A stretch of 64,000 bases of DNA from Streptomyces sp. MST-110588. Its GTDB lineage: Bacteria > Actinomycetota > Actinomycetes > Streptomycetales > Streptomycetaceae. The stretch covers positions 3,546,001 to 3,610,000 of the forward strand of contig NZ_CP074380.1 of the NCBI RefSeq assembly GCF_022695595.1, read 5' to 3'. The position numbers were made by a program, and so were the translations under genes. Below the pieces are notes generated by a model that saw only the letters and a program-made list of their open reading frames with translations, ran no database searches and had not been told where the DNA came from. Positions 1 through 64,000 of this stretch are shown one piece after another; the stretch's first letter is position 1, and each line of letters begins with the position of its first letter.

Positions 1-64
1 AGGCCGCCCGGCCCGGTGACGCCGCCCGCCCGGGTTCGCCGGCGCTGTCGCGACGGACAGACCG

Positions 65-697
65 GTGCCGGCCGCAGCCAGCGCTCCCAGATCGCCCGCT
101 CTGAGTACTCCGCGCCGTGACGGGTGGCGCCTGTCCGGGGTGTTCATACGCGTACCCATGCCGCCCCCTCGTCTCGCCGTATCGCCGTCTCGCTGTCTCG
201 CTGACGCACCGACTCGCCATTTCGGCGGCCGTACGCTCGACTTCATCGGGGAACGCGCTGAGCACTACACCGCGCCGGACCCCACGCACGCCCTCGCCCT
301 GCGCGCCCAGTTGGAGGACATGCGCATGCGCGAGCTGCAGGACGTTCCCGACGTCGTGGAGAACAGCACGGACTGGGGTGAGTTCCAGTCCAGCGCGGTC
401 TTCGACGCCGCGCTGCGTGCCCAGCTCCGGGACGCGACCCGGCAGTGGGCGGACGACCTGGCCGCTCTCATCGAGCGGGCCCAGGAGGCCGGTACGGCCG
501 ATCCCGACGTCTCGGCGCCGGACGCCGCCGAGCGGCTCAGCGCGCTCGCCGAGGGGCTCAGTACGCGCTGGCTGAGCGGCTCGGCCTCCTTGGAACGAGT
601 TCGTGAGCTGCTGCGCGGCGGCATCGAACGCGAGCTGGGGGCAGCCGGACCGGCCGGCCGGAACAGCCGAAGCAGCCGAAGCAGCCGGGAAGCGTGA
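65..697 (+). pseudogene. TetR/BetI-type regulator, C-terminal part only
   Basis: From about residue 60 the product reads as the ligand-binding C-terminal half of a TetR-family repressor (BetI-like TetR_C): the stretch with GEFQSSAVFDAALRAQLRD, then LIERAQEAG, then a closing ERLSALAEGLSTRWLSG helix. The first ~55 residues are Arg/Pro/Ser-rich and show no helix-turn-helix, and the frame is closed by TGA at 17-19, so the DNA-binding domain is absent here. Seen: C-terminal domain without HTH. Inferred: a truncated or frameshifted relic, or a gene whose 5' part is in another frame upstream of the window. It cannot work as a classical repressor. The true start is unknown; the GTG at 65 is only the first possible one. 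Confidence 0.5.
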
Positions 698-808
698 CGA
701 GGAGAAGCGGCGGTGCCGCCACACCCTACGTGTGGGAGCCACCGCCGCCCATATGAGGCGTACGGCCGGCGCCGACCGCAGCCGTGACGCCGACCGCGCG
801 CCGGCGCG

Positions 809-1165
809 TCACCGCAGATGGACGAAATTGACCGTCTTGTCGCTGTGCTTCATCTTCTCGGGGTGGTTGACGCTGTCGTAGATGAGGCTGCCCAGAGAGG
901 GCCTGGCGGGCGTGACGACCACGGACGTCTTGTGGGGGGCATGGCCCATGGGGAGCTTGGCGTGCTCATGCATGGGGAGCTTGGCGTGGCCGTCCACGGG
1001 GAGCTTGGCGTGCTCGTCCGCGGAGGGCCCGGCGGGGCTGCCCACGGGGGGCTTGGCGGGGCCGGCGCCGGGGCCGCCGTCGTGGGCCTGCGCGGCGACG
1101 GAGCCGAGGCCGGCCAGGGCCAGGGTGGTGAAGGTGACGAGCAGAGGGCGGGCAAAAGCACGCAT
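809..1165 (-). CDS. small secreted protein with HAKLP repeats
   Basis: 118 aa. The ATG at 1165 follows a GGAAAGG-type ribosome site and gives a standard Sec signal peptide (MRAFARPLL, hydrophobic core, cleavage near AAQA-HD). The mature part is Gly/Pro-rich with three near-identical units ending in HAKLP (DEHAKLP, DGHAKLP, HEHAKLP) followed by MGHAPHK. The C-terminus (SLGSLIYDSVNHPEKMKHSDKTVNFVHLR) is less biased and may be the folded part. No enzyme family recognised. The His-rich repeats could bind metal, which is inference only. The gene stands alone, convergent with the regulator fragment on its left. Confidence 0.6.
   Translation of the reverse strand: MRAFARPLLVTFTTLALAGLGSVAAQAHDGGPGAGPAKPPVGSPAGPSADEHAKLPVDGHAKLPMHEHAKLPMGHAPHKTSVVVTPARPSLGSLIYDSVNHPEKMKHSDKTVNFVHLR
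950..1012. repeat. 24-bp tandem repeat inside the secreted-protein gene
   Basis: The 15-mer GGGGAGCTTGGCGTG recurs at 950, 974 and 998, a 24-bp period (8 codons). It encodes the HAKLP units on the minus strand. Nucleotide identity this high suggests recent slippage or conversion. Confidence 0.85.
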
Positions 1166-1379
1166 GGTTAGCAGCCTTTCCGATTCGGAGATGGATGTGC
1201 TGCCGTGAGCCCTTCCACCGGGCGCCGCGCGGAACGCGGTTGACCAGAGTGGTGGCCCCATTGGGAGCACCGGGAGAAGCCGCCTGGCGTAACGGCCCCG
1301 GCCCCGGCCCCCGGCTCCTTGCCCTCTCCTCCGCAGGCCGACGGTCGCCGGCCGTGGCCTCCCCCGCCCCCACCCGCCT

Positions 1380-2210
1380 TCAGATCAGCCCGTGCTCGTG
1401 CAGGTAGTCGAGCTGGGCCCGTACGGAGAGTTCGGCGGCCGGCCACAACGAGCGGTCCACGTCCGCGTACACGCTCGCGACGACCTCCGACGGCGTACGG
1501 TGCCCCGCCTCGTACGCCGTCTCCACCTGGGCCAGCCGGTTCGCCCGGTGCGCCAGATAGAACTCGACCACGCCCTGCGCGTCGTTCAGTACGGGGCCGT
1601 GCCCCGGCAGGACCGTGGACACGCCGTCGTCGACCGTCAGCGACCGCAGCCGGCGCAGCGAGTCGAGGTAGTCGCCGAGACGGCCGTCCGGGTGCGCCAC
1701 GACCGTCGTACCGCGTCCCAGGACCGTGTCGCCCGTCAGAACAGCGGCGTCGGCCGGCAGGTGGAAGGAGAGCGAGTCGGCGGTGTGCCCGGGAGTGGGT
1801 ACGACGCGCAGCTCCAGGCCACCGGTGGTGATCACATCACCCGCCGCCAGCCCCTCGTCGCCCAGGCGCAGGGCCGGGTCCAGGGCCCGTACGGCCGTGC
1901 CCGTCAGCTCGGCGAAGCGCCCGGCGCCCTCGGCGTGGTCCGGATGTCCGTGCGTCAGGAGGGTCAGCGCGACGCGCTTGCCGGCCTCTTCCGCCGCCTC
2001 GATGACAGCCTTGAGGTGCGACTCGTCCAACGGCCCCGGGTCGATGACGACGGCGAGGTCGGAGTCCGGCTCGGCGACGATCCAGGTGTTCGTGCCGTCC
2101 AGCGTCATGGCGGAGGGATTCGGGGCGAGGACGCACCGGGCGCGGGCGGTGGCGGGCCCGGCGATGTCCCCGCCGCGGGGCTGCCCGGGGAGCGCGGCTG
2201 CGTACGTCAT
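1380..2210 (-). CDS. MBL-fold metallo-hydrolase
   Basis: 276 aa cytoplasmic protein of the metallo-beta-lactamase superfamily, LACTB2/glyoxalase II-like. The zinc motif THGHPDH is at residues 86-92; further ligands are PTPGHT (~139), TGDTVLGRG (~160) and LPGHGPV (~205). A winged-helix-like C-terminal tail follows. The substrate cannot be read from sequence; thioester or RNA-fragment hydrolysis is known in relatives. Its start overlaps the stop of the upstream NUDIX gene by 4 bp (ATGA), so the two are translationally coupled. In Streptomyces this pair lies in the same order next to RidA, suggesting a metabolite-repair set. Confidence 0.9.
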   Translation of the reverse strand: MTYAAALPGQPRGGDIAGPATARARCVLAPNPSAMTLDGTNTWIVAEPDSDLAVVIDPGPLDESHLKAVIEAAEEAGKRVALTLLTHGHPDHAEGAGRFAELTGTAVRALDPALRLGDEGLAAGDVITTGGLELRVVPTPGHTADSLSFHLPADAAVLTGDTVLGRGTTVVAHPDGRLGDYLDSLRRLRSLTVDDGVSTVLPGHGPVLNDAQGVVEFYLAHRANRLAQVETAYEAGHRTPSEVVASVYADVDRSLWPAAELSVRAQLDYLHEHGLI

Positions 2211-3298
2211 AGGGCGGGCCCTTCTGCGGGACGGGCCGGACGGGCCGAACCAGATGGACCGGAGCTGTCCGCGCCCCCGCTCGCCGGGGCGATGTGCTTG
2301 GTGAATTCGTCGTGTCCCGGCCAGCTCAGCTCGATCTCGCCGTCCTTGAGCACCGCGCGCGCCAGTACGGGCGTCAGGTCGCGTTCACCGGACGCGGCCA
2401 GGGCCTGGGCCGCGGTGGCGTACGGCTGAAGGCCGCGCAGCGTGGAGATCGTCGGCGGCATCATCAGCAGTTCCCCGCGGTCGTACCCCGCGGCGGCTTC
2501 GCCCGGGCGCATCCACACCGTACGGTCCGCCTCCGTGGACGCGTTGCGGGTGCGCTGCCCTTCCGGCAGCACGGCGACGAAGAACCAGGTGTCGTAGCGC
2601 CGCGGCTCGAACTCCGGGGTGATCCAGCGCGCCCAGGCGCCCAGCAGGTCGGAGCGCAGGACGAGGCCGCGCCGGGCCAGGAAGTCCGCGAAGGACAGCT
2701 CCCGCGCGACCAGGGCCGCGCGGTCCGCCTCCCAGTCCTCGCCCGTGGTGTCCGCCACGACCGAGTCGGCCGACGGGCCGGCGAGCAGCACCCCGGCCTC
2801 CTCGAAGGTCTCCCGTACCGCCGCACAGACGATGGCCTGCGCCGCCGCCTCCTGGGAGGGCGTGGCGGACGAGGCCGCCGGTTCCGCTCCGGCAGCCGGT
2901 GCGGCCGGGGTGTCACCGTACGGACCGGTCGGTGCAGCGCCGTACGGACCGGCCGAGGCTTCAGCGTACGGACCGGCCGGGGCATCGCCGTACGACTCAT
3001 AGGGCGTCACGCCGAGACGGGCGGCCCACTGGGACAGCGACGGCCCGGCCCAGGCCACCGGCCGCTCGTCGCGCGGGTCGACGGCGCCGCCCGGATACGC
3101 GTACGCGCCCCCGGCGAAAGCCATGGAGGCGCGTCTGCGCAGCATATGGACGGCTGGACCACCGGCGTCGGTGTCCCGGAGGAGCAGAACGGTCGCGGCC
3201 CGGCGCGGCGCGGCGGGAGTCAGCTCCCCCTTCGTGAGCGCACGGATGCGGTCCGGCCATTCAGGCGGATACCACTGGCCATTGGTCGTCGACGACAT
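2207..3298 (-). CDS. NUDIX hydrolase with Pro/Ala/Gly-Tyr insertion
   Basis: 363 aa. The N-terminal beta strand (AATVLLLRDTDAGGPAVHML) and RRRASMAFAGGAYAYPGGAV resemble NUDT19-like hydrolases that act on acyl-CoA or nucleotide diphosphates. A Nudix box (AAVRETFEEAGVLL) lies near residue 165. Between them, residues ~98-140, is a low-complexity insertion of four GPY units (PAGPYAEASAGPYGAAPTGP and neighbours) that separates the two halves of the fold and is probably a flexible loop. Start ATG at 3298. It is first of a two-gene operon with the MBL hydrolase (4-bp overlap). Confidence 0.88.
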   Translation of the reverse strand: MSSTTNGQWYPPEWPDRIRALTKGELTPAAPRRAATVLLLRDTDAGGPAVHMLRRRASMAFAGGAYAYPGGAVDPRDERPVAWAGPSLSQWAARLGVTPYESYGDAPAGPYAEASAGPYGAAPTGPYGDTPAAPAAGAEPAASSATPSQEAAAQAIVCAAVRETFEEAGVLLAGPSADSVVADTTGEDWEADRAALVARELSFADFLARRGLVLRSDLLGAWARWITPEFEPRRYDTWFFVAVLPEGQRTRNASTEADRTVWMRPGEAAAGYDRGELLMMPPTISTLRGLQPYATAAQALAASGERDLTPVLARAVLKDGEIELSWPGHDEFTKHIAPASGGADSSGPSGSARPARPAEGPAL

Positions 3299-3437
3299 GG
3301 CCGGATGCTATGCGTTCACGCGTGGATGTTCGAGAGGGCCCCTGCGCCACGGACCCGCTGGTCCAGCACGCCGCTGTTCGACTGCTCGGCTGCCCGGTAG
3401 CTCCGCTGCTCGGTAGCTCCGTTGCTCGGCCGCTCGG

Positions 3438-3902
3438 CTACTCCGCGACCTCGACCTGGATCTCGACCTCGACGGGCGCGTCGATCGGAAGCACCGCCAC
3501 ACCCACCGCGGAGCGCGCGTGCACGCCCTTGTCGCCCAGGATCTCGCCCAGCAGCTCGCTCGCGCCGTTGACGACACCCGGCTGACCGGTGAACTCCGGT
3601 GCGGAGGCGACGAACCCGACGACCTTCACGACCCGCTGGATCTTGTCCAGATCGCCGATCACGGACTTCACGGCGGCCAGCGCGTTCAGCGCGCAGGTCG
3701 CGGCCAGTTCCTTGGCCTGCTCAGGGCTGACCTCGGCACCGACCTTGCCGGTGGCGGGCAGCGTGCCGTCCACCATCGGGAGCTGGCCGGAGGTGAAGAC
3801 GTACGCGCCGGAGCGCACGGCGGGCTGGTACGTGGCGAGCGGGGGCACGACCTCGGGGAGCTTCAGCCCGAGCGAGGTGATCTTGTCCTCGACGGCGCTC
3901 AT
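3438..3902 (-). CDS. RidA/YER057c/UK114-family protein
   Basis: 154 aa from ATG 3902. Members deaminate reactive enamine/imine intermediates of amino-acid metabolism; this is the longer RidA subgroup. Visible features: YQPAVRSGAYVFTSGQLP near the N-terminus, SPEQAKELAATCALNALAAV, DLDKIQRVVKVVGFVAS, and the C-terminal LPIDAPVEVEIQVEVAE strand. The start overlaps the stop of the upstream 53-aa gene by 4 bp. The first residues match the usual family start better than the longer upstream frame, which has an Arg-rich, non-conserved N-terminus. Confidence 0.9.
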   Translation of the reverse strand: MSAVEDKITSLGLKLPEVVPPLATYQPAVRSGAYVFTSGQLPMVDGTLPATGKVGAEVSPEQAKELAATCALNALAAVKSVIGDLDKIQRVVKVVGFVASAPEFTGQPGVVNGASELLGEILGDKGVHARSAVGVAVLPIDAPVEVEIQVEVAE

Positions 3903-4060
3903 GCCTGCTTCTCCCGCTTCAGGTAGGCCACGAGCTGCTCGGGGTTGTTCGGGCCGGGCACGACCTGGACCAGCTCCCAGCCGTCCTCGCCCCAGGTGTC
4001 CAGAATCTGCTTCGTCGCATGCACGAGCAGCGGCACGGTCACGTATTCCCACTTGGTCAT
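3899..4060 (-). CDS. DUF4177-type small protein
   Basis: 53 aa from ATG 4060 (MTKWEYVTVPLLVHATKQIL), ending YLKREKQA. The W-E-Y-x-x-V start and the WGEDGWELVQVVPGP core are typical of DUF4177 proteins, small alpha/beta proteins of unknown role. A start nine codons upstream (4087) is possible, but the conserved sequence begins at MTKWEY. Translationally coupled to RidA (4-bp overlap), so it probably belongs to the same unit. Confidence 0.8.
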   Translation of the reverse strand: MTKWEYVTVPLLVHATKQILDTWGEDGWELVQVVPGPNNPEQLVAYLKREKQA

Positions 4061-4336
4061 GGAGCCGAGCGTAATGCCTGTCCCCACGCCTCGCGGACGG
4101 GGCCGTGCCGATGGACGCCCCGGCTGCCGTACGGGGCCGTGCCGATGGACGCCCCGCCTCCCGTGCAGGGTCTATCCACGAGCGCCGCCCCGTGCGCACC
4201 TCGCCCCGCCGCTCACCCCGCACCACGGCGTACGCTCCGGCGCATGCTCCCGTCGCGCCCCGGCGCATACCCCGGCGCACAAGCTGGCGGCCGGTCTCGT
4301 GCGTAGCCCCGGCGCGGACTGGTTAGGCTCCTTGGC
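4061..4336. other. intergenic region with duplicated GC-rich units
   Basis: Divergent spacer between the DUF4177/RidA unit and the ArsA operon. It contains a near-perfect duplication of GGGGCCGTGCCGATGGACGC around 4112 and 4136. No convincing -35/-10 pair was found by eye; promoters for both directions should be here. Confidence 0.5.
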
Positions 4337-5314
4337 GTGAGCAGGCTCCATGTCGTCAGCGGCAAGGGTGGCACCGGTAAGACCACGGTCGCCGCTGCCC
4401 TCGCCCTAGCCCTGGCCACCGAGGGACGCCGCACCCTCCTGGTCGAGGTCGAGGGCCGACAGGGCATTGCCCAAGTGTTCGAGACAGAGGCGCTTCCGTA
4501 TGAGGAGCGCAAGATCGCCGTGGCGCCCGATGGCGGAGCGGTGCACGCACTGGCCATCGACGCCGAGCGCGCCCTGCTGGACTACCTCCAGATGTTCTAC
4601 AAGCTGGGCGGCGCCGGACGGGCGCTGAAGAAGATCGGCGCGATCGACTTCGCGACGACCATCGCCCCCGGCCTGCGGGACGTCCTGCTGACGGGCAAGG
4701 CGTGCGAGGCGGTCCGCCGCAAGGACAGGCGCGGGCGGTTCGTGTACGACGCGGTGGTCATGGACGCCCCGCCGACCGGCCGCATCACCCGGTTCCTGAA
4801 CGTCAACGACGAGGTCGCCGGACTGGCCAAGATCGGCCCCATCCACAACCAGGCGCAGGCCGTGATGCGCGTCCTGAAGTCTCCCGAAACCGCTGTGCAC
4901 TTGGTCACGCTCCTGGAGGAGATGCCCGTCCAGGAGACGGCGGACGGCGTCCGGGAGCTGCGGGCGGCGGGGCTCCCGGTGGGCGGTGTCGTCATCAACA
5001 TGACCCGCCCCACCGTGCTGGACGCCGGCGAGGTCGACATCGCCGCCAACGGGGCGCGTACCGGCATCGCCCAGGCCCTCTCCCGGGCCGGACTGGGCGG
5101 GGCACGCCGCGGCGGCCTGGCCGACCGCCTCATCGACCCGCTGCTGGAGCAGGCCCGTGAGCACGCCGAGCGGGTCGCGCTGGAGCGTGCCCAGCACGCG
5201 GAACTGTCACGGCTGGACCTGCCCACCTATGAGTTGGAGCTGCTCCCCGAGGGAGTGGACCTCGCCGGTCTGTACCGGCTGGCGAGGGACCTGCGGAAAC
5301 AGGGACCCATATGA
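4337..5314 (+). CDS. ArsA/Get3-like ATPase, first of a pair
   Basis: 325 aa from GTG 4337. Deviant Walker A GKGGTGKTT at residues 9-17, later switch residues (VMDAPPTGRITRFLNV) and an ArsA-type C-terminal region. Actinobacteria carry two such ATPases side by side; they resemble arsenite-pump or tail-anchor-targeting ATPases, but no arsB is present and no metal-site cysteines are obvious, so arsenic transport is not supported. The stop overlaps the start of the second ATPase by ATGA, implying coupled translation and probably a heterodimer. Confidence 0.88.
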   Translation: MSRLHVVSGKGGTGKTTVAAALALALATEGRRTLLVEVEGRQGIAQVFETEALPYEERKIAVAPDGGAVHALAIDAERALLDYLQMFYKLGGAGRALKKIGAIDFATTIAPGLRDVLLTGKACEAVRRKDRRGRFVYDAVVMDAPPTGRITRFLNVNDEVAGLAKIGPIHNQAQAVMRVLKSPETAVHLVTLLEEMPVQETADGVRELRAAGLPVGGVVINMTRPTVLDAGEVDIAANGARTGIAQALSRAGLGGARRGGLADRLIDPLLEQAREHAERVALERAQHAELSRLDLPTYELELLPEGVDLAGLYRLARDLRKQGPI

Positions 5315-6906
5315 CCGCGGACGGTTTGACCCCACCCGGCACGGACCACGGCACCACCCCGTACGCCGAGGGCCCGCAATCCGACGGCCCGCACACCGAT
5401 ACCTCGTACGCCAAGAGCCCGGCCACCCCGCACACCCCGGCCACCCCGCACGCTCCGGCCGCGCTGCACACCTCGGCCGCGCTGCTGGACGTCGACCCCC
5501 TCCTCGACGACCCGCGCACCCGCATCGTGGTGTGCTGCGGCGCGGGCGGCGTCGGCAAGACCACGACCGCCGCGGCCCTGGGCGTACGGGCCGCCGAGCG
5601 CGGTCGCAGGACCGTGGTGCTCACCATCGACCCGGCCCGTCGGCTGGCCCAGTCGATGGGCATCTCCGAACTGGACAACGTGCCGCGCCGGGTCAAGGGC
5701 ATCGACGAGTCCGCGGGCGGCGAACTGCACGCGATGATGCTGGACATGAAGCGGACCTTCGACGAGATCGTCGAGAGCCACGCGGACGCGGAGCGCGCGC
5801 GGGCGATCCTGGAGAACCCCTTCTACCAGTCACTCTCGGCCGGTTTCGCCGGTACGCAGGAGTACATGGCCATGGAGAAGCTCGGCCAGCTCCGCTCGCG
5901 CGACGCCTGGGACCTGATCGTCGTCGACACCCCGCCCAGCCGCTCCGCGCTGGATTTCCTGGACGCGCCCAAGCGCCTGGGCTCCTTCCTGGACGGGAAG
6001 TTCATCCGCGTCCTGATGGCACCGGCGAAGGTCGGCGGCCGGGCCGGGATGAAGTTCCTCAATGTCGGCATGTCGATGATGACCGGTACGCTCAGCAAGC
6101 TGATGGGCGGCCAACTGCTGCGGGACGTCCAGACGTTCGCCGCCGCCATGGACACCATGTTCGGCGGCTTCCGCACCCGCGCGGACGCGACGTACCGGCT
6201 GCTCCAGGCGCCCGGCACCGCCTTTCTCGTCGTGGCCGCGCCGGAGCGGGACGCGCTGCGCGAGGCGGCGTACTTCGTGGAGCGGCTGGCCGCCGAGCGG
6301 ATGCCGCTGGCCGGACTCGTACTGAACCGGGTGCACGGCAGCGGGGCCGCGCAGTTGAGCGCGGAGCGGGCGCTGGCCGCCGCGGAGGCTCTGACGGACC
6401 TGGCCGCCCAGCAGGACACCCGGGAGGACTCCCAGGCTCCCCGGGATGCCTGTGCGCCCCGGGACACCCAGGGCTCCCAGGGATCCGAGGGCGGGCCGGA
6501 GGACGGGCCGACGGCCGGACCGGGGGGAGCCGGCCCGGCGGTCAGTCCGTACGAAAATCTTGACGGGAGCGGCATTGTGGATCTCGGCGGCGGGAATGCT
6601 GGGTCTCGTACCGCCGATGGTTCCTCCCCCGCCACCGCGGCAGTGCCACCGTCAGACGCTTCCGACCCGCGCCCTTCGGCCGAGCAACTCGCCGCTGGGC
6701 TGCTGAGGCTGCACGCCGAACGTATGCAGGTCCTGGCGCGCGAGCGGCGCACCCGCGACCGCTTCACCGCACTCCATCCGGAGGTCCCGGTGGCGCAGGT
6801 CGCCGCGCTGTCCGGTGACGTCCACGACCTGGCCGGGCTACGGGAGATCGGCGAACGCCTCGCGGACCAGTCGCCCGAGCAGCCCGGCCTCGACGCGGCG
6901 ACCTGA
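5311..6906 (+). CDS. ArsA/Get3-like ATPase, second of a pair
   Basis: 531 aa, longer than its partner because of two low-complexity insertions: a Pro/Ala/Thr-rich N-terminal tail (residues ~8-60) and an Asp/Gly/Pro-rich insert (~375-445). The ATPase core is clear: CGAGGVGKTTTAAAL (P-loop residues 77-85), TIDPARRLAQSMG, VVDTPPSRSALDFLDAP, and a C-terminal HPEVPVAQV motif of this actinobacterial family. It is the larger partner in the tandem pair placed next to wblA in Streptomyces. Biochemical role unproven. The insertions look like fast-evolving linkers. Confidence 0.87.
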   Translation: MTADGLTPPGTDHGTTPYAEGPQSDGPHTDTSYAKSPATPHTPATPHAPAALHTSAALLDVDPLLDDPRTRIVVCCGAGGVGKTTTAAALGVRAAERGRRTVVLTIDPARRLAQSMGISELDNVPRRVKGIDESAGGELHAMMLDMKRTFDEIVESHADAERARAILENPFYQSLSAGFAGTQEYMAMEKLGQLRSRDAWDLIVVDTPPSRSALDFLDAPKRLGSFLDGKFIRVLMAPAKVGGRAGMKFLNVGMSMMTGTLSKLMGGQLLRDVQTFAAAMDTMFGGFRTRADATYRLLQAPGTAFLVVAAPERDALREAAYFVERLAAERMPLAGLVLNRVHGSGAAQLSAERALAAAEALTDLAAQQDTREDSQAPRDACAPRDTQGSQGSEGGPEDGPTAGPGGAGPAVSPYENLDGSGIVDLGGGNAGSRTADGSSPATAAVPPSDASDPRPSAEQLAAGLLRLHAERMQVLARERRTRDRFTALHPEVPVAQVAALSGDVHDLAGLREIGERLADQSPEQPGLDAAT

Positions 6907-6940
6907 CCAGGCGTCAAGGGCCGCACGGCAAACGCCACAA

Positions 6941-6994
6941 AGGCTGAACGTCAAAGTCTGGACGTCAAGGCTGGACGTCAAGGCTGGACGTCAA
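6941..6994. repeat. four tandem copies of a 13-14 bp unit
   Basis: Units related to GGCTGGACGTCAA repeat four times just after the second ATPase stop, between it and the convergent wblA gene. No function can be assigned. Confidence 0.7.
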
Positions 6995-7178
6995 AAGCGC
7001 CAAAAGCCGAAGCCGACGCACGCCAAAGAGTCCGTCCGCCCGACGCCGAGCCGGTACCGCCGACACCGAGGGCGCGCTTGCCCGACGTCTCGCACACCTC
7101 GCGCGACGTCTCGCCCACCCCGCCCGGCACCCGACCTCGTACGCACGCGCGTACGAGGCCCCGGACCCGGGCCCGCCG

Positions 7179-7523
7179 TCAGCCGGCCGCGGCGTAGTTC
7201 TCGTAGGTCTCCTCGTCCTCACAGTCCACCGGCAATATGCCCGTACTGCGCTCGTACTCCGTACGCGCGGTTTCCAGCAGCCGGCGCCACGAGGTGACGG
7301 TCGGGCGACGACGCAGGAGTGCCCTGCGCTCGCGCTCGGTCATCCCGCCCCACACGCCGAACTCCACCCGGTTGTCCAGGGCGTCGGCCAGGCACTCCGT
7401 ACGCACCGGGCAGCCGGTGCACACCGCCTTGGCGCGGTTCTGGGCCGCCCCTTGAACGAACAGTTCATCCGGATCGGTAGTGCGGCAGGCTGCCTGTGCA
7501 CTCCAGTCGGTTACCCAGCTCAT
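7179..7523 (-). CDS. wblA: WhiB-like iron-sulfur regulator WblA
   Basis: 114 aa from ATG 7523 (MSWVTDWSAQAAC). Four cluster-ligating cysteines C13, C35, C38 and C44 with CxxC spacing, and the GVWGG turn at 56-60 followed by a basic region (ERRALLRRRPTVTSW). WhiB-like proteins hold a [4Fe-4S] cluster, sense redox or NO and bind DNA with sigma factor. The N-terminal sequence and location between the ArsA pair and a class A PBP match WblA, in Streptomyces a global repressor of antibiotic production and activator of sporulation. The acidic tail (DCEDEETYENYAAAG) is longer than in many orthologues. The ORF could extend upstream, but ATG 7523 follows GGAGAGGA at a suitable distance. Confidence 0.93.
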   Translation of the reverse strand: MSWVTDWSAQAACRTTDPDELFVQGAAQNRAKAVCTGCPVRTECLADALDNRVEFGVWGGMTERERRALLRRRPTVTSWRRLLETARTEYERSTGILPVDCEDEETYENYAAAG

Positions 7524-7907
7524 GCTGGCGCCGTCCTCTCCCGAATCGAGGCTCCCCCACGGCGGCAAACGGCATATTCACCGTTGCCAGTTGAGGACGT
7601 TACGGAAGGCAAGCAGGGCGCAACACCCCCTTCGGGCCCAATCTTGGATGGCCCGAACGGACTATGCGTACGCGGCAGATCACCCAACGGAGTGAGCGCA
7701 GGGCATACGTCTCTTTCCTGGCAGGTAGGGACAGTTCACCATGGCCATGCCGGGTTGGGGACGACACAAGCGGGCATTCCGCACAGGAGGCCCGTCCGAG
7801 GGAGGGGTTGACGGTGCCGGGGCGGAAGCTATCCGCTGTGACAGACGGGAACAGGGTAAGCGAACAGATGGACCCCTGTCCGGCGATTGAGAACGTAAGG
7901 TGCCCTC
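7524..7907. promoter_or_regulatory. wblA/PBP divergent intergenic region
   Basis: 384 bp holding the promoters of both genes. For the PBP gene a SigA-like pair is visible on the plus strand: TTGACG at 7808-7813 and TATCCG at 7830-7835 (16-bp spacer), about 70 bp before its ATG, with AAGGTG as ribosome site. For wblA, an AT-richer patch (GAATAT on the minus strand near 7575) is a weak -10 candidate. No clear WhiB, BldD or other operator identified by eye. Confidence 0.5.
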
Positions 7908-10220
7908 ATGGGTAAGAAGCGCGACGGCGGGGGTCTGACCAAGACCCAGCAGGCCGCTAAATTCCTGGGCGTCAGCGTATTGGCGGGAGCCGTGCTGGCG
8001 GGCCTGGCCCTCCCCGCCGCCGGCGCCCTCGGCCTCGCGGCCAAGGGGTCGGTCGAGGGCTTCGACGAGATCCCGGCCAACCTCAAGACACCGCCGCTCA
8101 GCCAGCGGACGACGATCCTGGACGCGCACGGCGGCGAGATCGCCAAGGTCTACTCCCGCGACCGCACGGTGGTCGGCCTGGACGACATGTCCCCGTACAT
8201 CCGTAAGGCGATCGTCGCGATCGAGGACGCCCGCTTCTATGAGCACGGCGCGATCGACCTGAAGGGCATCCTCCGCGCCCTCAACAAGAACGCCCGTTCC
8301 GGCGGCGTCTCCGAGGGTGCCTCGACCCTGACGCAGCAGTACGTGAAGAACGTCTTCATCGAGGAGGCCGGTGATGACCCGACCAAGGTCGCGCAGGCCA
8401 CCCAGCAGACCATCGGCCGCAAGGTCAGGGAACTGAAGTACGCCATCCAGGTCGAGCAGGAGCTGGGCAAGCGCAAGATCCTGCAGAACTACCTCAACAT
8501 CACCTTCTTCGGGCAGCAGGCGTACGGCGTCGAGGCCGCCTCCCAGCGGTACTTCAGCAAGCACGCCAAGGACCTGACCCTGGAGGAGTCCGCGCTGCTG
8601 GCCGGCATCGTCCAGTCACCGAGCCGGTACGACCCGGTCAACGACCCCAAAGAGGCGATGCGGCGCCGCAACACCGTCCTGCGGCGGATGGCCGAGCTGA
8701 AGGCCGTCCCCCGCGCCCAGGCGGACGCGGCGGCGAAGAAGCCGATCACGCTGCACGTCAGCCGCCCCAAGAACGGCTGCATCACCGCCGGCTCGGGCGC
8801 CGGCTTCTTCTGCGACTACGTACGCGAGGTCTTCCTCAACGACCCGGCCTTCGGCAAGACCCGCAAGGCCCGCGCCAAGCGCTGGAACCAGGGCGGGCTG
8901 ACGATCCGTACGACACTGGACCCCAAGGCGCAGCGGTCGGTCCAGGCGGCGCTGAGCGAGCGCGTGTACGGAACCGACCCGGTGGCGGGCGCGGCGACCA
9001 TCGTCGAGCCGGGCAGCGGCAAGATCCTGGCCATGGGGCAGTCGCGGTCCTACGGCTTCGGGCCGAACCAGACCCAGATGAACCTGTCGGTGGACCAGCG
9101 GATGGGCGGCGGCGTCGGCTACCAGCCCGGGTCGACCTTCAAGCCGATCATCGCGGCGGCGGCCCTGGAGCAGGGCACGAGCCCGTACCAGAGCTATTCG
9201 TCCCCGTACAAGATGCCCTACCCGAGCCCGGTGGACACCTGCACCGGGGAGTGGCACCGGCGCCGCAACGACTACGTCCGGAACGAGAACACCTCGGAGG
9301 TCGGCCCGTACGGCATGAAGGAGGCGACCGCCAAGTCGGTCAACACCTACTTCGTGCAGCTCATCAGCGACATCGGCATCTGCCCGGTCAGCAAGATGGC
9401 CGCCGCGATGGGCGTGCAGCGGGCCAACGGCACGAAGCTGGAGCAGAGCCCCGCCATCGCGCTCGGCTCGGCCGAGATGTCCCCGCTGACCATGGCGAAC
9501 GCGTACGCCACCTTCGCCAACGGCGGCATGTACTGCACCCCGGTCGCCATCGAGTCGATCACCACCGCCGCGGGCAAGTCCCTCCCGGTCCCCCGGTCCA
9601 CCTGCCACCGTGCGATGTCCCAGAAGACGGCCCGGACGATCAACGCGCTGCTCAAGGGCGTGGTCGAGGACGGTACGGGCAAGGAGGCCGGGCTCAGCGG
9701 CCGGGACAGCGCCGGCAAGACCGGCACCAGCGACAGCCGCCTCGCCGCCTGGTTCGTGGGCTACACCCCGAACATGGCGGGCGCGGTCTGGGTCGGTGAC
9801 CCGGCACACCGGCGCAAGATGTTCGACATCAGCATCGGGGGCCGCTACCACGCCAAGGTGTACGGGGCCGACACCCCGGGCCCGATCTGGCGCGAGGCGA
9901 TGACGGGCGCGCTGGCCGACAAGCCCGCGCCGTCGCTGCCCGTCGTGCCGGTCGGCGCTCCTGATGACGGCAGGAACGGCGACAAGGGGAAGGGGCACGG
10001 CCACGGGAACGGCGGGGGCGGCAACGGCGGCGGCAACGGCAACGGAGGCGCCGGGAACGGGGGCGGCGGCAACGGCGGCGGTGGCGGGAACGGCGGGTGG
10101 CACTGGCCCGGCGGCGGTCACGGTGACGACAAGCCGGGCAACGGCAACGGTGGAGGCAATGGCGGCTGGGACTTCCCGGACTTTCCCGACATCCTCGGAG
10201 GCGCCTACGGAGGCTGGTGA
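7908..10220 (+). CDS. class A penicillin-binding protein (transglycosylase/transpeptidase)
   Basis: 770 aa bifunctional peptidoglycan synthase. A single N-terminal membrane anchor (~18-45); GT51 glycosyltransferase with IEDARFYEHGAIDLKG near residue 105; transpeptidase with SxxK at S409-K412 (PGSTFK), SVN near 477 and KTGT near 604. The last ~80 residues are an almost pure Gly/Asn/Asp tail (GNGGGGNGG repeats) ending DFPDFPDILGGAYGGW, a flexible extracytoplasmic extension common in Streptomyces PBPs. Divergent from wblA, as in other streptomycetes. Followed by a strong bidirectional terminator. Confidence 0.93.
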   Translation: MGKKRDGGGLTKTQQAAKFLGVSVLAGAVLAGLALPAAGALGLAAKGSVEGFDEIPANLKTPPLSQRTTILDAHGGEIAKVYSRDRTVVGLDDMSPYIRKAIVAIEDARFYEHGAIDLKGILRALNKNARSGGVSEGASTLTQQYVKNVFIEEAGDDPTKVAQATQQTIGRKVRELKYAIQVEQELGKRKILQNYLNITFFGQQAYGVEAASQRYFSKHAKDLTLEESALLAGIVQSPSRYDPVNDPKEAMRRRNTVLRRMAELKAVPRAQADAAAKKPITLHVSRPKNGCITAGSGAGFFCDYVREVFLNDPAFGKTRKARAKRWNQGGLTIRTTLDPKAQRSVQAALSERVYGTDPVAGAATIVEPGSGKILAMGQSRSYGFGPNQTQMNLSVDQRMGGGVGYQPGSTFKPIIAAAALEQGTSPYQSYSSPYKMPYPSPVDTCTGEWHRRRNDYVRNENTSEVGPYGMKEATAKSVNTYFVQLISDIGICPVSKMAAAMGVQRANGTKLEQSPAIALGSAEMSPLTMANAYATFANGGMYCTPVAIESITTAAGKSLPVPRSTCHRAMSQKTARTINALLKGVVEDGTGKEAGLSGRDSAGKTGTSDSRLAAWFVGYTPNMAGAVWVGDPAHRRKMFDISIGGRYHAKVYGADTPGPIWREAMTGALADKPAPSLPVVPVGAPDDGRNGDKGKGHGHGNGGGGNGGGNGNGGAGNGGGGNGGGGGNGGWHWPGGGHGDDKPGNGNGGGNGGWDFPDFPDILGGAYGGW

Positions 10221-10280
10221 CGGATCCCGGTAACGGGTGACGAGCACAGCCTCGGCCCCACAAACACCCGAAAACCACAA

Positions 10281-10312
10281 AAGGGGCGCCCCGCACTCGG
10301 GAGCGCCCCTTT
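10281..10312. terminator. bidirectional Rho-independent terminator
   Basis: Stem AAGGGGCGC / GCGCCCCTT with a 13-nt loop; T-rich (TTTCCTT) on the plus side and A-rich on the other. It separates the convergent PBP and YqeY genes. Confidence 0.88.
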
Positions 10313-10339
10313 CCTTACCTTCCCGCCTTCCCGGCGGCG

Positions 10340-10804
10340 TCAGCCCGCGAGCAGCTTCTTCACCATCGCGGACACCCGTCCGCCGTCGGCCCGGCCCGCC
10401 ACCTTCGGGTTCACGATCTTCATGACCGCACCCATGGCGCGCGGCCCCTCGGCGCCGCCCTCCTTGGCCTGTGCCACGGCCTCGGCCACCAGGCCCTCCA
10501 GCTCCTCGTCCGTGAGCGGCTTGGGCAGGTAGTCGGCGAGCACCTCGCCCTCCGCACGCTCGCGCTCGGCCTGATCGGCCCGGCCGCCCTTCTCGAACGC
10601 CTCGGCGGCCTCGCGGCGCTTCTTGGCCTCCCGCGCGATGATCTTCTGGACCTCGCCGTCCGACAGCTCGCGCGCCTCGGTGCCCGCGACCTCTTCCTTC
10701 TGGATGGCGGTCAGGGTGAGGCGGAGGGTGGAGGAGCGCAGCTCGTCGCGCGACTTGATCGCGGTGGTGAGGTCGTCCTTGAGCTTGGCCTTGAGCGTGG
10801 TCAT
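10340..10804 (-). CDS. GatB/YqeY domain protein
   Basis: 154 aa from ATG 10804. Two-domain YqeY protein: helical N-terminal domain (MTTLKAKLKDDLTTAIKSRD, LRLTLTAIQKEE) and C-terminal GatB-like three-helix tail (LEGLVAEAVAQ, GAVMKIVNPKVAGRADGGRV). Related to the tRNA-binding tail of the amidotransferase GatB; stand-alone function unresolved. The much longer upstream frame is rejected because the family start is MTTLKAKL. Divergent from the metallophosphoesterase with ~90 bp between starts. Confidence 0.93.
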   Translation of the reverse strand: MTTLKAKLKDDLTTAIKSRDELRSSTLRLTLTAIQKEEVAGTEARELSDGEVQKIIAREAKKRREAAEAFEKGGRADQAERERAEGEVLADYLPKPLTDEELEGLVAEAVAQAKEGGAEGPRAMGAVMKIVNPKVAGRADGGRVSAMVKKLLAG

Positions 10805-10894
10805 GAGATCGAGTATGCCCCTACCCACCGACAATCGCCGCGCGATTTCCTGCCGGTGAACAGCGCCGGTGACCTCTCTGCCACGATGGGAACC

Positions 10895-11833
10895 ATGCGC
10901 GCGCGATACGGAGTCCCCCTGTCCATCACCGCGGTCGGCGCGGCCGGCCTCGCCTACGCCGCCGGCTTCGAGCCCCGGTTCTTCAGACTGCGACGGGTCA
11001 CCGTGCCCGTACTGCCGCCCGGCATGCGGCCGTTGCGCGTGCTGCAGGTCTCCGACATCCACATGGTCAGCGGCCAGCACAAGAAGCGCCGCTGGCTCCA
11101 GTCCCTGGCCGGCCTGCGCCCGGACTTCGTCATCAACACGGGCGACAACCTCTCGGACCCCGAGGGAGTCCCGGAAGTCCTGGACGCGCTGGGTCCGCTG
11201 ATGGAGTTCCCCGGCGCGTACGTCTTCGGCTCCAACGACTACTACGGACCGAGGCTGCGCAATCCCGCCCGCTACCTGATCGAAAAGGTCCAGGGCCGCC
11301 ACGGCCTGAACGGAAACCCGCCCGTCGTCGGCGCCATCCACAACCCGTGGGAAGACCTGCGCGACGCCTTCGACACGGCCGGCTGGATCGGCCTGTCGAA
11401 CACCCGCGGCCGGCTGAAGCTGGACGGCTCCGCGGGCGGCGTGGAGATCGCCCTGACCGGCCTGGACGACCCGCACATCAAGCGCGACCGCTACGCCCAG
11501 GTCGCCGGCGGCCCGGAATCCGGCGCCGACCTCTCCCTGGCCGTCGTCCACGCGCCCTACCTGCGGACCCTGGACGCCTTCACCACCGACGGCTACCCGC
11601 TGATACTGGCCGGCCACACCCATGGCGGCCAGTTGTGCATCCCCTTCTACGGGGCCCTGGTCACCAACTGCGACATCGACACCGACCGGGTCAAGGGCCT
11701 GTCCACCCATACCGCGGGCGGCCGTACCTCCTTCCTCCACGTCTCCGCCGGCTGCGGCGCCAACCGCTACACCCCCGTCCGCTTCGCCTGTCCCCCCGAA
11801 GCCACCCTCCTAACCCTCACCCCCACCCCCTAA
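10895..11833 (+). CDS. metallophosphoesterase (YkuE/YaeI-like)
   Basis: 312 aa from ATG 10895, preceded by GGGAA; the GTG at 10856 lacks a good site. Dinuclear-metal motifs are complete: VSDIHMVSG (DxH), NTGDNL (GDxx), GSNDYYG (GN[HD] variant with N-D) and GHTHGGQ (GHxH). A hydrophobic N-terminus (VPLSITAVGAAGLAYAAG) is a membrane anchor or uncleaved signal. Relatives act on UDP-diacylglucosamine or phospholipid-type substrates at the membrane; the substrate here is unknown. Confidence 0.9.
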   Translation: MRARYGVPLSITAVGAAGLAYAAGFEPRFFRLRRVTVPVLPPGMRPLRVLQVSDIHMVSGQHKKRRWLQSLAGLRPDFVINTGDNLSDPEGVPEVLDALGPLMEFPGAYVFGSNDYYGPRLRNPARYLIEKVQGRHGLNGNPPVVGAIHNPWEDLRDAFDTAGWIGLSNTRGRLKLDGSAGGVEIALTGLDDPHIKRDRYAQVAGGPESGADLSLAVVHAPYLRTLDAFTTDGYPLILAGHTHGGQLCIPFYGALVTNCDIDTDRVKGLSTHTAGGRTSFLHVSAGCGANRYTPVRFACPPEATLLTLTPTP

Positions 11834-11890
11834 CTCCCCCTTCCCCCTCCCCACCCTTCTCCCCTCCCTCCCTTCCCCCTCCCCCCACAC
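11817..11890. repeat. ~70-bp polypyrimidine tract
   Basis: Almost uninterrupted C/T run from the end of the phosphoesterase gene into the next spacer; the complementary strand has many GGGG runs and could form G-quadruplex or triplex. It may act in termination, or be a slippage-prone site. Confidence 0.8.
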
Positions 11891-11905
11891 CATTAGCGTG
11901 GGGGG

Positions 11906-12683
11906 ATGTTCGATCCCACCCGCTCCTCGCAGTCCACCCACTACGCCACCGGCCCGGCCGACGCCTCCGCCCACACCCCGGCAGCCGCGGTCGTCCCCCG
12001 GTGCGCCGCCCCCTGGCCGCCCTCATACGCCTGCTGATATCCGCGGCGGCCGTCGCGGGCGTGGCACTGGACATCGCCCAGTCCGACGACCTGCCCCGCC
12101 TCTTCAGCTACTTCACCGTCCAGTCGAACATCGCCGTAGCGATCTGCTTCGCCTGGTCCGCCGTCCGCGCCTGGACCGCCCGCCCGCCGGTCTCCCCCCG
12201 GATCACCGGCGCCGTCGTCCTGTTCATCGCCATCACCGGCCTCGTCTACCACTTCGTCCTGGCCAACAAGTCCAGCGGCTTCACCATGACCGGCGCCGAC
12301 GAGCAGACCGGCCTGCGCGCGGTCTCCAACCACCTCCTGCACACCGTCACCCCATCGGCGCCGCCCTGGACTGGCTCCTGCTCACCACCCCCCGCGGTTT
12401 CCGCTGGTCCTACGCCTGGCAGTGGCTGGCCTACCCCCTGCTCTACCTCCCCTTCGCCCTGGTCCGCGGCGCCCTGATCACCCCCGGCACCGAAGGCCGC
12501 TACCCCTACCCCTTCCTGGACGTCGACCTCCACGGCTACGCAGGCGTCCTGGCCAACGCCGTGATCTTCGGCCTCGCCTTCTACGCCCTGGCCCTGGCAG
12601 CCGTCACGATCGACCAGCTCAGGCCCCACCTCCGCCGCCCCGATAACCGGATTTCGCCTACGGGGATCGGTCCGCTAAAGTAG
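11906..12683 (+). pseudogene. Pr6Pr-family membrane protein, frameshifted
   Basis: The family's membrane segments are all present but in different frames. From GTG 12001: VRRPLAALIRLLISAAAVAG, DIAQSDDLPRLFSYFTVQSN, VLANKSSGFTMTGADEQ, HLLHTVTP. The frame then shifts, and after a four-C run at 12350-12353 (one C short of a Pro-Ile reading) the rest continues in another frame as IGAALDWLLLTTPRGFRWSY to [18 protein letters not shown], ending TAG 12683. A second change is likely upstream, because the probable start ATG 11906 reads MFDPTRSSQSTHYATGPADA in yet another frame. Either a real pseudogene or C-run indel errors. Confidence 0.75.
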
Positions 12684-12695
12684 AGCTCGTTGCTT

Positions 12696-12769
12696 CGGGG
12701 TGTGGCGCAGCTTGGCAGCGCGCTTCGTTCGGGACGAAGAGGTCGTGGGTTCAAATCCCGCCACCCCGA
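12696..12769 (+). tRNA. tRNA-Pro(CGG)
   Basis: Complete cloverleaf without encoded CCA: acceptor CGGGGTG/CACCCCG, anticodon stem CTTCG/CGAAG with loop TTCGGGA giving anticodon CGG, T-arm with GTTCAAATC, discriminator A. Its 3' part from 12728 is the AICE attachment site; the element restores the tRNA on integration. Confidence 0.96.
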
Positions 12770-12773
12770 CTGA
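12728..12773. repeat. att core, tRNA side
   Basis: 46 bp identical to 28880-28925, starting TTCGGGACGAAG and ending CCACCCCGACTGA. Includes the anticodon loop and the whole 3' half of the tRNA. Confidence 0.95.
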
Positions 12774-12786
12774 GAAGTAGCAGGTC

Positions 12787-12818
12787 AGGCCCGGTGCTGA
12801 GAGATCAGCGCCGGGCCT
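12787..12818. terminator. hairpin between tRNA-Pro and int
   Basis: 14-bp stem AGGCCCGGTGCTGA / TCAGCGCCGGGCCT with one G-T pair. Would end tRNA transcripts (plus) and the int operon (minus). Confidence 0.7.
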
Positions 12819-12834
12819 GATTCGTTGTGAGTGA

Positions 12835-12847
12835 CTAACTGCGTGAC
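12835..12847. repeat. CTAACTGCGTGAC, candidate integrase arm site (left)
   Basis: 13-bp sequence repeated in direct orientation at 28769-28781, near the other att site. The pair flanks both cores, as integrase arm-type sites do. Confidence 0.45.
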
Positions 12848-14013
12848 TACCGCTTCGGAAGGGCGCCGAAGATGCCGTCCATGGCGGTCGCTCCGGTCTG
12901 GATCACAGGGCGGATCTGCTTCCGGTAGACCTCTTCGGTGACGGCCGTACTGGAGTGGCCGACCAACCGGGAGATCTCCTCAAGCGGGATCCCCCTGTCC
13001 GACAGGATCGAGACGAAGCTCTGCCGGAGTTCCCGCGGCGTCCACTCCTCTGGGACGATCCCGTCGACACCCTTGATGGCTCGACGGAACTCGCGACGCA
13101 CGTTCGCTGAGTCCAGCTCCGTGCCCACGGCCGAGGTGAAGACCAGACCGTTCTCCTGCCACTTGTCGCCTGCCGCGAGCCGCATCCACCCCTGCCGCTC
13201 CCACTGGATCCTGAGCGCGTCGATGGCTCGGCCGGGCAGCGCGAGCGTCCGCCGAGACTTCCGCGTCTTCGTGTCGTCGGACGCTCGGATCGAGCGCCAT
13301 ACCGCGATGTGCGGCGGGATTTCAGGGCGCGCGTCCGGATCGCCGTCGAGGTCGACATGATCCCACCGCAAGGGGCGGATCTCCTCTGTACGGCCACCCG
13401 TGAGCAGCGACACGACGATGTACGCGTACAGCGGGGAGTCTGCGGCAGCGGTCAGCACGCCTTCCGCCTGTGTCACGGTCAGGGACTTCGAGGGACGTCC
13501 AGGCTGGCCGGTGGGGACCGAGCACAGTTCGACGACGTTGCGCTTCACCTTGTCCCGCGCCATGGCCCGCTTCACCGCGCGGTTCAGGCACGAGCGGATC
13601 CCTTCCAGGGTGCGGGTGCTCAGCGTCTGCGCCTTGTCGGCGAGCCACTTGTCCACGTCGTCGGCGCTGAGATCGCGGAGCTTCCTCGCCCCCAGGGCAG
13701 GGATGACGTGGTTGTTGCACAGGATCGTGTTGGTCGTGACCGTCTGAGGGTCCCGGCCGGCGAGCCCGTACGCGAGCCAGTCCGTCACCGCGTCCTTGAC
13801 CGTGTAGCCGGTGGGCGCGATGGCGAGACCGTCCTCATAGTCCCGCAGCACCTCTTTCAGCTTGTCCTTGGCTGCCGTCTTGGTCTTGCCACTGGCCCGC
13901 TTCACGATCCGCTTGCCGCTCGGGTCGAAGCCGAGACTGGCCGTAGCGATCCAGCGTTGACGCTTGTCGTCCCAGTGAAGGCCGCCGTCTCCCCTACTGC
14001 GGCGCTTGGTCAC
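12847..14013 (-). CDS. int: AICE tyrosine recombinase (integrase)
   Basis: 388 aa from GTG 14013, preceded by AGGAGAG. Site-specific recombinase that integrates at, and with Xis excises from, tRNA-Pro. N-terminal AP2-like arm-binding domain (GGLHWDDKRQRWIATASLGF), SAM-like core-binding domain (~70-165), catalytic domain with R208 (TGGRTEEIRPL), R330 (WTPRELRQSF), H353 (LVGHSS) and nucleophile Y363 (EVYRKQ). The first His of HxxR is Arg327, common in AICE integrases. The start overlaps the xis stop (GTGA). The longer upstream frame to 14472 runs through xis in another frame and is rejected. Confidence 0.95.
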   Translation of the reverse strand: MTKRRSRGDGGLHWDDKRQRWIATASLGFDPSGKRIVKRASGKTKTAAKDKLKEVLRDYEDGLAIAPTGYTVKDAVTDWLAYGLAGRDPQTVTTNTILCNNHVIPALGARKLRDLSADDVDKWLADKAQTLSTRTLEGIRSCLNRAVKRAMARDKVKRNVVELCSVPTGQPGRPSKSLTVTQAEGVLTAAADSPLYAYIVVSLLTGGRTEEIRPLRWDHVDLDGDPDARPEIPPHIAVWRSIRASDDTKTRKSRRTLALPGRAIDALRIQWERQGWMRLAAGDKWQENGLVFTSAVGTELDSANVRREFRRAIKGVDGIVPEEWTPRELRQSFVSILSDRGIPLEEISRLVGHSSTAVTEEVYRKQIRPVIQTGATAMDGIFGALPKR

Positions 14014-14231
14014 TTCTGCTCTCCTGCCTCGCGCTCCAACAGCGCGATGTACTCGTTGATGGCGGATGCGGGGATGCGCCGGGCGCGTCCCTCGTTGACC
14101 GTGCGGAGACGGCCCGTACGGATCAGGTCGTAGATCACGGTTCGGCTCATGCTCAGGACGCGCATCGCGTCGGAGATTCGATAGAGCAGAGGCTCTGTCG
14201 GCATGGCCCGTTCCGGTGCGGCGAGGGTCAC
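14010..14231 (-). CDS. xis: excisionase / MerR-like HTH protein
   Basis: 73 aa from GTG 14231. Single helix-turn-helix of the excisionase family: LYRISDAMRVLSMSRTVIYD, LIRTGRLRTVNEGRARRIP, SAINEYI. It bends att DNA and directs Int towards excision. It overlaps the upstream ATPase gene (GTGA) and int (4 bp), so ATPase, xis and int are translated from one mRNA. ATG 14204 (MPTEPLLYR) is an alternative start with a GGAACGGG site. Confidence 0.88.
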   Translation of the reverse strand: MTLAAPERAMPTEPLLYRISDAMRVLSMSRTVIYDLIRTGRLRTVNEGRARRIPASAINEYIALLEREAGEQK

Positions 14232-15394
14232 GGCTTCCTCCTGAGCTGTTGAGCTGAGCTACGGGAGTCGGACAGGTGGGACAGTTCCGCTCCGGGCTGT
14301 CCCACCTCTTCTCGCAGGTCATCGGGTGTACTGGGACAGTCGGACACCTGGGACACCCCCGGTGTGCCCTCGGTCCGGGTCTCGGTGTCCGGGTAGTAGC
14401 GGCCGGTGCCGTCCTTGGTGAGCTGTCCGTCCGCGGCCATGCGCGAGCAGGTGCGGCGGACGTTTTCGGCATCGAGCTGCGGCAGCGCGGCGGCGATGTC
14501 CTTGGGCCGGGCGCCAGGGTGGGCCCGGACGCGGCGCAGGATCGCGGCGCGGGTGTCGCCGATGGTGTGGTCGGTTACCGGGCCATCGAGCATCTGCCAG
14601 GCACCGGATGCAGCTTGGAACCGAAGCGCGTACTCGGCTTCGTCGACGTCGCGTCCGGTGACGTGCAGGATGCCGTCTGCCTGCCCGCGCGCCCGCTTGA
14701 GCACGAGCGTGGCGTCTGCGGCTCCGGCGATGCCGTTGGTACCGGACACCTCCGTCAGGAAGTCGTCCGAGCCTGCCTTGCGGACGTGGTGGACGAGCAC
14801 CACGGCGATGCCGTAGTGGTCGGCGATCCGCTTGGCGTAGCCGACAGCCACGTAATCCGCGTCGTAGGCGGACACGCCCTGCGGGGCGGCGCCGCGCATC
14901 TTGGCGAACACGTCGATGACGACCATGCGGGCGTCCGGGTTGCGGTCCAGCCATCCGGCGATGGCGTCGCTGCCGCCCTGGGGAAAGGGCGGGCATTCGG
15001 TGACCAGGGTCAGCCCGGCCGGGGCCGCCTGCCCTCCCAGCATCTTGCCCATGCGGGTCTGGAGACGGCGCGGGGTGTCCTCCAAAGCGAGGTAGAGCAC
15101 CGGGCCGCCGTCGACAGGCAGCGAGTCGAACGCATGGCCCCCGGAAGCGACCGCGAGCGCCAGACCGAGGGAAAGCCACGACTTGCCCACCTTGGGCGGT
15201 CCGGCGAGCAGGTTCACACCCTCGGCGAGGATGCCGGGAATGGCCCACTTCGGCTCCGGGAAGTCCGCAGCCATGAGCTGATCCGCGGTCCATGCGGTGC
15301 GCGGGCGCTCCCGCTTCGGCAACTCTCGCGGAGTTGCCTCGGGGTCGCTGGGCACGGAGTACAGGTGCAGCGGGGGAATCGGGTTGGTGCTCAT
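14228..15394 (-). CDS. RecA-fold ATPase of the AICE replication module
   Basis: 388 aa. AAA_25/RepA-helicase-like ATPase: Walker A GPPKVGKS at 65-72, LYLALEDTPRRLQTRM, Walker B ARMVVIDVFAKMRG near 155, VVLVHHVRKAGSDDF sensor region. A winged-helix region near the C-terminus (RRVRAHPGARPKDIAAALPQ) precedes a tail that overlaps the inverted TGGGACAG cluster. Such ATPases sit directly after the primase-polymerase in AICEs and plasmids and probably act as the replicative helicase or loader. Overlaps the primase stop by ATGA. Confidence 0.88.
   Translation of the reverse strand: MSTNPIPPLHLYSVPSDPEATPRELPKRERPRTAWTADQLMAADFPEPKWAIPGILAEGVNLLAGPPKVGKSWLSLGLALAVASGGHAFDSLPVDGGPVLYLALEDTPRRLQTRMGKMLGGQAAPAGLTLVTECPPFPQGGSDAIAGWLDRNPDARMVVIDVFAKMRGAAPQGVSAYDADYVAVGYAKRIADHYGIAVVLVHHVRKAGSDDFLTEVSGTNGIAGAADATLVLKRARGQADGILHVTGRDVDEAEYALRFQAASGAWQMLDGPVTDHTIGDTRAAILRRVRAHPGARPKDIAAALPQLDAENVRRTCSRMAADGQLTKDGTGRYYPDTETRTEGTPGVSQVSDCPSTPDDLREEVGQPGAELSHLSDSRSSAQQLRRKP
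14268..14358. repeat. TGGGACAG cluster, left copy of an inverted pair
   Basis: About 91 bp, matching the reverse complement of 27953-28043 along its whole length with scattered differences. Contains TGGGACA-type octamers at 14277, 14297 (inverted), 14332 and 14349. It lies inside the 3' end of the ATPase gene. Candidate iterons, transfer locus or regulatory array. Confidence 0.75.
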
Positions 15395-16290
15395 GCTGCG
15401 ACCTGCCGGGGGCGGTTGGCTCCGGCGCGCAGGCCAGAGGCGATGGTGCGGCGCGCTTCGCGCTCGCCCTGGCCGACGCTGAGCGCTGCCTCGGTGAGCT
15501 TCTCGGTCACCTCGTACGCGTCCAGCTCTCCCCCGGCGACCAACTGACCGAGGGCGACGGAGGCGATGTAGAGCGCGTTGTTGTGCTGGTGGGCAGCCGA
15601 GCCGGTGACGCGCGCCAACTCGCCGTTGACCGCGGCGTTCAGGAACCTGCCGCGCCGGTCGCGGGCCGTGAGTGGGACCGTGACCGGCCTCTGCGGGGGC
15701 AGAGGCGCCGGGCGCAGCAGCTCAGCGAGCCAGCCGGGCAACGGGGCCACGGGGGCGTTGTGAGCCACCGTGTACGCCTCTCCGGCGAAGGTGCTGCCCG
15801 CACCGACCACGAGCCCGCCGACAGCGCGGGTGTCGACCTTCCAGCCCAGCCCGCGCGCGCTGTCCCCGGCGGTGTTGCGCAGCGGCTCGCCCTCGGGTGC
15901 GGCGAAGTACAGGTGCGTGCCGCCGCTCCAGGTGCGGACCGTGTACGTGTCGGCGGGGAAGGGCTGGCGGTGGCGCTCGCAGAGCAGGGCGAGCACGTCG
16001 ACGCCGTCGGTGACGCCGGGGGCGGCCCATTCGGCCGGCGGGGTGTCGTCCGGGCCTTTGGGGGTGTCGAGGTCGACGACGATGAGCCCGGAGGGGCCGG
16101 TGGCGATGCCGACGTTGTAGGGGGCGTGCGTCCAGCACCGGGTGATGCGCTCTTGGTCGGTGGTGGCGCGGGTCTCCCAGTCGCGGATGGCGGGGCGCTT
16201 GGCGCCGGGGATGAGGGGGAAGACGTGCCAGCCGCGCGACGCGGCGTCCAGCGCCGCGGTGAGCTGGGCAGGGCCGTCCAGGTGAGGCAT
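15391..16290 (-). CDS. bifunctional DNA primase-polymerase
   Basis: 299 aa from ATG 16290 with AGGAG 11 bp upstream. Prim-Pol (AEP superfamily) domain: LDAASRGWHVFPLIPGAKRP, IATGPSGLIVVDLDTPKG with the catalytic DxD-like pair (VVDLD), WSGGTHLYFAAPEGE with the catalytic His, then AVGGLVVGAGSTF. It makes primers and may start replication of the excised circle. The C-terminal third (AALSVGQGEREARRTIASGL) is a helical tail seen in this family. First gene of the primase-ATPase-xis-int unit, behind a conserved hairpin leader. Confidence 0.9.
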   Translation of the reverse strand: MPHLDGPAQLTAALDAASRGWHVFPLIPGAKRPAIRDWETRATTDQERITRCWTHAPYNVGIATGPSGLIVVDLDTPKGPDDTPPAEWAAPGVTDGVDVLALLCERHRQPFPADTYTVRTWSGGTHLYFAAPEGEPLRNTAGDSARGLGWKVDTRAVGGLVVGAGSTFAGEAYTVAHNAPVAPLPGWLAELLRPAPLPPQRPVTVPLTARDRRGRFLNAAVNGELARVTGSAAHQHNNALYIASVALGQLVAGGELDAYEVTEKLTEAALSVGQGEREARRTIASGLRAGANRPRQVAA

Positions 16291-16330
16291 GCTGGAGGTT
16301 CTCCTGTTCTGTCGAAGGGACAAGGGAGCC

Positions 16331-16368
16331 GGGGCGGGCGCGGTCTTGTGGTGAGAGGCGCCCGCTCC
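16331..16368 (-). promoter_or_regulatory. hairpin leader L1 (before primase)
   Basis: On the minus strand GGAGCGGGCGC pairs with GCGCCCGCCCC (11 bp, one A-C mismatch) around the loop CTCTCACCACAAGACC, followed by CCCTTCGACA and then AGGAG-ATG. L3 and L4 share the loop and tail. No U-run follows, so not a plain terminator. Confidence 0.65.
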
Positions 16369-16376
16369 GGGCGTGT

Positions 16377-16856
16377 CTAGAACGGGGGTTCGTCGCTGAA
16401 CCCCGAACCGGAGCCCTTAGCGGCTCCGGCCGTGGTGGGGGCGGCGGTGCTCCACGCGTCGGTGGCCGGACCGGATGCGGCGCCATTGCGCTGGACGCGT
16501 TCGACCTTGGCCGTGGCGAAGCGCAGCGAGGGGCCGATGTCGTCGACTTCCAGCGCGAGCATGGAACGGTTCTCGCCCTGCTCGTTCTGCCAGTTGTGCT
16601 GACGCAGGCGGCCGGTGACGACCACGCGCATGACCTTGGTCAGGCTCTCGGCGACGTGGTTGGCCAGGTCGCGCCAGGCGGTGCAGCGCAGGAACATCGC
16701 GGTGCCGTCGCGCCACTGGCCGGTGGCCTTGTCGTAGGTGCGCGGGGTGGAGGCGACGGAGAACCGGGCGATGGCGTCGCCCCCGGTGGTGAAGCGCAGT
16801 TCGGGGTCAGCGGCGAGGTTGCCGACGATGGTGATGGGGGTCTCTCCCACGGACAT
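16377..16856 (-). CDS. ssb: single-stranded DNA-binding protein
   Basis: 159 aa from ATG 16856. OB-fold: ITIVGNLAADPELRFTTGG, ARFSVASTPR, FLRCTAWRDLANHVAESL, VVVTGRLRQHNWQNEQGENR, LALEVDDIGPSLRFATAKV. The C-terminal linker ends SGFSDEPPF, the acidic tip that recruits replication partners. It is an element-borne SSB, distinct from the housekeeping copy, lying between the membrane-protein genes and the primase; it supports replication or transfer of the excised element. Confidence 0.95.
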   Translation of the reverse strand: MSVGETPITIVGNLAADPELRFTTGGDAIARFSVASTPRTYDKATGQWRDGTAMFLRCTAWRDLANHVAESLTKVMRVVVTGRLRQHNWQNEQGENRSMLALEVDDIGPSLRFATAKVERVQRNGAASGPATDAWSTAAPTTAGAAKGSGSGFSDEPPF

Positions 16857-16861
16857 ATGGA

Positions 16862-17047
16862 TCACTCGCTTTCGGTGTGGGTGGGGTTGGTGCCGATGCT
16901 GCGGTGGTCGGCCGTGAAGTACAGCCGGATGCGCTTGCCGTCGCGGGTCGGGTACTGGCGTGCCGGGCTGGTGGCGAACGCGGCGGCCAGAGCGGTGCCG
17001 ACGCGGTCGGCGTCGTCCGGCGTGCAGATGACGCGGATCTCGAACAC
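16862..17047 (-). CDS. conserved AICE small protein, 61 aa
   Basis: MFEIRVICTPDDADRVGTAL start, then AAAFATSPARQYPTRDGKRI. A compact alpha/beta protein starting with a beta strand, ending RLYFTADHRSIGTNPTHTESE. Found in this position (just upstream of ssb) in many AICEs, by my recollection; no function known. Only 3 bp after the 202-aa gene's stop and 5 bp before ssb, so part of the same mRNA. Confidence 0.75.
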   Translation of the reverse strand: MFEIRVICTPDDADRVGTALAAAFATSPARQYPTRDGKRIRLYFTADHRSIGTNPTHTESE

Positions 17048-17050
17048 GGC

Positions 17051-17659
17051 TCAGTGCTCCTTGCTCGTGTCGAGGGCGGGCAGTTCGGGCAGTCCCGCGC
17101 GCTCCAAGGCAGCCGGGTCGAAGCCGGGCAGCGCGGCGCGGGTGACGAGCGCCTGCGCGAGCTGTTCGGCGTAGGCGGCGCCGGTGCGGGCCACCTCGAT
17201 CTGTGTCGTGCCGCGGATGGTCTCGACGCGCTCGATGTGGGCGTGTTCCTCGCGCCGGTCGCTCACGTGCCGCTCGTAGGCGACGCGCTCGCGCCGGTCG
17301 GTGCGCCAGTAGCGCGCGGCGAGCCCGTAGGCGACGGCGGTGGCCAGCGCCCACAGCAGCAGCGGCAGCGGCCACCCGTCGGCGTATCCGGCGACCCCCG
17401 CGAGGGCGAGCCCGCCGGAGGCGGCGAACGCGGTCCCGGCAAGCACGGGGCCGCCGCTGCGGCCAACGCTCGCGCACGCGCCGGCCGCAGCGGCGGCCAG
17501 AGACAGTGCGGTCATGAGCACGGCGTTGCCGACGGAGTGTTCGGCGCCGTTGGCGTTCCAGATCCGGGCCAGCGCGAGCACGGTCGTGGTGGCGAGCGCG
17601 GGCGCGGCCTTCGGTGCAGCGACGGCGAGCCAGTGCCGGGCGACGATGGGTTCGTTCAC
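17051..17659 (-). CDS. membrane protein of the transfer region (Spd-like)
   Basis: 202 aa from GTG 17659 with GAGGAG upstream. Four hydrophobic stretches (~10-30, ~45-62, ~68-88, ~92-112), then a basic juxtamembrane turn (YWRTDRRERVAYERHVSDRR) and a soluble helical C-terminus (TQIEVARTGAAYAEQLAQAL, ALPGFDPAALERAGLPELP). The arrangement of several membrane spans plus a cytoplasmic helical tail is that of Spd (spread) proteins that help TraB/TraSA move DNA between hyphal compartments. No named family recognised with certainty. Confidence 0.75.
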   Translation of the reverse strand: MNEPIVARHWLAVAAPKAAPALATTTVLALARIWNANGAEHSVGNAVLMTALSLAAAAAGACASVGRSGGPVLAGTAFAASGGLALAGVAGYADGWPLPLLLWALATAVAYGLAARYWRTDRRERVAYERHVSDRREEHAHIERVETIRGTTQIEVARTGAAYAEQLAQALVTRAALPGFDPAALERAGLPELPALDTSKEH

Positions 17660-17670
17660 GGCCCTACTCC

Positions 17671-17859
17671 TCACAGGCCCGGGAGCGCGTTGACGACGGC
17701 GCTCATGAGCTGGTTGACGGTGTCGGCGGCGCCGGTGGAGGCGAGGTAGAAGCCGAACATCACGGCCACGAATGCGCTGCCGGGGCCGAGGGTCTTGGAG
17801 CGCAGCAGCATGAAGAGCACGAAGCCGAAGAACAGGGCGAGGGAGATGGTCACGGCCAT
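17671..17859 (-). CDS. small two-span membrane protein, 62 aa
   Basis: MAVTISLALFFGFVLFMLL is a strong first membrane helix, RSKTLGPG a turn, and SAFVAVMFGFYLASTGAAD a second; the tail TVNQLMSAVVNALPGL is amphipathic. Only 11 bp before the 202-aa gene start. A ribosome site AAAGGAGG lies just before the ATG (minus strand). Fits the pattern of small Spd-type proteins in AICE transfer operons; no enzymatic motif. Confidence 0.8.
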   Translation of the reverse strand: MAVTISLALFFGFVLFMLLRSKTLGPGSAFVAVMFGFYLASTGAADTVNQLMSAVVNALPGL

Positions 17860-17893
17860 GCCGCAACCTCCTTTCGGCGAGGCGGGGTTGGGA

Positions 17894-18145
17894 TCAGCGG
17901 GTGCCTGCGCGGTAGGTGCGGGCGGCGCGGTTGTAGAGCCAGCGGCCGACGCGTATCCGCTTGCCGTGGCCCTTGCAGCGGCGGCACGTCTTGCCGCGCT
18001 TGGGCCGTCCCTTGCGGTCGGTGGTCATGGCGAAGCCGAAGCCGTTGCACTTGCGGCAGTTGCCGAACGGGCTCGCCGCACACACCGAGGCGTAACCGAA
18101 CGTGACGAACAGCAGGAGTGCGATAGCGAGCAGGGTCGGGGTCAC
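17894..18145 (-). CDS. membrane-anchored DnaJ-type zinc-finger protein, 83 aa
   Basis: N-terminal membrane helix (MTPTLLAIALLLFVTFGYAS) then two CxxCxGxG-like motifs, CRKCNGFGF (~30) and CRRCKGHGK (~54), the two halves of a DnaJ-like zinc-binding module, separated by a basic linker (TTDRKGRPKRGKT). The C-terminus is Arg-rich (RVGRWLYNRAARTYRAGTR). It would place a zinc module and positive charge at the inner membrane surface. Role unknown; nucleic-acid or protein contact during transfer is plausible. It starts the small-gene run after the translocase. Confidence 0.75.
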   Translation of the reverse strand: MTPTLLAIALLLFVTFGYASVCAASPFGNCRKCNGFGFAMTTDRKGRPKRGKTCRRCKGHGKRIRVGRWLYNRAARTYRAGTR

Positions 18146-18227
18146 GAGAGCCCTCCCAGGGCCGGTTTCAGGGGGTTCCGCAGGTGGGGGGCCTATCGCC
18201 TAGTGTGCTGATCAGGCCCCGTATGGG

Positions 18228-18278
18228 GCGCTAGCGGGACCTCTAGCGCTAGAGGGTTGAACCCCTAGCGCTAGAGGC
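18228..18278. repeat. CTAGCGCTAG palindrome cluster after the translocase gene
   Basis: CTCTAGCGCTAGAG (perfect 14-bp palindrome, 18241-18254), CTAGCGCTAG followed by AGG (18266-18278), and a partial GCGCTAGCG at 18228. The centres are about 23 bp apart, roughly two helical turns. Lies in the 142-bp gap just 3' of the FtsK/TraSA gene, a location known for TraB recognition loci (clt) in Streptomyces plasmids. Alternatively an operator for the small-gene operon. Confidence 0.7.
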
Positions 18279-18287
18279 TCATCGGCG

Positions 18288-20495
18288 TCAGCCCGCGTCC
18301 CGGTTTCGGTCACGCTCCGCAATCGCCGTGACGATGTGGGCGCGCTCGAAGCCGGTCCGGTTGACGGTCTTGCCGTTGATCCGCCGAGCCACCTGCCCCG
18401 TGGTCACGCCGTACGGCTTGAGCGCGGTGGTGAGCTGCCGCGCCTTGTCCGCCGGGGCCATCTCGCCCCACGGCCCGTACTTCTCCGGCCGCAGCTCGGC
18501 GAGCCGGTCGACGGTGACGTCGTTCCACGGCTTGGCCTCATCCGCCGGGACGACGGCGAGGATGTCCTCAAGCAGCGGATCCGTGGCTTCACGCCGCTCC
18601 GGCGTCTCGCCTGCGGCGATGCCGCGCAACGTGCCCGCGTCGATACGCGCCTTGCGGGCGCGCGCGCAGATGGCGTCCGCGGCCGGGTTGTCGAGGTAGT
18701 AGCCGCGCACGATCTGCGGATCGTCGGCGGCACCGACGAGGTAGCCGATGCCCTTGTCGGACTTGGTGAACGAGGTGGCGCGGATGCCGTTGCGGTACAT
18801 CGACGTGCCAAGGATCATGTCGTTCTCGATCTGGCCCATGACCCGCAGGCAGAACCGGGTGCCCACGTTCGCGCTGATCGCGGGCGGGAGCGAGTCCTTG
18901 TCCGGGCGCTGCGTGGCCAGCAACAGGATCACCCCCAGCGCCCGGCCGCGCTTGATGATGGCCGTGCACAGGGAGCCCGCTTCCTTGCCGTACTTGTCGT
19001 GGCTGAACAGCTCCTGGCACTCGTCAATGGCGAGCACGAGCGGGTGCAGACCCAGGGAGCGGTTCGCGGCCAGGGACGGGATGACCTTGTTCTCCGGGCA
19101 CTTGTCCTTGGGCAGGGAGCTGATCACCTTCGCCCGCCGCTCCAGGTCCCTGTAGACGTAGCGGATTGAATCCAGCGTGGCCGCGCACGTGTCGTCGTCC
19201 GGGCCGGAGCCGTAGTCGGCCGCCACCTTCTTCAGCGGGTCCAGGTCGCCGGTGCCCTTCAGCTCCCAGATCAGCAGCTCAGCCGTCACGTCCAGCGCCG
19301 CGGCGAGCAGCGGCGTGCGCAGGCTGAACGTCTTGCCCATGCCGGGCATGGCGCCGATCAGGACGTTGTCGTACATCAGCGTCAGGTCGACGTTCCGGCC
19401 GCGCTGGTCGGTGCCGAACGGTAGCGGCTTGAATAGCGACGCAGCGCCCGACTTCGCGAGCGGCCACGGCGGGGCGGGCACCTTGTTCAGCGCACGGTCG
19501 CCGACCCACAGCATCATGCGGCCGGCGTGCTCATCGGCGACCGGCTCGGGCCACACGCAGCCCAGCGGGCGGCGCAGGCCGGAGGCGAGCTTTTCGCGCC
19601 GGTCGAGGATGTCCGGCACGGTCACGCCGTAGGGCAGGTCGACATCCGCGCGCCAGCCGGGGCCGTCTCGGGTGATCGGGGCAGGGAACTTGATGCCCTC
19701 CCCGCCCTTGCCGAGCGCCTTGTTGATCTCGGCAATACCGAGCGCACCCAGGGCACGTTCCACGATGCCGCTCGTCAACCGCTCGACTTCGGTCGTGACG
19801 ACCGCGCGGGAGATGACGGGCTTGTCGGACGGCGCACCCAGGAAGCCGAACCCGGCCGTCAGCAGCGCCAGCGCCATGACCTCCAGCCAGGCCGGGGCCA
19901 GCACGAACAGCACGATGGCCAACACCGGACCGAGGATCAGACCGAGCAGCATCACGATGCCGCGCAGCTTGACCCGGTTGTCACGCTGCCGCGACAGCTT
20001 CAGGTACTCCTCGACGTTCTCGCGCCGCGCGGCGACCTGCCGCAGCGGCTCGCCCTCGGTGTCGGCGACCCAGCGCATCGCGCCGCCGACGAACTTCGCG
20101 ACCCCGGCCGGGGCCTGGAAGGCGAGCCGGAGCGAGTACCAGGGCAGCCGCACCGCATGGAAGGCGGTGGTGTGCCAGACATAGCCCCCGAGCCAGCCGA
20201 GCGCGGTGACGAACTCCGGCTTGGACTTCGCCCAGACCGGGAACACCTCCCGCCGCTGACCCGACCGGAGCCGGTCCATCAGGCCCGGACCGGCCGGGAC
20301 CGGACCGTCGACCAGCACGGTCGACCGGTCGTTGGTGTCGTCATCGATCGAGTCGGCCGACCGGTCGACCCTCGGGTCGGCCGACTCACCGCGCGCCGAT
20401 CGAGCCTTGTTGAGGTCGACTACCTCGGCGCCGGAGTCGGCCGCCATCTCCGCTTCGAGTCGGTTGAAGAGTTCGTTGTCGTCGGGGTGGTTCAC
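18288..20495 (-). CDS. FtsK/SpoIIIE-type DNA translocase (TraSA/TraB-like)
   Basis: 735 aa from GTG 20495 (VNHPDDNEL), with GGAAGG upstream; the GTG five codons earlier has no site. Conjugative pump moving double-stranded AICE DNA. An acidic N-terminal region precedes membrane spans at ~185-230 (GIVMLLGLILGPVLAIVLFV); the motor domain has Walker A GAMPGMGKT near 380 and Walker B LAIDECQEL near 488, then LLLATQRPDKDSLPPA. The C-terminal TTGQVARRINGKTVNRTGFE is winged-helix/HTH-like, where relatives read their DNA target. Starts behind hairpin L2. Confidence 0.93.
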   Translation of the reverse strand: MNHPDDNELFNRLEAEMAADSGAEVVDLNKARSARGESADPRVDRSADSIDDDTNDRSTVLVDGPVPAGPGLMDRLRSGQRREVFPVWAKSKPEFVTALGWLGGYVWHTTAFHAVRLPWYSLRLAFQAPAGVAKFVGGAMRWVADTEGEPLRQVAARRENVEEYLKLSRQRDNRVKLRGIVMLLGLILGPVLAIVLFVLAPAWLEVMALALLTAGFGFLGAPSDKPVISRAVVTTEVERLTSGIVERALGALGIAEINKALGKGGEGIKFPAPITRDGPGWRADVDLPYGVTVPDILDRREKLASGLRRPLGCVWPEPVADEHAGRMMLWVGDRALNKVPAPPWPLAKSGAASLFKPLPFGTDQRGRNVDLTLMYDNVLIGAMPGMGKTFSLRTPLLAAALDVTAELLIWELKGTGDLDPLKKVAADYGSGPDDDTCAATLDSIRYVYRDLERRAKVISSLPKDKCPENKVIPSLAANRSLGLHPLVLAIDECQELFSHDKYGKEAGSLCTAIIKRGRALGVILLLATQRPDKDSLPPAISANVGTRFCLRVMGQIENDMILGTSMYRNGIRATSFTKSDKGIGYLVGAADDPQIVRGYYLDNPAADAICARARKARIDAGTLRGIAAGETPERREATDPLLEDILAVVPADEAKPWNDVTVDRLAELRPEKYGPWGEMAPADKARQLTTALKPYGVTTGQVARRINGKTVNRTGFERAHIVTAIAERDRNRDAG

Positions 20496-20520
20496 TGAGA
20501 TTCCTTCCACAGGGAGGGAT

Positions 20521-20565
20521 GACGGGGCCCGGCCGCTGTCTTGGCGGGCAAGGCCGGGCCCCGTC
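20521..20565 (-). promoter_or_regulatory. hairpin leader L2 (before translocase)
   Basis: Perfect 14-bp stem GACGGGGCCCGGCC / GGCCGGGCCCCGTC around a 17-nt loop TTGCCCGCCAAGACAGC, between the HNH gene stop and the translocase start. No T-run. The loop only partly resembles L1/L3/L4 (AAGAC). Confidence 0.7.
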
Positions 20566-20567
20566 GG

Positions 20568-20903
20568 CTACAGGTCAAACAGGCCGCACTGTTCCTCGGG
20601 CGCCGCGGGCAGCCGCTTGCGGGCGAGCCGGGCGGCGACGCCGTGGCAGTCGGAGCACCAGGCGCGCAGCGCGCTCGCCGGGAGTCGTGCGGCTTCGACG
20701 TCGGTGGCGAGCGGGTCGGCGTGTGCGGCCATCAGCCGGATTCGGCGCCCGTACTTGCTGGTGTAGTGGTCATGCTCGTGCGGGCACCGGCCGTCACCCT
20801 TGGTGTGGGGGTTGCCGCACTCGCCGCTGCACTGGCAGCGGTAGCCGGCCGCCTCCATCACGGCGGTGAAGACGGCGGCGCCGACGATGGGCTGAGACTT
20901 CAT
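20568..20903 (-). CDS. HNH-endonuclease-like zinc protein, 111 aa
   Basis: From ATG 20903 (MKSQPIVGAAVFTAVMEAAG). Cys/His clusters CQCSGECGNPHTK, RCPHEHDHY and AWCSDCHGVAARLARKR look like the zinc ribbon and treble-clef of small HNH proteins, with LMAAHADP as possible active-site region. Starts inside the methyltransferase stop (ATGA), so both are made together. Could be a modification-linked nuclease, but a full HNH triad is not evident; DNA-binding zinc protein is the alternative. Confidence 0.6.
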   Translation of the reverse strand: MKSQPIVGAAVFTAVMEAAGYRCQCSGECGNPHTKGDGRCPHEHDHYTSKYGRRIRLMAAHADPLATDVEAARLPASALRAWCSDCHGVAARLARKRLPAAPEEQCGLFDL

Positions 20904-22123
20904 GCCGCGGCCCTCCCCCACGCGTCCGGCTCGTATCGGCTGAGCAGGATGCGCAGGGCGGCGACGGCCTGCGGCCAGACCACCCCGTTGCCGAGCGCCT
21001 TGAGCTGAGCGGTGCGCGACAGGCCGGGCACGGCGGTCACGTGGCCGTCGTCAAGGGCCATCAGCCATTCGACGAACGGCGGGTTCAATCGTCCCAGAGC
21101 GTCAGTTGGCCCGGGAGCGGGTCGGCCGATGACCGTTTCCCACCTGCGGATCGCGGGCTCATACTCACCCCAATCCGGTGCGCTGTCGACGGCAGCGTCA
21201 GGTCCCCTTTGCTGCCGCGCTGGTTCGGTCCGCCCTTGGTCCCGTCCGTCGCCCTGTGCGTCGGCAGGAGCATCGTTGCGTCCGTCAGTGTCCTGCCGTG
21301 CCCGCTGGCGTACGGCGACCCGTCCGCCCGATGGTTCCGGGTCCCGTTCGAGTCGGCCACGGTCGGCGTCGGCAGCAGCGATCCCACCTCGGCGGCCAGG
21401 CTCTTGCCGTGTGTCCCGGCTTCCTGCGAGGGACTGCGTTTGGTCTGCCGGTTCTCGCTCGCCGACGCGCGCGGAGTGGGCAGCAGGGCGACCCTTGCCC
21501 TCAGCGTGTCGTTGCGGTTTCCGTCCGGCCTGCCCGCTCCGGTCGCCTCCGAGGTTGACGGCGTGGGCAGCAGGGAGACCGTGGCCGGAAGTCCGTCCGG
21601 GTAGCCCTTGCCCTTGGCGTCCCTCGCCCTCGGGGTCGGCAAGGCGGGCGAGGACGAACAACCGCTTGCGCTGGTGTGCGCCTCCGACGTCCGACGCGCG
21701 AACAGTGCACCACTCCGCATCGAACCCGAGGCCGGCAAGGTCGGCGAGCACGGCGTCGAATCCGAGAGAAAGGTGCCCTGCGACGTTCTCAAAGAACGCG
21801 TAGCGGGGTCGTAGAACGCCAAGGGCGCGGGCGATGTACGGCCAGATGTGCCGGGCATCCTTGGTTCCCTTCCGCTTGCCCGCAGTGCTGAACGGCTGGC
21901 ATGGATAGCCGCCGGTGAGGATGTCGACCGGCTCAACGTCGTACCAGTCGAAGGCGGTGATGTCCCCGAGGTTGGGCGCCGCGGGGCAGTGGTGGGCGAG
22001 GATGCGCGCGGCGCCAGGATCGTTGTCCGCCACCCACGCCAACTCGCCTCCCAACACGGCCTGTACAGCAATGTCCAAGCCGCCGTATCCGGTGCACACC
22101 GAGCCGATCCGCGGGGCGTTCAT
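20900..22123 (-). CDS. DNA (cytosine-5) methyltransferase
   Basis: 407 aa. Motif I CTGYGGLDIAVQA, motif IV GGYPCQPFSTAG with catalytic C75, motif VI FFENVAGHL (112-114), motif VIII GAHQRKRLFVLA, motif X LKALGNGVVWPQAVAALRIL. Between VIII and X (residues ~160-310) the sequence is hydrophilic and repetitive (AADADRGRLERDPEPSG style) and has an alternative long open frame with LLPTP repeats (see findings). No partner restriction gene except the downstream HNH protein. Probably protects the element from host restriction. Overlaps the GGDEF gene by 4 bp. Confidence 0.85.
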   Translation of the reverse strand: MNAPRIGSVCTGYGGLDIAVQAVLGGELAWVADNDPGAARILAHHCPAAPNLGDITAFDWYDVEPVDILTGGYPCQPFSTAGKRKGTKDARHIWPYIARALGVLRPRYAFFENVAGHLSLGFDAVLADLAGLGFDAEWCTVRASDVGGAHQRKRLFVLARLADPEGEGRQGQGLPGRTSGHGLPAAHAVNLGGDRSGQAGRKPQRHAEGKGRPAAHSARVGEREPADQTQSLAGSRDTRQEPGRRGGIAAADADRGRLERDPEPSGGRVAVRQRARQDTDGRNDAPADAQGDGRDQGRTEPARQQRGPDAAVDSAPDWGEYEPAIRRWETVIGRPAPGPTDALGRLNPPFVEWLMALDDGHVTAVPGLSRTAQLKALGNGVVWPQAVAALRILLSRYEPDAWGRAAA

Positions 22124-22770
22124 GCCGCCACCCCCACCACGGGCGCATCGGTGCGGGCGCCGGTCCGGCCGGCGCGGCGTCCGGTGACGGTGGCGAACAG
22201 CCAGCCAAGCCCGGCGCGGCGGGTTCCGGCGCGAGCCTGTTTGGCCGCGTACATCGCCTCATCCGCCCTGCGCAGCAGACCGGACAGGTCGTCGGCGGGG
22301 AAGTCGGCAGCGCGCACCCAGCCGAGTGAGACCGTGGTGTGTACGGCCGGGTTCTGGCCGTCGACCGGCCGGGCGAGCACGCCGTGCAGGACGGCGAGCA
22401 GGTCCCCGGCGGTGCCGTGGTCGTCGATGAGGACGGCGGCGAACTCATCGCCCCCGAGTCGTCCGGCGACCCCGGTACGGCCGACGTGGTGGGCGAGCCG
22501 GTCGGCGGTCGCCTTCAACAGCGCATCCCCGGCCGCATGCCCATAGGTGTCGTTGACGTGCTTGAACCTGTCGACGTCGGCCAGCACCACAACCGAACGC
22601 GGGTCCTTCAGCAGGGCCGTGGCGCGGCGGGTGAAGCCGTCGCGGGTGCGTAACCCGGTAAGCGGGTCGCGCCGGGCGGTGTTCAGGCAGCCTCGCAGCC
22701 ACCACACATGGACGGCCCACCCCGCAGCGAGGGGCAGCGCGGACAGCAGGACACTGGCCAGGCTGTTCAC
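22120..22770 (-). CDS. membrane-anchored GGDEF diguanylate cyclase
   Basis: 216 aa. One N-terminal membrane helix (residues ~4-26), then a GGDEF domain beginning RRDPLTGLRTRDGFTRR, metal/substrate residues VVLADVDRFKHVNDTYGHAAGD, catalytic GGDEF at 106-110, and DLSGLLRRADEAMYAAKQAR. The RxxD inhibitory site five residues before GGDEF is missing (R98-T-G-V), so product inhibition may be absent. Predicted to make c-di-GMP, which holds BldD in its repressing form in Streptomyces. Overlaps its neighbours by 4 bp, so it belongs to the transfer operon rather than being an inserted gene. Confidence 0.9.
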   Translation of the reverse strand: MNSLASVLLSALPLAAGWAVHVWWLRGCLNTARRDPLTGLRTRDGFTRRATALLKDPRSVVVLADVDRFKHVNDTYGHAAGDALLKATADRLAHHVGRTGVAGRLGGDEFAAVLIDDHGTAGDLLAVLHGVLARPVDGQNPAVHTTVSLGWVRAADFPADDLSGLLRRADEAMYAAKQARAGTRRAGLGWLFATVTGRRAGRTGARTDAPVVGVAA

Positions 22771-23771
22771 GCGGCCACCCCCTCGGCGCCGTCGCCGGAC
22801 GCGTCGTCGTCGGGAGCATCCACGGGGCGCAGGGCGCGTCCGTCGGCCCGTTCGGCGAGCAGGGCGTCACGCACCTGCCGGGCGGGGCCGGAACCGCAGT
22901 GCAGTTCCTTGCGCAGCGCCTCGGCGTTGATCTGGCTGTCCTTCCAGTCGGCCGTGATCGTGCGCGCCTCGGCGAGCAGTTCGGCCGTCGTGCGCTGCGC
23001 CGCCTTGGCCTTGCCCTTGACGGGCCGCTTGCGCGGCGGCTTGGTCGCCTCGTGCTTCGGCTCCTCCGGGGCCTGCGGCGGCTCCGGGGCAGCGGGTACG
23101 TCGGCGCCGGCGGGGGCGAGTTCGCCCATGCGCAGCATCACGCGCTCACGCCGCGGGGTCCTCCAGCGCCAGGCGATGACGCCGTACCGCTCGTGCAGGT
23201 CCGCGCGGACCAACAGGCGCTCACGCTCGCAGGCGAGGGCGTCGGTGTAGGAGGTGACCTCCCACAGCGTCATGCGCCGCCACAGCGCGAACGTGGACAG
23301 CGGAGCCAGCAGCCAGCGCGACCACCGGATCTTGTCCATGCGGCGGCCGGTGACGGCACCGATCCGGACGGCGTAGATGTGCGCGCCGATCTCGGAGAAC
23401 ACCACCCACAGCAGCGGCATCGTGCCGTGCGCCACCTTCGCGGACAGGACGTGCCCGGCCGCCACGTTCAGCCAGCACGTGACCAGGGTCAGCACCCAGG
23501 GCACGAACCGCACCCACGCCAACGCCATGTCCAGCCGGATCAACAGCAGGTTACCCAGGGTGAACACCGGGATGGCGATGTCGATCGCGATGGGCAGGAT
23601 GTGCGGGTTGCTGAAGCCCCACCGGGCCGCGGCCAGTGAGACGGCGTCGAATGACGAGTACAACCCCAGGGCACCGACCGCAGCGGCGGCGAGCGCGCCG
23701 ACTCCGGCCAGGCCCATTTCCGGCTTGGTCAGCGGCGGCACGGCCGGACGCTCAATGGTCTGCGTCGTCAT
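22767..23771 (-). CDS. DUF2637 membrane protein (SpdB-like)
   Basis: 334 aa. Four predicted spans: ~20-42, ~55-80 (NPHILPIAIDIAIPVFTLGN), ~88-108 (VPWVLTLVTCWLNVAAGHVL), ~118-138 (PLLWVVFSEIGAHIYAVRIG), then a cytoplasmic part with KIRWSRWLLAPLSTFALWRR, a Lys/Pro-rich linker and a C-terminal winged-helix-like end (TADWKDSQINAEALRKELHC, GPARQVRDALLAERADGR). DUF2637 proteins accompany TraSA-type pumps. The C-terminal domain could bind DNA. Overlaps the 112-aa gene by 20 bp. Confidence 0.85.
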   Translation of the reverse strand: MTTQTIERPAVPPLTKPEMGLAGVGALAAAAVGALGLYSSFDAVSLAAARWGFSNPHILPIAIDIAIPVFTLGNLLLIRLDMALAWVRFVPWVLTLVTCWLNVAAGHVLSAKVAHGTMPLLWVVFSEIGAHIYAVRIGAVTGRRMDKIRWSRWLLAPLSTFALWRRMTLWEVTSYTDALACERERLLVRADLHERYGVIAWRWRTPRRERVMLRMGELAPAGADVPAAPEPPQAPEEPKHEATKPPRKRPVKGKAKAAQRTTAELLAEARTITADWKDSQINAEALRKELHCGSGPARQVRDALLAERADGRALRPVDAPDDDASGDGAEGVAA

Positions 23772-24090
23772 CCCGCACCCCCTGCGTCGCAGGCACGTCG
23801 GTGTAGCCGTGCAGGTGCACCTTCGCGCCCGCGTAGTCGGCCGTCACCTTCAGCACGCGCGTGATGCCGTCGCCCTGCACTCCGTGCGTCACCTTCTCCG
23901 GCGGCACGGCCAGGGCCTCCCGCCATGCCTCGAACGCGTCCAGACCCTCGTGGAACCGCAGGGTCAGCCAGTCGGGGTAGATACGGGTCAGGTCGACGTC
24001 CGGGGCGGGCAAGTACCCAAAGTCGGCAGCCAGCAGCCGCAGTACCCGCAGCGGCGTGGACAGGCCGTCCAGCGTGAGCAGCTCGCTCAT
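23752..24090 (-). CDS. conserved AICE protein, 112 aa, unknown function
   Basis: From ATG 24090 (MSELLTLDGLSTPLRVLRLL). Compact mixed alpha/beta protein: helix, DFGYLPAPDVDLTRIYPDWL, then beta-rich ITRVLKVTADYAGAKVHLHG ending YTDVPATQGVRDDDADH. No catalytic motif recognised. Starts 4 bp inside the stop of the 97-aa gene and overlaps DUF2637. Position suggests a soluble accessory factor of transfer or replication. Confidence 0.7.
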   Translation of the reverse strand: MSELLTLDGLSTPLRVLRLLAADFGYLPAPDVDLTRIYPDWLTLRFHEGLDAFEAWREALAVPPEKVTHGVQGDGITRVLKVTADYAGAKVHLHGYTDVPATQGVRDDDADH

Positions 24091-24380
24091 GCCGCCGCTC
24101 CCTTCCGGGAGGGCCGACGGCGCCGGGCCGGGCGGGTCAGCGGGACCACGTTGAACAGTTCCGGGGCGTGCGCCTCGATCACCTCGGCGGCGATGCGGGC
24201 CACGTCGTCCGGGAGCTCCGGGTTGTCGGCGAGGATGTCGCGCGCCGCGTCCTTGCGGGCGGCACGCTCTTCCTCGGTCTCCCCCTCCTCCCCGAGCCAC
24301 AGCCCAACCGGAGTACCGAGAGCCAGTTCGATGAAGTCGTCGATGGAGACGGCCTGATGACCGCCGATATAGGCACGCAT
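24087..24380 (-). CDS. first gene of the AICE long operon, 97 aa, unknown function
   Basis: From ATG 24380 with AGGAG nearby. MRAYIGGHQAVSIDDFIELA then LGTPVGLWLGEEGETEEERA, strongly acidic and helical in the middle (ARKDAARDILADNPELPDDV, ARIAAEVIEAHAPELF), basic C-terminus (RPARRRRPSRKGAAA). Not recognised. Leads the unit 24380 to 20568, whose members overlap by 4-20 bp, and lies behind the composite leader T1-L3. Confidence 0.7.
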   Translation of the reverse strand: MRAYIGGHQAVSIDDFIELALGTPVGLWLGEEGETEEERAARKDAARDILADNPELPDDVARIAAEVIEAHAPELFNVVPLTRPARRRRPSRKGAAA

Positions 24381-24413
24381 GCAGCGCTCCTGATGTCGAA
24401 GGGGTAAGGCGTG

Positions 24414-24453
24414 CCGGGCGGTCGTGGCCTGGTGGTGAGAGGCGACCGTCCGG
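24414..24453 (-). promoter_or_regulatory. hairpin leader L3 (before the long operon)
   Basis: CCGGACGGTCG pairs with CGACCGCCCGG (11 bp, one A-C mismatch at the same place as in L1). Loop contains CCTCTCACCACCAGGCCA; followed by CCCTTCGACA, AGGAG, ATG. Confidence 0.65.
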
Positions 24454-24487
24454 GTTGTGCAACCCCCTGCCACTGTTACGGCGAGGG

Positions 24488-24533
24488 TGGTGCCCCGGCC
24501 GGGAGTCGAACCCGGCCTTGCGACCATCGGGGC
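24488..24533 (-). ncRNA. tRNA-like minihelix T1
   Basis: On the minus strand a 46-nt element folds as acceptor GCCCCGA/CCGGGGC (six pairs) stacked on a T-arm CCGGG-TTCGACT-CCCGG, ending A-CCA. There is no D or anticodon arm: an 11-nt linker joins acceptor and T-stem. Followed 35 nt later by L3. Could also be a tRNA relic. Confidence 0.55.
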
Positions 24534-24549
24534 GGTTAGGTGCGGCGTC

Positions 24550-24975
24550 TCAGGAGGTTGGCTCCACAGCCGCGTCGATGATGTCGGCGTGGTCGAACGC
24601 GAGCGGCGGCAGGTCACTGAGGGGCCACCACTGGGCGTTGGTCGCGTCATCGCCAGCGTCGATGATCGTTCCGGGGATGACGGCCAGGTGGTAGGCAACG
24701 GTGACGTACCTGCCGCGCGGGTCGCGGTCGGGCTGGTCGAACGTGCCGATCTGGTGCAGCTCTTCCGGTGCTGCGTGCACGCCGGCCTCTTCGGCGAGTT
24801 CGCGGGCGGCGGCGGCGCGGCTCGTCTCGCCGGGGTCGACGTGCCCGCCGGGCAGCGCCCACTGGCCCTTGAACGGGTCCCAGCCACGTTCGATCAGCAG
24901 AACGTACCCGTCGGCCGTGGTGACGACGACGTCGGCGGCGTAGCGGATGGTCTCGAAGGTCTCGGTGTAAGTCAT
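24550..24975 (-). CDS. NUDIX hydrolase, Pif-like transfer-immunity candidate
   Basis: 141 aa from ATG 24975 with AGGAG. Complete Nudix box from G44 to G65: GGHVDPGETSRAAAARELAEEAG. N-terminal strand AADVVVTTADGYVLLIERG and WDPFKGQWALP are typical of ADP-ribose/NTP-type hydrolases. In pSAM2 the NUDIX protein Pif blocks redundant transfer between element carriers; this gene sits in the matching place between the GntR regulator and the transfer genes. Function as Pif is inferred from context. Its mRNA would have a long structured leader (24976-25290) carrying T2 and L4. Confidence 0.85.
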   Translation of the reverse strand: MTYTETFETIRYAADVVVTTADGYVLLIERGWDPFKGQWALPGGHVDPGETSRAAAARELAEEAGVHAAPEELHQIGTFDQPDRDPRGRYVTVAYHLAVIPGTIIDAGDDATNAQWWPLSDLPPLAFDHADIIDAAVEPTS

Positions 24976-25038
24976 ACCTGCTCCTGATCAGTTGTGAGGA
25001 AGCGGGTCGTCCTTGGATCGCGCTTTATGTGAAGGGAC

Positions 25039-25079
25039 AGGGCGGCCGTGGTCATGAAGTGGCGAGAGACGGCCGCCCT
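25039..25079 (-). promoter_or_regulatory. hairpin leader L4 (before the NUDIX gene)
   Basis: Perfect 11-bp stem AGGGCGGCCGT / ACGGCCGCCCT around the loop CTCTCGCCACTTCATGACC, followed by CCCTTCACA. Matches L1 and L3 in loop start (CTCTC-CCAC) and 3' tail. Confidence 0.65.
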
Positions 25080-25124
25080 CAGCGCCCCGGCCAGGAGTCA
25101 AACCCGGCCTGTGACCACCAGGGC
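25080..25124 (-). ncRNA. tRNA-like minihelix T2
   Basis: GCCCTGG pairs with CCGGGGC (7 bp, one G-T), T-arm CCGGG-TTTGACT-CCTGG with one G-T pair. About 80% identical to T1, including the TGGTC-CA linker, but without an encoded CCA. L4 follows directly, the same order as T1-L3. Confidence 0.5.
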
Positions 25125-25225
25125 GATTGCGCTGTTCAGCACACGGATCAGAGCCCGCGTGCGCCGCCTACTTGGCCGAGGAGAGGCGGCATGATCCCCA
25201 TTGAATTGTCAAAGGTCAGACACTC

Positions 25226-25278
25226 CCGACGGGCGCGGCAACCCCCGGAGGGGCTCCCGTTTTCACGGGACCCGTCGG
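25226..25278 (-). promoter_or_regulatory. further stem-loop in the NUDIX leader
   Basis: Outer stem CCGACGGG / CCCGTCGG encloses a smaller CCCGT-TTTC-ACGGG hairpin, directly next to the GntR operator. May be a terminator for transcripts from either side or part of the leader fold. Confidence 0.4.
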
Positions 25279-25290
25279 CGCGTGACTACA

Positions 25291-25308
25291 GATTGACCTA
25301 GGTCAATC
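25291..25308. promoter_or_regulatory. GntR operator O1
   Basis: Perfect 18-bp palindrome GATTGACCTAGGTCAATC between the divergent NUDIX and GntR genes, 63 bp before the GntR start. Suited to a dimeric winged-helix repressor. Confidence 0.75.
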
Positions 25309-25340
25309 TCACTGTCAAGGGGGTTCGGGCGAAGAGCAGA

Positions 25341-25354
25341 GATTGACCTAGGTC
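25341..25354. promoter_or_regulatory. GntR operator O2 and GntR promoter
   Basis: GATTGACCTAGGTC repeats the left 14 bp of O1 exactly 50 bp later (about five helical turns), so both sites face the same side of DNA. A possible -10, TACTCT (25359-25364), lies between O2 and the ATG at 25372, leaving about 7 nt: the GntR mRNA may be leaderless, and no ribosome site is visible. Confidence 0.65.
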
Positions 25355-25371
25355 CGGCTACTCTCGAACTC

Positions 25372-25767
25372 ATGGAGCAGAGCCCAGAAGCGCCCAAGCA
25401 GACGCCCACAGCCAAGGAGATCGCTGCGGAGTTCCGCAAGAAGATCACGGGCCCCAACCGCGAGTACGGCCCGGGAGACCGGCTCCCTGCGGCTCGTAAG
25501 CTCGCCAAAGACCTTGGCGTGCAGCTCATGACCGTGCAGAGCGCATACGGCCAGCTCCGCGACGAGGGATTGGTTCTCACCCAACAAGGCCGCGGGACGT
25601 TCGTCCGTGACCCCTCGATGCCGCTCGGCACCGAGCCGGGCAGTAGCCCTGCCTTCGCCGCACTGGCCGCAGAACTCAGCTCGATTCATGACGCTCTTCG
25701 TCTGCTCGGTGAGCGACTGGACCGCCTTGAGCAGCTTGTCGGCGACGGGACTCCACCCTCGCCGTGA
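25372..25767 (+). CDS. GntR-family repressor of the AICE (KorSA-like)
   Basis: 131 aa. N-terminal winged helix-turn-helix (residues ~12-80: SAKEIAAEFRKKI-like start, GPGDRLPAARKLAKDLGV, LMTVQSAYGQLRDEGLVLTQ, GRGTFV) and a short helical C-terminus (AELSSIHDALRLLGERLDRL, EQLVGDG) good for dimerisation, without a FadR/HutC ligand domain. This is the organisation of YtrA-like or KorSA repressors that keep pSAM2-type elements silent. It is the only early plus-strand gene and is divergent from the NUDIX/transfer genes, with two operator copies in between. Confidence 0.9.
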   Translation: MEQSPEAPKQTPTAKEIAAEFRKKITGPNREYGPGDRLPAARKLAKDLGVQLMTVQSAYGQLRDEGLVLTQQGRGTFVRDPSMPLGTEPGSSPAFAALAAELSSIHDALRLLGERLDRLEQLVGDGTPPSP

Positions 25768-25894
25768 GTTCGTCCGCACGGCGCAGCAGTCGTTCAACCG
25801 TGGCGCGCGCCTCGCTCAAACTCGCTTCGATCAAGGCAAGTTCCGTGGGAGTCAGACCTCCCAAATCGCCGCTTCGCTCATTGATCCCTGACAT
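25676..25894 (-). CDS. possible 72-aa helical protein antisense to the GntR 3' end
   Basis: From ATG 25894: MSGINERSGDLGGLTPTELA, then IEASLSEARATVERLLRRAD, ELTARVESRRRQ. Looks like a coiled coil and less like random shadow sequence, and the ATG is ~30 bp inside a terminator-delimited spacer. Its 3' 92 bp overlap the GntR coding end on the other strand. May be a genuine small regulator or only an open antisense frame. Confidence 0.35.
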   Translation of the reverse strand: MSGINERSGDLGGLTPTELALIEASLSEARATVERLLRRADELTARVESRRRQAAQGGPVAHRADEERHESS

Positions 25895-25923
25895 GGCAAT
25901 GAGCATGCGGCCGGGAATGGAAG

Positions 25924-25950
25924 AGGACCCGGACAGACTGTCCGGGTCCT
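25924..25950. terminator. bidirectional terminator after GntR and flavoprotein genes
   Basis: Perfect 13-bp stem AGGACCCGGACAG / CTGTCCGGGTCCT with a single-base centre; followed by TATTTCCTT on the plus strand. It contains two inverted GACCCGGA octamers. Confidence 0.85.
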
Positions 25951-25983
25951 ATTTCCTTGTAGGTCAGGCAGGTTGACATATCG

Positions 25984-26547
25984 TCATTGCGTGGCTTCCT
26001 CCACGGCATCGAGCACTGCGGCCCACGGAAGTTCCCGCCCCGCCGGCGCTTCCCTCGGCTCGTACAGCGGCCAGACGTCGGGGCCGTAGACGACGCGCAC
26101 TCCCCCAGCCCGAAGAGCGTCGATGTGACCTTTCCACGCGGGGTGGCGAGCATGCGCCGCGTTCACCCGCGGGAAGACGACGACCGGCAGACCGAAGGTG
26201 CCGATAGCCTCGCCAACCTGGGTCAGCGCCTGGTTGTCCATCAGGCCAGTCGCGAGCTTGGCGACCATGTTGGCGGAGGCGGGAGCGACCACGTAGCAAT
26301 CAACCGGCGGATGCGGCCGGGCCTCACCAGGCAGGCGCGGTTCGTCGCGTACGGGTAGGCCGGTGAGCCGCTCCAGCCGCTCAACCTCCCCGCTCATCCG
26401 CAGCCACTGACCTGCGGTCGGCGTTAGCGTGACGGCCACCTGCCATCCGCGGTCCATCGCGGGTTCGACCAGACCGGTACGCAGTGCCTCTACACCCCCG
26501 GCCGCCGACCCGACGACCCCGAGCACGCCGCGCTTACCTGAACTCAC
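25984..26547 (-). CDS. flavoprotein (HFCD/PPC-decarboxylase-like)
   Basis: 187 aa from GTG 26547, which overlaps the XRE stop (GTGA). VLGVVGSAAGGVEALRTGLV start, VAVTLTPTAGQWL, the flavin/substrate motif VDCYVVAPASANMVAKLATG, then LMDNQALTQVGEAIGTFGLP and VVVFPRVNAAHARHPAWKGH. Homo-oligomeric FMN-binding Cys decarboxylase fold, as in EpiD, Dfp and aromatic-acid prenyl enzymes; the catalytic His is not certain. In Streptomyces this type of protein often follows an XRE/TPR regulator, as here. Its role on an AICE is unknown; redox sensing or a small modification step are possible. Confidence 0.82.
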   Translation of the reverse strand: MSSGKRGVLGVVGSAAGGVEALRTGLVEPAMDRGWQVAVTLTPTAGQWLRMSGEVERLERLTGLPVRDEPRLPGEARPHPPVDCYVVAPASANMVAKLATGLMDNQALTQVGEAIGTFGLPVVVFPRVNAAHARHPAWKGHIDALRAGGVRVVYGPDVWPLYEPREAPAGRELPWAAVLDAVEEATQ

Positions 26548-27779
26548 TGCACCGCCCTGCACCGTTGCGCCATCACGAACACCTCGGACGAACGCGATCC
26601 GCCGGTCACGGGAGACTGCTTGATCAGGCCCCGCAACGTCTCGCGCACCCTCGGATTGTTGCGTACAAGCTGCGGCGACGTGCGCTCAGCAGTACGCAGC
26701 TCCGCAAACGCCTCGTCTCCCTGGCCAGCGAGCGACAGAGCCCGCGCGTAGTCGATGCGGTGGGAAACGCTGCGCTCCTGCGGCATGTGGTCGACGTTGA
26801 TCCGGCCGTGTTCCACCACGTACGAGACGTTGTCCAGGTCCAGCTCAACGGACAGGCGATGGAGCAGGACGTTCGTCGGCCCGAATCCGGTCTGCCAGTA
26901 GTTCTCATCCGACCCAAGGTCGTCCGCGAGTTCTTCGGCACGGTCCAACAGCCCCGTTGCGGTGGGCCGGTCCTGATGCCTCGCTGCCGCGACTGCGGCA
27001 CGCAGGTGGATCATCCCGAGCAAGCTGAGCGCGGCCGGGTCGTTCTCTGTCACCCGGGATGACAGCCACCTTGCCGCAGCGTTGCCCAGCTCGAGAGCAT
27101 CGTCGTAGCGCCCATTGGCAAGCAGAGCATGCGTGCCGGACCGGGCCGCGGATGCCAGCACGAGCGGATCGTCCGACTCATCAGCGGCTCGCATCGCGCG
27201 CTCGGCAGCGAGCCATGAGATGTCAGACTCACCGATCTTCGCGAGCGTCGTAGCGGCGAGATGGTGCGTACGGGCCGACACTGCCCAACAATCGCTACGG
27301 TCGTCGCCGCGCCGCGCCGCGCGATCTTCCAACTCCTGTGCGGTCTGAAGCAGTGCGGGAAGAGCGGCGATGACACTGCCGAGCCGTCCGCCCTGGTAGT
27401 CGTTCCATGCCTGCTCCACCCGTACGGCCACGGGGGCGGGTGTCGGTAGCTGAGTCTCAGCCTGGGGGCCGAAGAGCAGACGCGAGAGGCGGCGTGGGGT
27501 CATGAGAGCGTCTCGTACGGCGGGGACGTCGTCCTGTTGGCGCTCGTCTTCCATGAGGACGGTCTGTCCGAGCAGGTCCCCGAGGGGCACGCGCAGGATG
27601 CGTGATAGCTCCGCGAGCATGTCGATGCGGGGCGGCTTCCGGCGCCCGGTCTCGATCTTCGCGAGCCAGTCAGTGCTACGACCGACCAGACCGGCCAGCA
27701 CCTCTTGCGTGTAGCCGCGGCGCTTCCGGTAGAACGCGATGCGCTCGCCGATGCTTAGGTGATCTCCAAGACCACGCAT
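26544..27779 (-). CDS. XRE-family regulator with TPR-like sensor domain
   Basis: 411 aa from ATG 27779 (MRGLGDHLSIGERIAFYRKR). N-terminal HTH: RGYTQEVLAGLVGRSTDWLA, KIETGRRKPPRIDMLAELSR. The rest (from ~100) is all-helical with TPR-like pairs (AATTLAKIGESDISWLAAER, AAADESDDPLVLASAARSGT-like, GLLDRAEELADDLGSDENYW, SVSHRIDYARALSLAGQGDE). This is the common actinobacterial XRE-TPR architecture, often peptide- or metabolite-responsive. Translationally coupled to the flavoprotein gene. The trailing Thr/Arg-rich upstream extension of the frame is not conserved and is left out. Confidence 0.85.
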   Translation of the reverse strand: MRGLGDHLSIGERIAFYRKRRGYTQEVLAGLVGRSTDWLAKIETGRRKPPRIDMLAELSRILRVPLGDLLGQTVLMEDERQQDDVPAVRDALMTPRRLSRLLFGPQAETQLPTPAPVAVRVEQAWNDYQGGRLGSVIAALPALLQTAQELEDRAARRGDDRSDCWAVSARTHHLAATTLAKIGESDISWLAAERAMRAADESDDPLVLASAARSGTHALLANGRYDDALELGNAAARWLSSRVTENDPAALSLLGMIHLRAAVAAARHQDRPTATGLLDRAEELADDLGSDENYWQTGFGPTNVLLHRLSVELDLDNVSYVVEHGRINVDHMPQERSVSHRIDYARALSLAGQGDEAFAELRTAERTSPQLVRNNPRVRETLRGLIKQSPVTGGSRSSEVFVMAQRCRAVQ

Positions 27780-28086
27780 TGCGTGATGCCTCCTGGTTGT
27801 AGGGGCCCGCTTCACGGTACCGAGCCGGTCGTCGCGCTGGACAGATGGTCTTTCCCGTCCGCCCAGCCGAGCGTCAAGCACCCAACAGCAGAGGGCCCGG
27901 ACGAAGTGTCCGGGACCCGGTTCGTATGATCGTGATCCGAGATGGTGGACAAGAGGTGTCCCACCTGTCCGACTGTCCCAGTAGTCGGTTTGAGCTGCGA
28001 AAACAGGTGGGACAGGGAGAAACCGAGCTGTCCCACCTGTCCGGCGAGCGGGGCTGTAACACCCAGGGGGGCGCTAGCCTCCGGCC
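27780..28086. other. intergenic region with hairpin and repeat cluster
   Basis: Holds the XRE promoter (not resolved), a hairpin CCCGGAC/GTCCGGG near 27896-27914 like the one at 25924, and the right copy of the inverted TGGGACAG cluster (27953-28043). A ribosome-site-poor GTG starts the next gene. Confidence 0.6.
27953..28043. repeat. TGGGACAG cluster, right copy of an inverted pair
   Basis: Reverse complement closely matches 14268-14358. Contains TGTCCCAC (27957), CTGTCCCA (27973), TGGGACAG (28008) and CTGTCCCAC (28029). Non-coding here, whereas the left copy is inside a gene. Confidence 0.75.
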
Positions 28087-29253
28087 GTGAGCCCATCGAC
28101 ACTTCAGCTTCTGCTCGCGGCTCTCGGCGTGGGCGGAACCCTGGCAGCAGCGATCTTGACGCAAGTCCTTCAGAAGAGGGCTGAGCGCGAGAGGAGAGCT
28201 GCCGAAGACCTCCGCAGGTGGCACGCGGAACGCTTCCGCGCCGCCAAAGAGCTGCTCTACAAGATCAAGGAGACCGAACGCATCCTCTGGAGTGCGTGTG
28301 CCTCCCTGCCCAACGAAGAGGAGTATGCGCGGCTCCGGCGGGCCGGATACATGACGCTACTCACCGTCCGCGAAACCGATGTGCCTCAGCCCACCGACGA
28401 TGTGATGGTCTTCGATACGGTGCACCTGGAGATCATCCAGGACGCACTACAGCAAGTGCACGGGCTCCTTGAAGAGGCGGAGCATCTGACTGCCGAGATC
28501 TCCATCCTGTCCGAGGGAACTACGCCAGATGCCGCGGCGGCTATGTTCGAGGCCGCATGGGACGCAGCCGGCGCCTTGGAGACAACGCGCGGCACACGTG
28601 ACGAAGCGTCCCACGCAGTCTTGGCCATGCAAGATCCGATAGCCGCCTTCCAGGCGTCCGTGCGGGCAGAACTCGGCGTGGCGGCACCCCCATCCCCCGG
28701 GGTGTTACAGCCATCGGAGGGCGACTCCGGAGGGCCGACCAGAGGAATCCGCCGTAAGGGCTGCGTGTCTAACTGCGTGACAACGGAGGCGAACACTCAC
28801 GTACGCCCACGGACGCTCAGGGACTGTTCGCGCAGCTCAGCGCCACCCGGGTGCCTGCCCCATCAGGCACCAAGATTGCTTCGGGACGAAGAGGTCGTGG
28901 GTTCAAATCCCGCCACCCCGACTGAAGGAACACCAGGTCAGGGGCCTGATCCGCGAAAGCGGGTCGGGCCCCTGACCTGTTATCGCTGCCTCTTGGGAGC
29001 CGGTCTCGGAATCCGCCTCCCAGAAGGCTCCTATCCCACGTCACACCCTCCGAGAATGCGCTTCAGCAATCCGCGGGTGACGCCCAGTGATCCACGCCAC
29101 GTCACCACTGGGACCAAGGGGCGCCTCTTTCTGTCACTTGGGTCACAACGCCTCATCGCTCCGGCTGACTCGAGCAGACCTGCGGTACACGGAAGGCGCC
29201 AGACGGAGCGCCCGGCCGTCCTCGGCACAGCGCCGAGGACGGCCATCTGTTGA
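28087..29253 (+). CDS. membrane-anchored coiled-coil protein reading through the att site
   Basis: GTG start. Residues ~5-22 form a membrane helix (LQLLLAALGVGGTLAAAILT), followed by a charged coiled coil (QKRAERERRAAEDLRRWHAE) and a soluble helical domain to ~215. The credible coding part ends near 28730; beyond it the frame is Arg/Pro/Thr-rich, runs through the tRNA fragment (GSNPATPT) and on into chromosome for a nominal 388 aa. In the excised circle the same frame would stop three codons after the core (Glu-Lys-TAG), giving 281 aa. Function unknown; superinfection or surface control are only guesses. Confidence 0.55.
   Translation: MSPSTLQLLLAALGVGGTLAAAILTQVLQKRAERERRAAEDLRRWHAERFRAAKELLYKIKETERILWSACASLPNEEEYARLRRAGYMTLLTVRETDVPQPTDDVMVFDTVHLEIIQDALQQVHGLLEEAEHLTAEISILSEGTTPDAAAAMFEAAWDAAGALETTRGTRDEASHAVLAMQDPIAAFQASVRAELGVAAPPSPGVLQPSEGDSGGPTRGIRRKGCVSNCVTTEANTHVRPRTLRDCSRSSAPPGCLPHQAPRLLRDEEVVGSNPATPTEGTPGQGPDPRKRVGPLTCYRCLLGAGLGIRLPEGSYPTSHPPRMRFSNPRVTPSDPRHVTTGTKGRLFLSLGSQRLIAPADSSRPAVHGRRQTERPAVLGTAPRTAIC
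28769..28781. repeat. CTAACTGCGTGAC, candidate integrase arm site (right)
   Basis: Direct repeat of 12835-12847, 99 bp before the right att core. Confidence 0.45.
28880..28925. repeat. att core, distal side (tRNA-Pro 3' fragment)
   Basis: 46 bp identical to 12728-12773. A tRNA fragment, not a gene: the 5' half (acceptor and D-arm) is missing. Confidence 0.95.
28934..28979 (+). terminator. original tRNA-Pro terminator
   Basis: CAGGTCAGGGGCC / GGGCCCCTGACCTG stem enclosing CCGC-GAAA-GCGG. Displaced from the tRNA by the AICE. The CAGGTCAGG start is shared with the element's left hairpin. Confidence 0.7.
29214..29244. terminator. hairpin before the Mrr-like gene
   Basis: Perfect 13-bp stem GGCCGTCCTCGGC / GCCGAGGACGGCC, 5-nt loop. 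Insulates the nuclease gene from upstream transcription. Confidence 0.65.
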
Positions 29254-29281
29254 CAGTGGTGCCGCCTACGCTGGGTATCAC
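29250..29281 (+). promoter_or_regulatory. probable promoter of the Mrr-like gene
   Basis: TTGACA at 29250-29255 and TATCAC at 29276-29281 (20-bp spacer; GTATCA gives 19). Transcription would start near 29288, supporting the ATG at 29301 rather than an earlier start. Confidence 0.5.
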
Positions 29282-29300
29282 TGAACGCGACGGGCTGAGC

Positions 29301-31013
29301 ATGGCCGAATTCAAGATCAACACGCGTGCCGTCGAGCGGGTACAACGGGACCAGACGCGGTCGATTCCGTTCGGAATACTGCGGAAGGTGCGACTGGGCG
29401 ATCACGCGCGGACCTGGAGGGGGGCCAAGGTGGCGGGCAGGAGCGGGGCGGGCAGCAGCGACCCGTACGCACGGGAACTGGCACGACTGGCCAAGGAGGA
29501 AGAGCGGGCCCGGAAGGCGGCTGAGGCCGAGGCCAAGCGGCGGGCGCGCGAAGAGAAGCTGGCGTATGAGGCTGCCCGCGCCCAGCAAGCCATCGACCGA
29601 ACGAGCGTGATCGAGCACGACGTCGAGCAGCTTTCGACGCTGCTGCGCGCGGCGGTGCTGGACCACCGCCCCCTGTCATTCGACGCGCTCCGGCAGGAAT
29701 TCACGCCATCGGCATTCGCCCCCAAGACGGGCATGTCGACACATAGGCCCTTGCCGTGCTGGGAAGAGTACGAGCCCGAGCCTCCACAAAGATGGCTTGG
29801 GGCACTCGGCTTTGGCCGTAAACGGTATGACGCGGAGATGGAGGCGGCCCGTCAACGGTTCGACAGGGCTCTGCAAGACCACTCACGTGACGAACAGAAG
29901 CGTCTGGAGAAGCTCCGAGAGGCGCGCGCCCGGCACGAAGAGCGCATGCGGCAGAAGACGGCCCGGGTCGAGGAATGGAACGCCGCTGTCGAGGAGCGCC
30001 GCAACGCCTACCGGGACAGGGATGTCGATGCTGTCGAGTGGTTCATCGACCAGGTGTTGGCTGCTTCCGCATACCCGCACGACTTCCCGAGAGCCCATCA
30101 GGTGCGGTACCAGGCCGACACCGGTGACCTGCTCGTCCAGATCGATCTGCCGCTGGAGGATGTGGTTCCCACAGCTCGTGCATACCGGTACGTGAAGACG
30201 CGCGACGAGTTCACGCCGGTCCCGCGTCCGGAAAAGGAACGTAAGGAGCTGTACGCGTCGGTCCTGGCACAGACCGCCCTGCGAACCGTGTACGAGCTCT
30301 TCTCCGCCGACACCGAGGGGGTGGTGCGGTCCATTGCGTTGAACGGTCATGTGGCCACCATCGACCGAGCCACCGGGCGCGAAGTACATCCATGCCTGGT
30401 CACGCTTCAAGCGGATCGGGAAGAGTTCAACCAGCTAGTGCTGACACAGGTGGACCCTCGGGCCTGTCTCAAACGGCTCCGCTCCATTATCTCGCCGAAC
30501 CCATACGAGTTGGAACCGGTGCGCCCACTGGTCACATTCGACCTGTCCAAGTTCCGGCTCATGGACAGCATGGACGTCGTCGCGGGCCTGGACAGCCGGC
30601 CTGTACTGACCGACCTGACGCCCACGGAATTCGAGCACCTCGTCCGGCAGTTGTTCGAAGCCATCGGGCTGGACAGCGTCAACACGCAGCCGTCACAGGA
30701 CGAGGGGGTCGACGCGGTCGCCATGAACACCGACCCCGTCATGAAAGGGCTATGCATCATCCAGGCAAAACGCACTGCCAAAGTGGTGCCGTTCGAGACG
30801 GTGTCCGCACTCGCCGGCGTGGTGGAACACAAGCGGGCAGCCAAAGGCATACTCGTGACGACCTCTTGGTTCGGCCGTGCCAGCGAGGCATTCGCCAGCG
30901 AACACGGGCGCCTAGAACTCCTCGACGGAGCGAACCTGGTGCACCTTTTCAAGGAACACATGGGCCTGGACGTCATCCCCGGCCCGGTACCACCGAAGCG
31001 CCGTCCCCGCTAA
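29301..31013 (+). CDS. Mrr-like restriction endonuclease with coiled-coil N-terminus
   Basis: 570 aa. Residues ~50-110 and ~170-250 are long charged coiled coils (RELARLAKEEERARKAAEAE). A central beta-rich part has VRYQADTGDLLVQIDLP. The C-terminal domain from ~438 (LTPTEFEHLVRQLFEAIGLD) is a PD-(D/E)xK Mrr_cat nuclease with D468 (DEGVDAV) and the Q-x-K motif near 486-488 (IIQAKRT), then VEHKRAAKGILVTTSWFG. Mrr domains cut modified or foreign DNA. It stands alone without a methylase, so a type IV-like defence protein is the likeliest role. Confidence 0.8.
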   Translation: MAEFKINTRAVERVQRDQTRSIPFGILRKVRLGDHARTWRGAKVAGRSGAGSSDPYARELARLAKEEERARKAAEAEAKRRAREEKLAYEAARAQQAIDRTSVIEHDVEQLSTLLRAAVLDHRPLSFDALRQEFTPSAFAPKTGMSTHRPLPCWEEYEPEPPQRWLGALGFGRKRYDAEMEAARQRFDRALQDHSRDEQKRLEKLREARARHEERMRQKTARVEEWNAAVEERRNAYRDRDVDAVEWFIDQVLAASAYPHDFPRAHQVRYQADTGDLLVQIDLPLEDVVPTARAYRYVKTRDEFTPVPRPEKERKELYASVLAQTALRTVYELFSADTEGVVRSIALNGHVATIDRATGREVHPCLVTLQADREEFNQLVLTQVDPRACLKRLRSIISPNPYELEPVRPLVTFDLSKFRLMDSMDVVAGLDSRPVLTDLTPTEFEHLVRQLFEAIGLDSVNTQPSQDEGVDAVAMNTDPVMKGLCIIQAKRTAKVVPFETVSALAGVVEHKRAAKGILVTTSWFGRASEAFASEHGRLELLDGANLVHLFKEHMGLDVIPGPVPPKRRPR

Positions 31014-31118
31014 GCATCTGCATCGGACTAGGGCACAACGTCCCTACCCACTACCGACGAGCGGCCATTCGTACCAGAACACATCTCCAGCCGACATCGA
31101 GCGCTGCCCGACGAGAAG

Positions 31119-31268
31119 TCACTCGCGAGCCATGAGCTGGGCGAGTACGGCCACCACCGTGGTGGCTGCCACTACGGCCGCCCCGGCTTCGGGAGCGTGC
31201 AGGGTCAGGACGCCGACGAGAGCACCAATCAACAGGAGAAGGACGAGGCGCACGCTGATCTGTTCCAT
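31119..31268 (-). CDS. small membrane protein, 49 aa
   Basis: ATG 31268 preceded by AAAGCAGG. MEQISVRLVLLLLIGALVGV, then LTLHAPEAGAAVVAATTVVA and VLAQLMARE. Two membrane helices separated by HAPEAG, and no soluble domain. It resembles the tiny membrane proteins of conjugative plasmids and phage holin-like proteins. Encoded against the flanking nuclease and ATPase genes. Confidence 0.55.
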   Translation of the reverse strand: MEQISVRLVLLLLIGALVGVLTLHAPEAGAAVVAATTVVAVLAQLMARE

Positions 31269-31476
31269 GAGGACCTGCTTTCAGTGCGAAACGGGTTGTG
31301 CAACCAGCGTGACCGCCTCATCTGCGGCCTTGACGCCCCCAAGACAACCGTTGACAACATCGACCAGGAACAGCCAACGTCTGACCAAGCGCGACGGATT
31401 CCGGCGCTCATGTGTACAGATGTTGGCGCGTCTGGCTTACAAGAGATGACACAGAACCATCGGAGGGGGGAAGATC

Positions 31477-33150
31477 ATGGCCGCCCAGCCGTGGAAGAGG
31501 CCCGAGCTGGCTGATCAGCCCGATCTGAAGAAGCTGAACGATGAGCTTCACGCCCTGAGACTGGACGCAGGACTCCCATCGGCGCGGACCATTCGCGACC
31601 GCATCGGGAAGGACGCGCAGGACTACTGGATAGTGAACCACCAAGCAGTGCTGGACACCTTCCAAAAACCTGACCTCCCTCCACGGGGCCGCCTCGACGT
31701 CATCGTCGCCGCCTTGGCCGAAGACGCTGGACGCCATGATGTGAACAGCGAGGTAGACCGCTTCAGGGGCCTGTGGAAGCAGGTTTTCAGAGAAACGGTT
31801 ACACAAGCATCAGTACACTCTCCGGGAGTTACCACTGCATCTGCCGGTGACGATGCCGTAGGTGACATTGCTGCCCCCTTCGAAGCCTTGCGGGAGTGGG
31901 CGCAGGGCATCAAGGACACAAGCAGGCCGACAGGGGAAGAGCCTTCGGCCAGCCCCGAGGCTCCTGACAATAAGGACCAGGCCACTGCGCGGTTCAATTA
32001 CGCGGAGGAGTCCTTGAAGGGCCTGATCATCAATGCATCACAGGCCCTGTGGCACGACAAGGACGCACTGAGGATCTTCCTCGGTGTAGTCCGCCGCAGT
32101 GAGGGCTTTGTGAAGATGGCTGACGCGGTGGAGGAGCGACGGCCGGCGAACGCAACGTTCTACGGCGTGGAGAGCAGAGAGTTCGAAGTGGACTACTCTC
32201 CGGCTCGATCAGAGTTGCGCACGCTGCACCGCGTTCTGGACCAGCACAGACTTAAGCGGCAGTGGTCATTCACCGCCATGGAGGAGCAGACAGGCGTCTC
32301 TGCTGATGCATGGATCCGCTGGTACACGCATGACGAATTGCCCGATCGCGAGGCGCTCGTCGCGTTCTCTCACATGGCGCATCTGGTACCAGAAGATCAC
32401 GTCCTGCTGCTCGGCCTCTGGGATGCAGCCCGCGATGCGTTGGATGCACAGAAACACTCTGCCGCGCTGCCGTCCAGTATCAGCTTCGATGAGGCATGGA
32501 CGATGCGTGCACCGGCGGCATCAGCGTTGTGGGCGCTCGCCGGGGTCGGAGGCGACGACCTGACCGCGTACGGCCCCGATCTGTCCTGCGGCACAGCTCC
32601 GGCGTTCGTTGTGGCCGGACCGGCCAGGTCGGGGCGCTCCACGACACTGGTAACCATCGCACGCTCTCTTCTCGCAGCCGGTACCCGGCTCGTGCTGGTC
32701 ACGCCCAGGCCGTCACCCTTGAGGGAGTTGGCCAACCGAGATGAAGTGGTGGCTCACCTCATAGGGGACGACATCGGTTACGACGAACTCGACGAGGTTT
32801 TGTCGGTGGCCTCTACTGACGACCCGACCGTTATCGTGATGGACGATGCGGAGATCTTGGATAGGTGTGATGCCTGGCGCCTGCTGAAAAACCTAATCCG
32901 GCACGGATTCGATGACGGTTTGGCACTGGCCCTGGGCGGCGATGAAAGCAAACTCCAGCACAGCCACTACTGGCTGCGGGAGGCCCAGAAAGCCCACCGC
33001 GGCCTCCTGCTGTCCCCGCAGGATCGGAATTCCGGCGACTTGATCGGCATCAAGATTGGAAACTCCGTCATTGCCAGCCCTGCTACTCCTGGCCGGGGCT
33101 GGCTCCATCTCGGGGACGGCAGACTATTGGCGGTAACCGTGCCACGGTGA
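31477..33150 (+). CDS. HTH / degenerate FtsK-like P-loop protein
   Basis: 557 aa from ATG 31477 behind a strong GGAGGGGGG site. N-terminal HTH-like domain (LNDELHALRLDAGLPSARTI, GRLDVIVAALAEDAG), variable linker to ~165, a second XRE-like region (~255-320: FTAMEEQTGVSADAWIRWYT, LVPEDHVLLLGLWDAARDAL), and a C-terminal P-loop domain from ~355 with VVAGPARSGRSTTLVTIARS and Walker B VIVMDDAEIL. The P-loop domain resembles the last motor domain of FtsK/EccC proteins, but the lysine of the P-loop (normally GKS/T) is Arg (SGRST). Possibly a regulator or defence sensor. Confidence 0.6.
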   Translation: MAAQPWKRPELADQPDLKKLNDELHALRLDAGLPSARTIRDRIGKDAQDYWIVNHQAVLDTFQKPDLPPRGRLDVIVAALAEDAGRHDVNSEVDRFRGLWKQVFRETVTQASVHSPGVTTASAGDDAVGDIAAPFEALREWAQGIKDTSRPTGEEPSASPEAPDNKDQATARFNYAEESLKGLIINASQALWHDKDALRIFLGVVRRSEGFVKMADAVEERRPANATFYGVESREFEVDYSPARSELRTLHRVLDQHRLKRQWSFTAMEEQTGVSADAWIRWYTHDELPDREALVAFSHMAHLVPEDHVLLLGLWDAARDALDAQKHSAALPSSISFDEAWTMRAPAASALWALAGVGGDDLTAYGPDLSCGTAPAFVVAGPARSGRSTTLVTIARSLLAAGTRLVLVTPRPSPLRELANRDEVVAHLIGDDIGYDELDEVLSVASTDDPTVIVMDDAEILDRCDAWRLLKNLIRHGFDDGLALALGGDESKLQHSHYWLREAQKAHRGLLLSPQDRNSGDLIGIKIGNSVIASPATPGRGWLHLGDGRLLAVTVPR

Positions 33151-33639
33151 AAGTCGTCACCACTCGCATCCCCTGGCTGTGGCCTCACCAGTGAGCGACA
33201 GCAACACGGCGTGTCGCGTTCGTGAATCGGCATCACCGTACAGCAGTAGACGACTACGGACGCCGACGTGCCACCACAGCAGGTGAGAGGGACACCGTCC
33301 CAGATCAGGACCAGGCCCCCATCCAAGCCACTTCTAGGTGCATCGGATTCTGACAGCACCCGTCGGCTTCCCCGTACACACTGCCGTTAGCGCACAACAC
33401 GCACTTGGATTTGTACGTCACTGGCGGCGGTGCGCGCCGAGGAACAGGCGACGATGCCAGGAATGAGCGGCGCCGGTGTTCCCCGCACCCGACGTCGCGA
33501 TCAACTCACTCGGCGATGCTTCGGCTTCAGGGGCGGGGGCCTTTCTGGGAATGCCTGAGGGGAATGCGGAGTGGTCGGCGGGCCGGCGGAGCCGGTTTGA
33601 GTTCTTCGGTGATCGGGTGGGCCGCCGGGGGCACGAGTG
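33151..33639. other. gene-poor spacer
   Basis: No supportable gene, RNA or repeat. Base composition is lower in GC than the backbone; likely scar between the accessory segment and the conserved chromosome. Confidence 0.5.
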
Positions 33640-33854
33640 AGGCGGCGGTTTCGGTCCAGGGGGTGCATGGAAGCCGACGCAGCGATCCGATGCCCGTATG
33701 CCCGATGTGGCACTGGAGGTGCATCAGGGTCTTGCCGATGATGTTCGCGACTTCCCGCAGGCTCGGAGTCGGGGGTCACGTCGCGACAGCGCGGGAAGCC
33801 CTTCCGGTCGACGTACTCACTGGCGGCATGGATCGGGAGGCGCTCGTCCCACAT
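33640..33854 (-). pseudogene. SAM-dependent methyltransferase remnant
   Basis: ATG 33854 gives MWDERLPIHAASEYVDRKGF, close to the N-terminus of class I methyltransferases. The next frame gives REVANIIGKTLMHLQCHIGH, the SAM-binding motif I (GKxxLHLQCHxG), after one frame change near 33760. It then loses similarity (TGIGSLRRLPCTPW). Truncated and frameshifted; no catalytic domain survives. Confidence 0.6.
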
Positions 33855-33970
33855 GCGCGGCTGGCCCTGCGCCGGTCCGCAGAACCGCTGTTCAGCGGCG
33901 TGTGGAGGAAGTTATCCACAGGTCGACGGCCGCGCCGACGGATTTTCGGCGGCCGGAGCAGAATGGGCCC

Positions 33971-35839
33971 ATGACTGACGAGACGACGGGCATGGCAGGC
34001 ATGGCGCGTACGACGGGCGCCACCGACACGACCGGCACGAGCGAATCCATGCCGGACTGGGAGAAGCGGTTCCGGGCGCCGCGGGTCGGGCTGCCCGACT
34101 GGGCCCGGGACGCGCCGGACCGTTCGCTGTTCGTCTCGAACGCGACGGGAACCTTCGAGCTGTACGCGTGGGACCGGGCGAGCGGCGAGCAGCGGCAGGC
34201 GACGGACCGGCCGAACGGTACGACGGACGGGACGCTGACGCCGGACGGCGAGTGGATCTGGTGGTTCTCCGACACCGACGGGGACGAGTTCGGGGTGTGG
34301 ATGCGCCAGCCCTTCGGTGGCGGTGCGGACGAGCCGGCGGCTCCCGGGCTGGAGCCCTCCTACCCTGCCGGGCTGGCGCTCGGGCGGGACGGGACGGCGG
34401 TCGTCGGCCGATCGACGGACGAAGAGGGCTCGACCATTCATGTCGTACGGCCGGGGCAGCAGCCGGTGGAGATCTACCGGCACCGCGAGTCGGCGGGGGT
34501 CGGCGATCTCTCGCACGACGGCTCGCTGATCGCGATAGAGCACACCGAGCACGGTGATGCGATGCACTCGGCGATCCGCGTCGTACGGCCGGACGGCACC
34601 ACGGTCGCCGAGCTGGACGACACCAGGGGCGGCACCGAGGAGCTGGGCCTGTCGGTGATGGGCTTTGCGCCGGTGGACGGGGATGCGCGGCTGCTCGTGG
34701 GGCATCAGCGCCGTGGCCGCTGGGAGCCGATGATCTGGAATCCGCTGACGGGTGAGGAGAGCGCCCTGGCCATCGATCTGCCGGGTGATGTCAGCGCGGA
34801 CTGGTATCCGGACGGGTCGGCGCTGCTGGTGGAGCACGAGTACCAGGCGCGCGGTGAGCTGTGGCGCTACGAAACGGCGACGGGTGCGCTGTCCCGGGTG
34901 GAGACGCCGACGGGCACGGTCTCGGGGGCCGGCGCCCGGCCGGACGGTTCGGTGGAATTCCTGTGGTCCTCGGCCGCTCAGCCACCGGCGGTCCGCTCCA
35001 CCAGCGGGCAGGTCGTGCTCGACCCGCCCGGGATGAAGGCGCCGGGTTCGGTGCCGGTGACGGACGCATGGGTCGAGGGGCCGGGCGGCCGGGTCCACGC
35101 GCTCGTACAGAAGCCGGCCGGTGAGGGCCCGTTCCCGACCGTCTTCGACATCCATGGCGGCCCGACGTGGCACGACAGCGATGCCTTCGCCTCCGCGCCC
35201 GCCGCGTGGGTGGATCACGGCTTCGCGGTCGTACGGGTCAATTACCGCGGTTCGACCGGGTACGGCCGGGAGTGGACGGACGCGCTCAAGCACCGGGTGG
35301 GGCTGATCGAGCTGGAGGACATCGCGGCGGTGCGGGAATGGGCCGTCTCTTCCGGGCTCGCGGACCCGGAGCGGCTGGTGCTGGCGGGCGGCTCGTGGGG
35401 CGGTTACCTGACGCTGCTCGGTCTCGGTACGCAGCCGGACTCCTGGTCGCTGGGCCTGGCGGCAGTACCGGTCGCGGACTACGTCACGGCCTACAACGAC
35501 GAGATGGAGGCCCTCAAGGCGATGGACCGCACCTTGCTGGGCGGGACTCCCGAGGAGGTGCCGGAGCGCTTCGAGGCGTCTTCGCCGCTGACGTACGTCG
35601 ACGCGGTACGGGCGCCGGTCTACATCTCGGCGGGGGTCAACGACCCGCGCTGCCCGATCCGCCAGGTGGAGAACTACGTCCGGCGCCTGGAGGAGCGCGG
35701 CCATCCGCACGAGGTCTATCGTTACGACGCGGGTCACGGCTCGCTGGTCGTGGAAGAACGCATCAAGCAGATCCGTCTGGAACTGGACTTCGCCCGCCGT
35801 CACCTTGGTATGAGCGGCGGTCCGGAGGCCACGGCGTAG
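33971..35839 (+). CDS. S9-family prolyl oligopeptidase / acylaminoacyl peptidase
   Basis: 622 aa from ATG 33971; the upstream extension of the frame crosses the methyltransferase remnant. An N-terminal seven-blade propeller (repeats such as DGTLTPDGEWIWWFSDTDGD, DLSHDGSLIAIEHTEHGD) then an alpha/beta hydrolase: VFDIHGGPTWHDSDAF, VNYRGSTGYGREW, nucleophile in LAGGSWGGYLT, acid in AGVNDPRCPIRQ, histidine in RYDAGHGSLV. No signal peptide, so cytosolic. Cleaves short peptides. An internal low-complexity N-terminus (MTDETTGMAGMARTTGATDT) is unusual. Confidence 0.92.
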   Translation: MTDETTGMAGMARTTGATDTTGTSESMPDWEKRFRAPRVGLPDWARDAPDRSLFVSNATGTFELYAWDRASGEQRQATDRPNGTTDGTLTPDGEWIWWFSDTDGDEFGVWMRQPFGGGADEPAAPGLEPSYPAGLALGRDGTAVVGRSTDEEGSTIHVVRPGQQPVEIYRHRESAGVGDLSHDGSLIAIEHTEHGDAMHSAIRVVRPDGTTVAELDDTRGGTEELGLSVMGFAPVDGDARLLVGHQRRGRWEPMIWNPLTGEESALAIDLPGDVSADWYPDGSALLVEHEYQARGELWRYETATGALSRVETPTGTVSGAGARPDGSVEFLWSSAAQPPAVRSTSGQVVLDPPGMKAPGSVPVTDAWVEGPGGRVHALVQKPAGEGPFPTVFDIHGGPTWHDSDAFASAPAAWVDHGFAVVRVNYRGSTGYGREWTDALKHRVGLIELEDIAAVREWAVSSGLADPERLVLAGGSWGGYLTLLGLGTQPDSWSLGLAAVPVADYVTAYNDEMEALKAMDRTLLGGTPEEVPERFEASSPLTYVDAVRAPVYISAGVNDPRCPIRQVENYVRRLEERGHPHEVYRYDAGHGSLVVEERIKQIRLELDFARRHLGMSGGPEATA

Positions 35840-36022
35840 GCGGGGAGGGGGAGGAGGAAGGAGGACGGGCGACGGGGACGGGGCTTCGTAGGAGCAGTGA
35901 CGGCAGGCGCGGGCTCGGGGCGAAGCCGGACAGGGCGGGGCGGGGCGGGGCGAGCGGAACGGGGGTGGTGCGCGGTGGGAGCCGTGAGCTTGTGGGCGAG
36001 GGAAGTCCTGGGCCGGGGCGGG
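35840..36022. other. G-rich convergent spacer
   Basis: Between S9 peptidase and SURF1 stops. Contains GGGGCGGGGCGGGGC near 35935-35950 and other G-runs on the plus strand: potential G-quadruplex. No classical terminator seen. Confidence 0.5.
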
Positions 36023-36928
36023 TCAGGACTGCGGGACGGGCTTGTTCTCGTCCTTGGGCTTGTTCTCGGCGTTGGCCTCGGCCTTGCCTTCAGCCTTGGC
36101 TTTGTCCTCGGCCTTGGGCGTTGCCGTTCCGCCGCTGGACGGAGCAGGCGTCTCGGGGAGGATGCCGAGGGCGGCGTCCTTGGCGGCCTCCACCTCGCGG
36201 CGGAAGAGCCGGAACCACATGAACAGGGCAAAGCCCACGAAGACGAACCACTCACCGGTGTAGCCGAGGTTCTGGAACGCCTTGAGATCCAGCCCGCTGC
36301 CCTCTGCGGCGACGGGCGGGACGGCCCGCAGCGGGGCCGGGGCATCGGCGACGGTCACCCACGCGTCATAGACCCCGTACGGAACGATGTTGACCAGCGA
36401 CGCCGCGCTGATCATGCCGAGCTGGCCCTTGGGCAGGCCGCCTTCGGCCCGCACCCCCTTGGTGCCCTGGTTCTCGGACGCCTGAAGGGCGCCGGTGACC
36501 GTCACCCGGCCGCGCGGCGGGGCGGGTACCTTCGCCGTGTCGGCCCGCGCGTCCGCGTCTCCGGGCAGCCAGCCCCGTACGACCGGGAGGGCCTTGCCGC
36601 TCTCCGTACGCAGCAGCGTCAGGACGTAGAAACCACGCTTGTCGTCCAGGTCGCGGTCCGGTACGAGCATCTGGTGCCCGGCGTCATAGCGACCGGTCGC
36701 GCGGACCTGGCGGCCGGAGGTGACCTTGTCGACGGGCAGCAGCTCGTCCAGGGGGCGGGCCGGCGCGGTATGGGCGGCGGAGGTGCGGTTCTCCTGCTGC
36801 TGATGGGTATCGACACGGTCCTCGAAACGGCCGAGCTGCCAGGTCCCCATGAAGATGCAGAAGGGGATCGCCAGCACGACGAAGACGTTGATTCCCCACC
36901 ACCGCGGGGTCAGCAGGAATCGATACAC
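36023..36928 (-). CDS. SURF1-family cytochrome oxidase assembly protein
   Basis: 301 aa. First membrane span right after MYRFLLTPRWWGINVFVVLA; motif GTWQLGRFEDRV; large extracytoplasmic domain with VRGWLPGDADA and VTVTGALQASENQG; second span at ~225-245 (YTGEWFVFVGFALFMWFRLF). SURF1 assists haem a insertion in aa3 oxidase. The C-terminal ~50 residues are a Lys/Glu/Ala repeat (KAEDKAKAEGKAEANAENKP), cytoplasmic and probably disordered. Confidence 0.93.
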   Translation of the reverse strand: MYRFLLTPRWWGINVFVVLAIPFCIFMGTWQLGRFEDRVDTHQQQENRTSAAHTAPARPLDELLPVDKVTSGRQVRATGRYDAGHQMLVPDRDLDDKRGFYVLTLLRTESGKALPVVRGWLPGDADARADTAKVPAPPRGRVTVTGALQASENQGTKGVRAEGGLPKGQLGMISAASLVNIVPYGVYDAWVTVADAPAPLRAVPPVAAEGSGLDLKAFQNLGYTGEWFVFVGFALFMWFRLFRREVEAAKDAALGILPETPAPSSGGTATPKAEDKAKAEGKAEANAENKPKDENKPVPQS

Positions 36929-37027
36929 GCCTTCAACGGTACGGGGCGCGGCGCGGAGCCCGGACGGCGGGGCCGCACCGTCCCCTCCACGGCGCGGCCC
37001 CGGCCGTCGGGACCTGGGCTGCCCGCG

Positions 37028-38611
37028 TCAGTGGGCCGGCAGCGCCTGGGTGCGGTACACCGTGCCGGCGCACGCATCCGGGATCCTGGTGTCCGCCGCC
37101 GCGGGCTCGCCGGCCTCGGGCGTGTGGCTGAGCACCACGCCCGCGGGGAGCTGCCCGCCGGAGGGTACGCCGTCGTTGCCCCCCGCCTGGCTGCCGGTTC
37201 CGCTGTCGGGCGCGCTGCCGGCTCCGTTGCCGGCCCCGCCACCGCCACCACCACTGGCGTCGGCCGAGTTCGGGCTGCCCGGGGTCCCGCCGCCCGTGCT
37301 CGGCGAGGGAACCGGGGTGGGCGAGGTGCCGGGAGTGGCGCACCCGGACGTACCGCCGCCGGCCGCCGGGATCCACGCGAACTTGATCTCGTACGCCGCG
37401 CCGGGCTCCAGAACGAGCTTGTCGGGGGTGGTGACCGGATTGGGCAGGCCGGGGGCGTCGTCGCCCGCGGTGTGGTCGACGACATGGATACGGGACATCT
37501 CGGCGGCGCCCTGCACGGTCACCCCCACAGCTCCGCCCCCCTCGACCGAGCAGGTGCTCTTGGAGGTGTTGACCACCCGGAAGGTTCCGTAGATCCGGCC
37601 GGCCGAGTCCGCCGGACCGACCGTGCCGGAGCCCCGGCCGAGCTGCGCCCGCGTGCAGACCGGCGAGGTGGCGTCCATGGTCTCGGACGGGTCGGGGGTG
37701 CCGGCTCCGGGACCGGACACCGTGCCGTTCTTCGGCTTGCCCGCGTCCTTGCCGCCCGGCTTGCCCGGCCCCTCCTTCTTGCTGCCAGGGCCTACGGGCG
37801 GCTGGTTACGGTGCTCCGTGCCCTCGCCGTGCGAGCCGCCGGGGATTCCCGGGGTGCGCTGGCTGCTGGCGGCGTTGGCGGGACGGTCCTCGGGACCGTC
37901 GTCGAAGCTGGCGACGCGCACCATCGCGGGGATCGAGGTGCCACCGAGGAGCAACGCGGCGGCCATGCCCACGACGGCGTGCCGACGGCGTCGGCGGCGT
38001 GCGGGGACCGCGCGGCGCAGGTGCTCCAGCGAGTCCGGTGCGGGCTGAAGGTCGCCGACGACGGCGTGCAGCAGCCGCCTGAGCTGCTGCTCATCGACCC
38101 CGTCCGCGTCTCCGCCGGCCCCGTCACCGCCACCGCTGCCACCGCCCCTGCGGCCGTCACCGCCGTCCCCGGTGCCACCGTCTCCGCCGCTCCCCTCGGA
38201 GCCCGTACGACCCACAGCACCCGTACGGCCCACAGCACCCGTACGGTCCTCGACTCTCGTACGGTCCTCGGAATCCCTGCGGTCCTCGGCGCGGTCCTCT
38301 GCTCGGCCCTCCCACGCAGGATCGCTGCGCTCCTGCTTCTCGGGACGGCTGGGGCACGCGGGATCACGGTGCCGTTCAGGGGTGTTCCGGCGCTCGGAAG
38401 TGCCGTACATTCCCGTGCTGTGCGGACGCTTCGCGCCATCGGGACGTCCATCGCCGGATGTCGCACGGCCGGAACCCGGCGCACGGCTGGAGCCGGACGT
38501 CTGTCCGGAGCCGAAAGGGTGCCCGGTGCCGTTCGGGTGCGGGGAGCCGTGCGGCTTTTCGGGATGGTGCGAGTCGTACGGGTCGTACGGGCCGAACTGC
38601 TTGCCAGTCAT
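37028..38611 (-). CDS. membrane-anchored partner of the ECF sigma factor
   Basis: 527 aa from ATG 38611, overlapping the sigma gene stop (ATGA). Residues 1-170 are disordered (Gly/Ser/Arg/Asp, with TGAVGRTGAVGRTG repeats); ~175-205 form a helix pair (DEQQLRRLLHAVVGDLQPAP); one membrane span at ~215-235 (HAVVGMAAALLLGGTSIPAM). Outside are a Pro/Gly/Lys linker and a beta domain with two Cys (CTRAQLGRGSGTVGPADSAG ... TSKSTCSVEGGGAVGV), DUF4232-like. Topology and coupling suggest an anti-sigma or envelope sensor, but the zinc anti-sigma motif HxxxCxxC is absent. Confidence 0.7.
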   Translation of the reverse strand: MTGKQFGPYDPYDSHHPEKPHGSPHPNGTGHPFGSGQTSGSSRAPGSGRATSGDGRPDGAKRPHSTGMYGTSERRNTPERHRDPACPSRPEKQERSDPAWEGRAEDRAEDRRDSEDRTRVEDRTGAVGRTGAVGRTGSEGSGGDGGTGDGGDGRRGGGSGGGDGAGGDADGVDEQQLRRLLHAVVGDLQPAPDSLEHLRRAVPARRRRRRHAVVGMAAALLLGGTSIPAMVRVASFDDGPEDRPANAASSQRTPGIPGGSHGEGTEHRNQPPVGPGSKKEGPGKPGGKDAGKPKNGTVSGPGAGTPDPSETMDATSPVCTRAQLGRGSGTVGPADSAGRIYGTFRVVNTSKSTCSVEGGGAVGVTVQGAAEMSRIHVVDHTAGDDAPGLPNPVTTPDKLVLEPGAAYEIKFAWIPAAGGGTSGCATPGTSPTPVPSPSTGGGTPGSPNSADASGGGGGGAGNGAGSAPDSGTGSQAGGNDGVPSGGQLPAGVVLSHTPEAGEPAAADTRIPDACAGTVYRTQALPAH

Positions 38612-39270
38612 GCCGGAGCCTCCATGGCGACGCGCAGCGCCGCGATACCCCGGGAGCCGTACGCCTTCACCGAGCCGAGCGATATACCCAGCGTTTCGGC
38701 GACCTGTGCCTCGGTCATATCGGCGAAGTACCGCAGCACGAGCACCTCGCGCTGCCGCCGTTGCAGCCCACGCATCGCCTTGATCAATTGGTCGCGCTCC
38801 AGCAGGTCGTACGCGCCCTCCTCCGCACTGGCCATGTCGGGCATCGGCTTGGAGAGCAGCTTCAGGCCGAGAATGCGTCGGCGCAGGGCGGAACGGGAGA
38901 GGTTGACGACCGTCTGCCGCAGATAGGCGAGGGTCTTCTCGGGGTCGCGCACCCGCCCGCGCGCGGAGTGCACCCGTATGAACGCCTCCTGGACGACGTC
39001 CTCGCACGAGGCGGTGTCGTCCAGGAGCAGCGCGGCGAGACCCAGCAGCGAGCGGTAGTGCGCGCGATAGGTCTCGGTGAGATGGTCGACTGTCGTGCCC
39101 ACTGCCATCGCGTCGTCAGCGTCCCCACGCTGGGACGGCATCTGCGCGGGCTGCGCGGCAGGCCACGGGGCGATCACCGGCATGCCTCCGGGCGTACGGG
39201 CATGCCCCGGCCGCACCATCGTGCTGCCGGTGCCCCCCGGGGCGATCGCGATACCGAGTACCTCTGCCAC
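38608..39270 (-). CDS. ECF RNA polymerase sigma factor (SigE-like)
   Basis: 220 aa. Region 2: LTETYRAHYRSLLGLAALLL, DDTASCEDVVQEAFIRVHSA; region 4: LQRRQREVLVLRYFADMTEA, QVAETLGISLGSVKAYGSRG. The first ~53 residues (MAEVLGIAIAPGG...) are extra compared with typical ECF factors; MAVGTTVDHLTETY (start at 39111) is an alternative start. Coupled to the membrane protein, as expected for an ECF/anti-sigma pair. Target promoters unknown. The spacer upstream (39271-39410) has no evident self-promoter. Confidence 0.87.
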   Translation of the reverse strand: MAEVLGIAIAPGGTGSTMVRPGHARTPGGMPVIAPWPAAQPAQMPSQRGDADDAMAVGTTVDHLTETYRAHYRSLLGLAALLLDDTASCEDVVQEAFIRVHSARGRVRDPEKTLAYLRQTVVNLSRSALRRRILGLKLLSKPMPDMASAEEGAYDLLERDQLIKAMRGLQRRQREVLVLRYFADMTEAQVAETLGISLGSVKAYGSRGIAALRVAMEAPA

Positions 39271-39410
39271 GCTTGTTGGACACGCTTCCCCCCATCAGGG
39301 TTGTACGCGCAAGGCACCGTCTTTGACGGCGGGTCACCTGCCCTCATGCGTACCAGCTCTTCCCCAATGCCCCAGTTTTCGTCAGCGCCCTTGTGGGGCG
39401 GCGACAAAGA

Positions 39411-39451
39411 CGCTCCCCGCCCAACTGCCGGTTGCAGTAAGGCGGGGAGCG
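39411..39451 (-). terminator. asd-ask operon terminator
   Basis: Perfect 11-bp stem CGCTCCCCGCC / GGCGGGGAGCG with an inner CAAC/GTTG pair, 88 bp after the asd stop and before the sigma gene. Confidence 0.7.
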
Positions 39452-39538
39452 AATAGTCGAACACCCCGGCGGCCCAGTTCAAGTGATTCGGACCAACGAT
39501 TCGCTCACGGGTCCTTCACAGGTCCCTCAAAGTATGTC

Positions 39539-40648
39539 CTAACCGTTCAGCTCCGCCGCCACCGCCTCGGCGATCTGCACGGTGTTCAGTGCCGCGCCCT
39601 TGCGCAGGTTGTCCCCGCACACGAACAGCTCCAGCGCTTTCGGGTCGTCCAGCGACCTGCGTACGCGGCCGACCCAGGTCGGATCGGTGCCCACGACGTC
39701 CGCGGGCGTGGGGAACTCACCCTGCGCCGGGTCGTCACTGAGGACGACACCGGGCGCCGTCGCCAGGATCTGGTGCGCCCCGGCGACCGTGACCTCGTTC
39801 TCGAACCGCGCGTGCACGCTCAGCGAGTGGGCGGTGATCACCGGCACCCGTACGCAGGTGGCGGTGACCTTCAGGTTCGGCAGCCCCAGGACCTTGCGGG
39901 ACTCCTCGCGGATCTTGAGCTCCTCGGAGGACCAGCCGTCCTCACGCAAGGACCCGGCCCACGGTACGACGTTCAGCGCGATCGGCGCCGGGAACGGCCC
40001 GAGGGTGTCACCCACCGCCCGCCGTACGTCACCGGGCGCCGTCCCCAACTCCATGCCGCAGACCGCCGAGAGCTGCGCCCGCAAGGTGTCGACACCCTCG
40101 TTGCCCGCCCCGGGGACGGCCGAGACGGCTTGGTAGGTGGAGACGATCAGCTCGCTGAGTCCGTACTCCGCGTGCAGCGCACCCAGCGCCACGATCATCG
40201 ACAGCGTGGTGCAGTGGGGGTTGGCGATGATGCCGCGCGGACGGACCCGCGCCGCGGAGGCGTTGACCTCGGGGACGACCAGCGGCACATCCGGATCCAT
40301 CCGGAAAGCGCCTGAATTGTCCACTACCACCGCGCCCTTGGAGACGGCGATCGGCGCCCACCGCGCGGCGACTTCGTCCGGGACGTCGAACATCGCGATG
40401 TCGATCCCGTCGAAGACGTCCTCGTCCAGCGCGCGGACCTCGACCTCCTCGCCCCGTACGGCCAGCTTGCGGCCGGCTGCCGGAGCGGAGGAGGAAACCA
40501 GCCGGATCTCGCCCCAGACGTCGGCCCGCTCGGAGAGGATGCCGAGCATCACGGAGCCGACCGCGCCGGTGGCCCCGACGACGGCGAGATGCGGCTTACG
40601 GGCCGTACGGTCCTGGTGTCCCGTACGGCCCGCGAAGGCCGAGGTCAT
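39539..40648 (-). CDS. asd: aspartate-semialdehyde dehydrogenase
   Basis: 369 aa. Second enzyme of the aspartate pathway (lysine, diaminopimelate, threonine, methionine); reduces aspartyl phosphate with [22 protein letters not shown] nucleotide site, [31 protein letters not shown], active-site Cys in [34 protein letters not shown]-terminal [20 protein letters not shown]. Overlaps ask by ATGA. N-terminal ~18 residues ([18 protein letters not shown]) are an extension; the core starts at [10 protein letters not shown]. Confidence 0.95.
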
Positions 40649-41916
40649 CGGCCGGTGCCGCCATACACCACGGCCTCGTCGTTCTCGCTGTCCAGGCCGA
40701 AGGCGGTGTGCACGGCCCGCACGGCTTCCTTGACGTCATCGGCGCGGGTGACGACCGAGATGCGGATCTCGGATGTCGAGATGAGCTCGATGTTCACACC
40801 GGCGTTGGACAGCGCCTCGAAGAACGTCGCCGTCACCCCGGGGTTGGTCTTCATCCCCGCGCCGACCAGCGAGATCTTGGCGATCTGGTCGTCGTAACGC
40901 AGCGAGTCGAAGCCGACCGTGGCCCGGGTCTTCTCCAGGGCGGCGACGGCCTTGCGGCCCTCGTCCTTGGGGAGGGTGAAGGAGATGTCGGTCAGACCCG
41001 TGGACGCGGCCGACACGTTCTGGACGACCATGTCGATGTTGACCTCGGAGTCCGCGATGGCGCGGAAGATCGTCGCGGCCTCGCCCGGCTTGTCCGGAAC
41101 TCCGACGACCGTGACCTTCGCCTCGGAGGTGTCGTGCGCGACGCCCGAGATGATTGCCTGCTCCATCGGCTGGTCCCCTTGCGGTTCGTTGCTGACCCAG
41201 GTGCCGCGCAGCCCCGAGAAGGACGAGCGGACGTGAATCGGGATGTTGTAACGGCGTGCGTACTCCACACAGCGGTGCAGCAGCACCTTGGAGCCGGAAC
41301 TCGCCAGCTCCAGCATGTCCTCGAAGGAGATCCAGTCGATCTTCCGGGCCTTCTTCACGACCCGCGGGTCGGCGGTGAAGACACCGTCCACATCGGTGTA
41401 GATCTCACAGACATCGGCGTCCAGGGCCGCCGCGAGCGCGACGGCGGTCGTGTCCGACCCGCCCCGCCCCAGCGTCGTGATGTCCTTCTTGTCCTGGGAG
41501 ACACCCTGGAAGCCGGCGACGATGGCGATGTTGCCCTCGTCGACGGAGGTCTTGATCCGGCCCGGCGTGACATCGATGATCCGCGCCTTGTTGTGCACGG
41601 AGTCGGTGATCACACCGGCCTGGCTCCCGGTGAAGGACTGCGCCTCGTGACCGAGGTTTTTGATCGCCATCGCCAGCAGCGCCATGGAGATCCGCTCTCC
41701 GGCGGTCAGCAGCATGTCGAACTCGCGCCCCGACGGCATCGGGGACACTTCCTGAGCGAGATCGATCAGCTCGTCCGTCGTGTCGCCCATCGCCGAAACC
41801 ACGACGACCACCTGATGGCCGTTCTTCTTGGCTTCGACGACTCGCTTGGCAACGCGCTTGATGCCCTCGGCATCCGCAACGGATGAGCCGCCGTACTTCT
41901 GCACGACAAGGCCCAC
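40645..41916 (-). CDS. ask: aspartate kinase
   Basis: 423 aa from GTG 41916 with GAGGAG upstream. Kinase domain: [60 protein letters not shown]. Two C-terminal ACT domains from ~265 ([60 protein letters not shown]) bind lysine/threonine for feedback control. An internal start around VTVVG may yield a separate beta subunit, as in other actinobacteria; GTG/ATG codons there were not tested. Coupled to asd. Confidence 0.96.
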
Positions 41917-42339
41917 GTGCGCTCCTCGCAACTGTCTCTTCGGGAGTTTCCCCCCGGACCCCCGGAGATGGGGGTACTGCGGTCGGCTCAGTTTAGCGAG
42001 CAGGCGGAATCCGCCTCGCCAATACCACATGGTGAGACATTGCGCTCACTCCATGATCACGGCAGCTCCGTGATCACAGCGGTCGCCCGTATGTCGTACA
42101 CCGTACGTCTCGCACGGTACGCCGCACGTTTCGTTGCGCGTACGCCGTACGCCGTACGTCTCGCACAGCACGCCGTACGCGTGCACCGCCGTGGACCGGC
42201 GTGGCGCACCGTTGCGCCCGCTCGGCCACTCCCTGCCCGCTCGCGGACGGAGCACACGGAAACGTAAGTCAGGTCACACGCGGAACACGCGGCATCACGC
42301 GGAACACACGGCATCATGCGGCACGGCAGCCCGCGGGCG
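41917..42339. other. ask upstream region with repeats
   Basis: Contains CGTACGTCTCGCAC twice (~42103 and ~42153) inside alternating CGTACGCCGTACG-type sequence, and CACGCGGAACAC-CGGCATCA twice (42278-42320). No gene. A stretch GGCATTACCA-like promoter is not evident; the ask promoter should lie near 41940-42050. Confidence 0.5.
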
Positions 42340-42999
42340 TCACACTTGCCGCAGCCCCAGCGGCCCCGCGATCTCCGCCGCCATGACCTTCCCGGCCTCC
42401 TCGGCGAGCGCCTCCTCGCCGTCGGTATTGCTGTCGGTGTCCAGCCCGTCCAGCTCGTCCAGCGGCTGGTCCAGGCGTACGTGGGCGACCAGCGACTGCA
42501 GCGCGCGCAGCGCGGCGGAGGCGGTCGGCCCCCAGTTGGAGAGGTAGGAGAACTGCCACCACCACAGGGCCTCACTGACCCGGCCCGCCCGATAGTGCGC
42601 CAGGCCGTGCCGCAGGTCCGTGATGATGTCGGCGAGGTCGTCGGAGATCCGGCAGGCCACGGGCGCGCTGCGCGGGACGTACGGGTCGAAGACCTCGGAG
42701 TAGACGTCCACCGGGTCCAGCATGGCCGCGAAGCGCTCGCGCAGGTCGTCCACGTCCGGTTCGGGGCCGACGTCCGGCTCGTAGCGCTCGTCCGGGACGA
42801 TGTCCTCGTGGGCGCCCAGCCGACCGCCGGTGAGCAGCAGTTGCGAGACCTCCAGCAGCAGGAACGGCACCGCGCTGTCCGGCTCGTCGCCCTTGGCGAC
42901 CTCCGTGACCGCGACGATGAAGCTCTCGATCGAGTCGGAGATCTGAACGGCGAAATCGTCCGGGTCCTGCGAAGCGTTGTGCAGCATGGCATCAGACAT
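42340..42999 (-). CDS. DUF5063 protein
   Basis: 219 aa, mostly helical: [40 protein letters not shown], acidic loop ([20 protein letters not shown]), [41 protein letters not shown] conserved actinobacterial protein found between recR and ask; function unknown. The DNA-repair neighbours do not prove a repair role. Overlaps recR by 8 bp. Confidence 0.88.
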
Positions 43000-43591
43000 C
43001 GAGAAGTCTCCTCCCTTCGAAGGCCCGCCCGAGCGTGACCTCGTCCGCGTACTCCAGATCGCCTCCGACCGGCAGGCCGCTGGCCAGCCGCGTCACTCTC
43101 AGGCCCATGGGCTTGATCATGCGCGCGAGGTACGTGGCCGTGGCCTCGCCCTCCAGGTTCGGGTCGGTGGCCAGAATCAGCTCGGTGACCGTGCCGTCCG
43201 CGAGCCGCCCCAGCAGCTCCCGTATCCGCAGGTCATCGGGGCCGACGCCCTCGATCGGGCTGATCGCCCCGCCCAGGACGTGGTACCGGCCGCGGAACTC
43301 CCTGGTCCGCTCGATCGCCACGACGTCCTTGGGCTCCTCCACGACGCAGATGACCGCCGGGTCGCGGCGCGGGTCCTGGCAGACCCGGCACTGCTCGTCC
43401 TGCGCGACATTGCCGCACACACTGCAGAACCGGACCTTCGCCTTGACCTCCATCAGCGCGTTCGCGAGCCGGCGGACATCGGTGGGCTCGGCCTGAAGAA
43501 TGTGGAAGGCGATCCGCTGCGCGCTCTTGGGACCGACGCCGGGCAGCCTGCCCAGCTCGTCGATCAGATCCTGGACCACGCCTTCATACAC
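42992..43591 (-). CDS. recR: recombination protein RecR
   Basis: 199 aa. N-terminal helix-hairpin-helix ([20 protein letters not shown]), C4 zinc finger ([18 protein letters not shown], ~57-74), Toprim domain ([57 protein letters not shown]), C-terminal Walker-B-like strand ([19 protein letters not shown]). Loads RecA with RecF/RecO at gaps. In the conserved dnaX-ybaB-recR order. Confidence 0.97.
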
Positions 43592-43642
43592 GGAACGTCT
43601 TCTCTCTCTTCTGCCGTATTGCGTACGCTAGTTGGCTCCTCC

Positions 43643-44002
43643 TCAGAAGGGGAGACCGGGAATCCCGCTGCCGCCGCCCAGGCCCTGGGCCAGCGGACCG
43701 AGCTTTTGCTGCTGCAACTTCTGGGCACTGGCGTTGGCGTCCCGCACCGCGGCCAGGACCAGGTCCGCGAGGGTCTCGGCGGTCTCCTCGGGGGTCGCCG
43801 CCTCCGGGTCCACCGCCCTGGGGTCGATGACCAGCCCCTGGAGCTCACCGGAACCGGTCACGGTCGCCTTGACCAGACCGCCTCCCGACGAGCCCTCGAC
43901 GGGCGTCTCGGCGAGCTCCTGCTGGGCCGCAGCCAGATCCTGCTGCATCTTCTGGGCCTGCTGGAGGAGCTGCTGCATATTGGGCTGACCACCGGGGATC
44001 AC
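43643..44002 (-). CDS. YbaB/EbfC nucleoid-associated protein
   Basis: 119 aa from GTG 44002 ([20 protein letters not shown]) with AGGAG; the ATG eight codons earlier lacks a site. Amphipathic N-terminal helix, [20 protein letters not shown] beta sheet, [21 protein letters not shown]-terminal Gln/Leu helix ([20 protein letters not shown]) and Gly-rich end. Dimeric DNA-binding protein; gene always follows dnaX. Confidence 0.95.
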
Positions 44003-44392
44003 GACGTGACTCCTGCCATACGACAACGATTGTGCGGTAGCCCGAGCCTACGTGTTCCGAGGGCGGTGCGCCCTACGCCGTACGGAGGAGCACGGGTGTA
44101 CGCCCGGACCCCTGCCGCATGCCCGGTTCCCACCCGTTCACGCGCCGGTCACGGCACCTCACCGCCCGTCGCCGCCGCGCCGGCCGAGCGACCCCGGACT
44201 GTGCCGGGCCGTACGGAACCGGGCTCAGCCGTACGGAACCAAGCCCAGCCGCGCGGAACCGGGCCGCACCCGACGGACCGACGGACCAGCCAACCGGCCA
44301 ACCGGCCAACCGGCCAACCGGCCAACCGCGAAAACAACCCCGACCACCGGTTTGTTTTGTCGCCCTCCCGATCGCCTTGTCGCCCCTCCCCC
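44003..44392. repeat. dnaX-ybaB spacer with short tandem repeats
   Basis: 390 bp. 44212-44271: three 20-bp units like GTACGGAACCGGGCTCAGCC. 44290-44328: five copies of the 8-mer CCAACCGG. Followed by AAAACAACCCCGACCACC. No gene seen; the plus/minus CDS-like frames are shadows. Confidence 0.75.
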
Positions 44393-46915
44393 TCACTCGT
44401 TGTTGTACTCCTCCACCACCGTCGCCCCCAGCTCGCGCACGATCAGCTCGTGCCCGCTCAGCGCGGAGTCGACCAGATCCGGGTCGTCCTCGGCCGGCAT
44501 GTCGTCCTCGATCGACACCGGCGGGGCCTCCGGCTCGCGATACGCGGAGTCCGCCGGCGCACCCCCCGTCGTACGAGCCCCACCGGCACCACTGATCCCG
44601 CCGGCACCACCAGCCCCGGGCCCCGAGGACGCCACGGCCTGCCGCGCCGCCTGCGCGCCCTGTCCACCGCCCGCGGATCCGCTTCCGCCGTGCTCGTACG
44701 GGGACCCTGACCCGGCCGGACCGCCCGGCGAAGGCGCCGCGGGCGCGGACTGCTGCGGCGCCCCGGCCACCGGCCCGCCGTAACCGCCACCACCGCCGGC
44801 CCCGGCACCGAAGCCGCCGCCGTTGCCTCCGCCGCCGAAGCCACCACCGGCGCGGGGTGCCCCGCCCGGGGCACCGCCCGGAGGATTCGTACCGCCCGAC
44901 GGGTCGACGATCGCCTCGACCCGCCACTGCACATGGAATTTCTCGGCCAGTGCCTCCCTCAGCACGTCCTCGCTGCCGCCGTTGGCAAAGCTGTCGCGGG
45001 CCCCGGCGTTGGGGAAGCCGATCTGCAGCGTGGTTCCGTCGAACCCGCTGACCTGAGCGTTCTGGCTCAGAAGGATCCACGTGAAACGTCGCCGGCCCTT
45101 GACGGCCTCCAGGATCTCCGGCCACATCTGCCGCACCTGCGCCGCACCCTGCGCCATCCCGGCAGCACCGCCCCCGGCCTGCGGCTGCTGCGGCTGTACG
45201 GGCGCGGACGGCACCGACTCGGACGACTCGTACGCCCCGGCAGCACCACCCGAAGCACCACTCCAGGCACCCTGAGCGCTTTGGCCACCCTGGCTGCTCT
45301 GCCCGCCTTGCCCGCCTTGCCCCGGCGCGACCGCCGACGGCCACCCGCCGGGCTGCCGCCCCGTACTCCCTGGCCCGGCCCCGGCACTACCGGGCCAAGC
45401 CCCCGGCCGCCCCCCAGTGCCACCACCGGCCTGCACGCCCCCCTGCTCCTGCCCCTGAGCCGGAGCCGGAGCGGAAGCCTGAGCAGGACCGGACGCGACC
45501 CCGCCACCACCGGCCGGCGCCGCCGGCCCCTGACCGCCTTCACCACCCATCGGTACGGGCGGCGCCGCCCCGGCCCCGCGCACCGCCGCACGAGCCGCCG
45601 CGGGCCCGGACGGCCCGGCAGACGGCGGCATCACCGCGTGCCCCTCGGGACCCGGCACGTACCCGGCCGCCGGTCCGCCCCCGGCCGCCACCGGTGGCCC
45701 GCCCGGCAGGCCGGCCCCGGCCCCGGCGCCGCCCGCCGCCCCCAGCGCGGCCACACTCATGCCGCGCTCCAGCCGGTCCAGCCGCGCCTGCACCGAACGC
45801 TCGTCGTCGTATGCGGCGGGCAGCAGCACCCGCGCACAGATCAGTTCGAGCTGAAGCCGCGGCGAGGTCGCGCCGCGCATCTCCGTCAGCCCCGCATTGA
45901 CCAGGTCCGCCGCCCGGGCCAGCTCCGCGCCGCCGAACACGGACGCCTGCGCCTGCATCCGCTCCACGACGTCGGCCGGTGCGTCGATCAGGCCCTTCTC
46001 CCCCGCGTCCGGCACCGCCGCCAGGATCACCAGGTCCCGCAGCCGCTCCAGCAGGTCGGCCACGAACCGCCGCGGGTCGTTCCCGCCCTCGATCACCCGG
46101 TCCACGACCTCGAAGGCCGCCGCCCCGTCCCCCGCCGCGAACGCCTCCACGATCGAGTCCAGCAGCGACCCGTCCGTGTACCCGAGCAGGGACGTGGCCA
46201 TGGCGTACGTCACACCGGCCGCACCCGCCCCGGCCAGCAGTTGGTCCATGACGGACATCGAATCCCGTACGGACCCCGCCCCGGCCCGTACGACCAGCGG
46301 CAGCACCCCGTCCTCGACCGGAATGCCCTCCCGCTCGCACACCTCGCCCAGGTACTCCCGCAGCGTCCCCGGAGGGACCAGCCGGAACGGATAGTGATGC
46401 GTACGCGACCGGATCGTCCCGATGACCTTCTCGGGCTCCGTCGTCGCGAAGATGAACTTCAGGTGCTCCGGGGGTTCCTCGACGACCTTCAGCAGGGCGT
46501 TGAAGCCCGCCGAGGTGACCATATGGGCCTCGTCGATGATGTAGATCTTGTACCGGCTGCTGGCCGGCCCGAAGAACGCCTTCTCCCGCAGCTCACGGGC
46601 GTCGTCCACGCCTCCGTGCGACGCCGCGTCGATCTCGATCACGTCGATCGACCCGCGCCCGTTACGCGCGAGGTCCACGCAACTATGACAAACGCCACAC
46701 GGCGTGGGCGTCGGCCCCTGCTCACAGTTCAGGCAGCGCGCCAGGATGCGCGCACTGGTCGTCTTGCCGCACCCGCGCGGCCCACTGAACAGGTACGCGT
46801 GGTTGACCCGGTTGTTCCGCAGCGCCTGCTGCAGCGGGTCGGTCACGTGCTCTTGCCCGATGACCTCGGCGAAGGACTCGGGGCGATAGCGGCGGTACAG
46901 CGCAAGGGACGACAC
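44393..46915 (-). CDS. dnaX: DNA polymerase III subunit gamma/tau
   Basis: 840 aa from GTG 46915 (VSSLALYRRYRPESFAEVIG), the usual start; further in-frame GTG/TTG codons lie 24-30 bp upstream. Clamp-loader ATPase: FSGPRGCGKTTSARILARCL, zinc CNCEQGPTPTPCGVCHSC-type motif, IYIIDEAHMVTSAGFNALLK (Walker B), sensor VIGTIRSRTHHYPFRL, domain III to ~370. Residues ~400-650 are a Gly/Ala/Pro/Gln linker, followed by a tau-type region (VRQMWPEILEAVKGRRRFTW, VSGFDGTTLQIGFPNAGARD) and another Gly-rich tail. Whether a gamma form is made is not visible. Confidence 0.95.
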   Translation of the reverse strand: MSSLALYRRYRPESFAEVIGQEHVTDPLQQALRNNRVNHAYLFSGPRGCGKTTSARILARCLNCEQGPTPTPCGVCHSCVDLARNGRGSIDVIEIDAASHGGVDDARELREKAFFGPASSRYKIYIIDEAHMVTSAGFNALLKVVEEPPEHLKFIFATTEPEKVIGTIRSRTHHYPFRLVPPGTLREYLGEVCEREGIPVEDGVLPLVVRAGAGSVRDSMSVMDQLLAGAGAAGVTYAMATSLLGYTDGSLLDSIVEAFAAGDGAAAFEVVDRVIEGGNDPRRFVADLLERLRDLVILAAVPDAGEKGLIDAPADVVERMQAQASVFGGAELARAADLVNAGLTEMRGATSPRLQLELICARVLLPAAYDDERSVQARLDRLERGMSVAALGAAGGAGAGAGLPGGPPVAAGGGPAAGYVPGPEGHAVMPPSAGPSGPAAARAAVRGAGAAPPVPMGGEGGQGPAAPAGGGGVASGPAQASAPAPAQGQEQGGVQAGGGTGGRPGAWPGSAGAGPGSTGRQPGGWPSAVAPGQGGQGGQSSQGGQSAQGAWSGASGGAAGAYESSESVPSAPVQPQQPQAGGGAAGMAQGAAQVRQMWPEILEAVKGRRRFTWILLSQNAQVSGFDGTTLQIGFPNAGARDSFANGGSEDVLREALAEKFHVQWRVEAIVDPSGGTNPPGGAPGGAPRAGGGFGGGGNGGGFGAGAGGGGGYGGPVAGAPQQSAPAAPSPGGPAGSGSPYEHGGSGSAGGGQGAQAARQAVASSGPGAGGAGGISGAGGARTTGGAPADSAYREPEAPPVSIEDDMPAEDDPDLVDSALSGHELIVRELGATVVEEYNNE

Positions 46916-46967
46916 GCATACGACGATATCGGCCCCCACTGACAACCGGCCGCCCGCAAACGCAAGC

Positions 46968-47053
46968 GCCCCTCACGCACCCGCCAGAGCCCACTTACCC
47001 TTGCTGCCTTCCGGCCCTGGGGGAGTTAGGTGAGATAGCGCCACGTGAGGGGC
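46968..47053 (-). ncRNA. ffs: signal recognition particle RNA (4.5S-type)
   Basis: 86-nt hairpin RNA on the minus strand; terminal stem GCCCCTCAC / GTGAGGGGC, conserved apical core GGGCCGGAAGGCAGCAAGGG with the GGAA tetraloop and asymmetric loop bound by Ffh. Placed directly upstream of dnaX, as in other streptomycetes. Confidence 0.92.
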
Positions 47054-47188
47054 TGCGCACCACCCTAGCGGATCCCCCTCCAATCCCACGACCCCACCCC
47101 CTCGCCCGCCCCCCGCCACCCTCCCTCTCGACTCCCTCCCCCGGATCATGTTCGCGAGCACCCCCCAACGTCTTGTATTGTTTGCGGC

Positions 47189-47276
47189 GGAGGATTCGCC
47201 TAGTGGCCTAGGGCGCACGCTTGGAAAGCGTGTTGGGGGCAACCCCTCACGAGTTCGAATCTCGTATCCTCCGCCA
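47189..47276 (+). tRNA. tRNA-Ser(GGA)
   Basis: Class II tRNA: acceptor GGAGGAT/ATCCTCC, anticodon loop TTGGAAA (anticodon GGA), long variable arm (TTGGGGGCAACCCCTC), T-arm ACGAGTTCGAATCTCGT, discriminator G with encoded CCA. Integration site of the adjoining decayed island. Confidence 0.96.
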
Positions 47277-47297
47277 GTGCCTCACCGGGCACTACGT

Positions 47298-47331
47298 CGA
47301 AGGCCCCCATCGTTCGCGATGGGGGCCTTCG
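47298..47331 (+). terminator. tRNA-Ser terminator, left copy
   Basis: CGAAGGCCCCCATCG / CGATGGGGGCCTTCG-type 15-bp stem with a short loop. 32 of 34 bases match 52254-52287. Confidence 0.8.
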
Positions 47332-47339
47332 TCGCGTTC

Positions 47340-47950
47340 TCACCCCTCGTTGTCCTGGTTTTTGTCCACAAGGGGTGTCTCCTGGGGGCCCCAGATGGCT
47401 TCGGCGATCTTCCGGGCCACGTCCTTGAGCATGGCGTCCGGCACATGGAGGTAGCGCGCCCTCATGCTCGCGGAGGTGCCCGGCTCCCAACCCATGATCT
47501 GGTCGATGACGCGGTCCGGGACACCGAGCAGCATGAGCACGGTGGCGGCCGTGTGACGGGCGTCATGAAAGCGGGCGTCACGGACGCCGGCGTCTTCCAG
47601 CAGACGCTTCCAGTCGCGATAGTCCGTGTTCGGGCTCAGCGGGCCACCCAACGGCTTGGTGAACACATAGTCCGACTCAGCCCGCAGGTCGCCGGCCGCC
47701 TTGCGTTGGTTCTCCTGCTCCCCAGCGTGCAGGCGCAGAATCTCGACCAGAGGCCCCGGCAGGGGCGCCGCACGGCGCCCCGCCCTTGACTTGATGTTCT
47801 TGGTCTCGCGCCGCACCTGTTGCCTCTGCGGGCAACATCCGGTCTTCCGGCCGCAGGGCGCAGCCTCCTGAACGGAGGGCGATTGCGAGCTGGACACGGC
47901 CTTGGAGGCGCCGACTGATCGCGCACTCGTCTGGCCGGACGACGAACGGC
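47340..47950 (-). pseudogene. tyrosine integrase remnant (catalytic end only)
   Basis: The C-terminal ~160 residues are a good catalytic domain: RETKNIKSRAGRRAAPLPGP, DWKRLLEDAGVRDARFHDAR, HTAATVLMLLGVPDRVIDQI, MGWEPGTSASMRARYLHVPD with the Tyr. The N-terminal and core-binding domains are absent; the first catalytic Arg region survives only in another frame near 47880 (LQLAIALRSGG-like). So truncated and frameshifted. Its 3' end adjoins tRNA-Ser, the standard int position. Confidence 0.8.
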
Positions 47951-47956
47951 TTTGCA

Positions 47957-48585
47957 CATGGCGGCGCCGTCACGGCAGGCGTGGGACTCGCCGCTGGGGC
48001 TGGATGCACCGCTTGCCCGACTCCTTGCAGACGCGGCCTCCGAGGAACTGCGCCGCATGCCGGCGGCTCTGGGCATCCCATCAGCCGGCACCACCAAGGA
48101 GGAGCGACTGACCACCCTGCACCACAGTGATCCGGAGCGAGTGGCCGCGGTCGTCGCTTCGGCGCCTGCGACCGACCGGCAATTGCTTGAGCGGCGAGCC
48201 CGTCACCAGGGTGAACAGCCGCAGGCGCAGGCGGAGTTCATCATGATCGCGGCCCCGTCGGCCGACCCCGGGCCGAGTGCGCGCTGGGCACTGGAGCGGG
48301 ATTTGCTGGTCCAGTGCAGGTACTCCGGGTACGGGCCTGCGCGTCGCCCCCGCGGCCTGCGTGATCCACAGCGAAGAACCCGCCCTCCTCGCCGAACTCG
48401 TCGCCCACAGAAAGCTCGATGACCTCGGCCTGCGCCTGCCGGCATCGACCGTGCTGGTCAGCCGGACCCCGCTCGACAAGACCCTCGCCGCACTCAGGGC
48501 CGCGGGCTACGCCCCCATCGCCGAGAGTGCCGACGGGACCGTACGCCTCGAAAAGGCCCAGCGCCCTCCTCACCTGTATGCCTGA
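47957..48585 (+). pseudogene. helicase-associated-domain protein, internally deleted
   Basis: The first part reads LADAASEELRRMPAALGIPS, DPERVAAVVASAPATDRQLL, SARWALERDLLVQC in one frame. The family's C-terminal part follows in another frame: APAACVIHSEEPALLAELVA, HRKLDDLGLRLPASTVLVSR, TPLDKTLAALRAAGYAPIAE, stop 48585. Full-length proteins of this Streptomyces family (Helicase_C_3-type) are ~3-4 times longer, so most of the middle is gone. Non-functional. Confidence 0.65.
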
Positions 48586-48696
48586 TGCCATCTGCGCGCG
48601 ACGGCGAACGGGTCTTCACCCTCTCCCGCATCCTCGGCGTCATGCCCGGGTGGCCCGGCCCAAGGCTGCGAGGAGCCTCGACTACGATCGCCGATC

Positions 48697-49590
48697 GTGG
48701 ACTGGGTCGAGCGCACCGCACAGCTGAGGCAGTGGACGAGGGGTGGGGCACGGGCTCCGCACAAGCCGTTGCTGTTCCTGTACGCGCTCAGCCGGTTTCA
48801 GCAGAACGCCGAGGGCGAGCTGCGGTACAGCGCGGTGGAAGAGGATCTGCGGAGGCTGCTCACCGAGTACGGGCCGGGTAACCGGACGACGCCCGCCTAC
48901 CCCTTCCACCACCTGGTGAGTGACGGGGTGTGGGAGGTGCGCACCGAGCGCGGGCCGGGCAGCCCCGGGACCGGGGTCAGGGAGCTGCGGGAGACCGGGG
49001 CCGCCGGGCGGCTGACGCCGGAACTGCGGGCGGCGTTGCGGCGGGAGCCGTCCCTGCTCGGCCGGATGACGCGGGTGCTGCTCGACCTGAACTTCCCGCC
49101 CTCCCTCCACAGCGAGCTGTGCGAAGCCGTCGGCCTTGAGCTGGAGGAGGCCGAAACCGGACAGCTCTCGGCCGCGCGCAGGCAACGGGACCGGCGGATG
49201 CGGGAGATGGTTCTGACGGCCTACGAGTACCAGTGCGCTTTCTGCGGGTACGACGGCAGGATCGGCGCGGTGCCGGTCGGGCTGGAAGCCGCCCACGTGC
49301 GCTGGTGGGCGTTCGACGGACCGGACGACGTCGACAACGGGCTGTGCCTGTGCTCGCTGCACCACAAGCTCTTCGACAAGGGCGTACTCGGTCTCGATGA
49401 CAACCATCGCATCCTGGTCTCGCAAAGCTTCGTCGGCCGCAGCACCGCCGCCCGCGAGCACGTCATCACGTTGGCCGGCCGTCCGGTCATAGGCCCCCAG
49501 CCGGGCGCTCGCCCCATCGCCGCCACCTACCGCTCCTGGCACACCAGCCAGGTCTTCCACGGCAGCCCACGTCCCGCCACGACCACCTGA
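48697..49590 (+). CDS. phosphorothioate-DNA-type restriction endonuclease (ScoMcrA-like, HNH)
   Basis: 297 aa from GTG 48697. N-terminal sulfur-binding-domain signature: RQWTRGGARAPHKPLLFLYA, then AYPFHHLVSDGVWEVRTERG, and RLTPELRAALRREPSLLGRM. C-terminal HNH: CAFCGYDGRIGAVPVGLEAA, HVRWWAFDGPDDVDNGLCLC, SLHHKLFDKGVLGLDD (catalytic His in AAHVRW; zinc Cys pairs). Relatives such as ScoMcrA bind phosphorothioate-modified DNA and cut beside it, so cells with Dnd modification cannot coexist. Identification by domain pattern from memory; likely a defence gene retained in a decayed island. Confidence 0.82.
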   Translation: MDWVERTAQLRQWTRGGARAPHKPLLFLYALSRFQQNAEGELRYSAVEEDLRRLLTEYGPGNRTTPAYPFHHLVSDGVWEVRTERGPGSPGTGVRELRETGAAGRLTPELRAALRREPSLLGRMTRVLLDLNFPPSLHSELCEAVGLELEEAETGQLSAARRQRDRRMREMVLTAYEYQCAFCGYDGRIGAVPVGLEAAHVRWWAFDGPDDVDNGLCLCSLHHKLFDKGVLGLDDNHRILVSQSFVGRSTAAREHVITLAGRPVIGPQPGARPIAATYRSWHTSQVFHGSPRPATTT

Positions 49591-49656
49591 TCGCTGTTCC
49601 GGCGGTCACGGAAATGCGCGGGTAAGCAGCGCGGTACCAAGAGGATGGTCTCTTGT

Positions 49657-49935
49657 ATGGCGACAAAGAAGGTAACGGTGACGATTCCCGAGGATCTCCT
49701 GGACGAGATCCGCGCGAAGGCGGCGGAGCGGGGCCTGTCGGCGTACGTCGCCGAGGCGCTGCGCTCCCAGCGCGACCGGGACCGGCTGCGGGAACTGGCC
49801 GACTGGCTGCAGGAGGAGCATGGTCCGCTCGCCGAGGACGAACGCGCCGCAGCGTTGGGAGAACTGGAGGAGCTCGACGCCGAGCACGAGCGCCGCCGCG
49901 CCGCCGGAACGCGCAGCAGCGGAGAGGCCGCGTGA
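49657..49935 (+). CDS. ribbon-helix-helix antitoxin
   Basis: 92 aa from ATG 49657 (MATKKVTVTIPEDLLDEIRA). RHH/CopG DNA-binding N-terminus (strand VTVTIP, helices LLDEIRAKAAERG, LSAYVAEALRSQ), then an acidic toxin-neutralising tail (RDRDRLRELADWLQEEHGPL, EDERAAALGELEELDAEHER). Stop overlaps the GTG of the following PIN relic. Antitoxin of a VapBC-like pair; intact although its toxin is broken. Confidence 0.8.
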   Translation: MATKKVTVTIPEDLLDEIRAKAAERGLSAYVAEALRSQRDRDRLRELADWLQEEHGPLAEDERAAALGELEELDAEHERRRAAGTRSSGEAA

Positions 49936-50290
49936 GGAAGCAAGCCGGTGAACGAGGGCAACGGCCACTGCGCGTCTTCGTACGCGACCGCGAAGCCCTG
50001 TCCCTGGCCGTGCGCGGCGGCCGGAAGGTGATCGCGTGGCTCGACCTCGCGGCCGGAGGGGAAGCCGGGGTTGGTGACGTCTCCGATGACGCTGGTCGAG
50101 GCGTACGACGGTAGAACCACCGAGCAGCGCTGGGACTGGGTGCTCTCCCGAATCAAGGGCGCGGACATCGGCAAGGACGAGGCACGCCAGGCACGCCGCC
50201 TGCCGGCCGAAGTCAAGCTGCACGGCCACACGTACGCGATTGACGCGGTGCTCGCCGTCATCGCGTGGGCGCCGAAGCGGTGCTCCGACT
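49932..50290 (+). pseudogene. PIN-domain toxin relic
   Basis: GTG 49932 overlaps the antitoxin (GTGA). One frame gives VFVRDREALSLAVRGGRKVI-like sequence; another (GTG/ATG 50071) gives TLVEAYDGRTTEQRWDWVLS, RIKGADIGKDEARQARRLPA, KLHGHTYAIDAVLAVIA, typical of the PIN C-terminal half (DG/HGHxYAIDAV). The N-terminal catalytic Asp segment is missing and the frames are split near 50080. Toxin inactive. Confidence 0.65.
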
Positions 50291-50384
50291 GCGGGCCGTG
50301 TTCGGCACCGGCGGCTTCGACGCCTATGGGCACCGACGCCACCACGGCCACCTCGGCCAGGACGGATACGCACTCGCCGCCTGA

Positions 50385-50867
50385 TCAGCCGCCCCCGTCA
50401 GACCTCCCGAGACCCTTCACCATGATCAGACACGGGTTCCCCGGCCACAGGTCGTTCCTCTCCTCCAACGGCAGGAAACCCACAGACCGATAGAACGCCC
50501 GGGTGCCGGCATAGCCACGATCCGGATGCGACGCACCCAACGTCTTCACCTGCAAAAGCCGGCAACCGTCGCGCTCAAGAGCCGACTCGACCGCACCCAC
50601 CAGCGCCCGGCCCACGCCACGCCGATGCCAGGACCGCGCAACAGCCATCAGATGGATCTCAGCCGATTCCGGAAAGTGCTGCTGCAACACCAGCACCCCC
50701 ACAGGCTCCGCACCGACGCGGGCGACCAGCCCCGGCAGACGCCCGGATGCCTCGACATAAGCCGCGTTCGCCTCCGGGATACCGAACCACGTCGGCAGCT
50801 CAGCCAGCAGCCTCGCGGTGACCTCCGCCAGTTCGGCGGAACCGTCCATCCGACAGATCTCGAACAT
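50385..50867 (-). CDS. GNAT-family N-acetyltransferase
   Basis: 160 aa from ATG 50867 (GAGG 5 nt upstream); GTG 50882 possible. Acetyl-CoA site: EIHLMAVARSWHRRGVGRAL (the R/Q-x-x-G-x-G/A pyrophosphate loop), VGAVESALERDGCRLLQVKT, then GYAGTRAFYRSVGFLPLEER. The substrate is not deducible. Stop at 50385, convergent with the toxin relic. Confidence 0.88.
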   Translation of the reverse strand: MFEICRMDGSAELAEVTARLLAELPTWFGIPEANAAYVEASGRLPGLVARVGAEPVGVLVLQQHFPESAEIHLMAVARSWHRRGVGRALVGAVESALERDGCRLLQVKTLGASHPDRGYAGTRAFYRSVGFLPLEERNDLWPGNPCLIMVKGLGRSDGGG

Positions 50868-51033
50868 CGACACCTCGGCCACACACCGAGCCTGCCACCA
50901 GCTTCAGGAACATCGCATCCCGATTTCCCCGAACTCGGAACCACCGGATCCCTCACGAAAAGCCGCACCCAACCGCATTCACGGTGTCACGCCCGCATGG
51001 CCGAGGTGCCACTACGAAAGCCGGTCGGGCTCA

Positions 51034-51246
51034 TCAAGTGACGGCCTGGGTGATGCTTTGTGTGATCTGGCCTACGACTTTCAGGATTCCTTGGCCTAAG
51101 CCTGTCTGGGCGATGAGTAGGCCGAACACCAGGACGATGGTCACGGTCAGCCACTGGTCGGCGCGGCTTCGGGCCTCCACGTGTCGCCGTATGCGCCAGA
51201 TGATGATGATGGCCAGCAGGACCGCCACGTTGAGCGTCACAATCAC
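51034..51246 (-). CDS. small two-span membrane protein, 70 aa
   Basis: MIVTLNVAVLLAIIIIWRIR is the first span, then a basic loop RRHVEARSRADQW, then LTVTIVLVFGLLIAQTGLGQ the second, ending GILKVVGQITQSITQAVT. Similar in size and topology to Spd-like proteins of Streptomyces conjugative elements, so possibly the last transfer gene of the lost element. Flanked by spacers of ~150 and ~190 bp with no other gene seen. Confidence 0.6.
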   Translation of the reverse strand: MIVTLNVAVLLAIIIIWRIRRHVEARSRADQWLTVTIVLVFGLLIAQTGLGQGILKVVGQITQSITQAVT

Positions 51247-51435
51247 TGGGCCGGTCCTCCCGTCAGGTACGACGCCAGGTCTGTGTGCCGGCTTCCTGTG
51301 TAACCCGGGGCGGGGAGTGGGGTAAGGCGGTTGGCCGGGGATGGCGTCAAAGGTCCTGTGTGAGGCCGGATTTGCCGAGGCGTGGGCAGGGCGCCTACGG
51401 CGAGCGTCTCGTGCGCTGTCCGACGGGGCGGCGGG

Positions 51436-51990
51436 TCACGGTCTGGTCGTGGAGTGCTGTCCGGCCCAGGTGGTGGCGGCCAGTACCTGGTGCGCGATGT
51501 CCAGGACAGTCCGTCCGTCCGTCGCCACGCGCACGGTCTCCGCGGGGGCCTGTCGGTCCAGTAGGCGGGCCTTGCGAGCGCTGTTCTTCAGTTCCTGGTC
51601 CAGCTCTGAGCCGAGTTCCCGGCGCACCAGTCGCTCATGGGTGGTGGCGTCGGAGGCGGTGAGCAGGACCCGTATGATCCGCGCCCCCGGGCCCATGGCG
51701 CGCTCGAACATCCCGGTCGCCTCGGGCAGTACGCTCAAAGTGTTCGTATAGATCAATCGCCGGTAGCCGCGCCGGGCGTAGTTGGCCCATACGGCAGTCA
51801 AGTTGCTTTCTGTGATGTCCCATCGGTGCGGGTCTCCGTCCGGGGCCGGATGCACCTGGCCCATGAAGTCCCCGTCGATGACCGCGTGCGGGACCGACGC
51901 GGCCCGAAGCAGCGCCGACACCTCCCAGCCCACCGTTGTCTTGCCGACTCCGGCCCGGCCTCCGATGAGCAGTATTTCTGCGTGATCCAT
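51436..51990 (-). CDS. P-loop kinase/ATPase (AAA_33-like)
   Basis: 184 aa from ATG 51990 (MDHAEILLIGGRAGVGKTTV). Walker A GGRAGVGKTT; AVIDGDFMGQVHPAPDGDPH as in nucleoside or APS kinases (DGD acceptor loop); TNTLSVLPEATGMFERAMGP; lid region LVRRELGSELDQELKNSARK; and ATDGRTVLDIAHQVL near the C-terminus. Probably a small-molecule kinase; the substrate is unknown. The long upstream frame to 52266 runs through terminator sequence and is not counted. Confidence 0.75.
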   Translation of the reverse strand: MDHAEILLIGGRAGVGKTTVGWEVSALLRAASVPHAVIDGDFMGQVHPAPDGDPHRWDITESNLTAVWANYARRGYRRLIYTNTLSVLPEATGMFERAMGPGARIIRVLLTASDATTHERLVRRELGSELDQELKNSARKARLLDRQAPAETVRVATDGRTVLDIAHQVLAATTWAGQHSTTRP

Positions 51991-52253
51991 GGAGGCAGCC
52001 TGCCAGTTCGCATCCGTCTCAGGCGAGAGAATATGTGGCTGTGCGCGGTTGGTAGCCAGCCGTTCAGGTGGAGATCTTGAACGGTGGTGATCACTGCTGG
52101 TGAATGTCAGGTCGGAGTGCGCGCCTGTGATTGCGGCCTTGATGCGGCATTGTTCGTGAGCCGTCAGTTTTACGTCTTCCGTTACCGGAGTTGCCAGCGA
52201 CGCATCGAGACGCGTTCGACGGCCAGGAATCTTTCGGGTGCGGGACGACGGGC
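51991..52253. other. spacer at the right end of the tRNA-Ser island
   Basis: No gene or RNA recognised; no copy of the tRNA-Ser 3' end could be found by eye. Confidence 0.4.
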
Positions 52254-52287
52254 CGAAGGCCCCCATCGTTTGTGATGGGGGCCTTCG
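52254..52287. terminator. terminator, right copy
   Basis: Differs from 47298-47331 at only two loop-proximal bases. It ends the ligase-KR-ACP gene (minus) and marks the probable right edge of the island. Confidence 0.75.
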
Positions 52288-52304
52288 GGGGTTTTGGGGT
52301 CAGT

Positions 52305-53399
52305 TGGGGGTGGGGTGGGAGTGCGGGCGGAGGGGTGGGAGGTGAGGAGGTGGAGGAGGGTGCGGATGGTGGGTTGGGTGAAGAGGGCCGAGCGGGGGAG
52401 GTCGGTGTTGAAGGCGGCTTCCAGGCGGGTGTGGAGACGGAGGAGCTGGATCGAGCTGAGGCCCAGTTCTTGGGGGCAGTCGTCGGGGGTGACGGGGTGG
52501 TCGGTGAAGTCGGCGATGACTGTGGCGAGGGTGTGGAGTGCCTCGGTGTCCTCGGGGGGCTGAGGGGATTGGGCGGATTGGGTGGGGTGGTGTCGGGGGT
52601 TTGGGCGGGGTGGGTGGTGGGGTGGGTTGAGGGCAGCAGCAGGTTGTGGGGGTGGTCAGGCGGGCTCGGATGTGGGGTGCGGTGGGGTTCAGGCCGATGT
52701 AGTAGGTGCCGGGCGGCTCGGGGAGGAGGAGATGGGTGAGGGCTCGGGCTCGCTCGGGGGCAGGGAGAGGATGCCCCGGCGGATCACGGCCGCCTTGTAG
52801 GGGTTGTCGGCGTTGAGGCCCAGGTCGTCCCACAGGCCCCAGGAGAGGCTCTGGATGTGGGGTCCGGGTGCTTCGGAGCCGGGGAACCGGTTTGCCGCGA
52901 CTGCCAGGGCTTCGGCGAAGGCGTTGGAGGCGGCGTAGGCGGAGCAGCCGGCGAAGGTCATGGAGGAGATCAGGGACGAGAAGATGACCAGTCGGGCGCC
53001 CGGCCGCGCGCGGACGGTGGCCAGGACGTTGAGCAGGCCGCCGACCTTGGCGTTGATCGCTGGGTCCCAGTCGCGGAAGTCCTCTTCGGCCAGGGGGCGG
53101 ACGTGGAAGGAGTCGGCGAGGTGGAAGGCGCCGTCCAGGGGCGCGCCCCATTCGGCTTCCGCTTCGGCGACCGCCTGCTCCAGTGCGGCGGCGTCGCACA
53201 CGTCGACTTGTCGGTGGATGACGTGGTCTGTCGGTGGCTCGGTGGGCGGCCGTCGGCCTACCACCAGGACCTGGGCCCCGTAGCGGTCCACCAGATCGGT
53301 GACCAGTCCGGTGCCGACTCCGCCCGCGCCGCCTGTCACCAGGTAGCGGCTGCCCGGGAGGAGGGCGGGGCAGGCGGCGGGGTCGGTTCTACCGGGTCG
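52305..53399 (-). pseudogene. KR-ACP portion of the acyl-ligase megasynthase, frameshifted
   Basis: Continues the ligase gene in other frames. KR: LLPGSRYLVTGGAGGVGTGL, AFHLADSFHVRPLAEEDF, catalytic LVIFSSLISSMTFAGCSAYA with Ser-Tyr-Asn (ASNAFAEAL), LSWGLWDDLGLN. The frame shifts near 52745 to ALTHLLLPEPPGTYYIGLNP, then again before the ACP at ~52560-52330: LHTLATVIADFTDHPVTPDD, CPQELGLSSIQLLRLHTRLE (GLSS pantetheine Ser), LFTQPTIRTLLHLL. The KR lacks the long structural subdomain of modular PKS KRs, as expected for A-KR-ACP loaders. Three or more indels: real decay or base errors. Confidence 0.7.
52562..52633 (+). repeat. G-run tract in the KR-ACP linker
   Basis: About 72 bp with more than ten GGG runs on the plus strand, encoding a Pro/Thr linker on the minus strand. 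A strong G-quadruplex candidate, coinciding with the frame breaks. Confidence 0.8.
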
Positions 53400-56300
53400 G
53401 TCAGGGCTGTTGAGCCGGTCGAGGTTGTTGAGTCGGTATGACCTGTTGAGTCGGTCGGGGCCAGGGGGGCGAATTCTCGTATGTGGGGGAGGCCGTTTCG
53501 CCAGGCGACCTCGCCGTGCCGGACGGAGCGGTCGGTCAGGGCCGTGAGCAGTGTCTGTGCGTCGGCCTCGGCGCGGTCGCCCTCCAGGTCGATGTGGATG
53601 CCGGTGACCTCGCGGTTCTCGGCGGCCACGGCGGCGGTGATGACGGGGGTTTGCGCTGCCGGGTAGCAGATGTCGCCGTGCGGGGCTCCGGGGATGTGGC
53701 GCAGTCGGCGGCTGACCGTCACCAGGCGGTACGGGCCGGGGCCGGCCAGGAACGTACGGCAGGCCGCGACCAGGTGCGCACCACAGCGGGTGGCGGCGTC
53801 ATGGGCGGCGTCGCGGTCGGCTACCGGGTCGGGGGCGGGAAGGTAGCTCCACAAGTAGCCGAGGGTCGTGGGGTGGATGCCCTCGGCGTCCAGTTCGGCA
53901 CGCAGTCGCTGCCAGTCACCGGGTACGTCGGGGTTCAGGGCGTAGCCGCCGCCGGTACGGGCGAAACGCGGCCCCCGTCGTACGGTGACGATCTGCCCGG
54001 CCAGCCCGTGCGCGGTGAGCGCCGTGCCCAGTCCCAGCTCGTCGGTGAAGAGGAGGGTCGTGGCGCCGGGGGCGGATGATTCGAGAGGCTGGGGCTGGGG
54101 CTGTGCTTCATGCTGCGGCTGTGCCTCATGCTGCGGCTGCGGCTGCGGTTCCAGGGCCGTCCAGTGTGGGCGCAGGACGGTGTCCCGTAGCCGGGCCGTC
54201 TCGATCGCCTCGGCCGTACCGGCGAACTCACCGGCGGCCATCCGGGCGACCAGTGCCGCCCGCTGCACCTTGCCGCTGGTGGTGCGCGGAAAGTCCGCCT
54301 CCGCCACGGGCAGGACATGGGCGGGAACCAGGCGGACGCGTGTGGTGACCGTGGCGCGGATGCGGTCGATCGTCGCCGGGGAGACCGGCGCGGGTGTCCC
54401 GCCCGGTGCGGGGACGTAGAAGATCGCCAGCGCCTCGCTCCCGGTGGCCGGGTCGGGCACCCCGCAGGCCGCGACCAGCCCGGTGGCGACCTCCTCCAGT
54501 GCGCCGACGGCCTCCTCGATTTCGTGGCAGAGGTACTTCTCCCCGTTGATGACCAGCAGTTCCTTGGCCCGCCCGGTGATCACGACCTCGCCGTCGAGCA
54601 GGAAGGCCAGGTCGCCGGTGTCGAACCAGCCGTCGGCGGTGAACGCCTCCGCGTTGGCCTTGGGGTTGTCGAGGTAGCCGGGGGTGACCCGGGGGGAACG
54701 GACCTGGAAGCGGCCGATGACCGCCTCCGGCAGCACCCGGCCGTTCGCGTCGGCGATCCGGACGGCGCAGCCGGGGACGACCGGCCCCATGCTCATGAAC
54801 TCGATGCAGTCGGCGTCGGGCGCTTCCGGCCCGGCCTCCTGGATCCGGCCGTCCAACGACGACTTCAGGACCCGGCGTACGCTGCCGGGCCTGGCGAAGT
54901 ACGAGCAGGTGGCGCCGGTGGCGGTCTCCGCCATGCCCCACATGTGGACGACGGCGGTCTCGTCGATGCCGTACGGCGCCACGGCGCGGAGGAAGTCCCT
55001 GATGACGGCCGGGCTGCACTGCTCACCGGCGTTCAGGACGGTTCGTACGGCCGACAGGTCCCAGGAGCCGGAAGCCGGGGCGGAGGCCGGGCCGGAAGCC
55101 GGGGCGGAGGTTTCCGCGAGCGCGTCGGCCAGCATGCGGTACGCGAAGTTCGCCGACCAGGTGTGGTGCACACCGTACCGTTCGAGCACATCCAGCCAGC
55201 GCAGCGGCTGTTCGACGATGTACGCGGTCGGGGCGTGGATGCCCTCGCAGCCGAGTATCACGTCCCGCAGGAGGTACATCACCACCGGGGCGACGTGGTC
55301 GAAGGGCAGCCAGTTGAAGCTGGTCTCACCGGGCCGTACGAGATCGACCTGGCGGGCCGACAGCGCGTTCCGCACGATCGCCCGGTGCGTGACCTGGATG
55401 ACCTTGGACTTGCCGGTGCTGCCGGAGGACAGTGCGAGCACCGCGACGTCCTCGGGCCGGGCCGGGTGCACGTCGTGGGACTCCGGCGAGCGGCGCAATG
55501 AGGACACGGTCCAGCAGGCCGGTCCCTCCGCCTCGTCGTAGAGCGCGCCCATCCCGGACAGCCCGGCCGCCACGGTCTCGTCGCAGATGACGGGCGGGCG
55601 GCCGAGGTCGCGCCAGGCGTTGACCAGCTTGTCCAGTACGGGGCCGGTACGGTCGAACACAGGCGGCGCGCTGACCGTCACGCAGGGGATGCCGCCCAGC
55701 ACACAGGCCCACACGGCGGGGAAGTAGTCGGCGAGTTGGGAGATCACCAGGATCGCGGGGCTCCCGGCGGCCAGCCCTCGCCGGCGCAGCCCGCCGAGCA
55801 CGCGACGTCCGTCGGCGAGCAGTTCGGGGTAGGTGACGCGGATGTCGTCCTGCCAGGACACGGCCCGGACGCCGAGGTCGGGGAAACGGTCCGGCGACCG
55901 GAGGATCGCCTGGGTGACGGTCGTCGGATCGGATGGCCGGATGTCCGCTTCGGGACCGTGGGAGAGGGCCGGCGGGACCGCTGCTCCGCCGTCGGGTACC
56001 TGTGCGGTGCCGGGTACCTGTGCGGTGCCGGGTGCCTGTGCGGTGTCCGGTGCCTGTGCGGTGACCGGTGTCTGTGCGGTGCCGGGTGCCTGTTCGCCGT
56101 CGGCCGGCCGGGCTTCGGCGGGCTTCCGCGGTGTCTCGTACGGGACCTCGTACGGCATCCCGTACGGGCTCGCACCGGACGTCTCGTGCGGCAGGCTCAG
56201 CAGCGCGTCCAGGTCCGGGCCGCCGTCCGCCAGCCGGGGCACCCGGTGGATCAGCACCGTCTCGACCGGCCCCTGGGTCGCCTCGTCCACCAGCCCACGG

Positions 56301-56464
56301 ACCTGCGCGCGGATCCGGTCCCGGGCCGTCTCCGCGGCGGGTACCAGATAGACGACGGTCCGGTGGTGGCCGTCACGGGAGACCACGACGCAGTCCTGTA
56401 CGCCGGGGAGGTCGGCCAGGGCGAGTTCGAGGTCGCCCAGCCGGTGGGTGATGGTCTGGGTCAT
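53336..56464 (-). CDS. acyl-AMP ligase (FAAL/adenylation) of an A-KR-ACP loading protein
   Basis: 1042 aa in this frame. N-terminal ~95 residues resemble an AMP-ligase C-lobe (ELALADLPGVQDCVVVSRDG). A repeat linker at ~115-165 has six xPGTAQ/xPDTAQ units. Adenylation domain: LALSSGSTGKSKVIQVTHRA, GETSFNWLPFDHVAPVVMYL, VVHMWGMAETATGATCSYFA, WFDTGDLAFLLDGEVVITGR, KELLVINGEKYLCHEIEEAV, PRTTSGKVQRAALVARM. A post-ligase region (~790-1000) is KR-N-lobe-like (RLVTVSRRLRHIPG). The frame ends at 53336 just before the KR proper, almost certainly by an indel near 53390. Would activate an unusual starter acid. Confidence 0.78.
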   Translation of the reverse strand: MTQTITHRLGDLELALADLPGVQDCVVVSRDGHHRTVVYLVPAAETARDRIRAQVRGLVDEATQGPVETVLIHRVPRLADGGPDLDALLSLPHETSGASPYGMPYEVPYETPRKPAEARPADGEQAPGTAQTPVTAQAPDTAQAPGTAQVPGTAQVPDGGAAVPPALSHGPEADIRPSDPTTVTQAILRSPDRFPDLGVRAVSWQDDIRVTYPELLADGRRVLGGLRRRGLAAGSPAILVISQLADYFPAVWACVLGGIPCVTVSAPPVFDRTGPVLDKLVNAWRDLGRPPVICDETVAAGLSGMGALYDEAEGPACWTVSSLRRSPESHDVHPARPEDVAVLALSSGSTGKSKVIQVTHRAIVRNALSARQVDLVRPGETSFNWLPFDHVAPVVMYLLRDVILGCEGIHAPTAYIVEQPLRWLDVLERYGVHHTWSANFAYRMLADALAETSAPASGPASAPASGSWDLSAVRTVLNAGEQCSPAVIRDFLRAVAPYGIDETAVVHMWGMAETATGATCSYFARPGSVRRVLKSSLDGRIQEAGPEAPDADCIEFMSMGPVVPGCAVRIADANGRVLPEAVIGRFQVRSPRVTPGYLDNPKANAEAFTADGWFDTGDLAFLLDGEVVITGRAKELLVINGEKYLCHEIEEAVGALEEVATGLVAACGVPDPATGSEALAIFYVPAPGGTPAPVSPATIDRIRATVTTRVRLVPAHVLPVAEADFPRTTSGKVQRAALVARMAAGEFAGTAEAIETARLRDTVLRPHWTALEPQPQPQHEAQPQHEAQPQPQPLESSAPGATTLLFTDELGLGTALTAHGLAGQIVTVRRGPRFARTGGGYALNPDVPGDWQRLRAELDAEGIHPTTLGYLWSYLPAPDPVADRDAAHDAATRCGAHLVAACRTFLAGPGPYRLVTVSRRLRHIPGAPHGDICYPAAQTPVITAAVAAENREVTGIHIDLEGDRAEADAQTLLTALTDRSVRHGEVAWRNGLPHIREFAPLAPTDSTGHTDSTTSTGSTALTDPVEPTPPPAPPSSRAAATW

Positions 56465-57618
56465 GTCACGTCTCCATCGTCCGTACGGTGTTCCGGGCCG
56501 CCGCCCTCACTGCCATGCGAGCCGTGTGTGCCATGCGAGTCCGGAGCGCCGTGTGCGTCCTGCGCGCCATGCGAGTCCGGAGCGCCGTGTGCGTCCTGCG
56601 CGCCGTGTGCGTCCTGCACGCCTCGCCCGTCCTGCGCGCCGTTCCCGTCCCGGGCACCCCGCCCGAGCCCGAACGCGTGCCGGAAGTCCTCCTCGGCCCA
56701 GTTCTCGCGGAACCGCTCCCACATCGCCTGTCTGCGGTCGGGCGGCATCGTCGGCAGGTCCATGCCGAACACCTCGGCGAGCAGCGTGAAGTAGTCCTCG
56801 GGGGTGTCGATCGCCCGGCTGGTACGCCCGTCCGGCCCGACGGTGCTGAACCGGCAGCCGATGATCTCGTCGTAGCCGTCGGCGCGGTGCCGTTTGACCC
56901 AGCCGAAGCGGAAGAAGACCGACATCTCGCCGTCGGCCATCCGGTCGTAGATCGCCGCGAACTCGCTCTCGTCGGCCGGCTCGGGGGCGAAGTCGACGCC
57001 CTGGCAGGACTCCCGCGGGTCGTAGTCCACCCGCCAGCCCTGTCGGGTGGCGCGCACGGTGTAGGTGAACGCGCCCTGCTCGTAGGTCCCGGGGCGCAGC
57101 GGCAGCGGCCGTACGAAGCCCTCGCCCGACCCGACGTCCAGGATCCAGCGGCCTTCGGGGTTGCCCGATGCCGGCAGCCCGCCGACGGTCAGGACCAGGT
57201 GGGTGCCGTTGGCGCCGACGGGCTGGGGATTGAAGCCGCTCTGCACCCCGGCCGCGTGCACGGTGACGTGGTAGCCCAGCTCCCTGAGCAGCAGGGTGAA
57301 GGCGCCGTTGAGGTGGTAGCAGACGCCGCCGCGGTGCTCGCGGACGATCCGGTCCAGCGCCTCGTGCGGGTCGATGCCGGGCAGGCGGTCGAGTGTTTCG
57401 AAGGGGATACGGGCCACGTGCGCGGCGTGCAGGCGGGCCAGGTGGTCCGCGGACGGGGGTGCCGCGGCCACGCCCAGCCGTTCGAGGTAGTCCGCGGTCC
57501 AGCCGGCACGGTCCATCGGGTCCGTACCGTCGGTCGAGTCGGCGCGGTCCATCGGGTCCGTACGGCCGGTCGAGCCGGCGCCGTCCACCGGGTCCGTACG
57601 GTCTGCGGTCACGGTCAC
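56461..57618 (-). CDS. arylamine N-acetyltransferase-like amide synthase
   Basis: 385 aa. NAT-fold Cys-His-Asp triad: Cys in REHRGGVCYHLNGAFTLLL, His in GANGTHLVLTVGG, Asp in WILDVGSGEGF. The family includes RifF-like enzymes that release polyketides as macrolactams. N-terminal ~35 residues are a repeated TDPMDRA-type linker; the C-terminal ~60 carry AQDAHGAPDSHG repeats, absent from normal NATs (~280 aa). Overlaps the ligase gene (ATGA) and the glycosyltransferase (4 bp), so it is translated with the cluster genes; a biosynthetic role is therefore likelier than detoxification. Confidence 0.85.
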   Translation of the reverse strand: MTVTADRTDPVDGAGSTGRTDPMDRADSTDGTDPMDRAGWTADYLERLGVAAAPPSADHLARLHAAHVARIPFETLDRLPGIDPHEALDRIVREHRGGVCYHLNGAFTLLLRELGYHVTVHAAGVQSGFNPQPVGANGTHLVLTVGGLPASGNPEGRWILDVGSGEGFVRPLPLRPGTYEQGAFTYTVRATRQGWRVDYDPRESCQGVDFAPEPADESEFAAIYDRMADGEMSVFFRFGWVKRHRADGYDEIIGCRFSTVGPDGRTSRAIDTPEDYFTLLAEVFGMDLPTMPPDRRQAMWERFRENWAEEDFRHAFGLGRGARDGNGAQDGRGVQDAHGAQDAHGAPDSHGAQDAHGAPDSHGTHGSHGSEGGGPEHRTDDGDVT

Positions 57619-58793
57619 ACCAGCCCCCGCAGGATGTCCACGACCTCGGCCGGCGAGGGCTGGGCGAGCATGTCCGCACGCAGTTCACCGGCCCGCTGCC
57701 GGTATCCCGGCGAGTCGAGCAGCTCCAGGACGCCGGCCCGCAGCGCCTCGACGCTCGCTTCGGCGCCGGGCAGGTTCAGCCCGCTGCCGCCCTTCTCCAT
57801 CTGCTGTCCGTGGAAGAGTTCGTCGGGCAGTTGCGGGACGACCAACTGCGGTACCCCGTTGATCAGTCCGGTCATCGTGCCGCCCGCCCCGCCCTGCTGG
57901 ACCAGGACGTCACAGGTCCCCAGCAGCGGATGGAGCGGCACCCTGCCGAGCCAGGACACATTGGGCGGCAGCGTGCCGAACGCCTCCCGCTGGCTGTCCA
58001 GGACCGCGACCACGACGTCGGCGTCCACGTCGGCCAGGGCCTCGACGACGCGGGGCGCCAGCACCATGTCGTCGAATCCGAGCCGGTGCTGCGAGGTGCC
58101 CCAGGTGACGCACACCCGGGGGCGGTCCGGGCGCCGGACCGTCCAGGCCGGGAGGGCCGAGGGGCCGTTGTAGGGGACGTACCGGAAGCGCTGCCGCTCC
58201 AGCTCGTAGGGGAATTGCAGGTCGGGCGGGCACGGGTCGAGGGTGAGGTCGCCGTTGACGCCCAGCGCGTCCAGGCCGTACCGCGCGGCCAGTTCGCCGA
58301 CCACATCGTTTTCGAACTCGGCGAGCGAGGCGGTGAAGTCCACGCTCCACAGCACCCGTACGGCAGGGACACCCAGCAGCCTGGCGACGAGCGGGCCGAG
58401 GAATCCGGCGGGCTCGTACAGGACGAGGTCGGGCCGCCAGTCGCGGGCGAAGGCGAGGGTGTCCTCGGCCTGGGCGGCGGCCGACTCGGCGGCGATGCGC
58501 AGCCCGTTCAGCCGGCGCCTGCGAGTGCGTTCGACCTGGTCGTGGTCGGCGCGGTCGACCGGCTGCGTCGGCTTCCACCTCCGCTGGGCGAGCCGCTCGC
58601 GCAGCACCGCGTAGGAGTCGAAGTCCGGCCGGCCGGCGGCCAGCGCCGGCAGGCCGGAGTTGCTGATGGCCGGGGCCAGCCCGGGGTTGCTGACTACCGT
58701 CACCTCGTGCCCGGCCGCCCGCAGCGCCCAGCACAGCGGTACGAGCGGATGGAAATGGCCGGGGAGGTCCCACGTCGCGGCGAGGACCCGCAT
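57615..58793 (-). CDS. glycosyltransferase, macrolide-type GT1
   Basis: 392 aa. GT-B fold. N-lobe MRVLAATWDLPGHFHPLVPL (acceptor loop), DLVLYEPAGFLGPLVARLLG, RYVPYNGPSALPAWTVRRPD (typical of antibiotic GTs); C-lobe VCVTWGTSQHRLGFDD, VSWLGRVPLHPLLGTCDVLV, donor motif QQGGAGGTMTGLINGVPQLV, VPQLPDELFHGQQM. An extra N-lobe segment (residues ~60-100, Arg-rich) fits enzymes with auxiliary activators of the DesVIII/EryCII kind. No activator gene is seen in the window. Confidence 0.88.
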   Translation of the reverse strand: MRVLAATWDLPGHFHPLVPLCWALRAAGHEVTVVSNPGLAPAISNSGLPALAAGRPDFDSYAVLRERLAQRRWKPTQPVDRADHDQVERTRRRRLNGLRIAAESAAAQAEDTLAFARDWRPDLVLYEPAGFLGPLVARLLGVPAVRVLWSVDFTASLAEFENDVVGELAARYGLDALGVNGDLTLDPCPPDLQFPYELERQRFRYVPYNGPSALPAWTVRRPDRPRVCVTWGTSQHRLGFDDMVLAPRVVEALADVDADVVVAVLDSQREAFGTLPPNVSWLGRVPLHPLLGTCDVLVQQGGAGGTMTGLINGVPQLVVPQLPDELFHGQQMEKGGSGLNLPGAEASVEALRAGVLELLDSPGYRQRAGELRADMLAQPSPAEVVDILRGLV

Positions 58794-58978
58794 GTCCTGT
58801 CCCTCCTAGAAGTCCCACAGGTGGATGGTCGAACCCTGGGGGGACTTCTCGGTGAATCCGTCGAGGGAGGGCGGTGCGGACGGCGCACCGGTGATCCTCG
58901 AAGCGCGCCGCGCAGCATGGGCCGCCACCGGTCGCCACAAGGAGTCGCCGGTCACCAGAAGGAGTCAAGGAGTCGCTG
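58794..58978. promoter_or_regulatory. divergent promoter region of the GT and oxidoreductase genes
   Basis: 185 bp between divergent starts. Before the ATG at 58979 the sequence AAGGAGTC-type ribosome site occurs three times within 40 bp; only the last is positioned for use. No promoter hexamers are convincing. Confidence 0.45.
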
Positions 58979-60004
58979 ATGCAGCTTGGGATCTTCCTCA
59001 ACCGCGAGGGCGCGCTCGCGATGGCCGTCGAGGCCGAACGCTGCGGCTTCGGCCACGCGCTGGTCCCCGAGGGCTTCCGGTCGGACGCGGTCAGTGTCCT
59101 GGGCGCGGTCGCCGCCGTCACCGAACGGATCCGGCTCGCTCCGGGTGTCATGCAGATTCCGGCCCGTACGCCCGTGATGACCGCGCTGACCGCCGCGACC
59201 CTGGACAACCTCTCCGGTGGCCGCTTCTCCCTCGCTCTGGGCGTCTCCAACCCCGATGTCTCGCAAGGGTGGTACGGCGTCCCGTTCGACGCGCCGCTGG
59301 CCCGGGCCCGCGAGTACGTCGAGGTGGTACGGCTGGCGCTCAGCGGCGCCCCGGTGCGCTACGAGGGTGAGCACTTCCGGCTGCCGCCGTCCGGCCAGGG
59401 CACCCCCGCGCATCTGCACGCGGCCGCCGCACGCGCTGATCTGCCGGTCTTCCTGGCCGGGGTACGGCCCGGCAGCCTGCGGCTGGCCGGAGAGGTGGCC
59501 GACGGCTGGATCGGGGTCTTCTGCCCACCGGACCGGCTGGCCGCGTCGGTGGCGACGATCGCCGCGAGCCGGGCCGCGACCGGCCGGGACATGGCGGGCT
59601 TCGAGGTCATGCCGTCGGTGCCGATCGGGGTGGGCCAGGACGTCGAGCGCGCCGCCGGGCCGCTGCGCCCGTACTTCGCGCACTTCCTGGGCCTGGGCAG
59701 CAAGGAGCGCAGCATCTACTTCGCGCTCGCCGTCAGCATGGGCTTCGGTGCCGCCGCCGAGAAGGTCCATGAGCTGTGCGCGGCGGGCGACCGGGCGGGG
59801 GCGGCGCGGGCGGTCCCGATGGAGTTCATGGACCAGGTCTCGCTCATCGGCGATGCCCGCCGGATCGCCGCGCGGATGGCCGAGTACGCCGCCGCCGGTG
59901 TGACGACGCTGGGGCTGACGTCCCTGGCGGACTCGGTGGAGGGGCATCTGACCAACATCCGGGTCGCCGCCGAGGCCCACGGGCTGCTGCCGGCGGCCGT
60001 CTGA
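58979..60004 (+). CDS. LLM-class, F420-dependent oxidoreductase
   Basis: 341 aa. Luciferase-like barrel: MQLGIFLNREGALAMAVEAE, RCGFGHALVPEGFRSDAVSV, ERIRLAPGVMQIPARTPVMT, TLDNLSGGRFSLALGVSNPD, GVPFDAPLARAREYVEVVRL, LPVFLAGVRPGSLRLAGEVA, DGWIGVFCPPDRLA. F420 (or FMN) binding is predicted from family. The only plus-strand gene of this cluster part, ended by its own terminator. It probably reduces or oxidises a pathway intermediate. Confidence 0.88.
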   Translation: MQLGIFLNREGALAMAVEAERCGFGHALVPEGFRSDAVSVLGAVAAVTERIRLAPGVMQIPARTPVMTALTAATLDNLSGGRFSLALGVSNPDVSQGWYGVPFDAPLARAREYVEVVRLALSGAPVRYEGEHFRLPPSGQGTPAHLHAAAARADLPVFLAGVRPGSLRLAGEVADGWIGVFCPPDRLAASVATIAASRAATGRDMAGFEVMPSVPIGVGQDVERAAGPLRPYFAHFLGLGSKERSIYFALAVSMGFGAAAEKVHELCAAGDRAGAARAVPMEFMDQVSLIGDARRIAARMAEYAAAGVTTLGLTSLADSVEGHLTNIRVAAEAHGLLPAAV

Positions 60005-60037
60005 GCGGGGTGCCGGGGGACCACCGAAAGGAGCGGC

Positions 60038-60073
60038 CGAGAGGGGTCACGCGGTGTCGCGTGACCCCTCTCG
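60038..60073. terminator. terminator of the oxidoreductase gene
   Basis: Near-perfect 16-bp stem CGAGAGGGGTCACGCG / CGCGTGACCCCTCTCG with loop GTGT. Followed by repeated GTCGTACGTGGACCGTCGCT units (60076-60145). Confidence 0.8.
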
Positions 60074-60205
60074 CGTGTCGTACGTGGACCGTCGCTCGCG
60101 CGTCGTGCGTGGACCGTCGCTCTGTCGTACGTGGGCCGTCTCCTCCGGCGTACGGGAAAGTTTCTCCTCTCGTACGTGTGCAGTCAGGCGGCCGTACGCG
60201 TGCGG

Positions 60206-60730
60206 TCAGGCGGCGCCGGTGACCCACCGGCCCCCGGACATGACCGTACGGCCGGGCATCTCGCCCATGTGGCGCCAGGCCAGGACGCGTTCCGGGCGCA
60301 GCCGCAGGGCGATCACGCCCGGGACCCGCTCGGGGTTCAGCGGCAACCGGGCGAACAGGGCCCGGACCTCGGGCGCGGCCTCGCCGGGTTCGACGCACTC
60401 CACCTCGCCGTCCACCAGCACGACGTCACGGGTGGAGCCGAGCGAGGCGCGGGCCCGCGGCGTACGGCGCAGATTCGTCACCGTACGGCTGCCGCGTTTG
60501 GTCATCATGTGGAGGAACGTGCCGTCCCAGGCGAAGGCCAGCGGCACCAGGTGCGGCCCGTCCGGTCCGGCGGTGGCCAGCCACAGGTGGTTCTCCTCGG
60601 TGAGCATGCGCTCCACGTCGGCACGGCGGGCGGCGGGCGTCCGGGGCGGGGGGAAGCCCGCCGGAGGCGCGGACGGGGGCCCGGACTGGGGCCCGGACGG
60701 AGGCGCGGACGGGGGCGAAGGCAGGGTCAT
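60206..60730 (-). CDS. PNPOx-like F420/flavin-dependent protein
   Basis: 174 aa from ATG 60730. A Pro/Ser-rich N-terminal stretch (SPPSAPPSGPQSGPPSAPPA), then a split-barrel: VERMLTEENHLWLATAGPDG, PHLVPLAFAWDGTFLHMMTK, RARASLGSTRDVVLVDGEVE, ALRLRPERVLAWRHMGEMPG. Pyridoxamine-phosphate-oxidase-like family, whose members use FMN or F420. Together with the LLM enzyme it hints at F420-linked steps. Overlaps the GT stop by 4 bp. Confidence 0.82.
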   Translation of the reverse strand: MTLPSPPSAPPSGPQSGPPSAPPAGFPPPRTPAARRADVERMLTEENHLWLATAGPDGPHLVPLAFAWDGTFLHMMTKRGSRTVTNLRRTPRARASLGSTRDVVLVDGEVECVEPGEAAPEVRALFARLPLNPERVPGVIALRLRPERVLAWRHMGEMPGRTVMSGGRWVTGAA

Positions 60731-61968
60731 GTCACTCCTCGGGTGGGGGCCGGTACGGCGGCGGCCAGCCGTTCCAGGGCGGGGACCAGGTCGGCCGGGC
60801 TCGGCTGCGCCCGCATCTCCCGGCTCAGCGACAGCGCCGCCGCACGGTGGCCGGGTGCGTGCAGAAGGTCTTCCACCCGGGTCCGTACGGCCTCGGCGGA
60901 GAACTCCGCACGGGTCAGCACGGACCCGGCGCCGGCGGCGGCCAGCCGCTGCGCGGCGAAGACCTGGTCGGGCAGTTGGGCCAGTACGAGCTGCGGCACC
61001 CCGTAGTGGAGCCCGGTCAGGGTGCTGCCGAAGCCGCCCTGGTGGATCAGGGCGGAGCAGGACGGCAGCAGGTGGTGCAGCGCCACCCCGCTCACCACCC
61101 GTACGTTGTCGGGGACGGGGCCGAACCGTTCCCGGTCCCGGGCGCCGACCGCGACCACGATCTCCGCGTCGAGGCCGTCCAGCGCGGCGACGGCCCGGGG
61201 CGGCAGGAACGATTCCTTGCCGCCCAGGTCGCTGGTGGTCGCGCCCCAGGTCAGGCAGATCCGTGGCCGGCCCGATGGCGTACGCGCCCAGGGCCCGCCG
61301 TCCGAACGCGTCCAGTCGGGGAGCACCGCGGGCCCGTTGTAGGGCACGTACCGTACGGGCAGCCTGTTCACTTCGGCGGGGATCTGGAGGCCGGGCGGGC
61401 ACGGGTCGACCGTCGCGTCGCCCAGGATGTCCACGCCGTCCAGCCCGAGCCGCCGCGCCGTCGGGGCGAGCAGCGCGGGCACGAGTTCACGTGCCTGGTA
61501 GGTCAGGTCGACGCCGTGGATGTGCCGTACCGCGGGCACGCCCAGGGCCGCCGCGGTCAGCGGTCCCGCGTAACTGGTCGGCTCGTACATCACCAGGTCC
61601 GGGCGCCAGGAACGGGCGAAGTCCAGCGTCGCGTCGGCCATCAGGTCGGCGCGCGCGGCGAACACCCCGAACACCCGGGCGACCTTTTCCCGCTGTTCAC
61701 GGCTCCAGTGCGTGGCCGAGGCGCCGGGGGGCGGGGCCTCGGGCACGTCCACATGCGCCAGCCCGTTCATGTACCGCCGCCGCAGACCGGCGTGGTCCAC
61801 GTCCTGGCCCGCCTGGACGAACACCGCCCCGGCGTCGGTGACGGCCCGGCGCAGCGCCGGCTGGCTGGCCACGTACACCTCGTGTCCCTGCGACCGCAGC
61901 GCCCACAGCATCGGCACCAGCGGCAGGTGGTGGGAGGACCACGCCCAGGCGGTCACCAGTACGCGCAT
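60727..61968 (-). CDS. glycosyltransferase, macrolide-type GT1 (second)
   Basis: 413 aa. MRVLVTAWAWSSHHLPLVPM, MLWALRSQGHEVYVASQPAL, DLVMYEPTSYAGPLTAAALG, RHIHGVDLTYQARELVPALL, VRYVPYNGPAVLPDWTRSDG, then LTWGATTSDLGGKESFLPPR and donor loop IHQGGFGSTLTGLHYGVPQL, VLAQLPDQVFAAQRLA. Related to the other GT (RYVPYNGP motif), consistent with a product bearing two sugars. Sugar-biosynthesis genes are not in this window and may lie beyond 64 kb. Confidence 0.88.
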   Translation of the reverse strand: MRVLVTAWAWSSHHLPLVPMLWALRSQGHEVYVASQPALRRAVTDAGAVFVQAGQDVDHAGLRRRYMNGLAHVDVPEAPPPGASATHWSREQREKVARVFGVFAARADLMADATLDFARSWRPDLVMYEPTSYAGPLTAAALGVPAVRHIHGVDLTYQARELVPALLAPTARRLGLDGVDILGDATVDPCPPGLQIPAEVNRLPVRYVPYNGPAVLPDWTRSDGGPWARTPSGRPRICLTWGATTSDLGGKESFLPPRAVAALDGLDAEIVVAVGARDRERFGPVPDNVRVVSGVALHHLLPSCSALIHQGGFGSTLTGLHYGVPQLVLAQLPDQVFAAQRLAAAGAGSVLTRAEFSAEAVRTRVEDLLHAPGHRAAALSLSREMRAQPSPADLVPALERLAAAVPAPTRGVT

Positions 61969-61990
61969 CGCGCTGCTCCTTCCGCCGTGC

Positions 61991-63229
61991 TCACCAGGTG
62001 ACCGGCAGTTCGACGAAACCTTCCAGCAGCGCCCCTTCCTGGCGGCGCAGCTCGTCCGGCGCGACCGTGAGCCGCAGTCCGGGGAAGCGCCGGAACAGCC
62101 GCTCGGTGGCGACCTCCAGCTCCAGCCTGGCCAGGTTCGCGCCGATGCAGAAGTGCGGGCCCGCGCTGAAGGAGAGCTGCTTGGAGGCGTCGCGGGTGAT
62201 GTCGAAGACCTCCGGGCGGGGGAAGACGGTCTCGTCCTGGTTGGCCGAGTCGACCGCCGGGATCACGCTGGTGCCCTGCGGAATCGTGTAGCCGTCCATG
62301 GGGATGTCGGCGACCGCGTAGCGCAGCATCGACACCGAGGAGCCGACCAGCTTCCACCGCAGCATCTCCTCGATGGCGCCCGGCAGCAGTGACCGGTCGG
62401 CCTTGAGGGCGGCCAGTTGCTCCGGGTGGGCCAGCAGCAGCGCCACGCCGCCGCCGAGCTGGGTGGCGGTCGTCTCGTAGCCGACCAGGAGCAGCAGCCG
62501 GCACCACCACTGGAGCTCGTACTCGGCCAGTTGGCCGTCCTCCTCGTCCCGGACCCGGGTCATGGCGCTGACCAGGTCCTCACCCGGCTCGCGCCGCTTG
62601 GCCTCGATCAGCTCGGCGATGTAGGCGTTCAGCTCGCGCATCGCCGCACCGATCTGCGGGCCGGTGTACCGGCTGACCGACAGGAAGTGGTCGGTCCACG
62701 ACCGGAACCGCTCCATGTCGGCGTCGGGCACCCCGAGCAGCTCGCACATCACCCGGATGGGCAGCGGGAAGGCCAGTGTCTCGTTGAGGTCGACCGGACC
62801 GCCGCGCCGCTCCATCTCGTCCAGCAGCTCGTCCACGACGCGCTCGACGAACGGGCGCATCGCCTCCACCCGGGCGGGGGTGAACGCCCGCATCACCAGG
62901 CGTCGTACGCGGGTGTGCTCCGGCGGGTCGGGGTTGATGCGCGGGTCCTGGAACATCCTGTTGTTCCTGGAGATCCGGGCCGCGCCGGGCCGGTCGATGT
63001 TGCGGCTGAGCCGGTCGTCGGTCAGCAGCCGCCGTACGTCGGCGTACCGGGTGACCAGCACCGCCTCGTCACCACTGGGCAGCGTCACCGGGACCAGCGG
63101 CTCCGCGCGCAGCCCGGCCAGCTCCTCGGGCGGATCGAGCGGGCCCGGGCGCGGGAACGGGTAGGGGCACCGGGCCCGGGCAGATGCCTGCCCCGGCTCC
63201 CGGTCCTGCTCCGGCTCCTGCACTCGCAT
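61991..63229 (-). CDS. cytochrome P450 monooxygenase
   Basis: 412 aa CYP. DPPEHTRVRRLVMRAFTPAR (helix C), I-helix LLLVGYETTATQLGGG where the usual A-G-H/E is V-G-Y-E before the conserved Thr, ExxR in IEEMLRWKLVGSSVSML, haem loop FSAGPHFCIGANLARLE with Cys. C-terminal LLEGFVELPVTW. It oxidises the cluster product after assembly. The N-terminal Arg/Glu/Gln stretch is not a membrane anchor. Spaced ~18 bp from the partial P450 and ~22 bp from the GT, so one operon. Confidence 0.92.
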   Translation of the reverse strand: MRVQEPEQDREPGQASARARCPYPFPRPGPLDPPEELAGLRAEPLVPVTLPSGDEAVLVTRYADVRRLLTDDRLSRNIDRPGAARISRNNRMFQDPRINPDPPEHTRVRRLVMRAFTPARVEAMRPFVERVVDELLDEMERRGGPVDLNETLAFPLPIRVMCELLGVPDADMERFRSWTDHFLSVSRYTGPQIGAAMRELNAYIAELIEAKRREPGEDLVSAMTRVRDEEDGQLAEYELQWWCRLLLLVGYETTATQLGGGVALLLAHPEQLAALKADRSLLPGAIEEMLRWKLVGSSVSMLRYAVADIPMDGYTIPQGTSVIPAVDSANQDETVFPRPEVFDITRDASKQLSFSAGPHFCIGANLARLELEVATERLFRRFPGLRLTVAPDELRRQEGALLEGFVELPVTW

Positions 63230-63247
63230 GCTGTACGCACCTTTCTG

Positions 63248-64000
63248 TCACCAGGTGACGGGAACTTCGGTGAACCCCTGGAAGAACAGGTCCTCTTGAC
63301 GGCTCAGCTCGGCACTGGGCACCGCCAGGCGCAGCCCGGGGAAGCGACGCAGCAGCGAGGACAGGGCGATCTGGAGCTCGGCGCGGGCCAGGGGCGCACC
63401 CACGCAGTAGTGCTGGCCGGTGCTGAAGGTGAGCTGCGGCCGTTCCGTACGGCCGAGTTCGACCTTGTGCGGGCAGCCGAACGCGGCCGGGTCGTGGTTG
63501 CCGACCTCCAGCGCGGGGATGACGCTCGTGCCCGCCGGCACGGTCTCCCCGGCGATCTCGATGTCCTCGGTGACGTAGCGGAGCATCGACAGCGACGAGC
63601 CGACCACCTGGCAGCGCAGCAGCTCCTCGACCGCGGCGGCCACGTCCGTGCCCTCGGCCAGGAACCGCTCCCGCAGCTCGGGGCGCTCCAGCAGCATGAC
63701 CGTACAGCCGGTGACCTGGCTGGCGGTGGTCTCGTACCCGGCGAGCAGCAGCAGTGTGGACCACCAGTGCAGCTCCTCCTCGGCCAGCCGGCCGTCGTCG
63801 GCGTCGCTGACCTCGATGAGGGCGCTGATCAGCGCGTCGTCCGGCTCGGCCCGCTTGCGTTCGATCAGCTCGCGCATGTACTCCCACGGCGGTGCGCTGG
63901 TGTCACCGAACCGCGCCTGCTCCGCCTCGGGCACCCCGAGCAGTTCGCAGATGATCCGGATGGTCAGCGGCCGGGAGAACGCGCGGTGCAGATCGACCGG
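63248..64000 (-). CDS. cytochrome P450, C-terminal part (runs off window)
   Basis: Partial; the frame remains open to the end of the window (VDLHRAFSRPLTIRIICELL precedes the visible MPEAEQ). I-helix LLLLAGYETTASQVTGC, VEELLRCQVVGSSLSMLRYV (ExxR), haem loop FSTGQHYCVGAPLARAE, C-terminus FFQGFTEVPVTW. Closely similar to the neighbouring P450 (shared GYETT, VGSS-SMLRY and VPVTW), so a tandem duplicate with changed substrate. Confidence 0.92.
   Translation of the reverse strand, partial: PVDLHRAFSRPLTIRIICELLGVPEAEQARFGDTSAPPWEYMRELIERKRAEPDDALISALIEVSDADDGRLAEEELHWWSTLLLLAGYETTASQVTGCTVMLLERPELRERFLAEGTDVAAAVEELLRCQVVGSSLSMLRYVTEDIEIAGETVPAGTSVIPALEVGNHDPAAFGCPHKVELGRTERPQLTFSTGQHYCVGAPLARAELQIALSSLLRRFPGLRLAVPSAELSRQEDLFFQGFTEVPVTW

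Follow-up and report, generated by a model that had tools for sequence, protein, structure and literature searches.

Two minihelices, T1 and T2, on the minus strand of an AICE within a 64,000-nucleotide stretch of Streptomyces sp. MST-110588 DNA (the window) belong, as judged by comparing sequences, to a family of tRNA-like elements with a 12-bp stack, a T-loop of the form TTCGANT, a short linker and N73-C74. The linker, often GATGGTCGNA, takes the place of the D and anticodon arms. We lean toward the view that these elements (T) serve as anticodon-less "tRNA punctuation" that RNase P and RNase Z recognize and probably cleave. The broader proposal is offered tentatively: phages and conjugative elements may punctuate their messages with decoding-dead minimal tRNAs (a 12-bp acceptor/T-arm and a linker of about ten bases whose GG would rebuild the elbow), so that cuts by host RNase P and RNase Z would give each gene or gene group its own message ends.

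The AICE is approximately 16 kb long; in the window it has a tRNA-Pro gene at one end and, at the other, a repeat of 46 bases from the 3' end of that gene. The left att core, the 3' end of that gene (12728..12773, plus strand), is identical to 28880-28925, and this exact repeat probably marks the bounds of the element. Its gene content includes NUDIX, DUF2637, GGDEF, C5-methylase, SSB, AAA and prim-pol genes. The NUDIX-domain gene (24553..24975, minus strand; PF00293, 1.5e-25) has T2 and a hairpin, L4, on one side and T1 and a hairpin, L3, on the other; its position presumably resembles that of pra in pSAM2. Downstream of T1 and L3 lies a gene for a 97-aa protein (24090..24380, minus strand), homologues of which recur in many T-bearing loci. 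The GGDEF domain gene of the AICE (22123-22770, minus strand) likewise has homologues in many T-bearing Streptomyces loci.

T1 (24488..24533, minus strand) pairs GCCCC with GGGGC and GGCCGGG with CCCGGCC, with the loop TTCGACT and the linker GATGGTCGCAA. On its 3' side a discriminator A at 24491 is followed by CCA at 24488-24490, and the element is placed 16 nt past the NUDIX stop codon and 107 nt ahead of the next ATG. T2 (25080..25124, minus strand) pairs GCCCT with GGGGC and GGCCGGG with CCTGGCC, with the loop TTTGACT, in which C56 is changed to U, and the linker GGTGGTCACA; its discriminator is G, followed by C, and it lies in the 5' leader of the operon, 104 nt ahead of the NUDIX ATG. An earlier note on this DNA had described both as an acceptor stem joined directly to a T-arm with no D or anticodon arm, ending in ACCA in T1, and both the fold and the T1 end agree with what we find. 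Its estimate of about 80% identity is also in line with the 37 equal positions counted by eye among 46 aligned. The compensation that it saw between the two stems holds only in part: G-C/G-T differences are present, but the changes between T1 and T2 are one-sided, and double changes occur in relatives only. T1 and its close relatives are better drawn as 5+7 than as 7+5, the latter containing one A·C in T1; the sum is 12 bp both ways.

Both elements were missed by ARAGORN and by the Rfam tRNA model (RF00005) at its gathering threshold. ARAGORN reported only tRNA-Pro and tRNA-Ser in the window, and Rfam at gathering threshold added only the small SRP RNA. Compared with shuffles, single-sequence folding of T1 and T2 was unremarkable (z of -1.60 and -0.80, respectively), so the evidence for the fold rests on comparison. 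A covariance model built from five copies, including T1 and T2 (R1), scores them at 72.4 and 67.2 bits, both having contributed to the model; applied to 54 sources, R1 gave 58 matches, 55 of them distinct.

Covariation, which the earlier note had expected among homologues, was strongly borne out in three sets of copies. In alignment A3, made from the 55 distinct R1 matches, 98.8% of cells are paired and 7 of the 12 pairs show double changes, a result reached by none of 500 shuffles. Alignment A7 holds 44 diverse copies preselected for pairing and shape, and its percentage of paired cells is thus given by construction. Its covariation score is 0.964, compared with 0.178 in shuffles and at most 0.183 when the alignment is slid; cells with changes on both sides number 184, against 52.7 in shuffles, with all shuffles far below. 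Changes on both sides occur at ten of its twelve pairs, but 293 of 500 shuffles do as well by this measure. The third set, 87 distinct matches of which 8 came originally from annotated phage or plasmid loci, was picked by linker and loop letters with pairing ignored, and 77 of these form all ten free pairs. G·T outnumbers A·C by 43 to 6 in this set, and this excess indicates that the sense strand is what folds. Searching by structure alone, a descriptor found 76 matches in 803 kb and none in five shuffles that permuted two-base blocks. Comparison of the copies shows that the sense RNA folds into an unbroken acceptor/T-arm stack of 12 bp with a T-loop at its end, and that the copies mostly lie between genes running in one direction.

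The continuous pairs, measured in 203 copies, number 12 in 129 and 13 in 57; the insertion point of the linker moves along the stack and the total number of pairs stays. C74 is present in 119 of the 129 12-bp copies and in 51 of the 57 13-bp copies, and 115 of the 129 have a purine (A or G) as N73. The CCA end noted earlier for T1 turned out to be no family feature, as CCA follows N73 in only 2 of the 129 12-bp copies and is absent from 127, whereas N73-C74 is general. Host tRNA genes, sampled at 30 loci of 66 matches, have C74 in 35 of 35 examined, 28 without CCA and 7 with it. The 13-bp copies have N73 paired, which counts against processing.

GG is found in 214 of the 219 linkers from a relaxed scan, partly a retrieval effect since many of the viral loci had been found through the linker. 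In the fairest sample, the gene blocks of the Gordonia phages VanLee and Cafasso, GG is usual and not universal. Among the matches to the structure-only descriptor, the 12 linkers that do not start with GATGGTCG all contain GG. Insert lengths over 1.25 Mb of viral loci have one peak at 10-11 nt (125 copies) and another at 40-44 nt (45 copies), the size of true tRNAs. Between the peaks are scattered intermediates, some with small hairpins; three shuffles, again of two-base blocks, gave none. Before positions and lengths were counted, 13 of the 219 matches were taken out by hand: five that had no GG, four more from the true tRNA array L189, two from L104 and a single match from each of L133 and L185. 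The length count left out a further 3, and a few chance matches, such as one in L024, are still included.

The elements are often placed close behind genes. A same-strand stop codon lies less than 20 nt before the start of 111 of 206 copies, compared with 29 of 206 for the opposite strand, in both cases for unannotated reading frames. The median distance from stop to T is 11 nt (184 copies with a same-strand stop within 300 nt), and the next start follows at a median of 36 nt (198 of the 206 copies have a start no more than 400 nt away). When reading frames of 100 aa or longer on both strands are considered, 136 of the 206 copies fall inside one, compared with 8231 of 10300 random positions; this contrast is weak, as is expected for GC-rich DNA, and is counted against the processing reading.

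In two phage gene blocks, as in tRNA punctuation of polycistronic RNA, co-directional tRNA-like units stand at most gaps of an operon. VanLee has, between 60000 and 84560 (24.6 kb), 18 gaps of 75 nt or more separating leftward genes, and 17 of these contain a tRNA-like element (16 found by the descriptor and one by R1), none of them antisense. The inserts there are between 9 and 40 nt long; the 12 bp, the T-loop and N73-C74 recur, so that only the determinants for RNase P and RNase Z are constant within one operon. Cafasso has, between 62000 and 87157, 11 leftward gaps of 45 nt or more, and 8 of these contain an element, in two cases with one mismatch; weaker cases occur in two rightward gaps. 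The counts omit edge genes (114-116 in VanLee; 111-113, 167 and 168 in Cafasso), the VanLee tRNA and the rightward Cafasso genes 160-165, and a 2068-nt gap in Cafasso is an artefact of the omitted genes. A VanLee match at 5105-5751 proved to be an annotated tRNA-Arg, and another at 22063-22424 is doubtful and was left uncounted. One VanLee copy (L288 16654-16756) has a 40-nt insert that seems to have arisen by duplication of the linker and inner strand of the copy itself.

The AICE itself has two copies. Five of the seven phage records searched whole have only one to three each, which counts against punctuation. Gordonia phage Trine has three tandem copies straight after gene 41 (L127 4700-5010), separated by GGC-rich spacers. 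An annotated CDS covers all three (gene 40) and another covers one copy in Mycobacterium phage Journey13; these also count against the reading, and we take the two as putative over-long gene calls.

The earlier note had tied T to the AICE transfer operon and the NUDIX gene; T is not specific to either and also occurs in phages and plasmids. Of 392 Streptomyces genomes searched with R1, 45 contain T at E<=0.01, with a strong match in 41 and only a weak one (E above 1e-5) in 4. Homologues of the proteins of this AICE are encoded within about 3.5 kb in 37 of 47 Streptomyces T loci. NUDIX relatives are encoded at 16 loci, and the flanks of the eight Streptomyces ones were inspected. T was found on both sides of the gene in L015, after it in L009 and as a divergent copy in L012; R1 matched a copy 3.5 kb off in L013 and a weak divergent copy in L010, and gave no match in the other three (L011, L014 and L016). 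A NUDIX-linked element was rejected, the genes neighboring T being spread over many clusters. A divergent Streptomyces subtype with a 7+5 stack, an ATCGA-type loop and a longer linker was seen at L010 10931-10983, at L097 3197-3249 and after the NUDIX gene in L012.

Among other chromosomes, 8 of 296 Actinomycetota genomes gave a match at E<=0.001. By eye, those in G408 and G584 look real and that in G421 is possible; G400 has no T-loop, G566 and G412 are tRNA-Leu-type genes, and the remaining two are this genome and a Streptomyces. Matches in 2 of 296 Bacteroidota and 3 of 349 Pseudomonadota genomes were tRNA-type genes or had no T-loop, and by eye none looks real. These chromosome scans, that of the 392 Streptomyces genomes included, scored only 15-21 candidates per genome under stricter filters, and weak copies may escape them. 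A possible tRNA-like element with a longer linker was seen in a non-Streptomyces actinomycete genome (L247 1501-1546).

A BLASTN search with a 49-base T consensus matched 23 phage and 4 plasmid records, part of the rows being checked. T was confirmed by model or by eye in the Gordonia phages VanLee, Cafasso and Trine and the Gordonia plasmid pGBRO01; in the Mycobacterium phages Konstantine, SWU2 and Journey13 and the Corynebacterium phage StAB; and in the Streptomyces phages Dagobah and Endor1, the Bacteroides phage BF1-TP2 and a Parabacteroides plasmid. Outside AICEs, T is thus present in phages of Mycobacterium, Gordonia, Corynebacterium, Streptomyces and Bacteroides and in two plasmid lineages. 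In BF1-TP2 and the Parabacteroides plasmid its neighbors are a small gene on one side and an Erf-type gene on the other. In viral contigs, 96 of 122 loci have, among the matches listed, a copy in which all twelve pairs are possible; a search for the host of two lower-GC viral contigs gave no match. One of the pattern matches inspected overlapped an ARAGORN prediction. Larger tRNA-like elements are found in Arthrobacter phage AbbyDaisy and Mycobacterium phage Jaan; R2 did not match the former and matched the latter over 17 positions only. A second BLASTN query returned 64 phage records (26 of Vibrio, at least 4 of these annotated tRNA), which were not counted as T.

T resembles several known RNAs. 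With tRNA (RF00005) it shares the 12-bp acceptor/T stack, the T-loop and N73-C74, but it is without D and anticodon arms. Of the Rfam profiles, mascRNA-menRNA (RF01684, the tRNA-like 3' ends of MALAT1 and MEN-beta) comes nearest to T1 as well as to T2, with scores of 22.9 and 19.3 bits against a gathering threshold of 42.5, too low for membership. Apart from this sub-threshold profile, matched twice, Rfam gave only one chance-level sRNA family on the T region. The mascRNA-menRNA of long mammalian RNAs are processed by RNase P and RNase Z; mascRNA is mammalian, with one per transcript, and differs from T, in which a linker of about 10 nt is present and a third arm is missing. The likeness is most likely convergent. 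In mitochondrial tRNA punctuation, tRNA-shaped units between same-strand genes act as processing signals; the T units differ in being non-decoding, about 45 nt long and located in phage, plasmid and AICE operons. T would work like tRNA punctuation and mascRNA, yet it is a member of neither tRNA nor mascRNA.

Bacterial Y RNA (YrlA) mimics tRNA without decoding; unlike in YrlA, no Ro-binding part was seen in T. VanLee has a gene annotated as a Ro-like RNA-binding protein beside its tRNA-Arg gene (L288 5752-7368), and no Y RNA was found at the Rfam gathering threshold in a scan of five T-bearing phage loci. A T-box is a leader RNA with tRNA architecture that binds tRNA, whereas T imitates it; Rfam gave no T-box match in the window. 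No Rfam 15 family scored above threshold for T in the loci scanned, and the T-bearing phage loci scanned likewise gave no match on T. Searches of open-licence PubMed Central full text returned no description of such an element in the portions retrieved. T would add to phage and integrative-element annotation an RNA family missing from it.

The available part of PMC11143913 bears on whether such a unit could be cut. There, RNase P cleaves model hairpins with an acceptor stem and T-arm at the canonical site. The enzyme also acts on mRNAs and phage RNAs, including phage C4 antisense RNA, phage M3 RNA and T4 gene 32 mRNA. The model AT1 (acceptor stem, T-stem and T-loop) is the same minimal domain as T, the former being synthetic and the latter natural, conserved, equipped with a GG-bearing linker and mostly without CCA. 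For the C4, M3 and gene 32 RNAs the same part describes no serial, covarying, intergenic family like T. The acceptor/T-arm domain, T-loop and 5' leader that it names for an RNase P substrate are all present in T. According to PMC4810234, RNase P clamps the tRNA elbow, RNase Z makes contact with it and CCA enzymes measure against it, and G19-C56 is its exposed pair.

The linker GG, judging from its conservation, may dock into the T-loop as G18/G19 of the D-loop do, restoring the tRNA elbow; both partners hardly vary, which puts this contact beyond the reach of covariation. RNase P would clamp the elbow and cut 5' of G1, a few bases past the upstream stop codon, and copies without CCA may also be cut behind N73 by RNase Z. 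The message on the upstream side would thereby gain a 3' end near its own stop, and the one on the downstream side would begin with a fresh 5' leader, insulated from what precedes it. In the AICE, the operon leader would be trimmed at T2, and a cut at T1 would split the NUDIX message from the transfer genes. The host genome encodes RNase P RNA, and it has an RNase Z homologue scoring 281.7 bits, slightly under the cut-off of 292.95. Of the tRNA enzymes that the earlier note listed as possibly recruited, RNase P and RNase Z fit the 12-bp stack, T-loop, linker GG and N73-C74 best, but EF-Tu and aminoacyl-tRNA synthetases are disfavored, given the free variation in the stems and the rarity of CCA. 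A CCA-less tRNA-like 3' end, as RNase Z substrates have, is found in 127 of the 129 12-bp copies but not in T1, where the encoded CCA is expected to disfavor the enzyme and counts against the reading; so do U56 in T2 and the position of T2 in a leader rather than after a stop. If the processing reading is true, phage and AICE polycistronic messages are cut at gene borders by tRNA enzymes in a mitochondria-like manner, with tRNAs reduced to their recognition core, and many natural mRNAs join the substrates of RNase P as a class. It would also account for the gaps of roughly 100 nt that interrupt the otherwise dense gene blocks of VanLee and Cafasso, and T would provide natural minimal tRNA elbows for structural work and compact processing insulators.

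An uncut structural insulator, in which a tRNA-like knot stops 3' exonucleases and frees the next ribosome-binding site without any tRNA enzyme, is an unlikely account. It would suit the position of T close behind stops and the next start at a median of 36 nt, but any hairpin would suffice for it, and the conserved T-loop, 12 bp, N73-C74 and linker GG would be unneeded. No run of T letters, as an intrinsic terminator has, follows T1, T2 or the relatives inspected by eye. We give somewhat less credence to T as a site for another tRNA-recognizing factor (an elbow-binding or modifying protein, EF-Tu, a CCA enzyme or a regulator encoded by the element) that controls translation or stability downstream. 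Such a site would fit T2, in an operon leader beside hairpins common to L066 and L073, and the elbow is read by many factors according to PMC4810234; against it stand the variable inserts, the near absence of CCA and the filling of nearly all gaps of one operon rather than the marking of one regulated gene. The frames downstream of 58 copies, crude picks of which some are wrong, also fall into eight clusters of two or more and 11 singletons.

That T is excised as a small RNA acting in trans, for example as a decoy for tRNA-targeting enzymes, with the intergenic site merely convenient, seems improbable: the tRNA-like shape and the several copies in some elements would agree with it, but stems and inserts differ within one phage and placement after stops would be unneeded. 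Least probable is a DNA-level feature, whether a tRNA-gene 3' remnant, an attachment site or a cassette recombination site, for although the AICE ends in a tRNA-Pro gene repeat and T copies flank the NUDIX gene in the window, L057 and L076, T is by eye unlike the att core and its tRNA-Pro, stem letters change with pairing kept, and the excess of G·T over A·C points to selection on the sense strand. On covariation the recombination-site and att-remnant readings are rejected, and the widely differing stems and non-random positions are the opposite of the unchanging sequence and random placement of recognizable tRNA-gene fragments, which the earlier note had named as a refuting outcome.

The leader regions around T contain further hairpins. 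L3 (24419..24448, minus strand) has the stem CGGTCG/CGACCG and the loop CCTCTCACCACCAGGCCA, with CCCCTTCGACA and AGGAG next; L4 (25039..25079, minus strand) has the stem AGGGCGGCCGT/ACGGCCGCCCT and the loop CTCTCGCCACTTCATGACC, then GTCCCTTCACA, and its region (25020-25080) folds with a z of -3.13. The loop CTCTC[A/G]CCAC and tail CCCTTC(G)ACA ahead of a start codon, as reported earlier, are present in both. A third L hairpin, with the stem GGGCG/CGCCC, loop CCTCTCACCACAAGACCG and tail TCCCTTCGACA, lies in the leader of the prim-pol gene without T (about 16311..16372, minus strand), in a region 74% identical to that of L3. Nine L hairpins, picked for being hairpins with an L loop, have TCTCNCCA in common and differ in their stems. 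A crude search found L after T in 16 of 58 cases, missing L3 of the window and counting at least 2 places within coding sequence. L is a module separate from T, since one L occurs without T and other T copies are followed by different hairpins or none.

Upstream of T2 lie two hairpins seen by eye: L2, GCCGCCTCTCCTCGGCCAAGTAGGCGGC (25163..25190, minus strand), with similar sequence ahead of T in L066 and L073, and L1 (about 25226-25278, minus strand). A plus-strand gene (25372-25767), which looks by eye like a putative GntR-like gene, is divergent from the operon with T2 in its leader. Between this gene and the T2 leader is the palindrome TGACCTAGGTCA (25294..25305), with TTGACA alongside, a likely operator/promoter. 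Another recurrent leader hairpin, of the type AACGGCG...CTCCGGGGGTG...GGGCCGTT, was seen by eye after T and before other genes in L058, L065, L067, L069 and L010.
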